A stretch of 64,000 nt of DNA, from contig NZ_QGGX01000002.1 of assembly GCF_003148805.1 (NCBI RefSeq), positions 310,001-374,000 on the forward strand. The letters run 5' to 3'. Source of the stretch: Aminobacter sp. AP02 (GTDB lineage Bacteria; Pseudomonadota; Alphaproteobacteria; Rhizobiales; Rhizobiaceae). The notes beneath the pieces were generated by a model. The model did no database searches. It had not been told where the DNA came from and saw only the letters and a program-made list of their open reading frames with translations. Positions 1 through 64,000 of this stretch are shown one piece after another; position 1 is the first letter of the stretch, and every line of letters begins with the position of its first letter. The translations under genes were made by a program, and so were the position numbers.

Positions 1-1
1 T

Positions 2-2641
2 CGCAAGCTGGTGACCGCCGGCGACTACGCCGCGGCCCTTGAGGTCGCCCGCGACCAGGTCGCCAATGGCGCTCAGATCATCGACATCAACATGGACGAG
101 GGCCTGATCGACTCCAAGAAAGCGATGGTCGAGTATCTCAACCTCATCGCCGCCGAGCCCGACATTGCGCGTGTGCCAGTCATGATCGACAGCTCCAAAT
201 GGGAGGTGATCGAGGCAGGGCTGAAATGCGTCCAGGGCAAGCCGATCGTCAATTCGATCTCGATGAAGGAAGGCGAAGAAGCGTTCCTGCATCACGCCAG
301 GCTTTGCCGGGCCTATGGTGCCGCGGTCGTCGTCATGGCGTTCGACGAGCAGGGCCAGGCCGACACAAAGGCGCGCAAGGTCGAGATCTGTACCCGCGCC
401 TACAAACTGCTCACCGAACAGGCCGGCTTCGCGCCGGAAGACATCATCTTCGACCCCAACATCTTCGCAGTCGCCACCGGCATCGAGGAGCACGACAATT
501 ACGGCGTCGACTTCATCGAGGCGACGCGAGAAATTACGCAGACGCTCCCGCATGTCCATGTATCGGGTGGCGTCTCCAACCTGTCGTTCTCCTTCCGCGG
601 CAACGAGCCGGTTCGCGAAGCGATGCATGCCGTGTTCCTCTATCACTGCATCCAGGCAGGCATGGACATGGGCATCGTCAATGCCGGCCAGCTCGCCGTC
701 TATGAATCGATCGACCCGGAGCTGCGCGAGGCCTGCGAGGACGTCGTGCTCAACCGCGTGCCCAAGGCGGGCGGAACGGCGACCGAGCGGTTGCTGGAGT
801 TGGCGGAGCGCTACAAGGGCACGGCCGGCAAGGAGGCCAAGGAGCGAGACCTCGCCTGGCGCGACTGGCCCGTCGAACAACGCATCAGCCACGCGCTGGT
901 CAACGGCATCACCGAGTTCATCGACGCCGACACGGACGAGGCGCGGCTGAGGGCCGAGCGTCCGCTGCACGTCATCGAAGGCCCGCTGATGGCCGGCATG
1001 AACGTCGTCGGCGATCTTTTTGGCGCCGGCAAGATGTTTTTGCCGCAGGTGGTCAAGTCTGCCCGCGTGATGAAGCAGGCGGTGGCTGGCCTGTTGCCCT
1101 ACATGGAGGCAGAGAAGCTGGCCAATGCCGCCAACGGCATCGACAATGGCGAGCGCCAGAGCGCCGGCAAGATCCTGATGGCGACGGTGAAGGGCGATGT
1201 CCATGACATCGGCAAGAACATCGTCGGCGTCGTGCTTGCCTGCAACAATTACGAGATCATCGACCTCGGCGTCATGGTGCCGGCAACCAAGATCCTGCAG
1301 ATAGCCAGGGAGCAGAAGGTCGATATCATCGGCCTGTCTGGCCTGATCACGCCGTCTCTCGACGAGATGGCGCATGTCGCCGCCGAAATGGAGCGCGAGG
1401 GTTTCGACATTCCGCTTTTGATCGGTGGTGCCACCACCAGCCGCGTGCATACGGCGGTCAAGATCCACCCGCGCTACAACAGCGGCCAGACCGTCTATGT
1501 CACCGACGCCAGCCGCGCGGTGGGCGTGGTGTCGAACCTGTTGTCGCCGGAGGCGAAAGGCGGTTACGTCGAGACCGTCCAGGCCGAATACAAGAAGGTT
1601 GCCGATGCGCACGCGCGATCGGAGGCCGACAAGCAGCGCTTGCCCTTGGCCAAGGCGCGCGCCAATGCGCACAAGGTCGACTGGACGTCCTACGATCCGC
1701 CGAAGCCATCCTTCCTTGGCACCAAGGTGTTCGAGAGCTGGGATCTGGCCGAGCTGGCTCGCTACATCGACTGGACACCGTTCTTCCAGACCTGGGAACT
1801 CAAGGGCCGCTATCCGAAGATTCTCGAGGATGAAGCGCAGGGCCCTGCGGCACGGCAGCTGTTCGAGGACGCGCAGGCGATGCTCAAGAAGATCATCGAC
1901 GAGAAGTGGTTCGCCCCCAAGGCGGTCATCGGCTTTTGGCCGGCCAACGCTGTCGGCGACGATGTCAGGCTATTCAGCGACGATGCGCGCTCGCAGGAAC
2001 TGGCGACCTTGTTCACGCTGCGCCAGCAGCTGACCAAGCGCGACGGCAAGGCCAACATGGCGCTGTCCGACTTCGTCGCCCCGCTCGACAGTGGCAAGCC
2101 GGACTATCTCGGCGGCTTTGTCGTGACCGCCGGCATCGAGGAGGTGGCGATCGCCGAGCGCTTCGAGCGCGCCAATGACGACTATTCCTCGATCATGGTC
2201 AAGGCGCTGGCCGACCGTTTCGCCGAAGCCTTTGCCGAGCGTATGCACGAGAAGGTGCGCACGGAGTTCTGGGGCTACGCGCCTGATGAAAATCTGGCAC
2301 CGGACGATTTGATCGGCGAGCCATATCGCGGCATCCGGCCCGCACCCGGCTATCCCGCCCAGCCTGACCATACCGAGAAGGTGACTTTGTTCCGCCTGCT
2401 CGACGCGGAGAAGAATGCCGGCGTCAGCCTGACCGAAAGTATGGCGATGTGGCCGGGCTCGTCGGTCTCGGGCATCTACCTTGCGCATCCAGAGAGTTAT
2501 TATTTCGGTGTCGCCAAGATCGAGCGCGATCAGGTCGAGGACTATGCCCGGCGCAAGGGTATGACCGTAACCGAGGTCGAACGGTGGCTCGGGCCGATCC
2601 TCAACTACGTGCCCGCGTCGTTTGCCGAAGCAGCCGAGTGA
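2..2641 (+). CDS. metH: Methionine synthase, cobalamin-dependent (5' end outside window)
   Basis: Transfers a methyl group from 5-methyltetrahydrofolate through cobalamin to homocysteine, making methionine in the cytoplasm. The reading frame is already open at base 2, so the N-terminal homocysteine-binding domain and part of the folate domain lie upstream; 879 residues remain, against about 1,230 in the E. coli enzyme. The visible order is folate-binding barrel, helical cap, B12 domain and AdoMet activation domain. The B12 domain has the [10 protein letters not shown] motif whose His (codon 1202-1204) ligates cobalt. The activation domain has [17 protein letters not shown], where E. coli has Cys in place of the Gln. 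The gene ends 270 bp before the Asp-rich cluster with no obvious terminator between. Identification is secure; only the start is missing. Confidence 0.97.
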
Positions 2642-2910
2642 GGCACTGCTTCTGAACTGGCGGTGATCGACGCTTCGTTTTGAGGCCTGATGGGGCTCGC
2701 CGCTCCGCGTCGACGAGGACGTCGGGGTGGCATGCCCGTTTGAGTGCGGCCGATTCGTTGGCCTCGTCATCTCATCCCATCTTGCCGTCTTCGCTTGAGC
2801 GGTTGGCCTCAATGAGTGAGGCCGATACGCCCCGACTTGGTGTCTATCCGTGCTTTTTGGAAGGTGGGATGCTGCTTCACCAGCGGCTGCGCGCACCATG
2901 GAGACGCACG

Positions 2911-3612
2911 ATGGAGCCTGACGAAAAAGTCGAGCGAGACATGATGGCCGACCAGGACGATGCGGACGTCGATGAATCCGGCGATCAAAACGACGACACC
3001 GTTCAGGATGTGGAGGACATCGACCTCGACCTGAAGCAGGACTCCGATATCGACGACGATGTCGACATCGATGTGCTGGTCATAGGTTCGCACCCCGTCA
3101 TCGTCGACCTGGATACCGAAGTCGATCAGAACGGCGAGATGGATCAGGACGCCGATGTCGACAGTGACGCCGACGACGGTGAAGGTTACGACATCGGCAT
3201 TGCGGGTGAGCAAAGACCTGAGGTCGATCAGCGGATCGAGGTCGATGTCGAAGTCAGCGAAGACAGCGACGGCAACATCATCGTCGAGATCGACGCCGAA
3301 GTTGAAGACGATGTCGAGATCGAAAGCGATCTCGACATCGACGTGGATGACGATGACCAAGACAGCATCGATGCCGAACTCGACCAGGACACCGAAACTG
3401 ACGGGAACGTCGATGTCGACATCGAAATCCGCGATGACCTTGATGCCGACGTCGATGTGGACATTGCCTCTCTCATCGACACCTTGGTACGCGGTCTGGT
3501 CGATGTCGAAGAAGACGAGGACGGACCCGATATCGATGTCGACCTGGAAGATGAGGCCGGTGCTGACGCCGACGTCGACATCATCGTCGATCTGACCGAC
3601 ATCGACGCCTGA
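2911..3612 (+). CDS. Asp/Glu-rich repeat protein 1, putative type I secretion cargo
   Basis: A 233-residue protein of unknown function. By count it holds 73 Asp and 26 Glu (42% acidic) and no Cys. Runs such as DIDLDL, DVDIDV and DQDADVD alternate Asp with a hydrophobic or small residue, a pattern that would put all carboxylates on one face of a beta strand. Less acidic stretches (VLVIGSHPVIVDL, GNIIVEIDAEVE) break the repeats. The ATG at 2911 is chosen because GGAGA lies seven bases upstream; the frame is open further upstream (ATG at 2812), but that part is Arg/Pro/Ser-rich with no good ribosome site. The C-terminus is VDLTDIDA, an acidic-hydrophobic tail like those of PrtA-type secretion substrates. 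It shares DQDADxD-type words with the proteins at 3935-4357 and 8221-9267. Export by the neighbouring ABC system is inferred from context. Confidence 0.8.
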   Translation: MEPDEKVERDMMADQDDADVDESGDQNDDTVQDVEDIDLDLKQDSDIDDDVDIDVLVIGSHPVIVDLDTEVDQNGEMDQDADVDSDADDGEGYDIGIAGEQRPEVDQRIEVDVEVSEDSDGNIIVEIDAEVEDDVEIESDLDIDVDDDDQDSIDAELDQDTETDGNVDVDIEIRDDLDADVDVDIASLIDTLVRGLVDVEEDEDGPDIDVDLEDEAGADADVDIIVDLTDIDA

Positions 3613-3934
3613 ATTCCATTCGCCAGGGGCTGAAGATAGCCGAGTTGCCAGTCGGCTGTCGCTGCGCGTCGAATTCAACGCAGGTTCATCCGGATGACCC
3701 GAAGCGGTTCACCTATTCGGGCTACCTCACCGGATCGGGCGAGCCAATTGGTAGCATGGCCGACCCGTTTGGGCATGGTTCATATTGGCGCCTATTCTCC
3801 AAAGCTTTGAACAGGGATGCTTGGCCACATCGATGGATTGTCGCCGGGTCTGACTGACCGTCCCGGTAGCTGTCGATCCGCTCCGGAGGCAAACGCTCGC
3901 CAGGGCGGCTTTGCTCAACAGGGAGGGTAACCCC
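3613..3934. other. Intergenic region between the first two Asp-rich genes
   Basis: I see no convincing gene in these 322 bases. A 70-codon open frame at 3645-3857 has no ribosome site and ordinary non-acidic composition, so I do not call it. The last 15 bases hold a strong ribosome site (GGGAGG at 3921-3926) for the next gene. A promoter for the second gene could lie here, but no clear -35/-10 pair stands out. Confidence 0.5.
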
Positions 3935-4357
3935 ATGGCTGACATCAAAGACAATGATTTTGACATCGACATAGATGCCGACATCGATCAGGACCTCGAC
4001 CAGGACCAAGACCAGGACGTTGACGTCGATACCGACCAGGACTCGGACGTAGATATCGACAACGACAATGACTCGGATGTCGACAACGACACCGACCAAG
4101 ACGCTGACACCGACAACGACGCAGATGCGGACGCGGATGCCGATGCTGACAAAGACAGCGATGCGGACGCCGATGCCGACGCCGACGCCGACGGCGATGC
4201 TGACAATGACAACGACACCGACACCGATGTCACGCAATCCAACGACAACGACGTGGATGTCGATCAGGATCAGGACGTCGACGTGGATGTCGACCAGACT
4301 CAAACGGCTGATCAGGACGCTGACATAGACATCAACTTCGACTTCGACTTCGCTTGA
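3935..4357 (+). CDS. Alternating poly-(Asp-X) protein 2, putative type I secretion cargo
   Basis: A 140-residue protein that is almost entirely D-x-D-x. By count 63 of 140 residues are Asp (45%), occupying nearly every second position from residue 6 to about 118. The alternate residues are A, V, I, T, N, S, Q and G. It has two Lys and no Arg, Glu, His, Cys or Trp. The middle is a (Asp-Ala)n block. The C-terminus changes to INFDFDFA, an aromatic-acidic tail compatible with a PrtA-type type I signal. ATG 3935 is preceded by GGGAGG with good spacing; the frame opens at a TTG at 3911. There is no Sec signal peptide. An 11-bp hairpin follows, then the exporter genes. Known Asp-rich sequences of this kind bind divalent cations or mineral; that role here is inference. 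I recognise no named family. Confidence 0.82.
   Translation: MADIKDNDFDIDIDADIDQDLDQDQDQDVDVDTDQDSDVDIDNDNDSDVDNDTDQDADTDNDADADADADADKDSDADADADADADGDADNDNDTDTDVTQSNDNDVDVDQDQDVDVDVDQTQTADQDADIDINFDFDFA
4118..4204 (+). repeat. Low-complexity GAY-GCN codon repeat inside Asp-rich gene 2
   Basis: The DNA is a run of Asp-Ala codon pairs (GAY GCN), interrupted once by Lys-Asp-Ser and once by Gly. The synonymous codons vary (GAT/GAC, GCA/GCG/GCC/GCT), so it is a protein-level repeat rather than an exact DNA tandem repeat. It could still slip or recombine and change copy number in six-base steps without breaking the frame. Confidence 0.7.
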
Positions 4358-4375
4358 TTGCACTCGATGACATGA

Positions 4376-4400
4376 GGCGCCCGGATTCAATCCGGGCGCC
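4376..4400. terminator. GC-rich hairpin between Asp-rich gene 2 and the exporter
   Basis: A perfect 11-bp stem, GGCGCCCGGAT (4376-4386) with its complement (4390-4400), closes a 3-base loop 18 bases after the stop codon. There is no T-tract, so it is not a canonical intrinsic terminator. It may stabilise the 3' end of the cargo mRNA or reduce read-through into the exporter genes, so that much more cargo than pump is made. That role is inference. Confidence 0.6.
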
Positions 4401-4495
4401 GGCTCGCGCCACCATGGCGGCGAGCCGTGCCGGGCCTGACTTGTACGTGCCGCGGGCACCGGACCTTTCGCTGTGACGCCCTCGCGGAGACATTC

Positions 4496-6313
4496 ATGGC
4501 TCTATCCAAGGACCGAACGATAACCGAAGTCGAACGTGCCTTTCACCGCTGCAGGGCATCGTTGGCGATGGTCTTCGCGCTCAGCTTCTTCGTGAACCTC
4601 CTGGCCCTGACGGTCCCGCTCTACCTCTTGCATGTCTATGATCACGTCCTGTCGAGTCACAGTCTCGATACACTGGTCATGCTGACCTTGATCGTGGTCG
4701 TGGCACTTGCCGTGCATGCCACGCTCGAGGCATTGCGCCGGGCGATGCTCGCCAGGATCGGCGTTTGGCTCGACGATCGGGTCCAGCCGTCGGTCCTCAT
4801 TGCAGCCGTGCAATCGGCCTTGCGCAACGATGCAGCCGCCGCCGCCCAGGCCTGGCGCGACGTCAGCGGCTTGCGCTCGTTTTTCGGCGGTACCGCCAGC
4901 ACATCCCTGTTTGACCTTCCCTGGACGCCAATCTTCATCCTTGCCATGATCCTCGTGCATCCGTTGCTCGGGACAATCGGTCTCGTCGCGTCGCTTATCT
5001 TATTTGGACTGGCGATGCTCAACGAGATGGTGACGCGCAAGCCGTTCGCCCGTGCGAGTGCTGCCTGGGGCGAGAGCCAGCACCGGTTCGAAGCGCTGCT
5101 GCGCAATGTCGAGGCGATCAGCGCCATGGGCATGCTCCCAGGGGTCGCCCGACTCTTGCGCAATGGTCAGGCCGAGGCGAAGGAAGCGCAACTCATCGCC
5201 GCCGCGCGTGCCAGCACCATTCAGGCGGTTGCCCGTTTTGTCCGGCTTTTCGCCCAGGTCATTGTCATGGCCTGCGCTGCCTGGCTAGTGATCTTGAACA
5301 GCGTCAGTCCTGGGGCAATCTTTGCCACGTCGATCCTGCTTGGGCGCTCCCTGGCGCCAGTGGAAGGAGCCATCGGCACCTGGAAAGCCGTTAGCAGTGT
5401 ACGCCTGGGCTATGGCCGCCTGCGCAAGATACTGGCGTCTGCGTCGCAGCCGCGAAAGGCAATGGAGTTGCCGCGCCCCAATGGGCAACTCTCCATCGAA
5501 CAGGTGACGTTCGTGCCGCCCGGAGCGTCCGCGCCGGCGCTGCGGCGGGTAACATTCCTCGTCAACCCGGGAGAAATTCTCGGTGTTGTCGGTCCCTCCG
5601 GTGCTGGGAAGTCGACCCTTGGTCGCCTTATCGCCGGCACGATCGGACCAACAGCGGGGCATGTGCGTCTCGACAATGCCGACATGGAAATCTGGCTGGC
5701 CTCTGGTGGTCACCGCTACTTTGGCTATCTTCCCCAGGATATCGAACTTTTCGGCGGCACGATCAGGGAAAACATCGCCCGCCTGCAGGATGCGTCGGCC
5801 GATGAGGTGATCGCAGCCGCATCAATGGTTGGGCTGCACGAAACGATCATGCGGCTTCCCCTGGGCTACGAAACAGATATCGGCGAGAGCGGCACGAGGC
5901 TGTCGGGCGGGCAGCGCCAGCGGCTCGGCCTGGCGCGCGCATTCTTCGGCCATCCGCGCATCATCGTCCTGGACGAACCGAACGCCAGCCTCGACGCCGA
6001 AGGCGAAGAGGCGCTGCGGGAGGCGATCCAGAACATGAAGGCGCGGGGATCGACGATCATCATCATCGCCCAGCGCCTTCAGATACTTAGCCTGTCCGAC
6101 AAGATCCTGGTCCTCGACAACGGCATGATCAATGCCTTCGGCGACCGCCGGGAGGTCGCTGGCAAGATCAAGAGTGGGCGGACCGCCATTCCGGTCAGGC
6201 GTCCGCAAATCATCACTGCCCGCAAGAGCGTCAAGCAGCTGGGCCACAAGGGCTACCCTGAGATGGCGAATGGGCATGCGTCGGCAGGGGAAGCCGAAAG
6301 AGGCGGGGCATGA
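4496..6313 (+). CDS. Type I secretion ABC exporter (permease/ATPase, PrtD-type)
   Basis: Inner-membrane ABC half-transporter of 605 residues that would power one-step export with a membrane fusion protein and an outer-membrane TolC (none in this window). The order is an N-terminal membrane domain with about six hydrophobic segments (from about residue 22), then the ATPase domain with Walker A GPSGAGKST, Q-loop YLPQD, signature LSGGQRQR and Walker B IIVLDEPN. There is no C39 peptidase-like N-terminal domain, which fits the PrtD/HasD group rather than HlyB. The switch (H-loop) position reads IIIIAQRL, so the conserved His is Gln (codon CAG, 6071-6073). ATG 4496 has GGAGA upstream. The stop overlaps the next gene by four bases, indicating translational coupling. 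Assignment to the class is strong; the cargo is inferred from the flanking Asp-rich genes. Confidence 0.92.
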   Translation: MALSKDRTITEVERAFHRCRASLAMVFALSFFVNLLALTVPLYLLHVYDHVLSSHSLDTLVMLTLIVVVALAVHATLEALRRAMLARIGVWLDDRVQPSVLIAAVQSALRNDAAAAAQAWRDVSGLRSFFGGTASTSLFDLPWTPIFILAMILVHPLLGTIGLVASLILFGLAMLNEMVTRKPFARASAAWGESQHRFEALLRNVEAISAMGMLPGVARLLRNGQAEAKEAQLIAAARASTIQAVARFVRLFAQVIVMACAAWLVILNSVSPGAIFATSILLGRSLAPVEGAIGTWKAVSSVRLGYGRLRKILASASQPRKAMELPRPNGQLSIEQVTFVPPGASAPALRRVTFLVNPGEILGVVGPSGAGKSTLGRLIAGTIGPTAGHVRLDNADMEIWLASGGHRYFGYLPQDIELFGGTIRENIARLQDASADEVIAAASMVGLHETIMRLPLGYETDIGESGTRLSGGQRQRLGLARAFFGHPRIIVLDEPNASLDAEGEEALREAIQNMKARGSTIIIIAQRLQILSLSDKILVLDNGMINAFGDRREVAGKIKSGRTAIPVRRPQIITARKSVKQLGHKGYPEMANGHASAGEAERGGA

Positions 6314-8214
6314 AGCGTCTGAAAGCCGGCGCCAAGAAAGGTGCCAACACTGCAACTACGGTGGACTACGGTGCCGGCCCAAATTGGCAGCCTGCCAAGT
6401 CGCGAGCAGGCCTTTCCAGCATCGTCGCGCGCCTTGCTGCGTTCAAGTCAACGGCGGTGGCAACCGGACAACGCGTTGCCCAGGGAGCCGTCGCCGCATG
6501 GGATAAAGCATCAGCGCGCTTCGTCGCGACATTGAAGGCATGTTCTGGAGCCGCCCGAAGCCTGGCCATGGCATTCTTCGCGGCCATGAAGGCGCCGACG
6601 CAGAGTTCATTCGAGCGGTGCCGCCCCGTTGCCGTAGGAGCTGCTGCCACCACAGGCGGCTTTGCAACCAATTGCAGCGGAACCATCAGGCGACAGCTGG
6701 GCTCTGCCTACAGTTCCCTTGAAGCGTGGCTTTCGTGGACATGGGATGGGCTCACTGTCTTGGCCACGGAGTCTGCATCGTCAGTGGCCTCTAAAACGAC
6801 AGCAAATTTCAATTGGCTTGCCAACACACATCCCTTCGCAAGGTTTCGACAAGAACGCCTCATCGACGCCTCGAACAGGGCCGGCATGTCCGACCTTGCA
6901 ATGGCGCCGATGCTGTCTGCTACGCCGTTTCATCGGCTACGTTACCTCGCCGCGAGCGCGTTTTCGATTGTCGGGGTGTTTGTCGTTGGCTTCGGTGTCT
7001 GGTCGATCTATGCGCCGCTCGAAAGTGCCGCGATTGCCGGGGGAGCCATCGAGGCGGAGTCGAGCCGCAAGACCATCCAGCATCTCGAGGGAGGGATTGT
7101 CGGGCGCATCATGGTGCAGGACGGCGATGTGGTGGCTGCCGGCCAACCCCTCATCGGCCTTGATGACACCAAGGCACGGGCGACCGTCCAGATGCTTCAA
7201 GGACAGTTGTGGGACGCGCAAGCCCTCGAGGCGCGCCTTGTCGCCGAGCGTGACAATCGCGAAACCATCCTGTTTCCAAAAGACATGATGTCGGCCGCTC
7301 AGCGCAATCCAGCGGTGGCGGGGATAATCGTCGCGCAAGACAAGATATTCGATACGCGGCGCAAGCTTCAGGCGTCTCGTATCGAAATCATCGAGCAGCG
7401 CAAGGCACAGACCGAGCAGGAAATCGCGGGCTTACGTTTTCAGGCAAAGGCGGCCGCGACGCGGGCTGCCATCGTCAAGGCAGAAATCGCGGAAGTTGCC
7501 CCACTCGTGGCCAAGCGCCTGCAGACGCGCGCGCGCCTGTTGCAGATTGAACGCGAGCAAGCCGAGATCGACGGACGGATTGGCGACACGATGTCCCAGA
7601 TGTCCCGCGCGGGACAGGCTATTGGCGAGTCGCGGGCGATGATCCTCAAGCTCGAGAGCGACTATCAGACTGAGGTCGCGGAGGATCTTCGCGAGACCCA
7701 GTCCCAGATCCTTCAGCTCGCCGAGCGCTTTCAGGCCGCCAGTGACGTTCTCGCCCGGACGATCGTGCGCGCGCCCGAGGCCGGCACAATCACAGACTTG
7801 CGTATCCACACGACCGGGGGCGTGGTGGCGGCAGGCGAGCCGCTCCTTGATCTTGTCCCCAGTCAGGATCGCCTGATCGTTACGGCCCAGGTCAAGCCGG
7901 AGGATATCGACCTGGTTCATCCCGGTCTCAAGGCGCGCGTGCGCCTGCTTTCCTACAAGCATCGCCGCGTTCCTCCCGTTGAGGGGGTTCTCACCTATGT
8001 CTCAGCCGACCGTCTCATCGACACCGAGACGAAGCGGGCATTTTACACAGCGCGCATCCGCATCACCGAGGCATCGCTTCACGCGCTCCCCGAGGTGGAA
8101 ATCATGGCGGGGATGCCGGTCGAGATATTGATCAACACCGGCACGTTCACCGTCGGCCACTATGCACTCCGTCCCGTTTTCGACAGCTTCAACCGAGCCT
8201 TCAGAGAGGACTGA
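6310..8214 (+). CDS. Type I secretion membrane fusion protein (HlyD/PrtE family) with long basic N-terminal extension
   Basis: Periplasmic adaptor of 634 residues that would link the ABC exporter to an outer-membrane channel. The C-terminal two thirds are typical: one membrane segment (about 212-232), a lipoyl-like half (SSRKTIQHLEGGIVGRI), a long coiled coil (about 270-480), and the beta-barrel/second lipoyl part beginning RAPEAGTITDL. The odd part is the first ~210 residues: the family usually starts 20-50 residues before the membrane helix. By my count this cytoplasmic extension has 26 Lys/Arg against 9 Asp/Glu and is Ala/Ser/Thr-rich. It could bind polyanionic cargo (inference). The ATG at 6310 overlaps the exporter stop, so the start is well placed. 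I cannot exclude a later start, but the frame is continuous and no better ribosome site was seen. Confidence 0.9.
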   Translation: MKRLKAGAKKGANTATTVDYGAGPNWQPAKSRAGLSSIVARLAAFKSTAVATGQRVAQGAVAAWDKASARFVATLKACSGAARSLAMAFFAAMKAPTQSSFERCRPVAVGAAATTGGFATNCSGTIRRQLGSAYSSLEAWLSWTWDGLTVLATESASSVASKTTANFNWLANTHPFARFRQERLIDASNRAGMSDLAMAPMLSATPFHRLRYLAASAFSIVGVFVVGFGVWSIYAPLESAAIAGGAIEAESSRKTIQHLEGGIVGRIMVQDGDVVAAGQPLIGLDDTKARATVQMLQGQLWDAQALEARLVAERDNRETILFPKDMMSAAQRNPAVAGIIVAQDKIFDTRRKLQASRIEIIEQRKAQTEQEIAGLRFQAKAAATRAAIVKAEIAEVAPLVAKRLQTRARLLQIEREQAEIDGRIGDTMSQMSRAGQAIGESRAMILKLESDYQTEVAEDLRETQSQILQLAERFQAASDVLARTIVRAPEAGTITDLRIHTTGGVVAAGEPLLDLVPSQDRLIVTAQVKPEDIDLVHPGLKARVRLLSYKHRRVPPVEGVLTYVSADRLIDTETKRAFYTARIRITEASLHALPEVEIMAGMPVEILINTGTFTVGHYALRPVFDSFNRAFRED

Positions 8215-8220
8215 GGCCAG

Positions 8221-9267
8221 ATGGTTCCCTTCGACAGGGGCACACGTGATCTGTTGCCGCTCTTCGACGCGGGGCCGCGGGAAATCATCGGGGCAGTTTC
8301 GGAGGCCGGTGGTGGCCCTGCCCATGCCGACAAGTTCCCATCTTCGTCAGCTACCTCAAACGTGCATCGGCCTGCCGATCCACCGGCTGCCACGAATGAC
8401 GGCGGTGGAGCGCATGGCACAATGCCGGTCAAGGGATCGTCATTGCCGGCCGCTGCGTCCCATGGCCTGGATGCGTCCGGCAAAGAAGCCGGGGGCCTTC
8501 ACCTCATCACGATTTCCTTGCCTCGCGATTTGCACCCGCCAAAACTTGCCGGCCCTCTCCACTCGGAACCTGGCCGCATTGACGCCCATCACGAAGCAAC
8601 GCAGGGCGACAAGCCCGCACCGGGCACCGATGTAGATGATGCTGCAAACCCCGAACTGGGCGAGCAAGGCAGCGCGTCGGAGGACGGTCACAGCATTCGC
8701 GTGACGCAGTTTGCTGAAGTCGACCAGGACGCCAGTATTATCGTCGAAGGTTATGTCGGCGAGGTCGTCGCGCGGCTGCACATTGACCAGGACCTGATGA
8801 TGGATCAGGACGTGGACATTTCCTTCACCATCGATGGTGAAGGGCGCTTCGCGATCCTGGTGGATCAAGACATGCGGATCGACCAGGACACCCAGATCGA
8901 CGTCGATTTCCATGACGACAAGGGGGTGCTCTACGTCGATGTGTTCCTGCATGATTCCATCACAGTGGAACAGGAAACCGCCGTCGACATGCTGATCAGC
9001 GATGGAGGTGCCGGTGGCACCGTCGACGTGCAACAAGACATCGAGCTTGATCAGGACGTCAACATTGACATCGACATCGAGGACGAACTGGAGGAGCGCT
9101 ATGTCATCACGCTGGACGTTGAAGTCGTTCAGGACGTTGACGCAGCCCAAGACGCTGACGTGGATATCACCGACCGAAATGGCGAGATCGAGATGGACGT
9201 GGATGCCATCCAGACCGCATCGGTCGATCAGGAGATCATTGTACGAGCCGATTTCGCCCTGGCTTAG
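8221..9267 (+). CDS. Asp-rich repeat protein 3, putative type I secretion cargo
   Basis: A 348-residue protein in two parts. Residues 1 to about 155 are Pro/Gly/Ala/His-rich, not especially acidic and probably disordered. Residues ~160-348 carry repeats built on I/VDQDxxID and VDVD words (for example HIDQDLMMDQDVDISF and DQDMRIDQDTQIDVDF) separated by beta-like hydrophobic stretches. It ends VRADFALA, again an Asp followed by hydrophobics at the extreme C-terminus. The ATG lies six bases after the membrane-fusion gene stop, with GAGG five bases upstream, so it belongs to the exporter operon. That operon position is the strongest evidence that this family is the cargo. No Sec signal peptide or membrane helix is visible, and I recognise no named family. 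Confidence 0.82.
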   Translation: MVPFDRGTRDLLPLFDAGPREIIGAVSEAGGGPAHADKFPSSSATSNVHRPADPPAATNDGGGAHGTMPVKGSSLPAAASHGLDASGKEAGGLHLITISLPRDLHPPKLAGPLHSEPGRIDAHHEATQGDKPAPGTDVDDAANPELGEQGSASEDGHSIRVTQFAEVDQDASIIVEGYVGEVVARLHIDQDLMMDQDVDISFTIDGEGRFAILVDQDMRIDQDTQIDVDFHDDKGVLYVDVFLHDSITVEQETAVDMLISDGGAGGTVDVQQDIELDQDVNIDIDIEDELEERYVITLDVEVVQDVDAAQDADVDITDRNGEIEMDVDAIQTASVDQEIIVRADFALA

Positions 9268-9439
9268 GCTGCTCTGGGAATAATCTGGCAGAAGTTATTG
9301 ATATCTATACCATCGTGAGCCGGCTACTTCCCGGGCATTTGTATAAAATATGACCATTTTAACCATATCCTCAATCGCGGGTAGATTAGTGTCGACTAAT
9401 TTGATTATATGTTAGCGGGCGGCAATAACGGGGAAGCGA
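9268..9439 (+). promoter_or_regulatory. AT-rich regulatory region upstream of the LuxR-type gene
   Basis: 172 bases, markedly richer in A/T than the surroundings (especially about 9290-9420), between the last Asp-rich gene and the regulator. It contains ATAAAATATG-like and TTGATTATATGTTAG stretches that could form a promoter, and GGGGAAG just before the TTG start at 9440. No terminator hairpin was found. Such AT-rich upstream DNA in a GC-rich genome often marks a regulated promoter; the exact start site is unknown. Confidence 0.45.
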
Positions 9440-10207
9440 TTGACTATCTCGTTTTCGGCCGAACAGAACGGCTTCGCTCACGAAAGCCCCTCCATAGTCG
9501 TCGTCGACTGCCATCTCCTGTCGCGAAGTTGTCTCGCCAGGATATTTCGTAGCGAGTTCCACGAATTCGCTGTCGTCGAGGTCGAGACCGTGCACCGCTA
9601 TGACACCAGCATGGCCGGCAGGCAGGTCTCGCTCGTCAGTCTCAACATACAGGGCTGCGCGATGACGGACATGCGTGTGATCGAGTGTCTCGCACACCTT
9701 CGTCAGATGCTTCCTGATGCTCCTACGGTGCTTCTCACGCAACTCGATGAATCAACAATCTCTGATGCCACGATCTCCGAAGTAACCCGATATGGCGTCC
9801 GAGGCTATATTACCGCTTCCGCCTCCATCGAGATCGCTCTTGCTGCGGTTCGGCTGGTCATGGCGGGGGGCGTCTACTTTCCACGGTCAGTGCCGACGGA
9901 TTGCGCGAACGCGGCACCCGCGCAGGTCGAAAACATCTTCGCCTTGCAGCCGCTACCTGCCCTGAACGGCATGGCTACGGATCTTCCCGCCAGCACCGGC
10001 CGTACCGACGTCGCATTCACCGAACGAGAGCGTCAAGTGCTGGCGACCTTGTTGCGGGGCCTTTCGAACAAGGTCATAGCGAGCGAGTTGAATCTGTCGC
10101 AGAACACCGTCAAATCACACGTATCGCATATCATGCGAAAGCTGCATGCGACCAACCGAACCGAGGCAGTCGTTCTTTCTCAATACAACGGCCCAGCCAC
10201 GGCGTAG
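9440..10207 (+). CDS. LuxR-family transcription regulator with degenerate receiver domain
   Basis: A 255-residue protein of NarL/FixJ architecture. Residues ~17-140 form a receiver-like domain and ~196-250 a LuxR helix-turn-helix (FTERERQVLATLLRGLSNK, then NTVKSHVSHIMRKL). The receiver lacks key residues: the strand that should end in the phosphorylated Asp reads VSLVSLNIQG, with Ser at about residue 67, and the conserved Lys region reads RGYITASAS. Only one Asp of the usual acidic pocket remains (VVVDCH). It should therefore not be switched by ordinary phosphotransfer, and no partner kinase lies nearby. The TTG start at 9440 is favoured by the GGGGAAG ribosome site; no early in-frame ATG keeps the domain whole. 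Its position suggests it controls the Asp-rich/type I locus (inference). Confidence 0.85.
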   Translation: MTISFSAEQNGFAHESPSIVVVDCHLLSRSCLARIFRSEFHEFAVVEVETVHRYDTSMAGRQVSLVSLNIQGCAMTDMRVIECLAHLRQMLPDAPTVLLTQLDESTISDATISEVTRYGVRGYITASASIEIALAAVRLVMAGGVYFPRSVPTDCANAAPAQVENIFALQPLPALNGMATDLPASTGRTDVAFTERERQVLATLLRGLSNKVIASELNLSQNTVKSHVSHIMRKLHATNRTEAVVLSQYNGPATA

Positions 10208-10352
10208 GGAAATAGACCACGTCGGAGTGGCACTCTCATTGCGTTCCACCCGGGTTGCAGCCGTCGCGCGGACGGGCTGAAACGCTTCATGCCGTGGCGC
10301 GGCATCGCTATTCGACGTCTATTTAGTTTTCGACGCACATCGGCACGCGTCC

Positions 10353-12044
10353 TTACTCGTCGAACATCTTGTCGGGATCGTAGACCGGCTGACCCTGCAG
10401 CAACGTTGCCACGACTTTCGCCTTGCCGACTTGTTTGATCGGAATTGCCGTGATGTCGCGGTCAATCACCACGATATCGGCGAATTTGCCGACCTCGATC
10501 GAGCCGGTGGTCTTCTCCTGGTGCAGCAGCCGAGCCGGGTTGATCGTCATCCACTCGATGGCAGTGGCGACGTCCGGCGCACCGTCGGCCTTGCGCGAAA
10601 CGGCCGCCTGGATCTTGACCAGCGGCGACAACTCGTCAGCGTCGAAATCGCTGCTCATCACCACCTCCGCGCCCATCGCCGCAAGCGTGCCGGCAGGCAT
10701 CATGTGATCGGCCCGGTCGCCGATGAACTGGCGGATGAACTTGTTGTATTCGGGATCGAGCGAACTCGGGGCGAGCTGGAAATCGGCGACCGCGCCCAAC
10801 TCCTTGAACCGGGGATAGTCCGCCTTGTCGAGCAGATAGAGATGGGTCAGGCGATGCGGTCCCGGCTTGGGGTCGGACCGTACGATGGCGTCGAGCGCGA
10901 GGCGCGCGCCGCGATCAGCCGTGACGTGATAGTGCAACTGGAAGCCCGCCTTCGACAGCTCCCTGGAGTAGCGGTCCAGCGTGTCGACATCGAAGTACAG
11001 GAAGCCGCTGTCGTAGCCATGGTCGATGCCGGCGCCCTTGAGGTAGGGGCGCAGTACCGCGCCGGTGCGTTGTTCGAGAATGCCGTCGACATAGATCTTT
11101 GCCTGGTTGAAGCGCAGCAGGCTGGTCGGGTCGTTCGAGTACAGTTTCTTCAGCGATGCCATCTGCTCGTCGAACGGCAGGTCCGGGTAGACATAGAGCG
11201 CGTTCGACGCGCGCACCGCCAGCGTGTCGTTGGCCAGGGCCTTCTGCCAGGCCTTGATGTGCCCCTGAGGCCAGAACCCGCCGGCGTCGCTGACCGAGGT
11301 GATGCCGTTCTCGGCGACCGTCTCCAGCGTCGGCAAGAGGCTCTCATAACCGAATTCGACATTGTCAGGCGTGTCGGGAAAGGCGAGGTTGCTCAGCTTC
11401 TGCTGCGCGTTCTCCAGCACCACGCCGTTGGGCTTGCCGGTCTTGGCATCGCGCAAGATGATGCCGCCGGGCGGATCTTCGGCCAAGGGGTCATAGCCTG
11501 CTGCACGCATCGCCACGGAATTCGCCCAGGCGCCGTGCCCGATGTCGTCGAGGATGAGCACCGGCCTGTCAGGCGAGATCTTGTCCAGAAGCGCAATCGG
11601 GTTGTCGCTCTGGTCGAGCAGATTGGTCATGCTGACGCCGGAGCCCAGCACCCATTCGGTCTTGCTGGTCTTCATGCAATCCTTGACCGTGGCAAGGGTG
11701 TCGTCGAGCTTGTCGAACGGTTCGAACTCGCAGAGGATCTCGTTCACGCCGGCTTCGACCAGGTGCATGTGGGCATCCTGGAATCCGGGTAGGACCATCA
11801 TGCCCTTGAGGTCGACGACATCGGCGTCTTCTCCGGCGGCAGCCAGCGCCTCTTTTTCCGAACCCACGGCCAGGATCACGCCGTCATCTTCGATGGCAAC
11901 CGCCTCTGCCTGTGGCGAACTCCGGTTGACGGTGTGAACCTTGGCGTTGGTGAGAACCATGGGCTTTGCCCAGGCTGCCGATGTCGTGGCCACGCCACCG
12001 GCAAGAACAGCTGCCAGCAAAGTCTTGGCGCCGTTGAATCTCAT
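10353..12044 (-). CDS. Exported amidohydrolase, YtcJ-like
   Basis: A 563-residue metal-dependent hydrolase of the amidohydrolase superfamily (amidohydrolase 3/YtcJ group); the substrate is unknown. The start at 12044 is set by GGAGAACGACAG upstream and gives a clear signal peptide: MRFNGAK, a hydrophobic core and SAAWA-KP, so it should act in the periplasm. The metal-binding motif GFQDAHMHL follows the N-terminal beta sandwich. Further ligands are likely in QLHYHVTADRGA (about residue 350) and SSDFDADEL near the C-terminus. The product ends with the usual composite-domain return ITGSIEVGKFADIVVIDRD-like strand. It is convergent with the LuxR-type gene and upstream of nothing obviously related. 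A frame opening 18 codons earlier lacks a ribosome site. Confidence 0.88.
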   Translation of the reverse strand: MRFNGAKTLLAAVLAGGVATTSAAWAKPMVLTNAKVHTVNRSSPQAEAVAIEDDGVILAVGSEKEALAAAGEDADVVDLKGMMVLPGFQDAHMHLVEAGVNEILCEFEPFDKLDDTLATVKDCMKTSKTEWVLGSGVSMTNLLDQSDNPIALLDKISPDRPVLILDDIGHGAWANSVAMRAAGYDPLAEDPPGGIILRDAKTGKPNGVVLENAQQKLSNLAFPDTPDNVEFGYESLLPTLETVAENGITSVSDAGGFWPQGHIKAWQKALANDTLAVRASNALYVYPDLPFDEQMASLKKLYSNDPTSLLRFNQAKIYVDGILEQRTGAVLRPYLKGAGIDHGYDSGFLYFDVDTLDRYSRELSKAGFQLHYHVTADRGARLALDAIVRSDPKPGPHRLTHLYLLDKADYPRFKELGAVADFQLAPSSLDPEYNKFIRQFIGDRADHMMPAGTLAAMGAEVVMSSDFDADELSPLVKIQAAVSRKADGAPDVATAIEWMTINPARLLHQEKTTGSIEVGKFADIVVIDRDITAIPIKQVGKAKVVATLLQGQPVYDPDKMFDE

Positions 12045-12272
12045 CTGTCGTTCTCCAATGGGCGCTCCAAAGTAGGCGTCGTCGGATACACCGTCCATTG
12101 CCCAGCGAGCGAAGACCCATTTTCGGGATATGGGAACCTCCGTCCGGCAATCGCTATCGCTGCAGTCGACGATACTTTCACGGCCGAAGCGCCCCTTTTC
12201 GGGGTCCGGGTCCGGTGATCAGCTTGGGAGATCAGACGCTGGCACGCAAATTGGGGAGGCGCAGAGAACCGA

Positions 12273-12362
12273 TGGCGGAGAGGGAGGGATTCGAACCCCC
12301 GATGGGCTTGCACCCATGCCGCATTTCGAGTGCGGTGCATTCGACCACTCTGCCACCTCTCC
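12273..12362 (-). tRNA. tRNA-Ser (anticodon CGA)
   Basis: Read on the minus strand, the 90-base gene starts GGAGAGGTGGCAGAGTGG and ends in CCTCTCC-G-CCA, with the CCA encoded. The acceptor stem GGAGAGG pairs perfectly with CCTCTCC. The anticodon arm is CCGCA-CTCGAAA-TGCGG, giving anticodon CGA (reads UCG). A long variable arm, as expected for serine tRNA, and a GGTTCGAATCC T-arm are present. No integrated element is seen at its 3' end in this window. Confidence 0.97.
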
Positions 12363-13001
12363 GCGGTCGTGATCGGCCGTTGCCGGCGCGGCGCACTAGA
12401 TAACGGCTCATCGCCCATCGCACAAGGCCAAATGTTGCCGAGATCAGCTATCTTTTCTGTCGAGGCGGAATTAGGCGCAAGACGCTGCGTCAGCTGTGTT
12501 GCCGCCATGCCCTTTTCGCTCCCTTTTGGCTCGAATGCTTCGGACCTTTCAGGTGCGGAGTGCCCACAAGACGTTTCCTTTCAGAACCTTCCGGTACCCC
12601 ATCTGAGCGTTGCCTCATGCGGGTGGACCCAAGCCTTGGTCAACGGGCTGCGGTCGACGGAGGCGGCGGGCCCCGCGCCGCCACACGGGCGGTCCTGGGG
12701 TATGATAAGGCTTAGTGGAGTGAGGCCGCGTTTGCGCGATTGTCGGTTCTGGCACAGCCGTGTATCCGAGGGTTGCCCTCCATGACCTGATGGCAGGAGG
12801 GACGGCCGGCGGCCCCCGCGAAACGTCGGTTTGCCGGCGTGTTCGCCTTGACTTCATGGCAACCTTCGGTTACGGGACCCCCTGCATTCGGCGTGGAGGG
12901 TTCTCTGCGCCGTTTGTCATGAACCCGTAACGACTGACAAAAAGACGGCCCGAACCGCCCAGGTGGTTCAACAAGGCCGACCGAACAGCGAAAGGCATAA
13001 A
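12363..13001. other. Intergenic region upstream of rplU
   Basis: 639 bases without a supported gene. Several open frames on both strands lack ribosome sites and protein-like composition. A TTGACT at 12848-12853 with a weak -10-like TACGGG 17 bases later could be the rplU-rpmA promoter, leaving a leader of about 120 bases. I found no terminator or riboswitch-like fold by eye. Confidence 0.4.
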
Positions 13002-13433
13002 ATGTTCGCAGTCATCAAAACGGGCGGCAAGCAGTATCGTGTTGCCGCCAATGATGTGATCAAGGTTGAGAGGCTCGTCGGCGCCGCCGGCGACACCGTG
13101 GAATTCATTGAAGTGCTCGCCGTTGGCGAAGGCGACAATGCAGAAATCGGCGCGCCCTTCGTGGCCGGTGCCGTGGTGACGGCGGAAGTGGTCGAGCACG
13201 GCCGCAACAAGACCGTCATCGCCTTCAAGAAGCGTCGCCGCCAGAACTCGCGTCGCGCCCGCGGTCACCGCCAGCACCACACCACTGTCCGGATCTCCGA
13301 GATCCTGACCGGCGGTGCCAAGCCTTCGAAGAAGGTGGCAGTGAAGGCCGAAGCCGCAGCTGACGTTGCTGCAGAAAAGCCCGCGAAGAAGGCAGCGCCG
13401 AAAAAGGCTGCAGCCGTCGCGGAATCAGAGTAA
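13002..13433 (+). CDS. rplU: 50S ribosomal protein L21
   Basis: Large-subunit ribosomal protein that binds 23S rRNA; 143 residues. The first ~103 residues are classic L21: start [14 protein letters not shown] and end [11 protein letters not shown]. The remaining ~40 residues are an Ala/Lys-rich basic tail ([13 protein letters not shown]) beyond the ~103 residues of E. coli L21, of a kind common in rhizobia. The frame opens at 12963, but ATG 13002 starts the conserved domain. It is followed 25 bases later by rpmA, the universal partner gene. Confidence 0.97.
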
Positions 13434-13458
13434 TCAGAGCGACTGAAGGAGAACATCC

Positions 13459-13728
13459 ATGGCACATAAGAAAGCTGGCGGTTCGTCGCGCAACGGTCGC
13501 GATTCAGAGTCGAAGCGCCTTGGCGTCAAGAAGTTCGGTAGCGAATCCGTGATTCCGGGCAACATTATCGTTCGTCAACGCGGCACCACCTGGCATCCCG
13601 GCGTCAATGTCGGCATGGGCAAGGATCATACGCTTTTTGCGCTCGAAGCAGGCGCCGTGACCTTCAATAAAAAAGCCAATGGCCGAACCTACGTATCGGT
13701 GAACCCGATTCTCAAGGCCGCGGAGTAG
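13459..13728 (+). CDS. rpmA: 50S ribosomal protein L27
   Basis: Ribosomal protein near the peptidyl-transferase centre; 89 residues, normal length. It begins [20 protein letters not shown], the family hallmark with no N-terminal propeptide, and contains [21 protein letters not shown] strong ribosome site (GAAGGAGAA) precedes the ATG. It is co-transcribed with rplU and followed by a textbook terminator at 13799. Confidence 0.98.
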
Positions 13729-13798
13729 CCGGTTCCGCACTACAACACCGGCGCCCCATCTCGGGAACCGGTGTCTGGCCAAGCCAGGAAAAGGATCA

Positions 13799-13827
13799 GG
13801 GGAGATGGGTTTCCATCTCCCCTTTTT
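13799..13827 (+). terminator. Intrinsic terminator after rpmA
   Basis: A perfect 10-bp stem, GGGGAGATGG (13799-13808) and CCATCTCCCC (13813-13822), with a 4-base loop and TTTTT after it. It ends the rplU-rpmA transcript. It sits 28 bases before the next start codon, so the downstream acetyltransferase needs read-through or its own promoter. Confidence 0.92.
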
Positions 13828-13849
13828 CATTTCCTGGAGGATTTTTGAC

Positions 13850-14437
13850 ATGGTTGCCGAGAAGGAAGACAGCGAAGACGAAAGGCTGTCCGTCGATTGC
13901 CCGATATTGCTGACCGAGCGGCTGGTCCTGCGCCCGCCGCATGAAGACGACATCCCCGAACTGGTTGAGCTTGCCGACAACCGTCACATCGCCGAGATGC
14001 TGGCGCGCATGCCTCACCCCTATGGCGAAGCCGAAGCGCGGGCCTTCCTTTCGATGGCGCGCGCCCAGCGCGGCGGCGTGGTCTATGCGATCACCATTGC
14101 AGACACCGGTGCCTTCGTTGGGTCGGCCGGGCTCAATGTCACCGACCGCGGGCTCGAACTGGGCTACTGGATCGGCGAACCCTACTGGAAGTCGGGTTAT
14201 GCCACCGAGGCCGCGCATGCGCTCGTCGATCTCGCCTTCCGGGCAACCGACACCAACGTTCTCAACGTCTCGTGCCGGGTGATCAACCCGGCGTCGCGGC
14301 GGGTGATCCACAAGTGCGGCTTCCAGTATGCCGGCCAGGGCATGCTGAATTCGATCGTCGCCGGCCAGGTGCCGGTCGAGCGCTACAGGCTCGACCGCAA
14401 GACCTGGGCGAGCCTCAGGTCGTGGGCACGCAGCTAA
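13850..14437 (+). CDS. GNAT family N-acetyltransferase (RimJ/RimL-like)
   Basis: A 195-residue acetyltransferase. It opens with LTERLVLRPPHEDDIPEL, typical of RimJ/RimL-type enzymes that acetylate protein N-termini or small amines using acetyl-CoA. Later come GYWIGEPYWKSGYATEAA, the acetyl-CoA-binding region, and VSCRVINPASRRVIHKCGF. The ATG at 13850 has GGAGG nine bases upstream; an in-frame ATG at 13805 lies inside the rpmA terminator and is rejected. The substrate cannot be told. The gene sits between rpmA and obgE on the same strand, an arrangement seen in rhizobia. Confidence 0.9.
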   Translation: MVAEKEDSEDERLSVDCPILLTERLVLRPPHEDDIPELVELADNRHIAEMLARMPHPYGEAEARAFLSMARAQRGGVVYAITIADTGAFVGSAGLNVTDRGLELGYWIGEPYWKSGYATEAAHALVDLAFRATDTNVLNVSCRVINPASRRVIHKCGFQYAGQGMLNSIVAGQVPVERYRLDRKTWASLRSWARS

Positions 14438-14443
14438 GGTTGC

Positions 14444-15301
14444 TCAGGCCAGTTCAAGCCACACCGGCTGGTGGTCCGAGCCGTTCGCCTCGCTATCGAT
14501 GCGAACGGATTTGACCTTGGCGGCAAGGCTGGCCTGGACGAAGGCGTAGTCGATGTGGCGGCCCTTTTCCGGATGGGTCGTGTCGGTCCAGGTGACCGAC
14601 CCGTCCGGGATGCCGCCGGCGAGCGCATAGGCGTCAACAGGGTTGTGGGCGACGATCTGGGGGCCTTCGAGAGGGTCGGGCGCGCCGGTCATCGTGAGAT
14701 GCTCGGGCGAGCCGGGGATCATGTTGAAGTCGCCCAAAAGCACGAATTCTTCGGGGCAGGGGAGCTCGGGGAATCCGTACTCGGCAGCGCCTGTGATGGC
14801 GCCGCCTTCCATCGGATAGGCGTAGACCCGCTCCTTGAGGAAGCGGATCTGCGCCATTCTCTCTTCGAGATTGACGTGGTCGAGATGCACCGAATAGACG
14901 CGCAGAGGACCGGACGGCGCCAAGACGAGCGCTTCGAGCGCGGCGCGCTGCAGATTGCCTCGATTGAGCCGTCGGGTGCGCGGCAAAAGCATGCAGCGCG
15001 ACGACACGATCGGCCAGCGCGACAATATCATGTTGCCGAACTGCAGGCGCTTGTTGGCCGGCTTGCCATCTTCGAGCAGGCCGAAATCGATGTCCATGGC
15101 GACTCCGTAGACATGGAAATAGTCGGGCAGCAACTGTGCAAGCCCCGCGACCATGTCCGCCATGTTGTTGCGCATGAAATTGCGGGTGACTTCCTGCAAG
15201 GCGATGATGTCGGCACCATCAACGCTGGCAGCGATACGCTCAAGGTCGTAGCGGCCGTCGCGCCCGATGCCATACTGGGTGTTGTAGGTGACCAGCTTCA
15301 C
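14444..15301 (-). CDS. Endonuclease/exonuclease/phosphatase family protein
   Basis: A 285-residue enzyme of the EEP (DNase I-like) fold. Motifs are KLVTYNTQYGIG at the N-terminus, DIIALQEVTRN with the metal-binding Glu, VYSVHLDHV, VLLGDFNMIPGS and, at the end, SDHQPVWLEL with the catalytic Asp-His pair. There is no signal peptide. The substrate (nucleic acid, phospholipid or inositol phosphate) cannot be decided from sequence. It is convergent with the acetyltransferase gene (stops six bases apart) and divergent from obgE, sharing a 116-bp promoter region. Confidence 0.9.
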   Translation of the reverse strand: MKLVTYNTQYGIGRDGRYDLERIAASVDGADIIALQEVTRNFMRNNMADMVAGLAQLLPDYFHVYGVAMDIDFGLLEDGKPANKRLQFGNMILSRWPIVSSRCMLLPRTRRLNRGNLQRAALEALVLAPSGPLRVYSVHLDHVNLEERMAQIRFLKERVYAYPMEGGAITGAAEYGFPELPCPEEFVLLGDFNMIPGSPEHLTMTGAPDPLEGPQIVAHNPVDAYALAGGIPDGSVTWTDTTHPEKGRHIDYAFVQASLAAKVKSVRIDSEANGSDHQPVWLELA

Positions 15302-15396
15302 TGTCGAAAATCTCCGTCATTCCAGGCGGTATTCAATCCGCACTCGCCCTTCGCTGCGCCTTGCGCTATGGCAGGTTCGCTGAAACAAACAAATAA

Positions 15397-16455
<1,059 letters not shown>

Positions 16456-16464
16456 GCTGCCGCC

Positions 16465-17613
16465 ATGACGATCCCTTCGCTGAAGAACTACAAGCGGATT
16501 ACCGTCAAGATCGGATCGGCGCTGCTGGTCGACCGTTCCGCAGGGTTGAAGCGTGAATGGCTCGCTTCCATGGCCGACGACATTGCGGCGTTGGCGGAGG
16601 GGGGCGCCGACGTGCTGGTCGTCTCGTCAGGGGCGATTGCGCTTGGCCGTACCATCCTTGGTCTCGGCAAGCGCGCTCTGAAGCTGGAAGAAAGCCAGGC
16701 TGCGGCTGCCGTCGGGCAGATCGCGCTATCAGGCGCATGGGCGGAAGAACTTGGCCGCAAGGGGCTGAAGTCGGGCCAGATCCTGGTCACACTCGGCGAT
16801 ACCGAGGAACGCCGCCGCTACCTCAATGCGCGTGCAACGATCTCGACGCTGCTCAAGATGAACGCGGTACCGGTCATCAACGAGAACGACACGGTGGCGA
16901 CGAGCGAAATCCGCTATGGCGACAATGACCGCCTGGCGGCACGTGTCGCAACGATGATGGGCTCGGACCTTCTGGTGCTGTTGTCCGACATCGACGGGCT
17001 CTACACGGCGCCGCCGGCGCGAGACCCGGACGCAAAATTCATCCCTGTCGTTGACCGTATCACACCCGACATCGAGGCAATGGCCGGGGCCGCCGCTTCC
17101 GAGTTGTCGCGTGGCGGCATGCGCACCAAGCTCGACGCCGGCAAGATCGCGACTGCCGCGGGTACCGCGATGATCATCACCGCCGGCACCAGGCTGTCGC
17201 CCCTGATGGCGATCGAGCGCGGCGAGCGCGCCACCTATTTCCGCCCGAGTGGCAATCCCGTGAAGGGCTACAAGACCTGGATCGCCGGCCAGCTCGAACC
17301 TGCGGGCCGACTGACCGTCGACGCCGGTGCCGTGGGCGCGCTGCTTTCTGGCAAGTCGCTGCTGCCGGCCGGCGTGAAGCTGGTCAGCGGCAATTTCTCC
17401 CGCGGCGACACGGTGGCGATCCTGTCGCCGGAGGGGCGCGAGATCGCACGCGGACTGGTTGCCTATGACGCAGCGGATGCCGTAAGGATCGCTGGGCTGA
17501 AAACGGCTGAAATCGAGACCGTTCTCGGTTACGAGGCGCGATCGGCAATGATCCATCGCGACGACCTCGTGGTCAGCCACACGGACAAGGTTGCGGTGCA
17601 AGCGGAAGGGTAA
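16465..17613 (+). CDS. proB: Glutamate 5-kinase
   Basis: First step of proline synthesis: phosphorylates glutamate. The 382-residue protein has the amino-acid kinase domain ([42 protein letters not shown]) and a C-terminal PUA domain (about 280-370: [20 protein letters not shown], then [10 protein letters not shown]), the full-length form. It starts nine bases after obgE and ends three bases before proA, so it is in one operon. Confidence 0.97.
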
Positions 17614-17616
17614 GAC

Positions 17617-18903
17617 ATGCTGAAGGCGCATGAGAAGTCCCATGAGGATACGGCGCAGTTGATGGCCGAGATCGGCCGCAAGGCTCGTGCCGCCGCCCGC
17701 CCACTCGCCATCGCATCTGCCGAACGCAAGCATGCCGCCCTGATCGGCATGGCCGAAGCTATCTTGCGCCGAGAGCATGAAATCCTCGACGCCAACGCCA
17801 TTGACGTTTCCAACGGCGAGGAAGCGGGCCTGAGCGGCTCCTTCATGGACCGGCTCAAGCTTACGCCAGCACGCATCCGCGACATGGCCGAGGGTATCCG
17901 CGCGATCGCCGATCTGCGCGACCCGGTTAGCGAGGTCATCGCCGAATGGGATAGGCCCAACGGTCTGCATATCGAACGCGTGCGTACGCCGCTCGGCGTC
18001 GTCGGCGTGATCTACGAGAGCCGGCCCAATGTGACGGCGGACGCGGGTGCCTTGTGCCTCAAGGCCGGTAATCCGGTGATCCTGCGCGGTGGTTCGGACT
18101 CGCTCAATTCGTCGCTGGCGATCCATGCCTGCCTGGTCGAAGGCCTGAAATCCGCCAATCTACCCGAGGACGCGATCCAGCTCGTACCGGTGGCCGATCG
18201 CGCCGCCGTCGGCGAGATGCTGAAGGGCCTGTCGGGCAATCTCGATGTCATCATTCCGCGCGGTGGCCGGAGCCTGGTCGAGCGTGTGCAAAACGATGCG
18301 CGGGTTCCTGTCTTCGCCCATCTCGAAGGCATCTGCCATCTCTACATCGACAAGTCGGCCAAGCTCGACATGGCGGTGACGATTGCCGTGAACGCCAAGA
18401 TGCGCCGCACTGGCATTTGCGGTGCAGCCGAGACGTTGCTGGTTGATCGCGCTGTTGCCTCGACCCATCTGGTGCCGGTGCTCGAAGCCCTGCGCAAGGC
18501 GGGCTGCGAAATCCATGCCGACGAAGACGTGCTCGTGGCGTTCGCAGACGCCAAGCCGGCTACCCACGCCGACTGGGTGACCGAATATCTCGACGCCATC
18601 ATTTCGGTGAAGCTGGTCGAAGGCGTTGCCGGTGCCATCGAGCATATCGAGACGTTTTCCTCGCACCACACCGAAGCGATCGTCGCCGAGGACGCCAAGG
18701 CCGTCGAGCGCTTCTTCAACGAGATCGACTCGGCGATCCTGCTGCACAACGCCTCTACGCAATTCGCCGATGGCGGCGAGTTCGGCATGGGCGCCGAGAT
18801 CGGCATCGCCACGGGTAAGATGCATGCGCGGGGACCTGTCGGCGTCGAGCAACTGACTTCTTTCAAATACCGCGTGCGCGGGTCCGGGCAGTTGCGCAGC
18901 TAG
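17617..18903 (+). CDS. proA: Gamma-glutamyl phosphate reductase
   Basis: Second step of proline synthesis: NADPH-dependent reduction of glutamyl phosphate to the semialdehyde. The 428 residues show the aldehyde-dehydrogenase fold. The catalytic Cys lies in [13 protein letters not shown], nucleotide-site residues in [17 protein letters not shown], and [17 protein letters not shown] closes the domain. Normal length. In related genomes nadD follows directly; here a toxin-antitoxin pair is inserted behind it. Confidence 0.97.
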
Positions 18904-18919
18904 CTTGCCGCAGCGTTCG

Positions 18920-18951
18920 ATTGTGCTACATTGTGCACATGAGCACACAAT
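18920..18951 (+). promoter_or_regulatory. Probable autoregulatory operator of the toxin-antitoxin pair
   Basis: ATTGTGC occurs twice in direct orientation (18920-18926, 18930-18936), and the inverted element GCACACAAT follows at 18943-18951, overlapping the antitoxin ATG at 18939. Clustered half-sites over the start are typical of ribbon-helix-helix antitoxin autoregulation. Binding is inferred. Confidence 0.5.
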
Positions 18952-19190
18952 CCGAGACTGTGACCGTTCGTCTCGATAGCGAGACGAAATCGAGGCTTGA
19001 AGAATTGGCGCAGCACACGCGCCGTACCAAATCGTTTCTCGCCGCCGAGGCCATTGCCGACTATGTCGAGCGCGAATTGGCGATCATATCTGGCATTCAG
19101 CACGGGCTCGACGATGTGAAAGCCGGGCGGACAGTCCCGCATGAGGTGGCACGAAAGCGGATCATGAATACGCTTGCACGCAAGCAATGA
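18939..19190 (+). CDS. Ribbon-helix-helix antitoxin (ParD/CopG-like)
   Basis: An 83-residue antitoxin. The N-terminus SETVTVRLDSETKSRLEELA is a ribbon-helix-helix DNA-binding motif, with TRRTKSFLAAEAIADYVEREL completing it. The C-terminal third should wrap the toxin. ATG 18939 is chosen because the conserved domain begins there, although the frame is open from 18921. Its last four bases overlap the toxin start (ATGA), the usual coupling that keeps antitoxin in excess. It would repress its own promoter through the half-sites at 18920-18951. Confidence 0.88.
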   Translation: MSTQSETVTVRLDSETKSRLEELAQHTRRTKSFLAAEAIADYVERELAIISGIQHGLDDVKAGRTVPHEVARKRIMNTLARKQ

Positions 19191-19486
19191 TACGCAGCAT
19201 CGAATGGTCGGAGGACGCCCTCGCTGATTTCGAGTCAGCCATCGCCTATGTAAGTCGTAAAAACCTAGCTGCAGCTGCCAGGATTGCCGACCGCGTTCTT
19301 TCGACCATCGACAATCTAGCGGACCTTCCGACCGGCCATCAAGGCCGAATGGCTGGAACCTACGAGAAACTCGCTCAGAAAACGCCTTACATCGTCGCCT
19401 ATTCGATGACGGACCTGACCATTTACATCCTGCGTATCATTCACGGCAGCAGGGATTGGCCGGAAGATCAATGGCCGACGGAATGA
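19187..19486 (+). CDS. RelE/ParE family toxin
   Basis: A 99-residue toxin of the RelE/ParE superfamily. Features are IEWSEDALADFESAIAYV at the start, the helix IADRVLSTIDNLADLP, then GRMAGTYEKLA and the C-terminal strand IYILRIIHGSRDWPE, which is characteristic of ParE-like proteins. The ParE branch targets gyrase and the RelE branch cleaves mRNA; the pairing with a ribbon-helix-helix antitoxin favours ParE. It appears intact. Its 3' end overlaps nadD, so the module is transcriptionally embedded in a housekeeping operon. Confidence 0.88.
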   Translation: MIRSIEWSEDALADFESAIAYVSRKNLAAAARIADRVLSTIDNLADLPTGHQGRMAGTYEKLAQKTPYIVAYSMTDLTIYILRIIHGSRDWPEDQWPTE

Positions 19487-20112
19487 GTTCTTCCAATGTG
19501 TCGACGCCTTACCTCCGCATGCCACATGCGATGAAGGGCATGCAGGTCGGGCTGTTTGGTGGGTCGTTCAACCCGCCGCATGCTGGCCATGGCCTTGTTG
19601 CGGAAATCGCCATGCGCCGCCTGCAGCTCGACCAGTTGTGGTGGATGGTCACTCCGGGCAACCCGCTCAAGAGCACGCGCGAGCTTGCGCCGTTGGCAAA
19701 GCGCATCGAGCTGTCGGAGGCCATAGCCGAAAATCCTCGCATCAAGGTGACCGCCTTTGAGGCAACGCACAACGTGCGCTATACGGCGGATACCCTGGCC
19801 TTGATCAAGGCGCGCAATCCGGGCGTCGATTTCGTCTGGATCATGGGGGCCGACAATCTGCGCGACTTCCACCGATGGCAGCGCTGGCGCCAGATCGTCA
19901 TGACCTTCCCGATCGCGGTCATCGACCGCCCGGGGGCGACGCTGTCGTTCCTGTCGTCGGTGGTCGCCAAGACCTTCGACTATGCGCGCGTCGATGAGGG
20001 CGATGCGCCGCGGCTGGCGCGGATGAAGGCCCCGGCCTGGACCTTCATCCATGGGCCGCGCTCGCTGCTGTCATCGACGGCTTTGCGAAACGGTTCGGCC
20101 AAGCAGGACTAG
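19471..20112 (+). CDS. nadD: Nicotinate-nucleotide adenylyltransferase
   Basis: Adenylates nicotinate mononucleotide in NAD synthesis; 213 residues. It has the nucleotidyltransferase signatures GLFGGSFNPPHAGH, WMVTPGNPLK, MGADNL and the C-terminal SSTALRNG. The start is uncertain: ATG 19471 (GGAAG upstream) and ATG 19483 (overlapping the toxin stop as ATGA) are both in frame, and the conserved part begins about 20 residues later. The overlap with the toxin gene is unusual, since in relatives nadD follows proA. Confidence 0.93.
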   Translation: MADGMSSSNVSTPYLRMPHAMKGMQVGLFGGSFNPPHAGHGLVAEIAMRRLQLDQLWWMVTPGNPLKSTRELAPLAKRIELSEAIAENPRIKVTAFEATHNVRYTADTLALIKARNPGVDFVWIMGADNLRDFHRWQRWRQIVMTFPIAVIDRPGATLSFLSSVVAKTFDYARVDEGDAPRLARMKAPAWTFIHGPRSLLSSTALRNGSAKQD

Positions 20113-20939
20113 CTCTTGATCGGCAGCCAGAGCTCGTAGCCCCCATTGCCGGTCACCGGGTCGAAGCTTTCCGGGTAGAGCTCGAAATGTGGAGCGTCGG
20201 CAGCCTCATGGCCCGAACTCGGAAACCACTTGCTCCACACAGTGTTGGTGATGCGTCTTATCGCTGAAATGTGCTCGGTGGTGGCGAACACGACGTAGCG
20301 CTGTGGCGGGATGCGCAGGCGGCTGAATTCCGATGTCAGGCCGGAGAAGTCGGTGACCTCGACACCGGCGATGTATTCGAAGGTGTCATCGTCGAAATTG
20401 CAGCAGACGCCGTAGCCGACCATGCCTTTCTGGCCGGGCACGCTGCCGAAATGCGGACCGAAGCGCTGCCATAGCGACGGGATAGCCATGCTGGTCTCGC
20501 AGGTGTAGCGCTCGCCAAAGCCGGCGATGAGCAGGGGGCCGCCGTCGACAAAACGCGACGGGACAAGGTTTTCGACAAAGGTTTCGTCCATTTTGAGGTG
20601 CTCCACGCATTCGGGTTGGGGAACAGCACCCTTCGCACGCACCGCCTCGGGCGTGAGCCCGAAGCGGTCGCGAAAGGCCCTGGTGAACGCCTCATGCGAG
20701 CCGTAGCCGGCGTCGAGCGCGACCGCCAGAATGTCGGGCGCGCCTTTGGCCAGCGTGAACGCCGCGTCGGTAAGGCGGCGGGCTCTGATGTAACCCATGA
20801 GCGAATGGCCGGTGGCGGCACCGAAAGCGCGGGACATGTGGAAACGAGAGACACCGCCAATGGCGGCAATCTCGTCCAACCCGATGTCCCTGGAATAGTG
20901 GCTTTCGATGAACCAGATGGCTTTTTGAACGGGGGTCAT
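20109..20939 (-). CDS. AraC-family regulator with GyrI-like effector domain
   Basis: A 276-residue regulator. The N-terminal ~100 residues are an AraC DNA-binding domain with two helix-turn-helices (IGLDEIAAIGGVSRFHMSRAF and ILAVALDAGYGSHEAFTRAF). The rest (about 120-276) is a GyrI/SOUL-like small-molecule-binding domain ending YELWLPIKS. The layout matches MarA/Rob-type regulators that sense drugs or hydrophobic compounds. Start 20939 is supported by AGGAAAG upstream; the open frame extends much further but is shadow sequence. It is divergent from an MFS transporter 210 bp away, its probable target. Its stop overlaps that of nadD. Confidence 0.88.
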   Translation of the reverse strand: MTPVQKAIWFIESHYSRDIGLDEIAAIGGVSRFHMSRAFGAATGHSLMGYIRARRLTDAAFTLAKGAPDILAVALDAGYGSHEAFTRAFRDRFGLTPEAVRAKGAVPQPECVEHLKMDETFVENLVPSRFVDGGPLLIAGFGERYTCETSMAIPSLWQRFGPHFGSVPGQKGMVGYGVCCNFDDDTFEYIAGVEVTDFSGLTSEFSRLRIPPQRYVVFATTEHISAIRRITNTVWSKWFPSSGHEAADAPHFELYPESFDPVTGNGGYELWLPIKS

Positions 20940-21149
20940 TGGTCTTTCCTGCATGAGAACGCCGCTGGTATGCCCCTTGCCGGCGCGTCCCGTTTGATCG
21001 CTGTTGCTGCGACACGCTTTTTGCACGAAATATCGATCGGCATAAACGCGCGCTCGTTCCTTTGATCCAGGCCGGTCAATTGGCCGAGCCAGCCTGCCGA
21101 TGTCGCTTTTGCCACTACGCATCGCAACCAAGGCAGGTGACAGTGGGGC

Positions 21150-22394
21150 ATGAAACAAAAGCACGCGGCAGGCCAGGACGATGAACGGCCCGCACCAGTG
21201 ATTGCGGTTGCCGGGGTCATTCTGGCGATGGCACTGGTGGCGGTCGGCAACGGCCTGATGTTCGGCTATATCCCGGTCAGCCTGGGCGCTGCGGGCTACG
21301 CGCCGACATGGGCCGGCACTATCCTCACCGGCCTTTCCGCCGGCGGCCTTGCCGGCTGCCTGTTTACCGGGGCGCTGGTGCGCCGGGTGGGGCATGCTCG
21401 TGCCTACATGGTGTTCTCAGCCCTGATCGTGCTCTCCAACGTCGCGATAGGGGCAGGAACGTTTCCTGTGGTCTGGATCGCAGCGCGTGTACTCTACGGC
21501 TTTGCCATTTGCGGCCTCTTCATTGTCGCCCAGAGCTGGCTCAACGATGCCGTAGGCAACGAGATACGCGGTCGCGTCATGGCGATTTTCTACGTTTCGT
21601 ATGTCGTGGGCCTCGGTGTCGGCTCATTCCTGCTTGGCTTCATTGACATCGCGACATCCCAGGCGCCGCTTCTGGGCATCGCCTTCAATGCCGTTTCGAT
21701 TCTGCCGGTTGGATTGACGCGCCTGCGCCAGCCCCCGCCGCCGCAGGCGGCCTCGGTGGTATTGGCGCGTGCCTGGCGTATTTCGCCGGTCGGCGTCGCC
21801 GGTATGCTGGCGGTCGGCGGGGTGTCGATGCTGGTCACCGGCTTCGCGCCGATCCATGCCACTGCAAGCGGCTTCAGCCAGCAGCAGGTGGCGACGCTGT
21901 TGTTTGCCATGCCGCTCGGCACCTTGCTGTTCCAGATCCCTTTCGGCTGGGTTTCCGACAGGACCGACCGGCGCTATGTGCTTGTGGCTGCAGGCCTGCT
22001 GGTGGTGGTCGCTGGTATTGCCGCGAGCCGCTTCGACGGCAGCGCGTTGCCGATCATGGTCGCGATCTACGTCGTGTGGAGCGGGGCAAGCGAGTCGATC
22101 TATTCACTGTCGAGCGCGCATGCCTCCGACCGAGCCAGCAAGGACGATCTGGTGGCACTGTCGAGCAGCATGCTGTTTGCCTGGTCGCTGTCGGGTTTCA
22201 TCGTGCCGGGCCTTGGCACAGTGCTGACCGCTCTCTACGGCACCTACGCCTTCATGTATGTGGCGATTGCCATCGGTGCCATTTTCACGGCCTTTGTCCT
22301 GTGGCGGCTGCGAACGACGCGCGCCGTCCCAACGGCTGACACTGGCAGTTTCTCGCCGATGTCGGCGCAATTGCCCCCGCCGGTTGACCCGTAG
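21150..22394 (+). CDS. MFS transporter (YcaD-like)
   Basis: A 414-residue inner-membrane permease with about 12 hydrophobic segments. The motif AQSWLNDAVGNEIRGRVMAI in the middle resembles the AESWLN...RGR signature of YcaD-type major facilitators, and SDRTDRRYV is the loop 8-9 motif. The substrate is unknown. Pairing with a divergent Rob-like AraC regulator suggests efflux of a toxic small molecule (inference). The AraC/MFS pair separates nadD from rsfS, which are usually adjacent. Confidence 0.9.
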   Translation: MKQKHAAGQDDERPAPVIAVAGVILAMALVAVGNGLMFGYIPVSLGAAGYAPTWAGTILTGLSAGGLAGCLFTGALVRRVGHARAYMVFSALIVLSNVAIGAGTFPVVWIAARVLYGFAICGLFIVAQSWLNDAVGNEIRGRVMAIFYVSYVVGLGVGSFLLGFIDIATSQAPLLGIAFNAVSILPVGLTRLRQPPPPQAASVVLARAWRISPVGVAGMLAVGGVSMLVTGFAPIHATASGFSQQQVATLLFAMPLGTLLFQIPFGWVSDRTDRRYVLVAAGLLVVVAGIAASRFDGSALPIMVAIYVVWSGASESIYSLSSAHASDRASKDDLVALSSSMLFAWSLSGFIVPGLGTVLTALYGTYAFMYVAIAIGAIFTAFVLWRLRTTRAVPTADTGSFSPMSAQLPPPVDP

Positions 22395-22537
22395 CAGGTC
22401 AAGAAAGATGGGTGCTAACGGCTTGTTGTCAGGTGTTTGCGCCCCTTTGTCTTGAAACTGTAGCCCAACTCTGCCTATCTAAATGGTGTCGTCCGAGTTC
22501 AGGGCGATTTGGTTGTTCCTGTCGGAAAGGAAAGACA

Positions 22538-22948
22538 CTGAGAACAGCACTTCGGAAGAGGGCGGAAATCCTGCCTTCGCCGGCCGGGATAGGCGAATTC
22601 GACGCCGTTGCCCGCGCCATCAAGACAGTCCTTGCCAGTCTGGAAGACTCCAAGGCCGAAGACATCGTCTCCATCGACATTCAGGGGAAATCGAGCCTGG
22701 GCGACTACATGGTCGTTGCCTCGGGGCGGTCTCACCGCCATGTCGCAGCGGTAGCCGATCACCTCCTCAAGGCGCTGAAGGATGCCGGCCTCGGCACCGC
22801 CCGCGTCGAGGGGTTGTCGGGCGCCGACTGGGTGCTCATCGATTCAGGCGATATCATCGTCCATATCTTCCGGCCCGAAATCCGCGAGTTCTACAACATC
22901 GAAAAGATGTGGCAGGCGCCGGATTTCGAGGAAGAAACGGTTCATTGA
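22538..22948 (+). CDS. rsfS: Ribosomal silencing factor
   Basis: Binds ribosomal protein L14 and blocks subunit joining in starvation. The conserved core is DAVARAIKTVLASLEDSKAE, GDYMVVASGRSHRHVAAVAD and DWVLIDSGDIIVHIFRPEIREFYN, a complete RsfS/Iojap domain. The start is a problem: there is no in-frame ATG near the domain. CTG at 22538, preceded by GGAAAGGAAAG, gives a 136-residue protein beginning (M)RTALRKRAEILPSPAGIG and is my choice. The frame stays open to 22412, but the extra residues are Cys-rich and unlike the family. It is followed by rlmH, as usual. Confidence 0.88.
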   Translation: MRTALRKRAEILPSPAGIGEFDAVARAIKTVLASLEDSKAEDIVSIDIQGKSSLGDYMVVASGRSHRHVAAVADHLLKALKDAGLGTARVEGLSGADWVLIDSGDIIVHIFRPEIREFYNIEKMWQAPDFEEETVH

Positions 22949-22965
22949 ACCGTTAGACGTCAGGG

Positions 22966-23448
22966 ATGAAGGTAGCGATACATGCCGTGGGCCGGATGAA
23001 AGCCGGCCCTGAGAAGGAACTTGCGGACCGCTATCTCGACCGGTTCGCCAAAAGCGGCAGCGCGCTCGGCTTCGACTTTTCCGGTGTCACCGAGATTGCA
23101 GAAAGCCGTGCCCGCGACGTCGATGAGCGGCGGCGCGAGGAGGCCGACAGGCTGCGCGCCCAGATGGGGCCGGGAACGGCGCTCATCCTGCTCGATGAGC
23201 GCGGCAAGAATCTCTCCTCGCAACAATTCGCCGACAAGATCGCCTCGCTGCGCGATGGCGGCCAGCGCGGATTGATGATCGGCATTGGCGGCCCCGATGG
23301 CCATGATGAGGCGCTGCGCAACGAAGCTCAGCTGCTGATTTCGTTCGGTGCCGCGACCTGGCCGCACCAGATGGTGCGCATCATGCTTGGCGAGCAGCTG
23401 TACCGTGCCGCGACCATTTTGTCGGGACATCCCTATCATCGCGCGTGA
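22966..23448 (+). CDS. rlmH: 23S rRNA (pseudouridine1915-N3)-methyltransferase
   Basis: SPOUT methyltransferase that methylates pseudouridine 1915 on assembled 70S ribosomes using AdoMet; 160 residues. The family-specific knotted site is seen in LILLDERGKNLSSQQFA, IGIGGPDGHD and FGAATWPHQMVRIMLGEQLY, ending LSGHPYHR. Normal length and complete. It starts 17 bases after rsfS. Confidence 0.97.
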   Translation: MKVAIHAVGRMKAGPEKELADRYLDRFAKSGSALGFDFSGVTEIAESRARDVDERRREEADRLRAQMGPGTALILLDERGKNLSSQQFADKIASLRDGGQRGLMIGIGGPDGHDEALRNEAQLLISFGAATWPHQMVRIMLGEQLYRAATILSGHPYHRA

Positions 23449-23569
23449 ACGCCCGGAATTCGACAAAATGGCTGGTCAAATGTCCGCTTGCGGTCGTGCC
23501 CGACAGCATGGTTGATGGTTCGTTAACGATGCCGCCACTAAGGTCGCTGACATACAACCGGATCATTGC

Positions 23570-24889
23570 ATGGCGCGGAATTCTCCACTGAAGGCGTGGC
23601 TATCGCCGTGTCGCGGCATTGTCGCGGCAGGGGCGATCGCGCTTGTCTGCGGAGCGGCTTCCTCCCAGGTCGGTCCTCCACTGCCCGACCCCGACCAGAC
23701 GCGTTCGGTCTACGAGAGTGTCGCGCGCGACATCGAGTTGTCGGCCGAACGCCGCGAAAAGCTGGCCGCCGAGATCGCGCAGGTCAAAAAGGACCATGCC
23801 TCGATCACTGCAGCGCTGATCCAGTCGGCCAAGACCGAGCGCAAGCTCGGCCAGGATATCGAGGACATTGCCGGCAAGCTTGAGGGGCTCAAGGAGCAGG
23901 AAGCGGGCATCCGTACCTCGCTCAACATGCGCCGCGGCGTGCTGGCCGAGGTTTTGGGCGCGCTGCAGCGCATGGGCCTCAATCCGCCGCCGGCGATCCT
24001 CGTCAAGCCAGAAGACGCGCTGTCGTCGATCCGCAGCGCGATCCTGCTGGGTGCCGTGGTCCCCGAGCTGCGCTCGGAGACCGACATTCTGATGGCCGAT
24101 CTCAAGGAACTGTCGCGGGTGGTTGCCTCGATCGAGGCCGAGCGTGACCGGCTGACCACGGCGATGACGGCCCAGGCGGGCGAGAAGGCGCGGCTCGATC
24201 TGCTGCTGGAAGCCAAGAGCAGGCTACGCGGCGAATCCGAGAACGCTCTGGCAGAAGAGACAAAAAAATCGGCCGAACTGGCGGCGCGGGCTGACAGTCT
24301 CAAAGAATTGATCGCAGCGCTAGACAAGCAGGCGGCGAAGAAGACCGCCGACGCGGAGGCAGCGCGAGTGGCTGCTGAGGAGGCCGCCAAGGCAGCAAGC
24401 CAACCTCTCGTTCCTGTGGTGCCGGAAGCCAACCAACTCGTTGCTTCCGCACCGTTTTCTCTGCTGCAGGGACAGGTGGCGTTGCCGGTGACCGGGCGCA
24501 TCAAACGCCGCTTTGGCGGCTCCGACGGCATAGGCGGAACCATGCTTGGGGACATGGTTGCGACACAATCGGGCGCCATCGTGACAGCTCCGGCGGATGG
24601 AAGTGTTCTTTATGCGGGGCCTTTCCGCTCCTATGGTCAACTCTTGATCCTCAATGCAGGCGACGGCTATCATGTCGTCTTGGCGGGGATGAGCAGAATC
24701 AGCGTCGCGCCGGGTCAGTCCGTACTAGCAGGCGAGCCGATCGGCGCGATGGGTGAGGCGAGGGTGGCGAGCACCTCAGCTTCGGAAAATGCGAATGCGA
24801 CGCCGGAACTCTATGTCGAGTTCCGCAAGGATGGAAAACCCGTCGATCCGACCCCATGGTGGGCGGACCGCACCTCTGGAAGGACATAA
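23570..24889 (+). CDS. envC: Murein hydrolase activator, EnvC-like
   Basis: Exported 439-residue protein that activates cell-division amidases. It has an N-terminal hydrophobic signal segment (GIVAAGAIALVCGAASSQ), a long coiled coil (about 45-280, with many Glu/Lys/Ala heptads) and a C-terminal LytM/M23 domain. The LytM zinc ligands are degenerate: GDMVATQSGAIV replaces the first His motif and LYVEFRKDG carries Tyr where active enzymes have His. This is the state of E. coli EnvC, an activator rather than a peptidase. Its TAA abuts the ctpA ATG directly. Confidence 0.92.
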   Translation: MARNSPLKAWLSPCRGIVAAGAIALVCGAASSQVGPPLPDPDQTRSVYESVARDIELSAERREKLAAEIAQVKKDHASITAALIQSAKTERKLGQDIEDIAGKLEGLKEQEAGIRTSLNMRRGVLAEVLGALQRMGLNPPPAILVKPEDALSSIRSAILLGAVVPELRSETDILMADLKELSRVVASIEAERDRLTTAMTAQAGEKARLDLLLEAKSRLRGESENALAEETKKSAELAARADSLKELIAALDKQAAKKTADAEAARVAAEEAAKAASQPLVPVVPEANQLVASAPFSLLQGQVALPVTGRIKRRFGGSDGIGGTMLGDMVATQSGAIVTAPADGSVLYAGPFRSYGQLLILNAGDGYHVVLAGMSRISVAPGQSVLAGEPIGAMGEARVASTSASENANATPELYVEFRKDGKPVDPTPWWADRTSGRT

Positions 24890-26218
24890 ATGATGCGTAA
24901 ACTGTCGCTTCTGCTTGCCGGGGCGCTGATGGGGGCCTCAGCGATGAGCCTGGTGTATGGTGCACCCGGTTCGACAGCGAATGCGGCGGGCTCCGAGACC
25001 TACCGCCAGCTTGCCATCTTCGGCGATATCTTCGAACGCGTGCGTGGCCAGTATGTGACCCCGCCGGACGAGAAGTCGCTGATCGAAAACGCCATCAACG
25101 GCATGCTGACCTCGCTCGATCCGCACTCGTCCTATCTCAACGCTGAAGCCGCCAAGGACATGCGCGTCCAGACCAAGGGCGAATTCGGCGGCCTCGGCAT
25201 CGAGGTGACGATGGAAAACGAGCTGGTCAAGGTCATCACTCCGATCGACGATACCCCGGCCTCCAAGGCCGGCGTCCTGGCCGGCGACTACATCTCCAAG
25301 ATCGATGGCGAAGAAGTTCGCGGCCTGACGCTGAACGACGCGGTCGAAAAGATGCGCGGTCTGATCAACACGCCGATCAAGCTGACGATCCTTCGCCAGG
25401 GTGCCGACAAGCCGATCGAGCTTTCGATCATGCGCGACGTCATCAAGGTCAAGGCGGTCAAGTACCGCGTCGACAATGACGTCGGCTACATGAAGATCAC
25501 CTCGTTCACCGAGAAGACCTTCGACGACCTGCAGGACGCGATCAAGCAGATCAAGAAGCAGGTTCCGGACGACAAGCTGAAGGGCTATGTGCTCGACTTG
25601 CGCCTCAACCCGGGTGGCTTGCTCGACCAGGCGGTCAGTGTTTCGGACACCTTCCTCGACCGCGGTGAGATCGTTTCGACGCGCGGCCGTGACCCGAAGG
25701 ACATCACCCGCTTCGACGCCCGTTCGGGCGACGACATCGACGGCAAGCCGCTGGTCGTGCTGATCAATGGTGGCTCGGCAAGTGCGTCCGAAATCGTTGC
25801 TGGCGCGCTGCAGGATCTGCGTCGCGCAACCGTGGTGGGCACGCAGTCCTTCGGTAAGGGATCGGTGCAGACGATCATCCCGCTGGCCGAGAATGGCGCG
25901 CTCAGGCTGACGACGGCGCTCTATTACACGCCGTCGGGCAAGTCGATCCAGGGCAAGGGCATCACGCCTGACATCAAGGTCGACCAGCCGTTGCCGGCCG
26001 ATCTGCAGGGCCGCGACGTCACGCGTGGCGAATCCGAGCTCAAGGGCCACATCAAGGGCGTTGAAGAGAGCGACAAGGGTTCGGGCTCGGCAGCCTATGT
26101 CCCGCCGGAGCCGAAGGACGACCTGCAGCTCAACTACGCGCTCGAACTGCTTCGTGGCCAAAAGACCGATCCGTCTTTCCCGCCCAACCCTGACAAGGCT
26201 GTGATGAACCAGCAGTAA
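24890..26218 (+). CDS. ctpA: Carboxy-terminal processing peptidase, S41 family
   Basis: A 442-residue periplasmic serine protease with a signal peptide (LSLLLAGALMGASAMSLVYG). A PDZ domain (about 90-170, starting GEFGGLGIEVT) is followed by the S41 catalytic core. The nucleophile is in GGSASASEIVAGALQD and the general-base Lys in GTQSFGKGSVQT. It likely trims envelope proteins or peptidoglycan hydrolases; adjacency to an EnvC-like activator supports a cell-wall role. There is no gap from the preceding stop, so translation is coupled. Confidence 0.95.
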   Translation: MMRKLSLLLAGALMGASAMSLVYGAPGSTANAAGSETYRQLAIFGDIFERVRGQYVTPPDEKSLIENAINGMLTSLDPHSSYLNAEAAKDMRVQTKGEFGGLGIEVTMENELVKVITPIDDTPASKAGVLAGDYISKIDGEEVRGLTLNDAVEKMRGLINTPIKLTILRQGADKPIELSIMRDVIKVKAVKYRVDNDVGYMKITSFTEKTFDDLQDAIKQIKKQVPDDKLKGYVLDLRLNPGGLLDQAVSVSDTFLDRGEIVSTRGRDPKDITRFDARSGDDIDGKPLVVLINGGSASASEIVAGALQDLRRATVVGTQSFGKGSVQTIIPLAENGALRLTTALYYTPSGKSIQGKGITPDIKVDQPLPADLQGRDVTRGESELKGHIKGVEESDKGSGSAAYVPPEPKDDLQLNYALELLRGQKTDPSFPPNPDKAVMNQQ

Positions 26219-26328
26219 ATCAGGTCGTCACCGGCCAGCGGGGCTGGTTGCTCGATCGAGGCAATGCCAATCTGCCGGGACCGCAAGGTTCCGGCAGTTT
26301 GATTCGGGGAGTTGGCATAGGGCGCGGC

Positions 26329-27480
26329 GTGGTGCAGATCGAAAAAGAAATCGACCGTCCGCTCGGGCAGGCTGCACGCCGCGAGGGCAGGCGCTTTTCC
26401 TGGCTGAGCAAGGGGCCGTTGCTGGCCAGCCTGTGCATTGTGGCAGTTGTCGCTGCGTCCGCGTCGATTGCGCTTCGCCAAAAGCCTTTTCGCACGCCCG
26501 AGGTCGTTGCGGTTTCAATACCTGAGACCGTTGCCCCATCCACCCAGCAGGCGGTCCAGCCGAATTCGACGTCCGCTCCAACCGCGAGTGGCCCGGCGAT
26601 CATCCGCGTCAATCCACCCGCAGGCGAGAACGGTCTCGTTGTGATCCGTGATCCGTCGGCGGTCGGGCAAAATGAACGCATCGCTCACTTGCCCGACAAG
26701 GCGCTGATCGAGGACGGCGGCAGTGGGCCGCTGCCGATACGTGCCGCCGATGGACGGCGTCCGTTCGATGTCTATGCTCGCGCCTGGTCGGGCGCGCGGG
26801 GCGCACGGGTGGCTATCGTCATAGGCGGCCTTGGGCTTTCGCAGACGGGAACACAACAGGCGATTGGCAAGCTGCCACCGGAGGTCACACTCGGCTTTGC
26901 GCCGCAAGGCAACAGTCTTGGCCGTTGGATGCAGGCAGCACGGCGTGAGGGCCACGAAATCGTCATGCAGGTGCCGCTCGAGCCGTTCGACTTTCCCAAC
27001 GTCAATCCTGGCCGCAATACGCTGACTGTCGATGCAAGCAGCGACGAAAACCTCAAGAACCTACGCTGGACACTGTCGCGGACGACCAACTACACCGCCG
27101 TGATGAACTATATGGGCGCGCGCTTCTCGGCGAGCCCGGAGGCGATGGGCACGATGATGGCCGAACTCGGCAAGCGTGGCATCGGCTACATCGACGATGG
27201 GTCGTCGGCTCGCAGCCTCGCACCCGAGCAGGCGTTGAAAAACGGCGTTCCTTTCGCGGCGGGCGACGCCATCATAGACACGGTCCAGGATCGTGGCGCG
27301 ATCCTCAACAAGCTCGACGAGCTTGAGCGGACCGCGCGCGCCAAGGGCTTTGCCATTGGCACAGGCAGCGCGTTCGACGTCACGGTGGACGCCGTGACCT
27401 CATGGGCGAGCGAGGCGCGAAAGCGCGGCATAGAGATCGTGCCGATCTCGGCTGTCGCGAGCGACCCCGAACGAGGATAA
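26329..27480 (+). CDS. Divergent polysaccharide deacetylase family protein (YibQ-like)
   Basis: A membrane-anchored protein of about 383 residues. A short cytoplasmic tail, one membrane helix ([19 protein letters not shown]) and a Pro/Ser-rich linker precede a NodB-related domain ([54 protein letters not shown]). The family lies next to ctpA and envC in many proteobacteria and is thought to act on the envelope; no enzyme activity is established. The start is uncertain: GTG 26329 or 26332 gives [13 protein letters not shown], while in-frame TTG codons at 26248 and 26299 are alternatives. Confidence 0.88.
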
Positions 27481-27484
27481 GACT

Positions 27485-28003
27485 ATGTCGAAGACCAAGG
27501 CCGCGCTCGAAGACCTGCCTTACCGCCCCTGCGTCGGCATCATGGTGCTGAACGCCAGTGGACTGGTCTGGGCCGGGCGGCGGATCGCCGAACCTGACAG
27601 CGAACTGTCCGATACCGATCAACTGTGGCAGATGCCGCAGGGCGGCATCGACAAGGGCGAGGAACCCTATCCGGCTGCCATGCGCGAGCTCTACGAGGAG
27701 ACCGGCATGCGCAGCGTCACGCTGCTCGCCGAGGCGCCCCACTGGATCAATTACGACCTGCCGCCGCATCTGCTGGGCATAGCGCTCAAGGGTAAATATC
27801 GCGGCCAGACGCAAAAATGGTTCGCCTTCCGCTTCGAGGGCGAGGAAAACGAGATCGCCATCGACCCGCCTCCCGGCGGACATTCTGCCGAGTTCGATCG
27901 CTGGGCGTGGAAGCCGATGTTCGATCTGCCGGAACTGATCGTGCCGTTCAAACGCAAGGTCTATGACGAGGTTGTCGCCGCGTTCCGGCATCTGGCCGGA
28001 TAG
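27485..28003 (+). CDS. rppH: RNA pyrophosphohydrolase
   Basis: Nudix hydrolase that removes pyrophosphate from the 5' end of mRNAs and so starts decay; 172 residues. It begins with [23 protein letters not shown] and has the Nudix box [20 protein letters not shown], followed by TGM. The tryptophan-rich substrate region [10 protein letters not shown] and [19 protein letters not shown] are as in RppH. It starts five bases after the deacetylase-like gene. Confidence 0.95.
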
Positions 28004-28289
28004 GCCTTCAGGCTGCCGCCCTTGACAAGCGAGGCAGGGTCGGCGACTCTTCGCCCATGTGCAGCATCGCTCATATCGGCAGCTTTGCCCTGTTTCGGGT
28101 CTGCCCTATCGCGGGATCCTAGCCCCGGCTCGGTCGCTATGCGACTTCCGAGCCCGTGGGGCCCATTCTTCAACGCATGAAATCATGAGCACCGGGGCCG
28201 CGTAGCGGCTCGGGCTCCATTTGGACACGTCCGTTCCACGGACGAACCGGTCGCGCGCCCTTCGATATGCGCCGATCGGACGACAACCT
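28004..28289. other. Intergenic region with stem-loops upstream of the Rnk-like genes
   Basis: 286 bases with no gene. A nested hairpin at 28127-28154 pairs GGCTCGG with CCGAGCC and, inside, TCGC with GCGA. A second, GTCCGT-TCC-ACGGAC, lies at 28229-28243. A GC-rich element around 28190-28218 (GCCGCGTAGCGGC core) shares the CGGGCTC word in opposite orientation. No T-tract follows any of them, so termination is not clear; a structured leader or a decayed intergenic repeat are alternatives. Confidence 0.45.
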
Positions 28290-28718
28290 ATGAGGCTTCC
28301 ATTGCGCCAGAACATCAAGCAACGCCGCGAGCACGAGATCGTGGTGAGTGAAAACGACTACGCCAGGCTGACCGGCCTCGCTGAATCCAGTCTCGAACGC
28401 CTGCCCGGCATTGCCGAGGAACTGCTCTCCGAGATGGAGCGGGCCAAGATCAAGCCGCTGAGCCGCATCCCCGCCAATGTGATCCGCATGGGCTCGACGG
28501 TGACGTTTCGTGGCGGCGACGGCGAGGTCAAGACGGTGACTCTAGTCTATCCCGGCAAGGCTGACATCGCCGAGGGCAAGGTCTCGATCCTGACACCGGT
28601 GGGGGCTGCCCTGATCGGTCTTCGTGAGGGCCAATCGGTGGCCTGGACCTCGCGCGACGGCCGTCGGCTCGAACTCGAGATCATTACCGTGGAAGCGCCG
28701 CGCGAAGACACCAATTGA
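28290..28718 (+). CDS. Rnk/GreA-C-like nucleoside diphosphate kinase regulator
   Basis: A 142-residue cytoplasmic protein with the Rnk layout. A short helical N-terminus (EIVVSENDYARLTGLAE, then LSEMERAKIKP) precedes a GreA C-terminal (FKBP-like) domain: VIRMGSTVTFRGGDGEVKTV, VTLVYPGKADIAEGKVSILT, PVGAALIGLREGQSVAW. Rnk proteins bind RNA polymerase and were named for effects on nucleoside diphosphate kinase. ATG 28290 is taken as the start of the conserved part; the open frame from 28221 is intergenic. A shorter paralogue follows at 28795. Confidence 0.9.
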   Translation: MRLPLRQNIKQRREHEIVVSENDYARLTGLAESSLERLPGIAEELLSEMERAKIKPLSRIPANVIRMGSTVTFRGGDGEVKTVTLVYPGKADIAEGKVSILTPVGAALIGLREGQSVAWTSRDGRRLELEIITVEAPREDTN

Positions 28719-28794
28719 CGGGCGCGAACCTCAACAACCCGATTTCGTACCATGCCAGTGCGGGGGCAAACCCCGGCGCTTGTGGAGATATGCC

Positions 28795-29337
28795 ATGTCC
28801 AAATGCCAGCTGACGACCAAGGATTTCGCGATCGTCAAGACGATGCTTGACCGCCTGGCCTGGTCGGGCGGTCCCCTTGTCGCACTTTTGCGCCGCAAGC
28901 TGGCCTCGGCGCACGTCGTTTTTTCAAACGAGGCCGATGCCGACGTGGTCACGCTGAACAGCCGCGTGACCTTCAGCGTCGATGGCGGTGCGCCACATAC
29001 CCGCATCGTCGCTCACGGCCCGATGGACGGCATGGTCGGCCAGATCATCCCGATCACCGTGCCGCGCGGGCTTGCGTTGCTCGGTCTGCGCAAGGGCCAG
29101 ACGATCGTCGTCGATTGCGGTCGCGGTTCGAGCGAAACCATTCGTGTCGACGAGATCCACTATCAACCGGAGGCCGCGCGTCCCGGAATCGCCACGCCTG
29201 AAGGCGACATCAATTCATCTGGCCGCCGCTTCCCGGTGCTGGTGTTCAGCGCGGATGAACCACGAACCCTTGGCGTGCCGAGAAAAATCCGGCACACCTC
29301 CACAAACGGCGATGACCCGGGCCCATCTGCAGCCTGA
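28795..29337 (+). CDS. Second Rnk/GreA-C-like protein, diverged
   Basis: A 180-residue paralogue of the preceding gene. The Rnk pattern is visible in TTKDFAIVKTMLDRLA (N-terminal helices), VTLNSRVTFSVDGG and IPITVPRGLALLGLRKGQTI, which matches PVGAALIGLREGQ in the first copy. It carries an extra C-terminal tail of about 55 residues without recognisable motif. ATG 28795 has GGAGA upstream. Tandem duplication followed by divergence is the simplest reading. Both would act near the RNA polymerase secondary channel if they behave like E. coli Rnk (inference). Confidence 0.82.
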   Translation: MSKCQLTTKDFAIVKTMLDRLAWSGGPLVALLRRKLASAHVVFSNEADADVVTLNSRVTFSVDGGAPHTRIVAHGPMDGMVGQIIPITVPRGLALLGLRKGQTIVVDCGRGSSETIRVDEIHYQPEAARPGIATPEGDINSSGRRFPVLVFSADEPRTLGVPRKIRHTSTNGDDPGPSAA

Positions 29338-29396
29338 CGGGTGCCGCCTGTGAGGTCGCGCATGCCCGGTTCGGGGCGCGCGCGCATGGGGGCGCA

Positions 29397-30653
29397 ATGA
29401 AGGTCATAGTCGTAGGCAGCGGCATTATCGGGGTGACGACCGCCTATTATCTTGCCGAGGCAGGACACGAGGTGGTCGTCTACGACCGCCAGGAGGGGCC
29501 GGGGCAAGAGACCAGCTACGCCAATTCAGGCGAGATTTCCTCCGGTTATGCCTCTCCTCTGGCGGCACCAGGCGTGCCGGCCAAGGCGCTGAAATGGCTC
29601 GCCATGAAGGATGGGCCATTTTCCTTCCGACCGAAATTCGATCCCAAGATGTGGATGTGGCTCGCAAGGACGCTACGCAATTGCACGGCGGAGCGTTATC
29701 AGGCGAACAAGGCGCTGATGATGACGCTCGCTGAATACAGCCGCGACATGCTGCGCGTCCTGCGCCAAGGCACCGGCATTTCCTATAACGAGCTCAGCCA
29801 TGGCACGCTGCAGCTGCTTCGTACTCAAGAGCAACTCGACGGCATCGCATCGGACGTTGCGGTGCTCGACAGGTTCGAGGTGCCCTATGAGATTCTCGAT
29901 GCGTCTGGCTGCATCACGGCCGAGCCGGGTCTCGCGGGTGCCGGCCACAACATCGTCGGTGGATTGCGCCTGCCCGACGACGAGACCGGCGACTGCCGGC
30001 TGTTCGCTGAACGGCTGGCCGAACTTTGCACCGAGCGCGGCGTGGGTTTCCGGTTCGGTAAGCGTGTCTATTCGCTGGAGCATGCGGGTGGGCGTGTTCA
30101 TCACCTCGTTTCGGACGACGGTATCTCCACTGCCGATGCCTTTGTCCTGGCAGCGGGCAGCTATTCCGAGCGATTCATGCGCAAGCTGCACCAGCGCGTG
30201 CCTCTTTATCCGCTCAAGGGCTATTCTCTAACCCTGCCCCTTGTTGACGCCGATCGCGCGCCGGTGTCGACGGTCGTCGACGAAACCTACAAGGTGGCCA
30301 TCACCCGGCTTGGCGACCGCATCCGTATCGGTGGCACGGTGGAGTTGTCGGGCTTCGACCTGACCTTGCATGAAAAGCGCCGCTTCCCGCTCGAGCGTTC
30401 GCTGCGCGAGCTTTTTCCCGGTGCAGGTGATCTGCGCCAGGCAGAATTCTGGTGTGGCTTGCGGGCGATGACGCCGGACGGACCGCCAATCCTGGGCCGG
30501 ACGAAGCTACCGAACCTGTTCCTCAACACCGGCCATGGCATGCTTGGCTGGACCATGGCCTGCGGCTCTGGGAAAATCCTCGCCGACATGATCTCCGGCC
30601 GGGAGCCGGAGATCGACGCCCGCGGGCTAGGCCCCGAGCGCTTTTGGACCTGA
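29397..30653 (+). CDS. dadA: D-amino-acid dehydrogenase, FAD-dependent
   Basis: Oxidises D-amino acids to 2-oxo acids, passing electrons to the respiratory chain at the inner membrane; 418 residues. It has the N-terminal dinucleotide fold VIVVGSGIIGVTTAYYLAE, then ETSYANSGEISSGYASPLAAP as in DadA, YPLKGYSLTLP, and a C-terminal GLRAMTPDGPPILGRT with NTGHGMLGWTMACGSG closing the FAD site. Full length. No alanine racemase is next to it, so the true substrate could be another D-amino acid. Its stop lies just before the convergent VOC gene. Confidence 0.93.
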   Translation: MKVIVVGSGIIGVTTAYYLAEAGHEVVVYDRQEGPGQETSYANSGEISSGYASPLAAPGVPAKALKWLAMKDGPFSFRPKFDPKMWMWLARTLRNCTAERYQANKALMMTLAEYSRDMLRVLRQGTGISYNELSHGTLQLLRTQEQLDGIASDVAVLDRFEVPYEILDASGCITAEPGLAGAGHNIVGGLRLPDDETGDCRLFAERLAELCTERGVGFRFGKRVYSLEHAGGRVHHLVSDDGISTADAFVLAAGSYSERFMRKLHQRVPLYPLKGYSLTLPLVDADRAPVSTVVDETYKVAITRLGDRIRIGGTVELSGFDLTLHEKRRFPLERSLRELFPGAGDLRQAEFWCGLRAMTPDGPPILGRTKLPNLFLNTGHGMLGWTMACGSGKILADMISGREPEIDARGLGPERFWT

Positions 30654-30657
30654 GGCT

Positions 30658-31065
30658 TCAGGGGTTCGCTGTTGCCTTCAGCGATCGCGGCACTTCCGTC
30701 GACTGGTACATCGAGATGACGTGGCCGTCGGGATCGGCGAATTCGGACGACCATCCTCCCGGCGCATGACTCACCGGGGTGACGATGGTCACGCCCTTGG
30801 CGGCCAGCGACGAGACGACGTCATCGATGCCGCCGTCTGCGATCTCGAAGACGATGATGGGCGAGTTGCCCGCGTGTGATTCCATCCGGAAGAAGATCAG
30901 GTCGACGCCGTTGACGGTATTGGCGATGAGCCAGTCGCCCCCTGTCTCCTTGTCGCCGTCCATCCGCTGGACATCCAGCCCCATGACATCGCGATAAAAG
31001 GCCTCGGTGTTGTCGATATCGGAGACGTAGTAGCAGATGTTGCCGAGTTTGCTCTTGCCGAACAT
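30658..31065 (-). CDS. VOC (glyoxalase/bleomycin-resistance) family protein
   Basis: A 135-residue protein with two beta-alpha-beta-beta-beta units of the vicinal oxygen chelate fold: LGNICYYVSDIDNTEAFYRD at the start and GWSSEFADPDGHVISMYQ at the end. Possible metal ligands include the His in DPDGHV. Start 31065 has CGGAG upstream. It follows the sigma-like gene with a 4-base gap and is probably co-transcribed. The substrate is unknown; ECF sigma genes next to small VOC or YCII-type proteins are a known arrangement. Confidence 0.85.
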   Translation of the reverse strand: MFGKSKLGNICYYVSDIDNTEAFYRDVMGLDVQRMDGDKETGGDWLIANTVNGVDLIFFRMESHAGNSPIIVFEIADGGIDDVVSSLAAKGVTIVTPVSHAPGGWSSEFADPDGHVISMYQSTEVPRSLKATANP

Positions 31066-31069
31066 TTGG

Positions 31070-31699
31070 TCACTCCGTGATTTCAGTTGCACGTCTGTTG
31101 AGTTGCCGTACGGCAGGGTTTTGTGAGGTCCCGATCACAAAAAGATGTCCGTCGGGGTCGTGGCTTGCGAGCATCGCGCCCGGCTGCCTTGCCAGGGCAA
31201 GCAAGGCGCGCCTGATGCTGCCGAACTTATGCGCGCCGGCCAGGCCGGGCATTTCCGCGAACGAAGTCCCGCCGAAGGCCAGCCAGCGTCGCCGGATCTC
31301 GGCAATGCGCTGGCGAAGCGCCGGATCGGCGAGGCGCTGCAGCCAGGCGATTTCCTGCCGCGTATGACCGGTGAGGGCGAGGAGCGTCGTCGTGCGCAGG
31401 CTGGGCGGCAAGGTGGCGACAAAGCGTACTGGCACGGTTTCTCGGTGAGTTGGTTCGTAGCCGACGACGGAATATGGCGCTTCACGCTTCCTGCGCCGCA
31501 CCGCCGAACGCGCATCAAAGGCCGCGCGGCGGCGAAGTGCCCCTTCCAGCCAGCGCCGGTTCTCGATTTTCGACAGGTCGGTGCGCCCGGCTTCGACCGC
31601 GGCTACAAGCACCGTTTGCAACAAGTCCTCGGCTTCCTCGGCGCGTCGCGTGGCGCGCTGGGCCTTGCGCAGCAGTTCTGCGTAGGGGCGGGGCAGCAA
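31070..31699 (-). CDS. ECF sigma-factor-like protein
   Basis: About 209 residues. A region-2-like helix pair, AEEAEDLLQTVLVAAVEAG then RRWLEGALRRRAAFDARSAV, and a region-4-like part LPPSLRTTTLLALTGHTRQE with LRQRIAEIRRRW, resemble extracytoplasmic-function sigma factors. The usual -35-binding helix-turn-helix is weak, and about 75 extra residues follow. It may be a diverged ECF41/42-type factor whose C-terminal part regulates it. There is no ATG in good context: the TTG at 31699 or a CTG slightly upstream must serve. No anti-sigma gene is adjacent. Confidence 0.7.
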   Translation of the reverse strand: MLPRPYAELLRKAQRATRRAEEAEDLLQTVLVAAVEAGRTDLSKIENRRWLEGALRRRAAFDARSAVRRRKREAPYSVVGYEPTHRETVPVRFVATLPPSLRTTTLLALTGHTRQEIAWLQRLADPALRQRIAEIRRRWLAFGGTSFAEMPGLAGAHKFGSIRRALLALARQPGAMLASHDPDGHLFVIGTSQNPAVRQLNRRATEITE

Positions 31700-31768
31700 A
31701 TCGGGTTCCTCGCGCGTAAATGCCAGTGTTAGCCGATGTCTGAAGTTGTCGGAAGAGGCGAGGCCGGC

Positions 31769-32650
31769 TCAGATAAACAACGCCCGCTCGCGTTCCACCG
31801 ACTTGGTGATGAAGCCTGCTACCGTCTGGATACGGCGCAGCGGGCGGACCGATTCGTGATAGACGAGCCAGTACGCCCGGCGGATCGGCGCGATCGCGGT
31901 CACCGGCACGATCTCCGATATGGTGCGGGCAATGAAGGTATGCAGGATGCCGATGCCCGCGCCCGAACGCACCGCTTCGACTTGTCCGAGTGCCGACGAA
32001 ATCGAAAAAGCGGATTCCCATGAGGGGCTGAACTCGGCGGCGTAGTCGAGCGATGGGCTGACGACGAGATCCGATACGTATCCGATCAGGCGATGGGCCG
32101 ACAGTTCGTTCCGCGACGACGGCAGACCATACTTCTCGGCATAAGAGCGCGAGGCAAACAGGCCGAGCGAATAGTCGACGAGCTTTGCCGCCACCAGTCG
32201 GCCTTCGCTCGGACGCTCGGTTGTGATGGCAATGTCGGCTTCACGCCGCGACAGCGAAAAGGTCCTGGGGACCGGGACGAGTTGGATGCGAAGATCAGCG
32301 TGCTGTGCAGTGAGCGTACCCAGTCGCTGGGCCAGGAATGCGACGCCAAAACCGTCGGGCGCGCCGATGCGGACAGTGCCCGACACCTCGTCGCCTTCGC
32401 CGGAAATTTCGGCGCGAGCCGTGAGCATTTCGGCTTCCATGCGCTCGGCAATCTCAAGAAAACGTTCGCCGGAAGGCGTCAGTTCGCTGCCGGTGGTCAG
32501 CCGCCGGAACAGCTTTGTCTTCAGCGCATCTTCGAGTGCTGCCACGCGGCGCGAAACGGTCGCGTGGTTGAGTTCGAGGCGCCGCGCCGCGCCTAGAATC
32601 TGACCAGTACGCGCGACCGCGAGGAAGATGCGGACGTCATCCCAGTTCAT
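31769..32650 (-). CDS. LysR-family transcription regulator
   Basis: A 293-residue regulator with the N-terminal winged helix (MNWDDVRIFLAVARTGQILG, NHATVSRRVAALEDAL) and a type-2 periplasmic-binding-like effector domain from about residue 90. The start at 32650 removes four extra residues of the open frame. It is divergent from mmsA, with 182 bp between start codons, and by the usual LysR rule probably regulates that gene. The ligand could be a valine/inositol breakdown intermediate (inference). Confidence 0.92.
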   Translation of the reverse strand: MNWDDVRIFLAVARTGQILGAARRLELNHATVSRRVAALEDALKTKLFRRLTTGSELTPSGERFLEIAERMEAEMLTARAEISGEGDEVSGTVRIGAPDGFGVAFLAQRLGTLTAQHADLRIQLVPVPRTFSLSRREADIAITTERPSEGRLVAAKLVDYSLGLFASRSYAEKYGLPSSRNELSAHRLIGYVSDLVVSPSLDYAAEFSPSWESAFSISSALGQVEAVRSGAGIGILHTFIARTISEIVPVTAIAPIRRAYWLVYHESVRPLRRIQTVAGFITKSVERERALFI

Positions 32651-32832
32651 CAATGCTTCCATCCCTCGAATGCATGGCGGCGCTGCGATCCACGGACCAT
32701 ACTATGCATGAAATCGCATTCAAGCTCTCCTCGATGTTTATTTCTTGCACAACGGTTGCGTTTGCGCTCGCGTTGCAAAGGCGCGCGTTAAGCGGGACAA
32801 TGGCCCATCAACAAAGAATTGGGAGTGAAGCA

Positions 32833-34329
32833 ATGGTCGACTACGGTCATTTTATCGGCGGCAAGCATGTCGCTGGCACCAGCGGGCGCAAGCAGGACGT
32901 GCTTCAGCCGATGGACGGTTCGGTGCGCGCAACAGTAGCGCTCGCCTCTGCGCAGGAACTGCGCGCCGCTGTCGAAAACGCCAAGGCAGCGCAGCCGGCC
33001 TGGGCCGCGACCAACCCGCAGCGCCGCGTGCGCGTGCTGATGCGCTTCCTCGAACTGGTCAACAAGGAATACGACTCGCTGGCCGAACTTCTGGCGCGCG
33101 AGCACGGCAAGACCATTGCCGATGCCAAGGGCGACATCCAGCGCGGCCTTGAAGTGGTTGAAGTCTGCATCGGCGCCCCGCACATGATGAAGGGCGAGTT
33201 CACCGACGGCGCGGGCCCCGGCATCGACGTCTACTCGATGCGCCAGGCGCTTGGCGTGGTCGCTGGTATCACTCCGTTCAATTTCCCCGCGATGATCCCG
33301 CTGTGGAAGATCGCGCCTGCCATCGCCTGCGGCAACGCCTTCATCCTGAAGCCCTCCGAGCGCGATCCCGGCGTGCCGCTGCGTATCGCCGAACTGTTCC
33401 TCGAAGCGGGTCTTCCTGCCGGTATCCTCAATGTCGTCAATGGCGACAAGACGGTGGTCGATGCGATCCTCGACGATCCTGATATCAAGGCCGTTGGGTT
33501 CGTCGGCTCGACGCCGATCGCGCAGTACATCTACAGCCGTGGCTGTGCCAACGGTAAGCGCGTGCAGTGCTTCGGCGGTGCCAAGAATCACATGATCATC
33601 ATGCCCGATGCGGACATGGACCAGACCGTCGACGCGCTGATCGGCGCGGGCTACGGCTCGGCCGGAGAGCGCTGCATGGCGATCTCGGTTGCCGTTCCTG
33701 TCGGTCACGACACGGCAGAGCGGCTGATGGAAAAGCTGATCCCGCGCGTCGAAAGCCTGAAGGTCGGCCCCTCGACCGACTCGTCGGCCGATTTCGGCCC
33801 GGTCGTCACCCGCGAGGCGCTCGAGCGCATCAAGGGCTACGTCGACATCGGCGTCAAGGAAGGCGCCAAGCTCGTCGTCGACGGCCGCGGCTTCAAGATG
33901 CAGGGATACGAGAAGGGCTTCTACATGGGCGGCTGCCTGTTCGACCATGTCACCGCCGACATGCGCATCTACAAGGAAGAGATCTTCGGGCCGGTGCTGT
34001 CGGTCGTCCGCGCGCCGAGTTACGAGAACGCGATCAAGCTCGCCAACGACCATGAGATGGGCAATGGCGTTGCCATCTTTACCCGCGACGGCGATGCGGC
34101 CCGCGACTTCGCTTCGCGCGTGCAGGTTGGCATGGTCGGTATCAACGTGCCGATCCCCGTGCCGATCGCCTACTACACCTTCGGCGGCTGGAAGGCTTCG
34201 TCCTTCGGCGACCTGAACCAGCATGGTCCGGATGCATTCCGCTTCTACACCAAGACCAAGACGGTGACCTCGCGTTGGCCGTCGGGCGTCAAGGACGGTG
34301 CGGAGTTCGTCATTCCGACGATGAACTGA
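32833..34329 (+). CDS. mmsA: CoA-acylating methylmalonate-semialdehyde dehydrogenase
   Basis: Converts (methyl)malonate semialdehyde to propionyl- or acetyl-CoA using NAD and CoA in valine and myo-inositol breakdown; 498 residues, full length. Markers are MVDYGHFIGGKHVAGTSGR, GVVAGITPFNFPAMIPLW, the NAD motif FVGSTPIA, and the nucleophile in GSAGERCMAISVAV. The expected catalytic Glu of ordinary aldehyde dehydrogenases is replaced (GAKNHMIIMPDAD), as in the CoA-acylating subfamily. ATG 32833 has GGGAG upstream; the open frame reaches back to 32653 without support. A strong terminator follows. Confidence 0.96.
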   Translation: MVDYGHFIGGKHVAGTSGRKQDVLQPMDGSVRATVALASAQELRAAVENAKAAQPAWAATNPQRRVRVLMRFLELVNKEYDSLAELLAREHGKTIADAKGDIQRGLEVVEVCIGAPHMMKGEFTDGAGPGIDVYSMRQALGVVAGITPFNFPAMIPLWKIAPAIACGNAFILKPSERDPGVPLRIAELFLEAGLPAGILNVVNGDKTVVDAILDDPDIKAVGFVGSTPIAQYIYSRGCANGKRVQCFGGAKNHMIIMPDADMDQTVDALIGAGYGSAGERCMAISVAVPVGHDTAERLMEKLIPRVESLKVGPSTDSSADFGPVVTREALERIKGYVDIGVKEGAKLVVDGRGFKMQGYEKGFYMGGCLFDHVTADMRIYKEEIFGPVLSVVRAPSYENAIKLANDHEMGNGVAIFTRDGDAARDFASRVQVGMVGINVPIPVPIAYYTFGGWKASSFGDLNQHGPDAFRFYTKTKTVTSRWPSGVKDGAEFVIPTMN

Positions 34330-34354
34330 TTGATCCCAAGAGACCGAAAATGAA

Positions 34355-34380
34355 GCGGGCGCCTGGTGGCGCCCGTTTTT
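34355..34380 (+). terminator. Intrinsic terminator after mmsA
   Basis: CGGGCGCC (34356-34363) pairs with GGCGCCCG (34368-34375) around a TGGT loop, then GTTTTT. It is 26 bases past the mmsA stop. Confidence 0.9.
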
Positions 34381-34541
34381 CGTTCTGGCGCGAACGTCTT
34401 GTTCGACGCGGATATGCGCCCGCATGCAATCGGGCGCAAATGTAGAAGAAGACGGCCGATGCCCGTGCGTCTGGTCTTTGTCTGTTGTGCTAGTATGGGG
34501 CGATACCTTTCCGCGCAGATGCGGCGGCAAGGAGGTGCCAA

Positions 34542-34862
34542 ATGGCACTGGCAACAGCACTTCGCAGATGTGGGCTGGCTTCGTTTGGTCCTATGTTGTC
34601 GCTGTCGGCGATGCCGGCTTTCGCCCAGCTGTTTTGCAGCGACCATGACGCAATCATCGCGGACCTGCTGGATAACTTTCAGGAGCGGCGTCTCGGTTAT
34701 GGCGTCGCCAGCGACGACGCCATAACAGAAGTCCACATCTCGGAAGATGGCACATGGAATGTGCTCATGACCGACGTCAAAGGGCGCAGTTGTGTGATCG
34801 CCGCAGGTGACGGATGGGAAAGCGCGATAGACCTCGTGCGCAAATCCGAGCCAAGGCGGTGA
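34542..34862 (+). CDS. Small exported protein of unknown function
   Basis: A 106-residue protein with a signal peptide (LRRCGLASFGPMLSLSAMPA, then FAQ-L as likely cleavage). The mature part, about 78 residues, has two Cys (LFCSDHDAII and GRSCVIAAGDGW) that could form a disulfide, and a strand-rich middle (EVHISEDGTWNVLMTDVKG). A very strong ribosome site (GGAGG, seven bases upstream) supports the start. It lies between mmsA and the GntR gene with its own promoter region. I recognise it only as resembling conserved secreted proteins of rhizobia; no function can be given. Confidence 0.82.
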   Translation: MALATALRRCGLASFGPMLSLSAMPAFAQLFCSDHDAIIADLLDNFQERRLGYGVASDDAITEVHISEDGTWNVLMTDVKGRSCVIAAGDGWESAIDLVRKSEPRR

Positions 34863-34878
34863 TTGCCTGCAACGTGTG

Positions 34879-35526
34879 TCACCGAGTCGCCGCCGTCTCG
34901 GCATGGGTGCGCAGCATCGACATCAGCCGCTCGGCCTCGTGGGCCGCCGCATCCTCGTCCTGCTCGAGGATGGAGCGGATCAGTGCGACATGATGCTCGG
35001 CCGAGGTTGCCAGTTCCGTGTCGCGCTGGAAGCGAAACCAGAAGCGGCGGCTATGGGGCTGGAGGGGCGCTGCCAGCCGGGCCGCGAAGTCGTTGTCTGC
35101 GGCCAACGCAAGTGCCTCGTCGAGTGCCTTGTCGGCTTGGAGGAAGCCAAGCACGTCGCCTGCGATCACTGCTTTTTGCATCGCAAGGGCTGCCGCGTGG
35201 AACTGGCTTGCGGCGTCGCGGGTGACGAAACGCGCCGCCGAGCGGGCAAGGACGATCTCGATGCCGCGGCGCGCATCGATCACGCGCAGCCAATCGCCGG
35301 GGTGCAGCGGCGTGATCGCGAGGCCCGCCCGTGGCCTGATTTCGACCAGGCCTTCCCAGGCCAGGCGCTGGATCGCTTCGCGCACCGGGGTGCGGCCGAA
35401 GCCGAGCAGATCAATCAATCCGCCTTCGGTGGCGACGCTGCCGGGTGCAAGTTCGAGGGTCACGATCAGTCGCTCGAGCTCGTGATAGGCTCGCGGCGCA
35501 GCTGGTTGCAGTTTCTCAGCTTGCAT
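34879..35526 (-). CDS. GntR-family regulator, FadR/FCD subfamily
   Basis: A 215-residue repressor-type regulator. The N-terminal winged helix AYHELERLIVTLELAPGSVA and LIDLLGFGRTPVREAIQRLA is GntR-type, and the C-terminal all-helical FCD domain (from about residue 85: LRVIDARRGIEIVLARSAAR) binds carboxylate ligands through a metal. The start is 35526. The palindrome TGATATATCA at 35616 and near-copy at 35560 upstream suggest autoregulation. The long gap to livH means no clear target gene is adjacent. Confidence 0.92.
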   Translation of the reverse strand: MQAEKLQPAAPRAYHELERLIVTLELAPGSVATEGGLIDLLGFGRTPVREAIQRLAWEGLVEIRPRAGLAITPLHPGDWLRVIDARRGIEIVLARSAARFVTRDAASQFHAAALAMQKAVIAGDVLGFLQADKALDEALALAADNDFAARLAAPLQPHSRRFWFRFQRDTELATSAEHHVALIRSILEQDEDAAAHEAERLMSMLRTHAETAATR

Positions 35527-35559
35527 GTTGAATCTCTTGAAAATACAATGATATTTTGC

Positions 35560-35625
35560 TGATATATTAGGATTGGGCGCGGATTCGCAACGTTGGTCGC
35601 CAAGTCATATATCGATGATATATCA
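35560..35625. promoter_or_regulatory. Probable GntR operator pair
   Basis: TGATATATCA at 35616-35625 is a perfect 10-bp palindrome, and TGATATATTA at 35560-35569 differs at one position. Both lie in an AT-rich stretch just upstream of the gntR start at 35526. FCD-type GntR regulators bind short palindromes of this form. Binding is inferred. Confidence 0.5.
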
Positions 35626-36365
35626 GCCATCGGTGGCGATATGTGGGCGGGGATGCTGCGCGCTCGCCGTTGTAAATTCCGAGGTTCGGGACCGGCCTTC
35701 CCAAGGGAACATGCACCTGCTCACCGGCGCACGGAGTCCTTTGTGCCAATCCCAAAACGTTGATGCTGGCCGCAGGGTGACCATCTTCGGTTCCCCATCT
35801 CGAGTTCCGGCATGGTTGGGCACGGGCGAACTCGGCGCGGCGACATGCGCGAATCGGTCATTGGATCGCTGTTCAGGAAGGGTGTCTTGAAAGCCAGATC
35901 GAAGTGGCCGGAAAGAGGGCCATCGTTCCGACAATCGGCCGGTGGGCGCGGATGGCCGGATAGGACACGATCGTCATCGAAGACTGCGATCCGCTCGCCA
36001 TGGTTTCATAGGCAAATAGTCGTATGGCAGGGAGACAGGACAGCCAATATGTCTAGACAATCTTAGAAGGGAGATCAGCGGTAAGGCGCAAGAAACTGTT
36101 GCGGTGGGTTGATGGAGCGCTACATTCTTCGATCTTGGCGCGCAAAATCACCGGAATCGGCAAAGACATTGCGTTGAGCCAATGATAGGTTTCGCAATGG
36201 TCCAGGGCCTGGACAACATAAAAACAGAGACGGCTTCAAATGCCGTCCGGCAGGCGGCAACGGGTGTAAGAATCACGTTGCAATCCAGGCTTGAAACATT
36301 AGGACTAGGGGAAATATCAAAAGGAATGCGTGCTTGGCGCGACATTCCAGGGGAGCCGCATTCTT
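35626..36365. other. Long non-coding stretch upstream of the liv operon
   Basis: 740 bases without a supported gene. Open frames at 35573-35890 and 35812-36066 have no ribosome site and no protein-like composition. A hairpin GACGGC-N7-GCCGTC is at 36229-36247. GGGGAG just before 36366 is the livH ribosome site. The region probably holds the liv promoter and a long leader; decayed coding sequence is possible. Confidence 0.45.
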
Positions 36366-37268
<903 letters not shown>

Positions 37269-37272
37269 GACA

Positions 37273-38868
37273 ATGGCCAATATCGCACAAGCTGTCCGCG
37301 AAGAGACCGCAACGCCGTTCCAGCGTGGCATCAAGGAAGCACTCTATGCGGGTGCCATCTCCTTTGGCCTGTTCTTCCTGTTCATCGGTCTCAGGACCGA
37401 TCAGAACATCCGCAACGAGTTGATCCTGGTTCCGCGTTGGGGCCTGCTTGCCATAGTCGTGGCGTTGGTGATGGCCGGACGCTTCCTCTATGTCGCCTAC
37501 GGTCAGCCGTTCATGGCGAGGCAAAATATCGTCGATGCCGCCAGCGGCCTGCTGCCCGACAGTGTGGCGACCCGGTTCTTCCGGCTGCCCTATTTTATCG
37601 CGGCACTGGCGATCGTGGCCGTGCTTCTGGTTCTCGCCGGGTCCCTCGACGGAATCTTCGGGCCCCATCTGGCCGGTTACATGCGGTTCCTTCGCGCGCT
37701 GGCAATCATCTACGCCCTGGCGTCGGTGCTGTTTTATTTCCGCGCCTTCATCCAGCAGCATTTTTCCGCCCTGGGCATCGGCGTCCTGGCTGTCTATCCC
37801 GTTATCGTCGTATTGGGGCTCACGCTTTACACGGGGTCGCTTGCCGGCGGCTTCCAGGGTTCGCTCAAATGGGTGGACAATTTCGGCATCCAGATCCTGA
37901 TCTATGTGATGCTGGCATGGGGCCTGAACATCGTCGTCGGCCTCGCCGGCCTGCTCGACCTCGGCTATGTCGCCTTCTATGCGGTTGGCGCCTACGCCTA
38001 TGCATTGCTGGCCACGCATCTCGGCTGGTCGTTCTGGATCCTCTTGCCGGTCGCAGGGTGCATGGCTGCCTTCTGGGGCGTCATGCTCGGCTTTCCCGTG
38101 TTGCGGCTAAGAGGTGACTACCTGGCGATCGTGACGTTGGCCTTCGGTGAGATCATCCGCCTCGTGCTGATCAACTGGCGCGAAGTGACCAATGGCGCCG
38201 CCGGCATCTCGGGCATTCCGAAGGTCAGCTTCTTTGGCCTGATGTCGTTCAACGTCTCGGATCCCAACTACATCGCCAAGGTGCTTGGCATCGCCCAGTC
38301 CGGTGCCTACTACAAGATCTTCCTGTATTACCTCATCCTCGCACTGGCGCTGCTGACGGCCTTCGTCACCATCCGCTTGCGCCGCATGCCGGTCGGTCGC
38401 GCCTGGGAAGCGCTGCGCGAGGACGAAATCGCCTGCCGCTCGCTCGGTATCAATACGACGACGACCAAGCTGACCGCCTTCGCCACGGGTGCGATGTTCG
38501 GTGGCTTCGCAGGCTCGTTCTTCGCTGCACGCCAGGGGTTCGTTTCGCCTGAATCCTTCGTCTTCCTCGAATCGGCGATCATCCTTGCCATCGTCGTGCT
38601 TGGTGGCATGGGCTCTCTTGTCGGCATCGCGGTCGCGGCTGCGGTGATGATCGGAGGCACGGAAATCCTGCGCGAACTGGAGTTCCTCAAGGTCGTCTTC
38701 GGGCCCGATTTCACGCCGGAACTCTACCGCATGCTGTTGTTCGGCATGGCGATGGTCATCGTGATGTTGTGGAAGCCGCGAGGTTTCGTCGGCAGTCGAG
38801 AACCCACCGCCTTCCTGCATGAGCGAAAGGCTGTCTCCAGTTCCTTCACCAAGGAAGGACACGGCTGA
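37273..38868 (+). CDS. livM: Branched-chain amino-acid ABC transporter permease LivM
   Basis: Second permease, 531 residues. The N-terminal ~200 residues are the extra membrane domain found in long LivM proteins; the core starts about [20 protein letters not shown] and includes [20 protein letters not shown] and the coupling loop [20 protein letters not shown]. The C-terminus is FHERK-like soluble tail sequence. Its TGA shares a base with the livG ATG (TGATG), so translation is coupled. Confidence 0.96.
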
Positions 38869-40814
38869 TGAACGCGAGCGTTTCCATGAACAAGCCGATC
38901 CTGCAGGTCGAGCATCTGTCGATGAAGTTCGGTGGCCTGGTTGCCATCGGCGACCTGTCGTTCGAGGCCAAGCGCGGCGAAATCACCGCGCTGATCGGCC
39001 CCAACGGCGCAGGCAAGACCACGGTCTTCAACTGCATCACGGGCTTCTACAAGCCGACCGAAGGCATGATCCGTTTTACCGGACGCGAGGGCGGGGAATT
39101 CCTGCTCGAGCGCATGCCCGACTTCCAGATCACGGCCAAGGCCAAGGTGGCGCGTACGTTCCAGAACATCCGGCTGTTTTCGGGCATGACGCTGCTCGAA
39201 AACCTCCTGGTGGCGCAGCACAACAAGCTGATGAAGGCCTCGGGCTACACCGTCATGGGCCTGCTTGGGCTCGGCGGCTACCGCAAGGCTTCGGCTGAAT
39301 CGGTCGATATCGCCAAGCACTGGCTGGAAAAAGCCGAGCTTATCGATCGTGCCGACGATCCGGCCGGCGATCTGCCCTACGGCGCGCAGCGCCGGCTCGA
39401 GATCGCGCGGGCCATGTGCACGGGACCGGAACTTCTCTGCCTCGACGAGCCGGCGGCAGGTCTCAATCCAAAGGAGTCATTGGCGCTCAACACGCTGCTC
39501 ATCGACATCAAGGACACTACCGGGACGTCGATCCTGCTGATCGAGCACGACATGTCGGTGGTCATGCAGATCTCCGACCATGTCGTGGTGCTCGAATATG
39601 GCCGCAAGATTTCCGACGGCGACCCGACGTCGGTCAGAACCGATCCGAAGGTCATCGCCGCCTATCTCGGCGTCGACGACGAGGAAGTCACCACCGTCCT
39701 GGTCGAGGTCGGCGACGAGCAAGTGATCGAGGAACTCGAGGGCGTGCCCGATCCGGCGCATGGCCCAAGCTCGTCATCGTCGATGATGGCCGGACCGGTG
39801 AGCGACACGATCAGCCATAGCGATGGAGACGGCGAGATCGTCACCGTCTCCAAGGGGGCATCGAAGGCGGCACAAGTCGAAGCACTCGACGCCGCGCGTT
39901 CGGCAGCCGAAGCAACTCCGGTCAAGCGGAAAACGCCGAAAGCAAAGCCGGTTGCAGCACCTGCGGCCGGATTGATGGCCACGCCCAAGCCGGCAAAGGC
40001 AGCACCTGCCGTTCAAACAAAGGCGAAGCCAGCCTCGGCAAAGGCCAAGGCGCCGACAGTGGCGGCAAAAGCGGCCAATGCCCCGGAGAAGAAGGCATCG
40101 GCGGCAAAAGATGTGGCGAAGCCGGTAGCAGTGGCATCAAAGACCGCGGCACCCAAGGCAGCAACCAAGGCGGCTGCTGCGAAAACTCCGGTGAAGCCAG
40201 CGACCGCGCCCAAGGCCACGAAGGCAACTCCGGCAGCAAAGATCGCAGCGAAGCCTGCCGCGTCGCCGAAGGCAACGGCACCTAAGGCCAAGCCAGCAGA
40301 ATCTGCCAAGACAACTGCCCCGAAGTCAGCGACTTCGCCGGCAACCAAGGCCGCTGTTGCGAAAATTCCGGTAAAGACAGCGCCCGCACCCAAGGCCGCG
40401 GTGAAGCCGGCGACAACGCCAAAAGCTGAGTCCGCCAAGCCTGCCGCGAAGGTTCCAGCCAAGACGAACAAGGCGCCCGCTTCCAAGGCATCAGCCAAGC
40501 CTGCGGCAAAGGCGCCGGCCAAGGCGCAGGTCGCCAAGACCATCTCAAATGTGCTTGCCGCACCGCGCGGCGGGGTGCCGGACCGGCTGATCGTGATCAA
40601 GGGCATCGGGCCGGTCAACGAACGAAAGCTCAACGAACACGGCATCTTCCATTTCGACCAGGTGGCGGCATGGAAGAAGGCGGATATCGCCGCGGCGGAG
40701 GCCTATCTCGCCTTCGACGGGCGGATCGAGCGCGAAGACTGGGTGGGGCAGGCCAAGGCGCTGGCGCGTGAAGCGGCCAAGCCGGCGAAAGCCAAGCGCG
40801 GAGGTGGCAAGTGA
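38868..40814 (+). CDS. livG: LivG ATPase fused to Ala/Lys/Pro-rich linker and HhH-like C-terminal domain
   Basis: ATPase subunit of the branched-chain transporter, but 648 residues instead of about 250-300. Residues 1-268 are a normal LivG: Walker A GPNGAGKT at 44-51, FQNIRLFSGMTLLEN, degenerate signature PYGAQRRLEIARA, Walker B LLCLDEPAAG, H-loop LLIEHDM. Residues ~270-320 are an acidic spacer; ~320-560 are an Ala/Lys/Pro repeat linker (AKPAAKAPAK-like). Residues ~562-648 (APRGGVPDRLIVIKGIGPVN, ERKLNEHGIFHFDQVAAW) form a helix-hairpin-helix-like domain of the type appended to NuoE in rhizobia. The frame is continuous and stops four bases into livF, so the fusion looks real. The tail's job is unknown. 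Confidence 0.95.
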   Translation: MNASVSMNKPILQVEHLSMKFGGLVAIGDLSFEAKRGEITALIGPNGAGKTTVFNCITGFYKPTEGMIRFTGREGGEFLLERMPDFQITAKAKVARTFQNIRLFSGMTLLENLLVAQHNKLMKASGYTVMGLLGLGGYRKASAESVDIAKHWLEKAELIDRADDPAGDLPYGAQRRLEIARAMCTGPELLCLDEPAAGLNPKESLALNTLLIDIKDTTGTSILLIEHDMSVVMQISDHVVVLEYGRKISDGDPTSVRTDPKVIAAYLGVDDEEVTTVLVEVGDEQVIEELEGVPDPAHGPSSSSSMMAGPVSDTISHSDGDGEIVTVSKGASKAAQVEALDAARSAAEATPVKRKTPKAKPVAAPAAGLMATPKPAKAAPAVQTKAKPASAKAKAPTVAAKAANAPEKKASAAKDVAKPVAVASKTAAPKAATKAAAAKTPVKPATAPKATKATPAAKIAAKPAASPKATAPKAKPAESAKTTAPKSATSPATKAAVAKIPVKTAPAPKAAVKPATTPKAESAKPAAKVPAKTNKAPASKASAKPAAKAPAKAQVAKTISNVLAAPRGGVPDRLIVIKGIGPVNERKLNEHGIFHFDQVAAWKKADIAAAEAYLAFDGRIEREDWVGQAKALAREAAKPAKAKRGGGK

Positions 40815-41539
40815 CGGATAAGACCTTGCTCGACATCAAGGGTGTCGAGACCTACTACGGCAATATCCGTGCGCTGAATGGCGTCAATGTCTCGGTCAAT
40901 GAAGGCGAAATCGTTGCCCTGATCGGCGCCAACGGTGCCGGCAAGTCGACGCTGATGATGACCATCTTCGGCACGCCCAGGGCACGCAGCGGCACAATCA
41001 CCTTTGCCGGCACCAACATCACCGACCTGCCGACGCATGAGATCGCCAGGCTGCGCATCGCGCAGTCGCCCGAGGGCCGGCGCATCTTCCCGCGCATGAC
41101 GGTCATGGAAAACCTGCAGATGGGCGCAAGCCTCGACAACCTCAAATACTACAATGAGGACGTCGAGAAGGTGTTCACCTTGTTCCCCAGGCTCAAGGAG
41201 CGCATCGCCCAGCGTGGCGGAACGCTTTCGGGCGGCGAGCAGCAGATGCTCTCCATCGGTCGCGCGCTGATGGCACGGCCCAAGCTGCTGTTGCTCGACG
41301 AGCCGTCGCTGGGTCTCGCGCCGCTGATCGTCAAGCAGATCTTCGACGCCATCCGCGAGCTCAACCGCGCCCAGGGCCTTACAGTGTTCCTGGTCGAGCA
41401 GAACGCCTTCGGCGCGCTGAAGCTCGCCACGCGCGGCTACGTCATGGTCAATGGCGTGGTCACGATGAGCGGCACTGGCAAGGACCTTCTCGCCAATCCA
41501 GAGGTTCGTGCGGCCTATCTCGAAGGCGGCCGCCACTAG
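40811..41539 (+). CDS. livF: Branched-chain amino-acid ABC transporter ATPase LivF
   Basis: Second ATPase, 242 residues, normal length. Walker A GANGAGKST, LRIAQSPEGRRIFPRMTVME, signature LSGGEQQML, Walker B LLLDEPSLGLAP and the H-loop position VFLVEQNAF, where LivF proteins normally have Gln. GTG start overlaps the livG stop by four bases. Unlike livG it has no tail. Confidence 0.96.
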   Translation: MTDKTLLDIKGVETYYGNIRALNGVNVSVNEGEIVALIGANGAGKSTLMMTIFGTPRARSGTITFAGTNITDLPTHEIARLRIAQSPEGRRIFPRMTVMENLQMGASLDNLKYYNEDVEKVFTLFPRLKERIAQRGGTLSGGEQQMLSIGRALMARPKLLLLDEPSLGLAPLIVKQIFDAIRELNRAQGLTVFLVEQNAFGALKLATRGYVMVNGVVTMSGTGKDLLANPEVRAAYLEGGRH

Positions 41540-41550
41540 GAGGATCCATC

Positions 41551-41898
41551 ATGCAGGGTATCATCTACGAGGAACCCTCGATCTGGCAGTTCTTTTTCGT
41601 CACCTGCCTTCTGGGAGGTTGGGCGGCCTGGATGACCGGTCGAGCCTGCGCGCAGACGTGGCGGAGCTATGGCAAGCTTGTGCTTTACATATTGGGGCTT
41701 GGTATCGCGATACGCTTTATCCACCATGCCCTGTTCAACGGCACGATGTTTACGCTCCAATTCTACATCGTCGACACTATCGTTCTCATGGTGTTCGCAG
41801 TGATTGGTTATAAATACACGCGAACAAACCAAATGGTGACACAATACAATTGGCTTTATGAAAAGGTTTCGCCTCTTTCTTGGAGAGCGAAGTCCTGA
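41551..41898 (+). CDS. Small membrane protein, DUF6867-like, in the liv operon
   Basis: A 115-residue protein with three hydrophobic segments (about 12-30, 43-60 and 70-88) and a cytoplasmic tail ending YEKVSPLSWRAKS. It starts 11 bases after livF with an AGGAGG ribosome site, so it is in the operon. Proteins of this kind are found behind livF in rhizobia; I recall the label DUF6867 but assign no function. An accessory role in the transporter is a reasonable guess. Confidence 0.85.
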   Translation: MQGIIYEEPSIWQFFFVTCLLGGWAAWMTGRACAQTWRSYGKLVLYILGLGIAIRFIHHALFNGTMFTLQFYIVDTIVLMVFAVIGYKYTRTNQMVTQYNWLYEKVSPLSWRAKS

Positions 41899-41919
41899 GG
41901 GGAATGGGACAAATATCGG

Positions 41920-41966
41920 CGCCAATTCGCCAATGAATTGGCGTGACAACTGCCGGAAAATCGGCA
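41920..41966 (+). promoter_or_regulatory. Two tandem hairpins between the small membrane gene and livK
   Basis: CGCCAATT (41920-41927) pairs with AATTGGCG (41936-41943), and TGCCG (41951-41955) with CGGCA (41962-41966). There is no T-tract. Such structures between transporter and binding-protein genes often stabilise a processed, abundant binding-protein mRNA; that role here is inferred. Confidence 0.5.
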
Positions 41967-42042
41967 AACTCACCTTTCTGCGATATGGGTGGGCATCGCA
42001 AGAAAGAAACTCCACGCCCACTCAATTAATGGGAGTGTTTCA

Positions 42043-43161
42043 ATGAAAAAGTCACTTTTGTCGGCTGTTGCACTGACCGCGCTGGTAGCGTTCAGCGGCA
42101 GCGCATGGGCCGATATCATCGTTGGCGTTGCCGGTCCGATCACCGGCCCCAATGCTGCCTTCGGAGCGCAGCTCCAGAAGGGCGCAGAGCAGGCTGTTGC
42201 CGACATCAACGCCGCGGGCGGCATCAATGGCGAGCAGATCAAGCTTGTGGTTGGTGACGACGTCTCCGATCCTAAGCAGGGCATTTCGGTCGCCAACAAG
42301 TTCGTCGCCGACGGCGTCAAGTTCGTTGTCGGTCACTTCAACTCGGGCGTCTCGATCCCGGCCTCGGAAGTCTATGCCGAGAACGGCATCCTCGAAGTCA
42401 CCCCGGCGGCGACCAATCCGAAGTTCACCGAGCGCGGCCTGTGGAACGTGTTCCGTACCTGCGGCCGTGACGACGCGCAGGGCGGCATCGCTGGCGCGTA
42501 CCTCGCCGAGAAGTTCAAGGACGCCAAGATTGCCGTCATCCACGACAAGACGCCTTATGGCCAGGGCCTTGCCGACGAAACCAAGAAGGCGATGAACGCC
42601 GCCGGCGTGACGGAAGTCATGTATGAAGGCGTCAACATCGGCGACAAGGATTTCTCGGCGCTCATCGCCAAGATGAAGGAAGCCGGCGTTTCGATCATCT
42701 ACTGGGGCGGCCTTCACACCGAAGCCGGCCTGATCATCCGCCAGTCGGCTGACCAGGGCCTCAAGGCAACGCTGGTTTCGGGCGATGGCATCGTTTCCAA
42801 CGAGCTTGCCTCGATCGCTGGCGACGCTGTTGCCGGTACGCTCAACACCTTCGGTCCGGACCCGCGCCTGATCCCCGAAAACAAGGATCTGGTCGAGAAG
42901 TTCCGTGCTGCCGGCTTCGAGCCGGAAGCCTACACGCTCTATTCCTATGCAGCCATGCAGTCGATCGCCGAAGCCGCAAAGGCTGCTGGCTCGACGGACA
43001 CGCAGGCCGTGGCAAAGGCTCTCAAGGAAAAGGGTCCGTTCAAGACGGCGCTCGGCGACATCTCCTTCGACGAAAAGGGCGATCCGAAGCTGCCCGGCTA
43101 CGTCATGTACGAATGGCAGAAGGGTGCCGACGGCAAGTTCACGTACGTGCAGCAGAAGTAA
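42043..43161 (+). CDS. livK: Branched-chain amino-acid ABC transporter substrate-binding protein
   Basis: Periplasmic binding protein of 372 residues with a signal peptide ([20 protein letters not shown]). The LivJ/K fold is evident from [57 protein letters not shown], and the hinge strand FNTFGPDPR. It captures leucine-type amino acids for LivHMGF. ATG 42043 has GGGAG upstream. A very strong terminator follows and closes the operon. Confidence 0.95.
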
Positions 43162-43186
43162 TTCTTCAAGCACGGCTGTCCAAAAG

Positions 43187-43217
43187 ATGCCCGGCGTTCG
43201 CGCCGGGCATTTTTTTG
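43187..43217 (+). terminator. Intrinsic terminator after livK
   Basis: ATGCCCGGCG (43187-43196) pairs perfectly with CGCCGGGCAT (43201-43210) around a TTCG tetraloop, followed by seven T. It ends the liv operon. Confidence 0.95.
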
Positions 43218-43254
43218 TGCCGCAGAAAATTTCGCCATATGACGCTGGGGAAAT

Positions 43255-43266
43255 TAAATCGATTTA
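43255..43266. promoter_or_regulatory. Palindrome TAAATCGATTTA upstream of pyc
   Basis: A 12-bp perfect palindrome 85 bases before the pyc start. The same 12 bases recur at 47922-47933 and the 10-bp core at 48022-48031. Operators with a central CG of this form are typical of LacI-family regulators; none is encoded in the window. Confidence 0.4.
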
Positions 43267-43350
43267 GGAAGTCGCGTTTTCGGTTGCACCGCAGCATTTT
43301 CCCGCTAATCATTCGCCGCCTCTTAAATATCCAGTGCTTGGAGCGTTTTC

Positions 43351-46809
<3,459 letters not shown>

Positions 46810-46828
46810 AATCAGGTCAGGCCAGGGG

Positions 46829-47695
46829 CTAGAACAGCCCTTGGCCGGCCTTAGCTTCGTCCGCCGCGCTGCGGCGGATGAGGTTCTTGTACATGTAGCC
46901 GCGCTGGCCCTTGTAGACGACCGTGCACCAGTTGCAGTCGGTTTCGGCGTCGATGGCGGCGTTTGCCGGCACGACCAGGATCACCTTGGACTCGTCGGCG
47001 GGGCCGTCGCGCAAATTGCCCCATTTGGCGGCCTTAGCCGGGCGCAGGTCGGGCAGGGGGCCGTCGAGCAAGCTGGTGCTGACCGGAGTGGCGCTTGCGG
47101 CGACCATGCCGGTCGATGCTTCCAGCATGGCAATCTCCGCGTCAGTCTCGGCAACTTGCACATCCAGCGAGCCGCGCAGATCGGCCGGGGCGCTCGCGGC
47201 TGCCGGTGCGGGATCGGACGTTGCGCTGAAGTCGCCGATGGCTGCATCTGTCATGGCCAAGGGCGTTACCCCTCGCTCGTCGGGACCGGCTGCCGGCTCC
47301 TGGTCGGTCGTCCTGAAAGTCGAGGCAATGGCGGCGACCGGAGTATCGGGGTGCGTCGCGGGCATGGCCGGGCTCCATTCGCGGTCGGTCTTGGCGTCGC
47401 CAGCTGCGCTCGGCGTAGTGGCTGGGGCCGCGTTGACCCCTGTCACCGAGCTGTTCGCCACGCTTGTGTGGGGCATTGCGGGGGGAGCTGGAACGGCGGC
47501 AGTCTGGGTAGGGTCGTGCGCGGAACTTCCGATGAGTATGGCGGATGCCACGACCAAGGCTGCCGTAGCGCTGCCACCGATGAGCAGCGCTTTCGGTGTG
47601 TTCAATTGGAGCGCCGGCAGCGAGCGGGCCATCTGCCCAAGGCCCTGGGCCCACTGATGGGATATTCCGGCGAGACGGAACGGTGGGGTGTTCAT
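46829..47695 (-). CDS. Membrane-anchored protein with C-terminal SH3 domain
   Basis: A 288-residue protein. A cytoplasmic N-terminus is followed by one membrane helix (ALLIGGSATAALVVASAILI, about 39-58), a Pro/Ala/Thr-rich periplasmic linker to about 225, then a bacterial SH3-type domain (KWGNLRDGPADESKVILVVP, then WCTVVYKGQRGYMYKNLIR). Such domains often bind cell-wall peptides. The start at 47695 drops 26 unsupported residues. It is convergent with pyc and divergent from an MFS gene. Function unknown. Confidence 0.82.
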   Translation of the reverse strand: MNTPPFRLAGISHQWAQGLGQMARSLPALQLNTPKALLIGGSATAALVVASAILIGSSAHDPTQTAAVPAPPAMPHTSVANSSVTGVNAAPATTPSAAGDAKTDREWSPAMPATHPDTPVAAIASTFRTTDQEPAAGPDERGVTPLAMTDAAIGDFSATSDPAPAAASAPADLRGSLDVQVAETDAEIAMLEASTGMVAASATPVSTSLLDGPLPDLRPAKAAKWGNLRDGPADESKVILVVPANAAIDAETDCNWCTVVYKGQRGYMYKNLIRRSAADEAKAGQGLF

Positions 47696-47921
47696 GGTAC
47701 AAGACTCCACAACGGTGCGACGCGGCAAACAGCCGGCGTCGACCCCCAACCCATTTTGGTATGCAAAACGCAAAAATGCCTGCGAGCGCTCGGTGTTGCC
47801 TGTTCCGCTGCAGTTTCTCTGATTTCGCCTATATCTGCTATTGGACGGAAATCGGGCAGGGCGGTGTCGGCGTGTCCATACTGGCCCAATAAGTACTCGC
47901 GGTCGGGCGTTGACGGTTATC

Positions 47922-48040
47922 TAAATCGATTTAATATGTGGTAATGCGATTGCAGCGCTGCTTGTCTCTGTCGCGAGCAGGCTTGCGGTAACTTTTTGAA
48001 TCTCCCGATCACGACGGCCTGAAATCGATTTCAGCCGTCG
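47922..48040. promoter_or_regulatory. Two AAATCGATTT palindromes upstream of the MFS gene
   Basis: TAAATCGATTTA lies at 47922-47933. At 48012-48040 a longer inverted repeat, CGACGGC(C)TGAAATC with its complement GATTTCAGCCGTCG, is centred on the same AAATCGATTT core, 27 bases before the MFS start. Placement over a promoter suggests a repressor site; as RNA it could also form a hairpin. Confidence 0.5.
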
Positions 48041-48066
48041 GACTCATATGTTAGGAGTTGCGCCCG

Positions 48067-49269
48067 ATGAACGCCACCAACGCAACCGAAGTCGCAGCAC
48101 GCATCGTCGCCACACGCGGCCGCTGGGCCGTGGCCGCAGCCTTTTTTATCAATGGCTTCGTCACCGGAAGCTGGGCGCCGCAAATCCCGCTGCTGCTTAC
48201 CCGGTTGGACATCAGCGAGTTCGTGCTCGGCCTGCTGATCCTGGTTTTCGGCCTAGGGGCACTCACGGCGATGCCGTTCTCAGGATACCTGATGACCAAA
48301 CGCGGCTCGCGGCCCGTGGTGATCGGCTTTGCCTGGGTCGTGGTCTTTGCGCTGTTGCTGGTCGCGCTCGCCCCCAACGTGTGGCTGGCGGCGCTGACGA
48401 TGTTCGTCTTCGGCGGCTCGATCGGCGCCATGGACGTCGCCATGAACGCCAATGCGGTCGCCGTTGAAAAGAAGCTGTCGCGTGCGATCATGTCGTCGTC
48501 GCACGGTTTCTGGAGCCTTGGTGGCTTCGTCGGCGGTGCGCTTGGCGGCATTCTCATCCAGTATTTCGGCCACCTTCCGCATGCGATGTTCGTCACAGTG
48601 ACGGCGGCCGTGATGACGGCATTCGCATTGCGTCACCTCGTTGGCGAGGACAGGCCCGTCACACATGAGCACAGGCATTTCCGTCTGCCACGCCTTCCGA
48701 CCATCTATCTGGTCGGCATCATGGCGCTGTTTTCGATGATCCCCGAAGGTGCGGTGCTCGATTGGGCAGCGCTTTATCTCAAGCAGGAACTCGGTGCTGA
48801 CATCGCCACCGCAGGTTTTGCCTTCGCCGCCTTCTCAGGCATCATGGCGCTGATGCGCTTCCTCGGCGACGGCGTGCGCAACCGCTTCGGTGCGGTCAAC
48901 ACGCTGCGTTTTTCGGCGTTGCTTGCCGCCAGCGGCATGCTTGCGGCCGGGCTCGCGCCCAATCCATGGGTTGCGATCGCGGCCTTCGCCATGTGCGGAC
49001 TGGGCGTCGCCAACATGGTGCCGATTGCCTTTTCGGCTGCGGGCAACCAGCCGGGCATCGCACCGAATATCGGCATGAGTGTCGTCACCACCATGGGTTA
49101 TTCGGGCATTCTGGTAGCGCCCTCTGCCATAGGTTTCGTTGCCGGGCATACCGGCTTCGCGCCGATTTTCGTCACGCTGTCAGGCTTCCTTGTGGTGGTC
49201 AGCCTGATGGCGGGTCTTGCGCGCCATGCCGACTTCAGGGCTATGCCGCAGGCAACCCCGGCGGAATAA
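48067..49269 (+). CDS. MFS transporter, YbjJ/sugar-type
   Basis: A 400-residue permease with about 12 hydrophobic segments. The start AAAFFINGFVTGSWAPQIPL resembles the YbjJ branch of the major facilitators, and loop 2-3 has the GYLMTKRGSRPVV motif. ATG 48067 is preceded by TTAGGAG at good spacing; a TTG at 48058 is an alternative. The LacI-type palindromes upstream hint at carbohydrate control (inference). Substrate unknown. Confidence 0.9.
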   Translation: MNATNATEVAARIVATRGRWAVAAAFFINGFVTGSWAPQIPLLLTRLDISEFVLGLLILVFGLGALTAMPFSGYLMTKRGSRPVVIGFAWVVVFALLLVALAPNVWLAALTMFVFGGSIGAMDVAMNANAVAVEKKLSRAIMSSSHGFWSLGGFVGGALGGILIQYFGHLPHAMFVTVTAAVMTAFALRHLVGEDRPVTHEHRHFRLPRLPTIYLVGIMALFSMIPEGAVLDWAALYLKQELGADIATAGFAFAAFSGIMALMRFLGDGVRNRFGAVNTLRFSALLAASGMLAAGLAPNPWVAIAAFAMCGLGVANMVPIAFSAAGNQPGIAPNIGMSVVTTMGYSGILVAPSAIGFVAGHTGFAPIFVTLSGFLVVVSLMAGLARHADFRAMPQATPAE

Positions 49270-49384
49270 CGCTTCCATATTGCATGGCAAGCCACAGGTG
49301 CATGCCAAGCCATTAAGGCGGTGCGCGAAGCGTTGGTTCCGACAGCACGGCTTCGAGAACGGTTCGGTTGCAGGCGCAAAACAA

Positions 49385-49409
49385 ATCACCCGGAACAATT
49401 CCGGGTGAT
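49385..49409. terminator. Hairpin between the convergent MFS and DUF3309 genes
   Basis: ATCACCCGGAA (49385-49395) pairs perfectly with its complement at 49399-49409 around a 3-base loop. On the minus strand TTGTTTTG follows, so it should terminate the DUF3309-type gene best; it may act in both directions. Confidence 0.7.
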
Positions 49410-49435
49410 TTGGCATACAGCCAAGGGTGTGGCGG

Positions 49436-49594
49436 TCAGATCCGGCCCATCAGCATCAGCACCAGGAGAATGACGAGCAACACACCGACGATGCCGGACG
49501 GTCCGTAACCCCATGCCCGCGAATGCGGCCACGCGGGCACGGCACCCAGCAGGATCAGGATCAGGATAATGAGCAGCAGCGTGGAAATCGTCAT
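49436..49594 (-). CDS. DUF3309-type small membrane peptide
   Basis: A 52-residue peptide read as MTISTLLLIILILILLGAVP, a short loop AWPHSRAWGYGPSGI and a second hydrophobic stretch VGVLLVILLVLMLMGRI. The two-helix layout with the WPHSRxWGYGPSG loop is the DUF3309 hallmark. GAGG lies about nine bases before the ATG and a hairpin follows the stop. DUF3309 proteins are common in alpha- and gammaproteobacteria and unstudied. It is separated from the RND genes by a terminator, so it has its own promoter. Confidence 0.88.
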   Translation of the reverse strand: MTISTLLLIILILILLGAVPAWPHSRAWGYGPSGIVGVLLVILLVLMLMGRI

Positions 49595-49638
49595 TGTTCA
49601 TGCCTCGGATGGTTGTGTTTCATCGGGGCAGGAACGCA

Positions 49639-49670
49639 AAAGGCCGCCCGGTTGTTCCTGGGCGGCCTTT
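49639..49670 (-). terminator. Intrinsic terminator after the RND pump gene
   Basis: AAAGGCCGCCC (49639-49649) pairs perfectly with GGGCGGCCTTT (49660-49670). On the minus strand the stem ends in CCTTTTGC, a short T-run. It sits just past the stop of the RND permease gene at 49693. Confidence 0.8.
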
Positions 49671-49692
49671 GCTCTTGGCGATAGCCGGCTGT

Positions 49693-52600
49693 TTATTCCG
49701 CAGCCTTGGGGAAGGCGATAGCGGGTTTGTCGTCGACCGGAGGTGGCGGTGTCGGGCTCGAAGAACCCTTGCCGAAACGCGCCTTGAACCTGCCGAACCA
49801 GCCTTGTTGGCCAGGTTTGCGCTTTTCGCGGGTGAACACCATCAGCATCGCCGGGGTTACTACCAGCGTCAGCACGGTGGCAAAGGACAGGCCGAAGACG
49901 ATCGCGCTCGACAAGGCGATCCACCATTGCGTCGACGGCGCATTGATCGTCGTTTCGTGATGGAAGATCTCGAGGCCGAGACCGAACGCGATCGGCGCCA
50001 CGCCCAGGATGGCCGACAATGCGGTCAGCACCACCGGTCGGGCACGCTCGCGGCAGGTTTGCAGCACCGCGTCCATCTTGTTCCAGCCTTCATCGCGCAG
50101 TCGGTCGTAGGTGTCGATCAGCACGATGTTGTTGTTCACGACAACGCCCGCCAGAGCGATCATGCCGATGCCTGACATGACGATGACAAAGGCCTGGCCG
50201 GTCAACAGCATGCCGAGCAGGGCGCCCACCGTGGCCATCACGACGCAGGACAGCACCAGCACCACGCTGGTGAACTTGTTGAACTGCGCCAGAAGCACGA
50301 TGAAGATCAGGAAGATCGCCGCTCCGAATGCATTGCCGAGGAACGCGCTTGCTTCGGCACTGTCTTCGTTGGAGCCGGCAAGCTTCCAGTCTATGCCGGG
50401 TTGCGCCATGTCGCCGACGACCTTGCTCACTTCGGCCTGCACCGCAGCGACCTGATAGCCGGAGGCGACGTTGCCCTGGATGGTGATCGTGCGTTTGCTG
50501 TCGATGCGGTTCAGAATGCCGACAGTCAGCTCGGGCTTGCGCGACACGAAGTTCGAGATCGGCACCGAACCTTGCGGGGTCTCGATGCGCAACTGGTCGA
50601 GTGCCGCAAGCGTGCGGCGATCCTCGGGCAGACGAAGCCGGATATCGACGGCGTCATCGGCACCGGCCGGACGATAGTCGGTGAGCTTCAGGCCCGTCGT
50701 CACCAACTGGACCACGGTGCCGACAGCCGTCGGGCTGACGCCATATTGAGCAGCCTTGGAGCGGTCGACATCAAGCGCCCAGTCGATGCCGGGAGGCGGC
50801 AGGCCGTCGGAGATGTCGATGACACCGGGCACCTTGGCGACCGCCGCGGCGACTTTCTTTGCGTACTCGTTCAGCCCAGCCGGATCGATGGCGGATAGCT
50901 GCACCTGGATCGCCTTGCCGCTTGGCGGACCGGCGTCCGGGACGCGGACCTCGACGTCGACACCGGGAATGCCGGCCATCTTGGCGCGCAACTCGTCAAG
51001 GATGACGTGCGCCGACTTGCGCTCTCGCCAATCGATGAACTCGTACTGGATCACGCCGACGACGTCTTCGGGGATATCCTGGCCGCCGCGGGTCTTGCCG
51101 GAGCGGGTGTACACCGACTTGATGCCGGGCCAGCCCAAAAGCCGGTTTTCGGCCTCGCGCGTCGCACGATCCATCTCGTCGAGCGAGAGGTTGCCGCGCG
51201 CATGGACGTAGAGCAAGCCGTAGTCCGGCTCGACGGTCGGGAAAAACTCCACGCCGTTGCCGAACTTGACGTAGGAGTAGAACCCGCCGGCAAGCAGCGC
51301 CAGCGTCAGCACAAGCGCTGTGATCGGATAGTGGACGGCCTTCTTGACGACCGCCATGTAGACCCCGTCCTTGTGCTCTTCCTCCGCATGGGCGGGCGCC
51401 TTGGCAAACAGGGCTCCGAGCGTCGGCGCAAAGATCAACGCATAGGCCATCGACGCCGCCAGCGTCACGATCAGCGTGATCGGCAGGTACTTCATGAAGT
51501 CGCCGATGATGCCGGGCCAGAACAGCAGCGGCGAGAACGCGGCGATGCGGGTCATCGTGGCGGCAATGACAGGGCCTGCCATGCGCTTTGCGGCCAGTTC
51601 GAAGGCTTCCGCCTTGGGCATGCCTTCGGACATGCGCCGCTCGGCGAACTCGGTCACGATGATGGCGTCATCGACGAGCATGCCAACCGCCAGGATCAGG
51701 CTGAACAGCACGATCATGTTGATCGTGTAGCCCATCAGCGCGAGCGCCAGGATGCCCATCAGGAACGACGACGGAATGGCCAGACCGATGAGCAGCGAGG
51801 CTCGGCCCGACAACGCATACAGGATGACGATGAACACCAGGATGACGGCAATCAGAACGTGGTTCTGAAGGTCGTTCAGCAACTGGTTGACGAAGACCGA
51901 CTTGTCTTGCGTGTAGGTGACCTGCATGCCTTCGGGGGCGGTCTTGACGAAAGCATCCGCCACCGCCTTTGCGCCTTCGATCGTTTGCACGATATTGGCG
52001 CCGATGCGTTTCTTGACCTCGATCGCGATCGCCGGTTTTCCGTCGAGGCGGGTGATCGTCTCGGCGTCCTTGAAGGTCGAGCGGACCGTGGCGATGTCTT
52101 GTACGCGCACCACCGCGTCGGGTGTCGCCACCACGGGCAGACGCGCAACGTCCTCGGGCGTTTCGATCAGCGCAGGCACCTTGACGGCATACTTGCCTTC
52201 CGAACCTTCGATGGTGCCGGCGGCGACAAGGCTGTTGGACTGCCCGATGCCCAGGATCATCTGGTTAAGCTGCAGGCCGTAGGACGACAGCTTGACCGGA
52301 TCGATGATCGCCTCGACCAGTTCATCGCGCGAGCCCTGGAGCGTGCCTTCCAGAACGCCGGGCACTTCCTCGATCTGGTCGCGCAGCTTCTTGGCGGCGG
52401 CCGTCAGCGCGCGTTCGGGCACGTCGCCCGACAGCGTAACGACCAGGACCGGAAACTCCGACAGGTTGACTTCGTTGACGGTCGGTTCCTCGACGCCGGC
52501 TGGCAGGTCTCGCTTGGCGTCCTGCACCTTGTTGCGCGTGTCGATCAGCGCGTCGCCGAGATCCGTGGATGGGTCGAATTCAACGATGACGTTGGCGCCG

Positions 52601-52860
52601 CCCTGGTAGGCGTTGGACCGCATCTCCTTCAAACCCTTGAGGTTCTTGAGCTGCGATTCGACAGGCCTCAGAAGCAGCCGCTCGGCGTCCTCCGGCGAGA
52701 TGCCTTGATAAACAAGGCTCACATACATGATCGGGATGGCGACGTCTGGTTCGGCCTCCTTCGGGACCGTGCGATACGCGAGCGTACCGGCGATCACCAG
52801 AAAGAGCAGGACCGACAGGGTCAGCCGCGCGTTGCGGATCGCAAGCTTGACGATGTCCAT
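49693..52860 (-). CDS. RND efflux permease (HAE1-like)
   Basis: A 1,055-residue inner-membrane proton antiporter. The start MDIVKLAIRNARLTLSVLLF, two large periplasmic loops and 12 hydrophobic segments follow the AcrB plan. The membrane Asp pair needed for proton coupling is in VGMLVDDAIIVTEFAERRM, and the second repeat has GVVVNNNIVLIDTYDRL. The VDDAI form fits organic-compound pumps rather than CusA metal pumps. It lies three bases after the adaptor gene; no outer-membrane channel gene is present. Substrate unknown. Confidence 0.94.
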   Translation of the reverse strand: MDIVKLAIRNARLTLSVLLFLVIAGTLAYRTVPKEAEPDVAIPIMYVSLVYQGISPEDAERLLLRPVESQLKNLKGLKEMRSNAYQGGANVIVEFDPSTDLGDALIDTRNKVQDAKRDLPAGVEEPTVNEVNLSEFPVLVVTLSGDVPERALTAAAKKLRDQIEEVPGVLEGTLQGSRDELVEAIIDPVKLSSYGLQLNQMILGIGQSNSLVAAGTIEGSEGKYAVKVPALIETPEDVARLPVVATPDAVVRVQDIATVRSTFKDAETITRLDGKPAIAIEVKKRIGANIVQTIEGAKAVADAFVKTAPEGMQVTYTQDKSVFVNQLLNDLQNHVLIAVILVFIVILYALSGRASLLIGLAIPSSFLMGILALALMGYTINMIVLFSLILAVGMLVDDAIIVTEFAERRMSEGMPKAEAFELAAKRMAGPVIAATMTRIAAFSPLLFWPGIIGDFMKYLPITLIVTLAASMAYALIFAPTLGALFAKAPAHAEEEHKDGVYMAVVKKAVHYPITALVLTLALLAGGFYSYVKFGNGVEFFPTVEPDYGLLYVHARGNLSLDEMDRATREAENRLLGWPGIKSVYTRSGKTRGGQDIPEDVVGVIQYEFIDWRERKSAHVILDELRAKMAGIPGVDVEVRVPDAGPPSGKAIQVQLSAIDPAGLNEYAKKVAAAVAKVPGVIDISDGLPPPGIDWALDVDRSKAAQYGVSPTAVGTVVQLVTTGLKLTDYRPAGADDAVDIRLRLPEDRRTLAALDQLRIETPQGSVPISNFVSRKPELTVGILNRIDSKRTITIQGNVASGYQVAAVQAEVSKVVGDMAQPGIDWKLAGSNEDSAEASAFLGNAFGAAIFLIFIVLLAQFNKFTSVVLVLSCVVMATVGALLGMLLTGQAFVIVMSGIGMIALAGVVVNNNIVLIDTYDRLRDEGWNKMDAVLQTCRERARPVVLTALSAILGVAPIAFGLGLEIFHHETTINAPSTQWWIALSSAIVFGLSFATVLTLVVTPAMLMVFTREKRKPGQQGWFGRFKARFGKGSSSPTPPPPVDDKPAIAFPKAAE

Positions 52861-52863
52861 TGT

Positions 52864-53994
52864 TTACTGCGTCCCGGTCGCATCTTCGATGAGCTTCTTG
52901 ACCATCGCCTCGTCGGCGAGCTGTGCCTTCACTTCGTCGCCATCCTTGACCAGGTCCTGGCCACGAATGATGATTTTGGCGTCGGCGGGAATGCCGCCCA
53001 GAACGAGGCCGTTCTGCGTGTCGTCGACAAGGTCGATCGGGTAGAACACCACCTTGGACGAGGCATCGACAGCGCGGATGCCGAGGTCGCCGTTTTCGTT
53101 CAACGTCACCACCGAGCGCGGCAGCATCACCGCATCGACAGGCTTGGCGCGCACGGTGATCTCCGCCGTCATGCCCGCGGGTATGGCGCCGTCAGCGTTG
53201 GGAATTGCAATCTCGACCGGGAAGGTGCGGGTCTGGGCCGTGGCGTCGCGGCTGATGTAGCGCAGCTTTCCCATTACCACTTCGCCATTGACCAGCTTCA
53301 CTTCGGCTTCGTCGCCGATCTTGATGTAGCGAAGGTCGCGTTCGCTGATCTCGCCTTTGCCAAGGATCGGATCGAGGTTGAGGATGGTGGCGATTTCAGC
53401 GCCCTGAAGCACCGCGCTGCCGATCTCGACACTGACCTTGTCAACGACTCCGTCGAAAGGAGCCTTGACCTGATTGCGCGAAAGCTCGGCTTCGGCGGCC
53501 TGGATGAGTGACAGGGCTGTCGCATAGGCGGACCAGGCGCTGTCGGCCTGGAGCTTGGTCCTGGTACCGGCCACGACAAGCTTCTGCGCGGCTTCCCACT
53601 CGGCCTTGCGCTGGGCAAGCACGGCCTTTGCCGTATCGAGGGCGGCTGTCTTTTCCTCGGCGTCGAGCATCATCACCAGGTCACCCTGCTTGACGCGATC
53701 ACCTTGCTTGACGGGCAGCTTGGCGATGACACCGTTGACCCGGCTGGCGAGCGTCGCCCGCTTGTCGGCCTCCGTCTTGCCCGAGACGCGAATGGCGCGG
53801 GCGTGCTCGAGGCGCGGCGGCACGACAACTTCCACGGTGCGCAGCGGCGCCTTGGGTTGTTCGGCCTGGGCGGGTTTTGCCTCTGGGTCGGACTGGGCGC
53901 TGCCCACCGAAGAGAATTCGCCTGTACCCATCCACGCCGCAAAACCGACGAGCACGACCAAGGCTGCAAGCTTGTGGAACCTAATCTTCGACAT
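52864..53994 (-). CDS. RND efflux periplasmic adaptor
   Basis: A 376-residue membrane fusion protein that joins the RND permease to an outer-membrane channel. It has a membrane anchor near the N-terminus (LAALVVLVGFAAWMG), the lipoyl half GKTEADKRATLASRVNGVIA with VKQGDRVKQGDLVMMLDAEE, a short coiled coil, and the barrel part VKAPFDGVVDKVSVEIGSAV. Start 53994 places the anchor at the N-terminus; the frame extends 32 codons upstream without a ribosome site. First gene of the pair. Confidence 0.92.
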   Translation of the reverse strand: MSKIRFHKLAALVVLVGFAAWMGTGEFSSVGSAQSDPEAKPAQAEQPKAPLRTVEVVVPPRLEHARAIRVSGKTEADKRATLASRVNGVIAKLPVKQGDRVKQGDLVMMLDAEEKTAALDTAKAVLAQRKAEWEAAQKLVVAGTRTKLQADSAWSAYATALSLIQAAEAELSRNQVKAPFDGVVDKVSVEIGSAVLQGAEIATILNLDPILGKGEISERDLRYIKIGDEAEVKLVNGEVVMGKLRYISRDATAQTRTFPVEIAIPNADGAIPAGMTAEITVRAKPVDAVMLPRSVVTLNENGDLGIRAVDASSKVVFYPIDLVDDTQNGLVLGGIPADAKIIIRGQDLVKDGDEVKAQLADEAMVKKLIEDATGTQ

Positions 53995-54237
53995 TGTCGT
54001 TATCCGTTGGGGACGGTTGCGGCCACCGCCATCTTGCTTGGCGCGTCGCCCCGATATGGTGGCGCGCAATGCCGCATTCAAATCCGCCATGGGGGCAAAG
54101 TAGCGGACGGGCGTCTTCTACATCAAATGCAGATCGCAAAATAGTGATAAAAAAAAATGGAAACATCATCCTGACAAAACTGGCAGGAGCTGTCAGCACG
54201 CTGTGGTTGCCGGTCCAAAATGGCAGGTTTTCGCGGG

Positions 54238-55368
54238 TTAGTTGTGCTGGCGAACGGCGGCCGGTTTGGTCCTGGTCGCCAAGAACTCGCGAACGCGGCG
54301 GCCTGTAGCTGGTCCGCGCAACGGCCTGAAGCCATCATCCAGTTGCCCGGATAGGTCGAGTGTGGCTTGTTTGCCAACCGAATCAAAGTTGTCTTCGAGC
54401 CAGTCGCTGGCTGCGGTGCGGCCAAGGTCGCGCAAGTATTCGAGGAACGCCCATTCAGCGTTTACCTTGGACGATGCCGAAAGATCCTTGAAGGCTTCAT
54501 CGGCGTCGATGCGGTGCATGCGGATGTCGTGAAATTCGCCATGTGGCAGGCGTCCGGCGGCAATCAGTTCCTTGATGAAGGCGATCGCGCGGAATTCACG
54601 CAGCAAACCGGCATTGAAGGTAATCTCGTCGATGCGGTTCTGGATTTCGTTGGCGGTTTTTGGAGTCTGTTCACGGACAACCGGGTTGATCTGGACCAGC
54701 AGGACGTCGTCGGTCTCGTTGGCCTTGAAGAAAGGGTAAATCGCCGGATTGCCGCCATAGCCGCCGTCCCAATAGGGCACGCCCTTGATCTCCACCGCCT
54801 GGAAGACCTGCGGCAGGCAGGCCGAGGCCATCATCGTGTCGAGATCGATCTCGCCGTCGCTGAAGACGTGCAACTGGCCAGTCTCGACGTTGGTCGCCGA
54901 GATGAACAGGTCGATGTCCTTGCAGGCGCGTACATTGGCGAAGTCGATCTCTTCGGCGACCACATCGCGCAACGGGTTGAGGTTAAGCGGGTTCGCGACA
55001 TAGGGCGAAAACACCCGCGACATGGTGTCGAACCAGATATAGCCGGGCGTGTTTTCGATCGACCAGTTGCCCCACAGCATATCCCAGGGCGAACGTTGCA
55101 CCGGGCTGAAGCGACCCTTGCGCGCCACCGCACGCCAGAAATCATCGAGCTTGGCACGCGCACCTTCGGCGCCGCCACGCATCCAGCCGTCGCCCAGCGC
55201 CACGGCGTTCATCGCGCCGGCACTGGTGCCCGACACCGCCTTGATGTCGAGCCGGCCATCCTCCAGCAAGCGGTCGAGCACGCCCCAGGAAAAGGCTCCG
55301 TGCGAGCCTCCACCCTGGAGCGCGATATTGATGGGCTTCTTCTCCTCCGCCTTGCCGTTTCCAGTCAT
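54238..55368 (-). CDS. Patatin-like phospholipase
   Basis: A 376-residue Ser-Asp dyad lipase. Markers are the oxyanion loop NIALQGGGSHGAFSWGVL, the nucleophile motif GTSAG (Ser about 49) and the Asp motif YWDGGYGGNPAIYP. Probably cytoplasmic or membrane-associated. It lies 23 bases downstream of 3-hydroxybutyrate dehydrogenase on the same strand. Such pairs are common in rhizobia, and some patatin-like proteins act on polyhydroxybutyrate, so a role in storage-polymer turnover is plausible but not shown. Confidence 0.9.
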   Translation of the reverse strand: MTGNGKAEEKKPINIALQGGGSHGAFSWGVLDRLLEDGRLDIKAVSGTSAGAMNAVALGDGWMRGGAEGARAKLDDFWRAVARKGRFSPVQRSPWDMLWGNWSIENTPGYIWFDTMSRVFSPYVANPLNLNPLRDVVAEEIDFANVRACKDIDLFISATNVETGQLHVFSDGEIDLDTMMASACLPQVFQAVEIKGVPYWDGGYGGNPAIYPFFKANETDDVLLVQINPVVREQTPKTANEIQNRIDEITFNAGLLREFRAIAFIKELIAAGRLPHGEFHDIRMHRIDADEAFKDLSASSKVNAEWAFLEYLRDLGRTAASDWLEDNFDSVGKQATLDLSGQLDDGFRPLRGPATGRRVREFLATRTKPAAVRQHN

Positions 55369-55391
55369 GGCGATGTTTTCCTTCTAGGCGG

Positions 55392-56174
55392 TCACTGAGC
55401 GGTCCAGCCGCCATCCACCGAGACATGCGTGCCGTTGATCTGGGCCGCTGCCGGGGAGGCGAGGAATACGGCGGTCGCCGCCACCTGCTCGACGGTGACG
55501 AACTCCTTGGTCGGCTGGCGGTCGAGCATGACTTCACGGACCACCGTCTCACGATCCATGTTGTGCGTCTTCATCTGGTCGGGGATCTGTGCCTCGACCA
55601 GCGGCGTCAGCACGTAGCCGGGGCAGATGGCATTGCAGGTGATCTTGTCCAGCGCCACTTCCAGGGCCACCGTCTTGGTCAGTCCCATTATGCCGTGTTT
55701 GGCCGAGACATAGGCCGACTTGTAGGCCGAGGCGACGAGGCCATGCGCGGAGGCGATGTTGATGATGCGCCCCCCACCAGCCTTCTTCATCAGCGGGATC
55801 GCGGCTGCGGTGGTGTGGAACGCAGATGTCAGGTTGATGGCGATGATGGCATCCCATTTCTCGGTCGGGAAATCTTCGACCGGAGCGACGTGCTGGATGC
55901 CGGCATTGTTGACGAGGATATCGACGGAACCGAACTTTTCGGCTGTCTTGGCCACCAGCGCACGGCAATCCGCGGCCTTCGACATGTCGGCCTGCAGATA
56001 GACGGCGGCGACCTTGTACCGCTCGGCGATCTGTTCGGCGATGGCGTGATCGGCCGGGGTGTCGGAGAACGAGTTGACGACGATGTTGCAGCCCTCGGCC
56101 GCAAATGCCTCGGCAATGGAGAGGCCGATGCCGGAAGTCGAGCCGGTGACGATGGCGGTTCTGGGCGCGGTCAT
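55392..56174 (-). CDS. bdhA: 3-hydroxybutyrate dehydrogenase
   Basis: NAD-dependent short-chain dehydrogenase that converts 3-hydroxybutyrate to acetoacetate; 260 residues. It has the cofactor motif TGSTSGIGLSIAEAFAAEGC, NNAGIQHVAPVEDFP, the catalytic SAYVSAKHGIMGLTK and the C-terminal NGTHVSVDGGWTAQ, all typical of the PHB-cycle enzyme. Start 56174 has AGGA upstream; the open frame runs 41 residues further without support. A 33-bp palindrome lies 101 bases upstream of the start, so it is probably under the divergent MarR-GNAT regulator. Confidence 0.94.
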   Translation of the reverse strand: MTAPRTAIVTGSTSGIGLSIAEAFAAEGCNIVVNSFSDTPADHAIAEQIAERYKVAAVYLQADMSKAADCRALVAKTAEKFGSVDILVNNAGIQHVAPVEDFPTEKWDAIIAINLTSAFHTTAAAIPLMKKAGGGRIINIASAHGLVASAYKSAYVSAKHGIMGLTKTVALEVALDKITCNAICPGYVLTPLVEAQIPDQMKTHNMDRETVVREVMLDRQPTKEFVTVEQVAATAVFLASPAAAQINGTHVSVDGGWTAQ

Positions 56175-56274
56175 GACGAAGTGTCCTGTGTCCGGAATGA
56201 TGACATGCGACGTATATATTGCATTGCAGCATAAATTGCGAACGCGGCGCGACGGGCCGGGTGATCGTGCTGGC

Positions 56275-56307
56275 GTCAAATTAGTTGACTCAGTCAACTA
56301 ATTTGAC
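56275..56307. promoter_or_regulatory. 33-bp perfect palindrome, likely MarR operator
   Basis: GTCAAATTAGTTGACT (56275-56290) is followed by one central C and its exact complement (56292-56307). It sits between the divergent bdhA and MarR-GNAT genes, 38 bases before the latter. The inner TTAGTTGACT arms fit the inverted-repeat sites of MarR proteins, and TTGACT also resembles a -35 box, so binding would block a promoter. Confidence 0.75.
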
Positions 56308-56344
56308 CATCGTTGAACAGATGCCGATGCGCCGAGGTTGAGCG

Positions 56345-57274
56345 ATGAACGAATATCAAGCCTTGCCGGACAGACAGATCGCCGCAGTGAGGACCTTCAA
56401 CAGGTTCTACACGCGGCAGATTGGCCTGCTGGAAGAGGGGCTGCTCAAGAGTGATTTCTCCTTGACTGAGGCGCGGGTGCTCTACGAACTGGCCCACCGC
56501 GACGGGCTGACGGCGAGCGACCTGGCGCGCGACCTTGGCCTCGATGCGGGGTATCTGAGCCGGCTCTTGAAGAAGCTCGAACTTCGCAAGCTTTTGGTCC
56601 GTACGCCGTCGCCGCTCGATGGGCGACAGACAGTGCTGTCGTTGACCGCCGCCGGCCATTCCGCTTTCGCACCGCTGAACCGGGCCTCGGAGGAGGAAGT
56701 CACTGCATTGCTTGCCAGACTGCCGCTCGAGGACAGGGCAAAGGTGGTGTCGGCGATGCGGACCGTGCAGCGTTTGCTCGGCGGGGAGCCCCGCCCCCCT
56801 TTTCTTTTGCGGCCGTTGCAGGTCGGCGACATCGGCTGGATCACGCACCGCCAAGGCGTACTCTATGCCAACGAATATGGTTGGGACGGAAGTTATGAGG
56901 CGCTGGTCGCCGAAATCCTCAGTGCCTTCGTCAGGGATTTCGATCCGAAATGGGAACGTGCCTGGATCGCCGAGCGCGATGGCGAAGTGATCGGCTCGGT
57001 GTTTATCGTGCGCAAGTCCGAAACCGTAGCCAAGCTCAGGCTGCTGTACGTCGATCCGTCGGCGCGCGGCCTAGGTATTGGCAGCAGGCTGGTCGAAGAA
57101 TGCATCGGCTTTGCCCGCGCCAAGGGCTACAAGACCATGACATTGTGGACCAACGACATACTGGTTGCAGCGCGGCGCATCTATCAGGCGGCGGGATTCA
57201 GGCTGGTCGATGAAGAACGGCACCATTCCTTCGGCAAGGATCTGGTCGGGCAAACCTGGCAGCTCGACCTTTGA
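56345..57274 (+). CDS. Fused MarR regulator / GNAT acetyltransferase
   Basis: A 309-residue two-domain protein. Residues ~10-145 are a MarR winged helix (LTEARVLYELAHRDGLTASD, LDAGYLSRLLKKLELRKL, SPLDGRQTVLSLT). Residues ~155-309 are a GNAT domain with RLLYVDPSARGLGIGSRLVE, the acetyl-CoA loop, and LVDEERHHSFGKDLVGQTW. Such fusions are known in proteobacteria; the acetyl substrate is not. It likely binds the palindrome at 56275 and controls itself and bdhA. Confidence 0.93.
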   Translation: MNEYQALPDRQIAAVRTFNRFYTRQIGLLEEGLLKSDFSLTEARVLYELAHRDGLTASDLARDLGLDAGYLSRLLKKLELRKLLVRTPSPLDGRQTVLSLTAAGHSAFAPLNRASEEEVTALLARLPLEDRAKVVSAMRTVQRLLGGEPRPPFLLRPLQVGDIGWITHRQGVLYANEYGWDGSYEALVAEILSAFVRDFDPKWERAWIAERDGEVIGSVFIVRKSETVAKLRLLYVDPSARGLGIGSRLVEECIGFARAKGYKTMTLWTNDILVAARRIYQAAGFRLVDEERHHSFGKDLVGQTWQLDL

Positions 57275-57390
57275 AGATGGTCGACCCACAGCGCTCCACT
57301 CTTGGCGGGTGCGGTAACCTGCGATATTGACATGACGCGCCGCGCGCGCCACCTCAGACGCTGATACCTCAAGCTTAAAAAGGCCGTCCG

Positions 57391-58644
<1,254 letters not shown>

Positions 58645-58646
58645 AG

Positions 58647-59501
58647 ATGGTGACAAAAACGAGGACAGCGCTGGCTTTCCTCGTTTCGTCGGTCTTGTGC
58701 GCACCGGCATTCGCCGATCCGCCGCGATCACCCAGGAAGACTCATGTCGCGCGTGTCTGCGACCTCATCGATACGCACGCCAGGCGCCATGGCCTGCCGA
58801 GCGAGTTCTTCGCTCGCCTGATCTGGAAGGAAAGCCGTTTTGATCCCAATGCGGTGAGCCCCGCGGGTGCCGAAGGCATCGCCCAGTTCATGCCGGGCAC
58901 CGCCGCCATGCGCGGCCTCGCCAACCCCTTCGACATCGAACAGGCGATCCCGGCTTCGGCAAGCTATCTCGGCGAACTCAAGTCCGGGTTCGGCAATCTG
59001 GGCCTGGCTGCTGCAGCCTACAATGCCGGCGAAAACCGCGTGTCGCGTTGGCTGTCGTCGGGCGGTTTTCTCCCGCTCGAAACCGAGGACTATGTGCTCG
59101 ACATCATGGGCGAGCCGGCCGACAATTTTTCCGACAAGGCCTATGCCGGCACCAACAGGCCCCTCGATCCGAAAATGTCCTTCGCCGTCGCGTGCCAGAA
59201 CCTGCCGGTCATCATGTCGGCGACTGTGCCGATGGCCAATATCAACATCAAGCCGTGGGGCATCCAGGTCGCCGGCAATTTCCGCCGTTCGGCGGCGATC
59301 AAACAGTGGCAGCGCCTGGAAGGGCGTTTTCCGAAGCTGCTTTCATCGCATGAACCGGTCGTCAGTCGAGTGCGCACGCCGATGGGGCGGCGTGGCATTT
59401 ATGCCGTTCGCATCGGCGCCGACGATCGCAGCGAGGCCGCTGTCATCTGCCAGAGCCTGCACAGTGTCGGCGGCTCCTGCGTCGTGGTAAGGAACCGCTG
59501 A
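58647..59501 (+). CDS. Lytic transglycosylase (SLT family)
   Basis: A 284-residue exported peptidoglycan-cleaving enzyme. A signal peptide (TALAFLVSSVLCAPAFA-D) precedes a goose-type lysozyme fold: FFARLIWKESRFDPNAVSPA carries the catalytic Glu, then GIAQFMPGTAAMRGL and LAAAAYNAGENRVSRWL. The last ~110 residues include a strand-rich part (VSRVRTPMGRRGIYAVRIGA, SVGGSCVVVRN) resembling a SPOR-like fold. It follows ispG directly and is probably co-transcribed. Confidence 0.92.
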   Translation: MVTKTRTALAFLVSSVLCAPAFADPPRSPRKTHVARVCDLIDTHARRHGLPSEFFARLIWKESRFDPNAVSPAGAEGIAQFMPGTAAMRGLANPFDIEQAIPASASYLGELKSGFGNLGLAAAAYNAGENRVSRWLSSGGFLPLETEDYVLDIMGEPADNFSDKAYAGTNRPLDPKMSFAVACQNLPVIMSATVPMANINIKPWGIQVAGNFRRSAAIKQWQRLEGRFPKLLSSHEPVVSRVRTPMGRRGIYAVRIGADDRSEAAVICQSLHSVGGSCVVVRNR

Positions 59502-59514
59502 AACTTTCGCCTGT

Positions 59515-59991
59515 TCAGGCCACAGCCGTCATGGCTGTTGGTTGCTGATCGCTCGTGAGCATGCGATGGATGCTCTTGGCATCCTCGGCCTTGCGTAACC
59601 GCGCCACGTTGCCGGAATCGCGCAGGAAACGGGCGATCTTGGCCAGTATGTTGAGATGTTTCAGCGGAGCTGCCTCGGGCAGAAGCAGCAGCACGACAAG
59701 GTCGACATCCTGATCGTCGATCGCTTCGAACGGGCAGGGCGCTGCGAGCCGCGCAAACGCGCAGAACGGCTCTTGCAGCTCGCGCACCTTGGCATGCGGT
59801 ATCGCCACGCCCTCACCAAGGCCCGTCGAGCCAAGCTTCTCCCGCCCTGAAAGCACCGACGCTATCTCAGCGGCTGGGCAGCCGGTGCGCTTGGCTGCGT
59901 GCACCGCGAGTTCCTTGAGCAACCGCGTCTTGCTGTCGGGCTTGAGGTCGAGGATCACGTCCTCGACCGAAATCACGTCGGAAATGTTCAT
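59515..59991 (-). CDS. ptsN: Nitrogen-type PTS EIIA protein
   Basis: A 158-residue regulatory phosphocarrier of the PTS-Ntr system, which in rhizobia signals to K+ transport and stress pathways. The phosphorylated His is His66 in GEGVAIPHAKV. Other family parts are KTRLLKELAVHAAKRTG, EKLGSTGLGE and LVVLLLLPEAAPLKHLNILA. The gene is convergent with the transglycosylase gene; no rpoN is in view. It may be a second ptsN copy, since the classic one sits behind rpoN in rhizobia. Confidence 0.93.
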   Translation of the reverse strand: MNISDVISVEDVILDLKPDSKTRLLKELAVHAAKRTGCPAAEIASVLSGREKLGSTGLGEGVAIPHAKVRELQEPFCAFARLAAPCPFEAIDDQDVDLVVLLLLPEAAPLKHLNILAKIARFLRDSGNVARLRKAEDAKSIHRMLTSDQQPTAMTAVA

Positions 59992-59993
59992 CG

Positions 59994-60224
59994 TCAGCTT
60001 GAAAGCATCGCGGCAAGCGCCAGCCCGCCCAAAAGCAGGCCGGTGACGAAAAACAGGCGGGTAAACATGAAGGGTTCGGTCTGGCCCCTGACCGGGCTAT
60101 GGTCGTTTGCCGACCGGGGACTTGCGGTTTCGACCGTCCGCGCGCTGACGAACCTGTCCGGCATCTGGGTGCGAAGCATCTGGGTCTTCCTTTTGTTCGC
60201 GCCGGAGCGGCAAGTTGCCGTCAT
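59994..60224 (-). CDS. Possible small membrane peptide upstream of ptsN
   Basis: An open frame whose stop is two bases before the ptsN start. The last 24 residues, MFTRLFFVTGLLLGGLALAA and MLSS, form a plausible single membrane helix; the preceding ~52 residues are charged and unremarkable. No clear ribosome site was found for either start (60224 or 60068). It could be a small membrane protein co-expressed with ptsN or only a chance frame. Confidence 0.3.
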   Translation of the reverse strand: MTATCRSGANKRKTQMLRTQMPDRFVSARTVETASPRSANDHSPVRGQTEPFMFTRLFFVTGLLLGGLALAAMLSS

Positions 60225-60317
60225 CCGGTCGCGGTCAGGAAGGTAAAAGCCCAGACATCAGTATTCGAGAGAGGCAAATGCCCCAAGAAATAAGAAAGTC
60301 ATAGCCATACGGCGGCC

Positions 60318-62648
60318 TTATGCCGACTGCACAAGCTCCGCGCTCTCACTCAACCAGGTGCCTATCTTGGCGCCAAGCTTGTCCGGCGACACCGGTTTGG
60401 GCAGATAGTCGTCCATGCCCGCGTCGATGCACTTTTCCCGGTCGCCCTTGAGCGCATGCGCAGTCACGCCGATGATCGGCGTACGGCTGCCACTGGCTGC
60501 TTCTTCGGCTCGGATCGCGCGGGTTGCCTCGTAGCCGTTCATCTCGGGCATCGAAACATCCATCAGGACAAGCTTGGGCTTGAAGGTGCGGTACATCTCC
60601 ACGGCCGTGCGGCCGTTGCCGGCAATGCGATGGCTGAGACCAAGCCCGGAAAGGATCTGGCCGAAGACGAGCTGGTTGACCTCGTTGTCCTCGGCCACCA
60701 GCACGTCCAGCCCTCCGCCTTGCAGGGGCGCCGGCTCCGGATGGGCAACGGGCGCCTGCGCGGGGCCACGGATGACGGTGAATGCAGGCGATGCGTGACG
60801 AACCGGCTCGCGGACGAATTCCATCCGGCCAGCCTGCGAACGGGCCTTCTGCACCGCCGCAATCACCGTGCCGAGCAGCACCGCCGATCGTGCCGGCTTG
60901 GTCAGATGGGCCGAGATGCCAAAATCAAGCACCATGCGCGAGAAATCGACCTGGTCGACCGAAGTCAGCAGCACTACCGGGATTGACGAGATGCGGCTGT
61001 CGGCGGCAATCGCCTTGGCAACATCGGCGCCGTTCATGCCCGGCATCTGGTAGTCGAGGATGACACAATCGACGCTGGCGCCGAGCTGGGCCGCGCGGTC
61101 CAGGAAGGCAAGACCGATAGCGCCGCTTTCGGCGGCAGCGCAGTCAAAGCCCCAGCTTTTCAGCTGTTCGAGCAGGATTTCGCGGTTGACCGGGTTGTCG
61201 TCGATGACCAGGACGCGCGCTCCGGTGACATCGACGGGCACCATGCCGGTTGTCTGCTGCGCTTCATGCCTTGGCAGCATGGCGGTGAACCAGAACACGG
61301 AGCCCTTGCCGAGTTCGCTCTCGACGCCAATCTGGCCGCTCATCAAGTCGACGAGGCGCGCGGCGATGGCGAGGCCGAGACCGGTGCCCTCGTGGCGACG
61401 GGTCGAGCTGCCATCTACCTGGGCGAACTTTTCGAACACGCTTCTCAGCTTGTCCGAGGGAATGCCGATGCCGGTGTCTTCCACGCAGACCTTGAGCGAT
61501 ACCGTGTCGTCGATGAGTTCACCCGTAACGTCGACAAGTACATGGCCGCGTTCGGTGAACTTCACCGCGTTGCCGAGCATATTGGTGACGATCTGGCGGA
61601 AGCGGCCGACGTCGCCAACCACATGGCTCGGCAGGCGCGGATCGACACGGACGATGAGTTCGAGGTTCTTTTCGGCGACACGCGCTGAGATAAGCGTCGC
61701 GACATCCTCGACAGCCTCACCGAGATGGAAGGGGGCAGGGTCAAGCGTCAGCTGACCGGCATTGATCTTGGAGAAGTCGAGCACGTCGTTGATGATGGTG
61801 AGCAAGGCGTTGCCAGACTTCACGATCACGTCGGTGAAAGTCGTCTGTCGTGGGGTCAGGTCCGTACGCGCCAAAAGCTCGGCCATGCCGAGCACGCCGT
61901 TCATCGGCGTGCGGATTTCATGGCTCATATTGGCGAGGAATTCCGATTTGGCGCGGTCGGCGGCTTCGGCCTTCGACAGCGATTCTGCGCTTTCGGCGAA
62001 GGCGCGGCGGATGGCATGTTCCATGGGCCGGAACACCCACACGGCGACGCCGCCGATCACCAGGACGAGCAAGGCGGTGGCGGCCATCAGCAGCCGGTCG
62101 CTGCGCGCCTCGGCATATCGGCGCTCGTTTGCCATCGCGCTGCTGGCGCGCAGCAGCATCGGCTGCGCGAACAGGTCGTTTTGATTGCGGATTTCGCGCG
62201 AGCTCCACTCGTCGGGGGATTGGGCCGTGGCCAGTGCACCCAGGTTGCGGGCGATGTCACGCGCCGACCAGAAAAGGTCGCCGTTGACCGAGGCACTGTC
62301 GAGTTCGCGCTGCGACTTTTCCGACAGCTGCGGGCGTACCGAATTGATCGTGTCGGTCAGGGCCTCGATGCCGGCCTCGAGGCGTGCTGCGTGGTTGCGT
62401 CCGGCAATCGCGAGCGCCTCTTGGGTTTCAGGGCGCCAGGCGGTGGGTGTCGTTTCGGCGAAATTGGTGGCGTTGCGCAGCTCGCGGGCAAAAGACGCTA
62501 GCTCCGACGCAATGCTATCGACATCGCGCCGGTAGGAATTGCCCTGGCTGAAGGCAACCATGACGACCATGGAAGTAAGCGCGAAGATCAACAGACCCGA
62601 CAGGTATCTGATCCGTATCGAACGGATGAAGGACGAGTGCTCCGGCAT
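60318..62648 (-). CDS. Hybrid sensor histidine kinase with two receiver domains
   Basis: A 776-residue membrane kinase. It has two membrane helices (about 15-35 and 180-200) flanking a helical periplasmic sensor, then a dimerisation domain with the phospho-His in [16 protein letters not shown]. The ATPase domain has [28 protein letters not shown] and [13 protein letters not shown] first receiver follows with its phospho-Asp in [13 protein letters not shown] and a second in [13 protein letters not shown]. There is no Hpt domain, so an external phosphotransferase is needed. The start is either ATG 62648 or GTG 62672. The signal is unknown. Confidence 0.93.
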
Positions 62649-62779
62649 GCGCAACCCCAAACACATACGCACAATTTTACAGAGCCGGAATAGACACCAT
62701 TAACATTAAGAGTTTCTGACCCGCAGATCGTACTGGGCCGGAAGTCGTTCTGGGGATTGTCCGCGGGTTCTCAGCGGAA

Positions 62780-63697
62780 TCAGCTGTTGCGCTCGGCAAC
62801 AAAACTGGCTGCCGCCTTAAGCATGATGGCGCTTTCGCCGAAGGGCTCGAGCAAGTCATGAGCCTGGCTGACCAGGCCTGAGAGTTGGGCGCGGGCCCAG
62901 TCGGCTCCGTGCAGCGAAACCAGCGTTGCCTTGCCGGCGGCCACGTCCTTGCCGGTTGCCTTGCCCATTGTCTGGGCATCGGCGGTGAGGTCGAGCAGGT
63001 CGTCGGCGAGCTGGAATGCAAGGCCGATCGCCGAGCCGAACTCGGCAAGCCGTTCGCGCTCATCGGTGGAGGCACCGGCCAGCATTGCTCCGGCCTCGCA
63101 GGCAAAGCGGATCAGCGCGCCGGTCTTCATGGCCTGCAAGCGGATGATTCCGGCCTCGTCGGGCTTGTTGCGTTCGGCGTCTAGGTCCAGCGCCTGCCCC
63201 CCGACCATGCCGCCCGGGCCGGCAGCACGTGCGAGCGCGAGCACCAGGGCTACCTTCCGTTCCGCCGGCAGCGGCGTCGCCTCGTCGGCAATGATGTCGA
63301 AAGCGTGGGTCAACAGCCCGTCCCCGGCCAGGATCGCGCTCGCCTCGTCGAAAGCCTTGTGCACCGTAGGCTGGCCTCGGCGCAGGTCGTCGTCGTCCAT
63401 CGCGGGCAGGTCGTCGTGGATCAGCGAGTAGCAATGCACGCATTCGAGAGCTGTTGCAACGCGAAGCGCTGCTTCACCGTCGGCGTCAAATAGTGCGGCG
63501 CTCTCCAGCACCAGGAACGGCCTGAGCCTCTTGCCGCCGTTGAGTGCGCCGTGGCGCATCGCCGCCATCAAATGTTCCGGACGGGTGATTTCGCCCGTTA
63601 GGATGCGCTCGCCGAGCAATTGCCGGAGCTCAGCCTCAACGGCGTCGGCTCGTATGCGAAGGGCGGTTTCGAACATGATATCGCTGTCGATTGTCAT
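62780..63697 (-). CDS. ispA: Polyprenyl (farnesyl-type) diphosphate synthase
   Basis: Condenses isopentenyl and allyl diphosphates to a C15-C20 chain; 305 residues. The first Asp-rich motif, LIHDDLPAMDDDDLRRGQPT, and the second, FQLADDLLDLTAD, bind magnesium-diphosphate. GGKRLRPFLVLESA binds the substrate. The spacing of the first motif (DDxxxxD) is that of bacterial farnesyl/geranylgeranyl synthases. ATG 63697 or 63676 could start the protein. It is divergent from the probable mtgA. Confidence 0.93.
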   Translation of the reverse strand: MTIDSDIMFETALRIRADAVEAELRQLLGERILTGEITRPEHLMAAMRHGALNGGKRLRPFLVLESAALFDADGEAALRVATALECVHCYSLIHDDLPAMDDDDLRRGQPTVHKAFDEASAILAGDGLLTHAFDIIADEATPLPAERKVALVLALARAAGPGGMVGGQALDLDAERNKPDEAGIIRLQAMKTGALIRFACEAGAMLAGASTDERERLAEFGSAIGLAFQLADDLLDLTADAQTMGKATGKDVAAGKATLVSLHGADWARAQLSGLVSQAHDLLEPFGESAIMLKAAASFVAERNS

Positions 63698-63783
63698 GGC
63701 GGCGAGCGGTAGCCGACAGTCAGACGTTGCGCAAGAAGCCAAGCGCCTTTATGCCGAAAGGCTGACAGACAAGGGCGGGCGGG

Positions 63784-64000
63784 TTGGCCGAACCGATCAT
63801 AGAGCCGGAAACCGAAGGGCTGGAGATGGCAGCTGCACGGCGCGGGGGCTTCTCGCGTGGAGGCCTGCGCCGCTGGGTGCGGCTCGGCGCGCTGATTGCC
63901 GCGACCATGGCAGCGCTGCCCATCGTGCTGACCATACTGTACCTGCCGCCCTTCGTCCGGCCGATCTCGACGCTGATGATCAAGGATCTCATCACCCTGC
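63784..64000 (+). CDS. mtgA: Probable monofunctional peptidoglycan glycosyltransferase (3' end outside window)
   Basis: Only the first ~72 residues are visible. A basic N-terminus (RRGGFSRGGLRRWVRLGALI) runs into one membrane helix (AATMAALPIVLTILYLPPFV) and then RPISTLMIKDLITL, a stretch that I recognise from MtgA proteins just before the glycosyltransferase domain. MtgA next to a polyprenyl synthase is common in rhizobia. The start is uncertain: TTG 63784 or ATG 63826. The catalytic domain lies beyond the window, so the name rests on the N-terminus and context. Confidence 0.65.
   Translation, partial: MAEPIIEPETEGLEMAAARRGGFSRGGLRRWVRLGALIAATMAALPIVLTILYLPPFVRPISTLMIKDLITL

Follow-up and report, generated by a model that had tools for sequence, protein, structure and literature searches.

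Within the window (the whole 64,000-nucleotide stretch of Aminobacter sp. AP02 DNA analysed here), five genes lie in the order A-B-ABC-MFP-C. As the earlier note had described, A and B precede an ABC exporter/adaptor (MFP) pair and C follows it, with a 4-base overlap between the two pump genes and a 6-base gap between the adaptor gene and C. A LuxR-type gene, a hairpin (4376–4400) and two promoter-like motifs, which start at 2837 and 3785, apparently belong to the same block. The features are as follows, in order of position:

2837..2847, + strand: promoter-like motif (TTGGYNNCTAT) located 74 bp upstream of A
2911..3612, + strand: A, a 233-aa acidic protein with 73 Asp and a net charge of -92
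3785..3795, + strand: promoter-like motif (TTGGYNNCTAT) located 150 bp upstream of B
3935..4357, + strand: B, a 140-aa (Asp-X)n protein with 63 Asp and 12 Gln
4376..4400, + strand: conserved RNA stem-loop, 18 nt past the stop of B, with no T run after it
4496..6313, + strand: PrtD-type type I secretion ABC exporter (TIGR01842, 5l22)
6310..8214, + strand: HlyD-type adaptor, MFP (TIGR01843), with an N-terminal extension of ~190 residues
8221..9267, + strand: C, 348 aa, comprising a short N-terminal GTRDLLP element, a variable linker and a repeat domain
8689..9261, + strand: repeat domain of C (residues 157–347), seven repeats of ~27 residues, six of them with Q-x5-Q
9440..10207, + strand: LuxR-type gene, with a GerE helix-turn-helix and a degenerate receiver-like N-terminus

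Val/Ile-rich open reading frames antisense to B and A were rejected as the mechanical complement of GAY codons. The host is a soil bacterium, and similar cassettes occur in scattered relatives.

C was found in 8 of 394 sampled genomes of the family, and a search of the genus added a ninth. The order A-B-ABC-MFP-C is intact in all nine. Flanking ORFs of at least 150 aa (blastp, E 1e-15; for the window, the first 20 kb served as flank) are unshared between blocks, barring the sister genomes that carry L022 and L023, and the pair L020–L042, which has two flanking ORF pairs in common at 27% and 45% identity. An intact block with unshared flanks argues for a unit rather than a common neighbourhood. 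Whether homologues lie beside an exporter had been named as the test that could refute the original proposal; they do so in the nine intact blocks, and also at three of four additional, weak B-like places in the family, which adjoin another PrtD/HlyD pair. The fourth weak place is on a 3.9-kb contig that ends before any exporter could show. In wider searches, which scored the best 5–7 candidates per genome, only the window's own genome was recovered, both with the C profile (1/397 genomes of the order and 1/349 of the phylum, two samples that share genomes) and with the B profile (1/385 of the class). Carriage on plasmids or viruses was considered and not borne out: tblastn of A, B and C gave nothing in 72,556 plasmid records, a negative that is weakened by the BLAST low-complexity filter, most of all for B, and C gave nothing in viral contigs.

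The ABC protein scores 624.7 bits against TIGR01842 (cut-off 510.15) and matches the PrtD structure 5l22 at E 2.8e-115, and the adaptor scores 356.7 bits against TIGR01843 (cut-off 208.65). With both curated cut-offs exceeded, the proposed type I exporter is upheld, as a PrtD-type ABC protein with an HlyD-type adaptor. The ~190-residue N-terminal extension is present in four of eight aligned adaptors, the window's included, with start codons as chosen. The exporter tree groups the block exporters closely, but the three rows from outside the block form long branches and carry a false-join warning; relatedness was therefore judged by identities. The window's exporter shares 70–89% identity with seven block exporters and only 38–40% with two further PrtD proteins encoded in its own genome. 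A protein rich in Gly and Asp, with five matches to the GGxGxD string, is encoded beside the C6 PrtD of that genome. Excerpts of PMC8277102 name Trp296 and Arg308 as entry-window features of PrtD and describe an FxT motif in TM3 of PrtD-type systems. Trp296 and Arg308 are invariant across 10 aligned exporters, and the eight aligned block exporters have Gly, Ala or Ser where FxT has Thr. Loss of this Thr was rejected as a mark of block exporters, since it is also missing in the genome's two other PrtD proteins. The window's contig (C2) has no match to TIGR01844; two TolC-type channels above the cut-off of that model are encoded elsewhere in the genome, on contigs C15 and C1.

The three putative cargo proteins had been described as dominated by alternating Asp. 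This holds for B, whose 63 Asp in 140 residues had been counted correctly, whose longest strict D-x run is 94 residues, and which contains 58 D-x-D (x not D) versus a mean of 15.5 and a maximum of 29 in 2000 composition shuffles, the yardstick for all three proteins. It holds in part for A (longest run 11 residues; 32 D-x-D versus a shuffle mean of 15.6 and maximum of 27). It fails for C, in which 52 of 348 residues are Asp, an ordinary stretch rich in Pro, Ala and Gly takes up the first ~150 residues and the longest strict run is 6 residues; its 14 D-x-D exceed the shuffle mean of 6.5 only modestly, given a shuffle maximum of 15. The claim of shared DQDADxD words was likewise overstated: A has this word once and B has it twice, C lacks it, and plain DQD occurs 4, 7 and 6 times in A, B and C, respectively. 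Across 48 columns of the window's B, X is Ala (10), Gln (9), Val (8), Asn (7), Ile (5), Thr (4) or another residue (5). B has a net charge of -61 and lacks any hydrophobic window of 19 residues (maximum -0.53). Over the nine loci its length is 128–201 aa, with start codons as chosen, and in several of the blocks the strict D-x runs are shorter than the window's. None of the three proteins has a strongly hydrophobic N-terminus; within the first 40 residues, maximal 11-residue hydropathy is -0.45 for A, -0.17 for B and 0.99 for C.

Judged by dN/dS, purifying selection on B is very strong (0.02–0.05 in the four of seven pairs that are unsaturated at silent sites) and is the most constrained among the three cargo genes compared; values for A are 0.12–0.35 in all seven pairs. 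Eleven of the 12 Gln of B are invariant. Three divergent B proteins have changed 20–23 of the 63 Asp columns, often to Lys or Tyr, which implies that a strict polyanion is not required; the B of L022 is a variant that bears Lys and Tyr. For C, whose faces were assigned by the Gln positions and a model of low confidence, 14 of 87 columns are invariant on the acidic face versus 40 of 85 on the other. In these alignments, then, Gln and non-acidic positions of B and C are better conserved than Asp, and the alternating Asp face cannot be upheld as the conserved feature. The trend is opposite in A, where 27 of 83 acidic columns are invariant versus 15 of 79 hydrophobic/Gln columns. A and C probably share a domain, as suggested by a profile match over 172 columns (95.6% probability, E 1.3e-8, a score that biased composition may inflate). 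The profiles of B and C do not match (12%), leaving the treatment of A, B and C as one family unsupported.

The repeat domain of C has a regular, two-faced pattern. Q-x5-Q occurs six times versus 0.78 expected, a number reached in none of 5000 shuffles, and seven long strands are predicted, at a pLDDT of about 42–65 per ten-residue block. Confidence in the C model as a whole is low (mean pLDDT 42.6), and a model of A was set aside as uninformative (mean pLDDT 36.6). Foldseek with the C model gave no PDB match at E ≤ 0.001. Long-strand pores and barrels are common among the 50 fold matches listed, but we dismissed them in view of TM-scores of at most 0.14 and the low model confidence; the best match of the C profile to solved structures (E 0.36) is attributable to chance.

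Searches for known families among A, B and C gave no assignment. No Pfam family, PF00353 included, was matched at E 0.1, and GGxGxD occurs in none of the three, so membership in the RTX proteins was rejected. The suggestion that an alternating Asp face replaces the GGxGxD nonapeptide is thus correct as to the absence of the nonapeptide, but not in making that face the conserved feature. Matches of A and B to NCBIfam models of Ser-Asp (MSCRAMM) adhesins are compositional, at 13–49 bits against cut-offs of 999–2500; the aligned A proteins give similar matches. A curli assignment was also discarded, there being no Pfam curlin match for A, B or C, nor for eight aligned C and eight aligned B proteins.

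Several elements may bear on the expression of the block. TTGGYNNCTAT has only two matches on both strands of the 64 kb, versus 0.16 expected, and at least two matches were obtained in 2 of 100 shuffles. Relatives also carry the motif upstream of A and of B. A sigma-70 promoter scan of 2600–9500 found none. The hairpin past B is present at all nine loci, and 96.7% of the 90 cells are paired; only the outermost pair covaries (GC in seven, AU in one, CG in one). It was not named by an Rfam scan and is absent from terminator-like sites. The LuxR-type gene lies downstream of C in eight of nine blocks, L019 having no LuxR nearby, and on this position its product is the likely regulator. The protein matches GerE at 74.1 bits and Response_reg at only E 0.0065, under the Pfam cut-off; residues 19–151, the receiver part, match 2qsj at E 1.6e-4, and matches to VpsT and CsgD span the helix-turn-helix only. 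What we take to be the phosphoacceptor site is Asn in six of seven relatives and Asp in one. Autoregulation through the shared motif is unsupported: allowing one mismatch, the motif is absent from the 350 bp before the LuxR-type gene in seven of eight loci, the window alone having such a site.

The earlier note was aware of no family that combines this pattern with such an exporter, but there is a precedent. A 2017 paper by Yoshida et al. reportedly deals with BapA/BapBCD of Paracoccus denitrificans. BapA, according to excerpts of PMC5588039, is a 2,211-aa protein with 891 Asp-Ala repeats; its gene adjoins its T1SS, of which it is the predicted substrate, and a channel gene, bapD, is linked. 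The same excerpts state that BapA is required for attachment and that Ca2+ stimulates attachment and biofilm, and relay the authors' speculation about calcium mineral nucleation. Measured against this published description, rather than the BapA sequence, B shares both the alternate Asp over a long stretch and the adjoining type I exporter. The block differs in having three small proteins in which X varies (Ala, Gln, Val, Asn, Ile) instead of one giant protein in which X is essentially Ala, in a channel gene that lies elsewhere, and in its LuxR-type gene, motif and hairpin. BapA was the only precedent for an Asp-dipeptide T1SS cargo among the matches listed, from a literature search thin on subscription papers.

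Other systems share parts of this arrangement. The ABC protein and adaptor are those of PrtD/PrtE systems by the cut-offs of TIGR01842 and TIGR01843, but the putative cargo includes no recognised RTX protein. RTX proteins have the T1SS link and Asp richness in common with A, B and C, which lack the nonapeptide, and staphylococcal Ser-Asp repeat proteins resemble them in dipeptide-repeat composition, at NCBIfam scores far under the cut-offs. A sister architecture, consisting of a LuxR-type gene, a 578–630 aa cargo, a 666–684 aa protein, PrtD and HlyD, occurs at L040 (in the window's own genome), L058 and L059, and likewise at L061, where the second gene is unresolved. These loci resemble the block in their PrtD/HlyD pair, a nearby LuxR-type gene and a cargo with an alternating charged/polar N-terminal stretch. 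They differ in that the cargo is long and Gly-rich, the second protein is a different one without a Pfam match, the exporter shares 38–40% identity with the window's, and TTGGYNNCTAT is lacking.

We think it probable that the block is a self-contained type I secretion cassette, and that its products are exported and come together extracellularly as a surface layer, matrix or adhesin. The PrtD-type exporter, the HlyD-type adaptor and an outer membrane channel encoded elsewhere would export A, B and C, chains whose strong acidity would keep them in solution, and unfolded, in the cytosol. Outside the cell, divalent cations would screen the acidic positions while those opposite (Gln, Val, Ile, Ala, Asn) pack, and this combination would allow the assembly of beta strands that are long and have two faces. 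Conservation is highest in B, which is probably the most abundant of the three and would be the main building block, with A and C as accessory or anchoring parts. The hairpin past B may let output of B exceed that of the pump, and one control element would be common to A and B.

Could the proteins instead be secreted and remain unfolded, as a simple polyanion serving as cation sponge or mineral-nucleating polymer, a role discussed for BapA and aspein? The charge of B, its lack of a hydrophobic window, the better conservation of acids in A and the mineral nucleation speculated for BapA in the excerpts of PMC5588039 all fit, but the tight constraint on the exact sequence of B, down to its Gln, is unexpected for a mere polyanion, and the Lys and Tyr that replace Asp in three relatives and the two-faced strand pattern of C also speak against it; we consider this unlikely. 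Shortened RTX/BapA-like adhesins, bound to the cell surface and with an Asp-rich part in place of the RTX part, seem rather doubtful, if slightly less so. The exporter class and the compositional idea are those of BapA as far as the excerpts describe it, and the GGxGxD protein beside the C6 PrtD of the same genome is in line with such a cargo; against this, A, B and C have neither GGxGxD nor a Pfam domain, and at 140–348 aa they are small, with no ligand-binding or extender domain recognised. That the three proteins stay in the cytosol, as chaperones or charge buffers for other cargo of the pump, is very improbable. Sequence tools demonstrate no export signal in A, B or C, which agrees with such a role, but, apart from the LuxR-type gene, only A, B and C recur by the pump pair in all nine blocks (among flanking ORFs of at least 150 aa), and C in the window begins six bases past the adaptor gene.

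The secreted, assembling cassette that we favor may be extended, more tentatively, to a charge-gated matrix, in which A, B and C would represent a new class of secreted proteins built of two-faced beta strands and the cassette would be mobile and self-regulated. We regard this as possible but not probable. The Gln-studded, non-acidic face would be the conserved assembly surface, and the acidic face would act as a brake, keeping the chains soluble and fit for export inside the cell until extracellular divalent cations release it. The cassette would then be one branch of a wider group of PrtD-linked cargo with alternating charge, which would include the sister loci and, by convergence, BapA.

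The block is a small version of the puzzle posed by BapA, namely how stickiness arises from a protein of which nearly half is Asp, and the natural B variants with Lys or Tyr for Asp separate charge from pattern. The Pfam copy used holds no family for low-complexity cargo of this sort and the NCBIfam matches are compositional only, despite the constraint on B. If the proposal is true, a single cassette would bring together the pump, the control and the building blocks of a protein material outside the cell, the assembly of which would be switched by ions and not by a chaperone or nucleator.

Five genes, arranged head to tail, occupy window 2911-9267. They encode three acidic cargo proteins, A, B and C (233, 140 and 348 aa), an ABC exporter, and an HlyD-type adaptor (MFP). 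No Pfam family is found in A, B or C at E 0.1. A LuxR-type gene comes next after C, and a tRNA-Ser (CGA) gene lies on the minus strand at window 12273-12362, about 2-3 kb from this block.

Genes of the block and its 3′ neighbor (window coordinates, strand, product)
2911-3612, plus strand, cargo protein A
3935-4357, plus strand, cargo protein B
4496-6313, plus strand, ABC exporter, above the cut-off of the model for PrtD, a type I secretion ABC protein class
6310-8214, plus strand, HlyD-type adaptor, above the HlyD model cut-off
8221-9267, plus strand, cargo protein C
9440-10207, plus strand, LuxR-type gene

A profile search of the family with C gave matches in 8 of 394 genomes, representing 6 of 109 genera. 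At the seven other family loci, A, B, ABC and MFP adjoin C in unchanged order and orientation, and the arrangement is identical at a ninth locus (G1154), which came from a genus search (C in 2/16 genomes). The earlier note grouped the exporter with the acidic proteins, a claim that is well supported, as A-B-ABC-MFP-C is intact at 9/9 loci. The block is real, conserved and under-described, and amounts to a type I secretion cassette whose cargo is unusual. Its distribution is patchy, since C is present in just 2/10 genomes of the window's genus and 2/3 of another. The block is borne by the record of Aminobacter sp. HY435, apparently the same genome as G004, which is assigned to the window's genus. 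Beyond the family, searches with the C or B profiles, in which the best 5-7 candidates per genome were scored, returned the window's own genome only (order, 1/397; phylum, 1/349; class, 1/385; the order and phylum samples overlap in genomes). A LuxR-type gene lies 3′ of C at eight of the nine loci, within ~0.2 kb in seven and at ~1 kb in L022; none was seen within 4.5 kb downstream at L019. At L024, the sequence turns to N inside the LuxR-type gene and stays N onward for part of the stretch. Apart from this gene, no common flanking ORFs (≥150 aa, blastp E 1e-15) were found, except between L022 and L023, which are from sister genomes, and between L020 and L042, where two ORF pairs match at 27% and 45% identity.

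The three cargo proteins had been described as sharing alternating Asp, and this holds fully for B, in part for A, and weakly for C. Compared to composition-preserving shuffles, D-x-D counts are 58 versus 15.5 in B, 32 versus 15.6 in A, and 14 versus 6.5 in C; the longest strict Asp-X runs are 94, 11 and 6 residues, respectively. Thus, B is the true (Asp-X)n protein among the three. Nor is B a drifting simple sequence, because its dN/dS is 0.02-0.05 against four relatives (for another three relatives, saturation at silent sites left no ratio). Corresponding values are 0.12-0.35 for A (7/7 pairs) and 0.23-0.41 for C (6/7 pairs; one saturated), all of these being rough, simple pairwise estimates with dS often >1.

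Among the common residues of B and C, Gln is under the tightest constraint across eight aligned rows. Invariant positions include 11/12 Gln versus 20/63 Asp in B, and 11/17 Gln versus 12/50 Asp in C; in A, they include 4/8 Gln, 18/63 Asp and 10/23 Glu. C contains repeats spaced 26-32 residues apart, with Gln pairs six apart (in the fourth repeat, the first Gln is missing). Such pairs number six versus 0.78 expected, a number reached in 0/5000 shuffles, and each of the eight C proteins has five or six. A has three versus 0.37 expected, matched by 20/5000 shuffles. An AlphaFold model of C, poor and built from two aligned sequences only (mean pLDDT 42.6; 42-65 by ten-residue block in the repeat part), gives each of the seven repeats its own strand, 23-26 residues long. 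Hydrophobic residues make up 75% of the predicted Gln face, Gln/Asn 15% and acids 4%, versus 49% acids on the opposite face; with faces assigned from this model, invariant columns number 40/85 and 14/87, respectively (Fisher p 1.5e-5). In B, 29/48 positions of the non-Asp track are invariant versus 20/53 of the Asp track (p 0.03). The window's Asp columns are occupied by 12 Lys and 4 Tyr in B of L022, by 10 Lys and 3 Tyr in that of L023, and by 8 Lys and 7 Tyr in that of L024, and charge per 100 residues goes from about -44 to about -20. These counts and replacements indicate that the better signature of B and C is the set of positions opposite the more variable acidic ones. A shows the reverse trend (invariant acids 27/83, hydrophobic or Gln 15/79, others 6/36). 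Profile comparison matches A with C, a result to be taken with caution as both are compositionally biased, and gives no convincing match between B and C (12%). A short conserved element, GTRDLLP, lies at residues 7-13 of C (window 8239-8259), followed by a variable linker. GTRDLL is present in 7/8 aligned rows and GERELL in L024; the element is perhaps an anchor.

Seven block exporters share 70-89% identity with that of the window; for the other two PrtD proteins of its own genome that pass the cut-off, identity is 40% and 38%. Entry-window residues Trp296 and Arg308 are invariant in the 10 aligned exporters. The genome has two TolC-type channels, both on other contigs, and the outer membrane partner therefore lies outside the block. 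An Ala-rich N-terminal extension of the adaptor (~190 residues; window 6310-6900) is seen in 4/8 aligned adaptors, among which it diverges strongly; the remaining four loci have a long N-terminus on the exporter ORF instead, start codons being uncertain. Elsewhere in this genome (C1:72000-90000), a classical RTX-like T1SS combines a TolC-type channel, an HlyB-like ABC protein, HlyD and a very long ORF that continues past the end of that region. The long ORF is probably the open frame of 5055 aa for which PF00353 matches lie at C1:95830-97233.

When 374 family genomes were searched with the B profile, 11 matched: the eight block genomes and, weakly (E 1e-4 to 3e-6), three more, along with a second place in G118. 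These B-like matches could be compositional; yet three of the four extra places (L058, L059, L061), all that could be tested, adjoin another PrtD/HlyD pair and a LuxR-type gene, and the fourth sits on a contig of 3.9 kb, which stops before any neighboring pump could show. When homologues are checked for proximity to this exporter type, as the earlier note suggested, C at all nine loci lies beside ABC and MFP, and the weak B-like matches follow suit in 3/3 cases. Cargo at L058, L059 and L061 is 578-603 aa long; acidic residues alternate in stretches close to its N-terminus, and Gly-rich sequence follows. In the window's own genome, a 630-aa protein with Asn/Glu/Lys alternation adjoins a PrtD on contig C6 and matches parts of this cargo (51-74% over 58-117 residues). 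The four loci (L040, at C6:94000-112000, 2138-11583; L058; L059; L061) show the same architecture: LuxR-type gene, cargo, second protein, PrtD, HlyD. Their cargo is Gly-rich (578-630 aa) with an alternating acidic or Asn/Glu/Lys N-terminal stretch; the second protein (666-684 aa; not resolved in L061) lacks a Pfam match. No Pfam family was found at E 0.01 in the six cargo and second proteins of L040, L058 and L059. A second PrtD-linked cargo system, as yet unnamed, seems to be present at these loci.

The sequence TTGGYNNCTAT occurs 74 bp upstream of A and 150 bp upstream of B, its sole matches on both strands of the 64 kb (0.16 expected; two reached in 2/100 shuffles). Among the 18 regions upstream of A and B at the nine loci, 14 contain it exactly and 17 with at most one mismatch, versus means of 0.07 (max 1) and 1.53 (max 7) for 100 shuffled motifs. 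The eighteenth region (A of L042) was taken from the wrong start, and an exact copy is at L042:4546. An ATGCT element downstream of the motif is likewise common. A strong stem-loop begins 16-18 bases past the B stop and is kept at 9/9 loci, with pairing in 96.7% of 90 cells. Its outermost pair shows two double-sided changes (GC to AU and GC to CG); an inner pair is lost in two sequences and the innermost in one. The covariation score is reached by 6/500 shuffles; this signal is thin, coming from a single pair, and conservation and fold energy carry most of the case. No T run follows the stem-loop, which is thus no standard terminator. By analogy with other operons, it may shield the B message or lead to its over-representation.

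How might these cargo proteins work? The PrtD-class channel is thought to conduct unfolded chains and has a basic bowl on its cytosolic side (PMC8277102); highly acidic chains would suit such a path. Outside the cell, divalent cations would screen the acids, allowing the other face to pack. B, which is more conserved than A and C and has the hairpin behind it, would be the main subunit. The pattern and exporter had been thought to lack precedent, wrongly: BapA of Paracoccus denitrificans is an Asp-Ala repeat protein encoded beside its own T1SS, and mutants without BapA or its exporter have a severe attachment defect; Ca2+ stimulates attachment (PMC5588039). By analogy with BapA, the end product would most likely be a surface matrix or adhesin.
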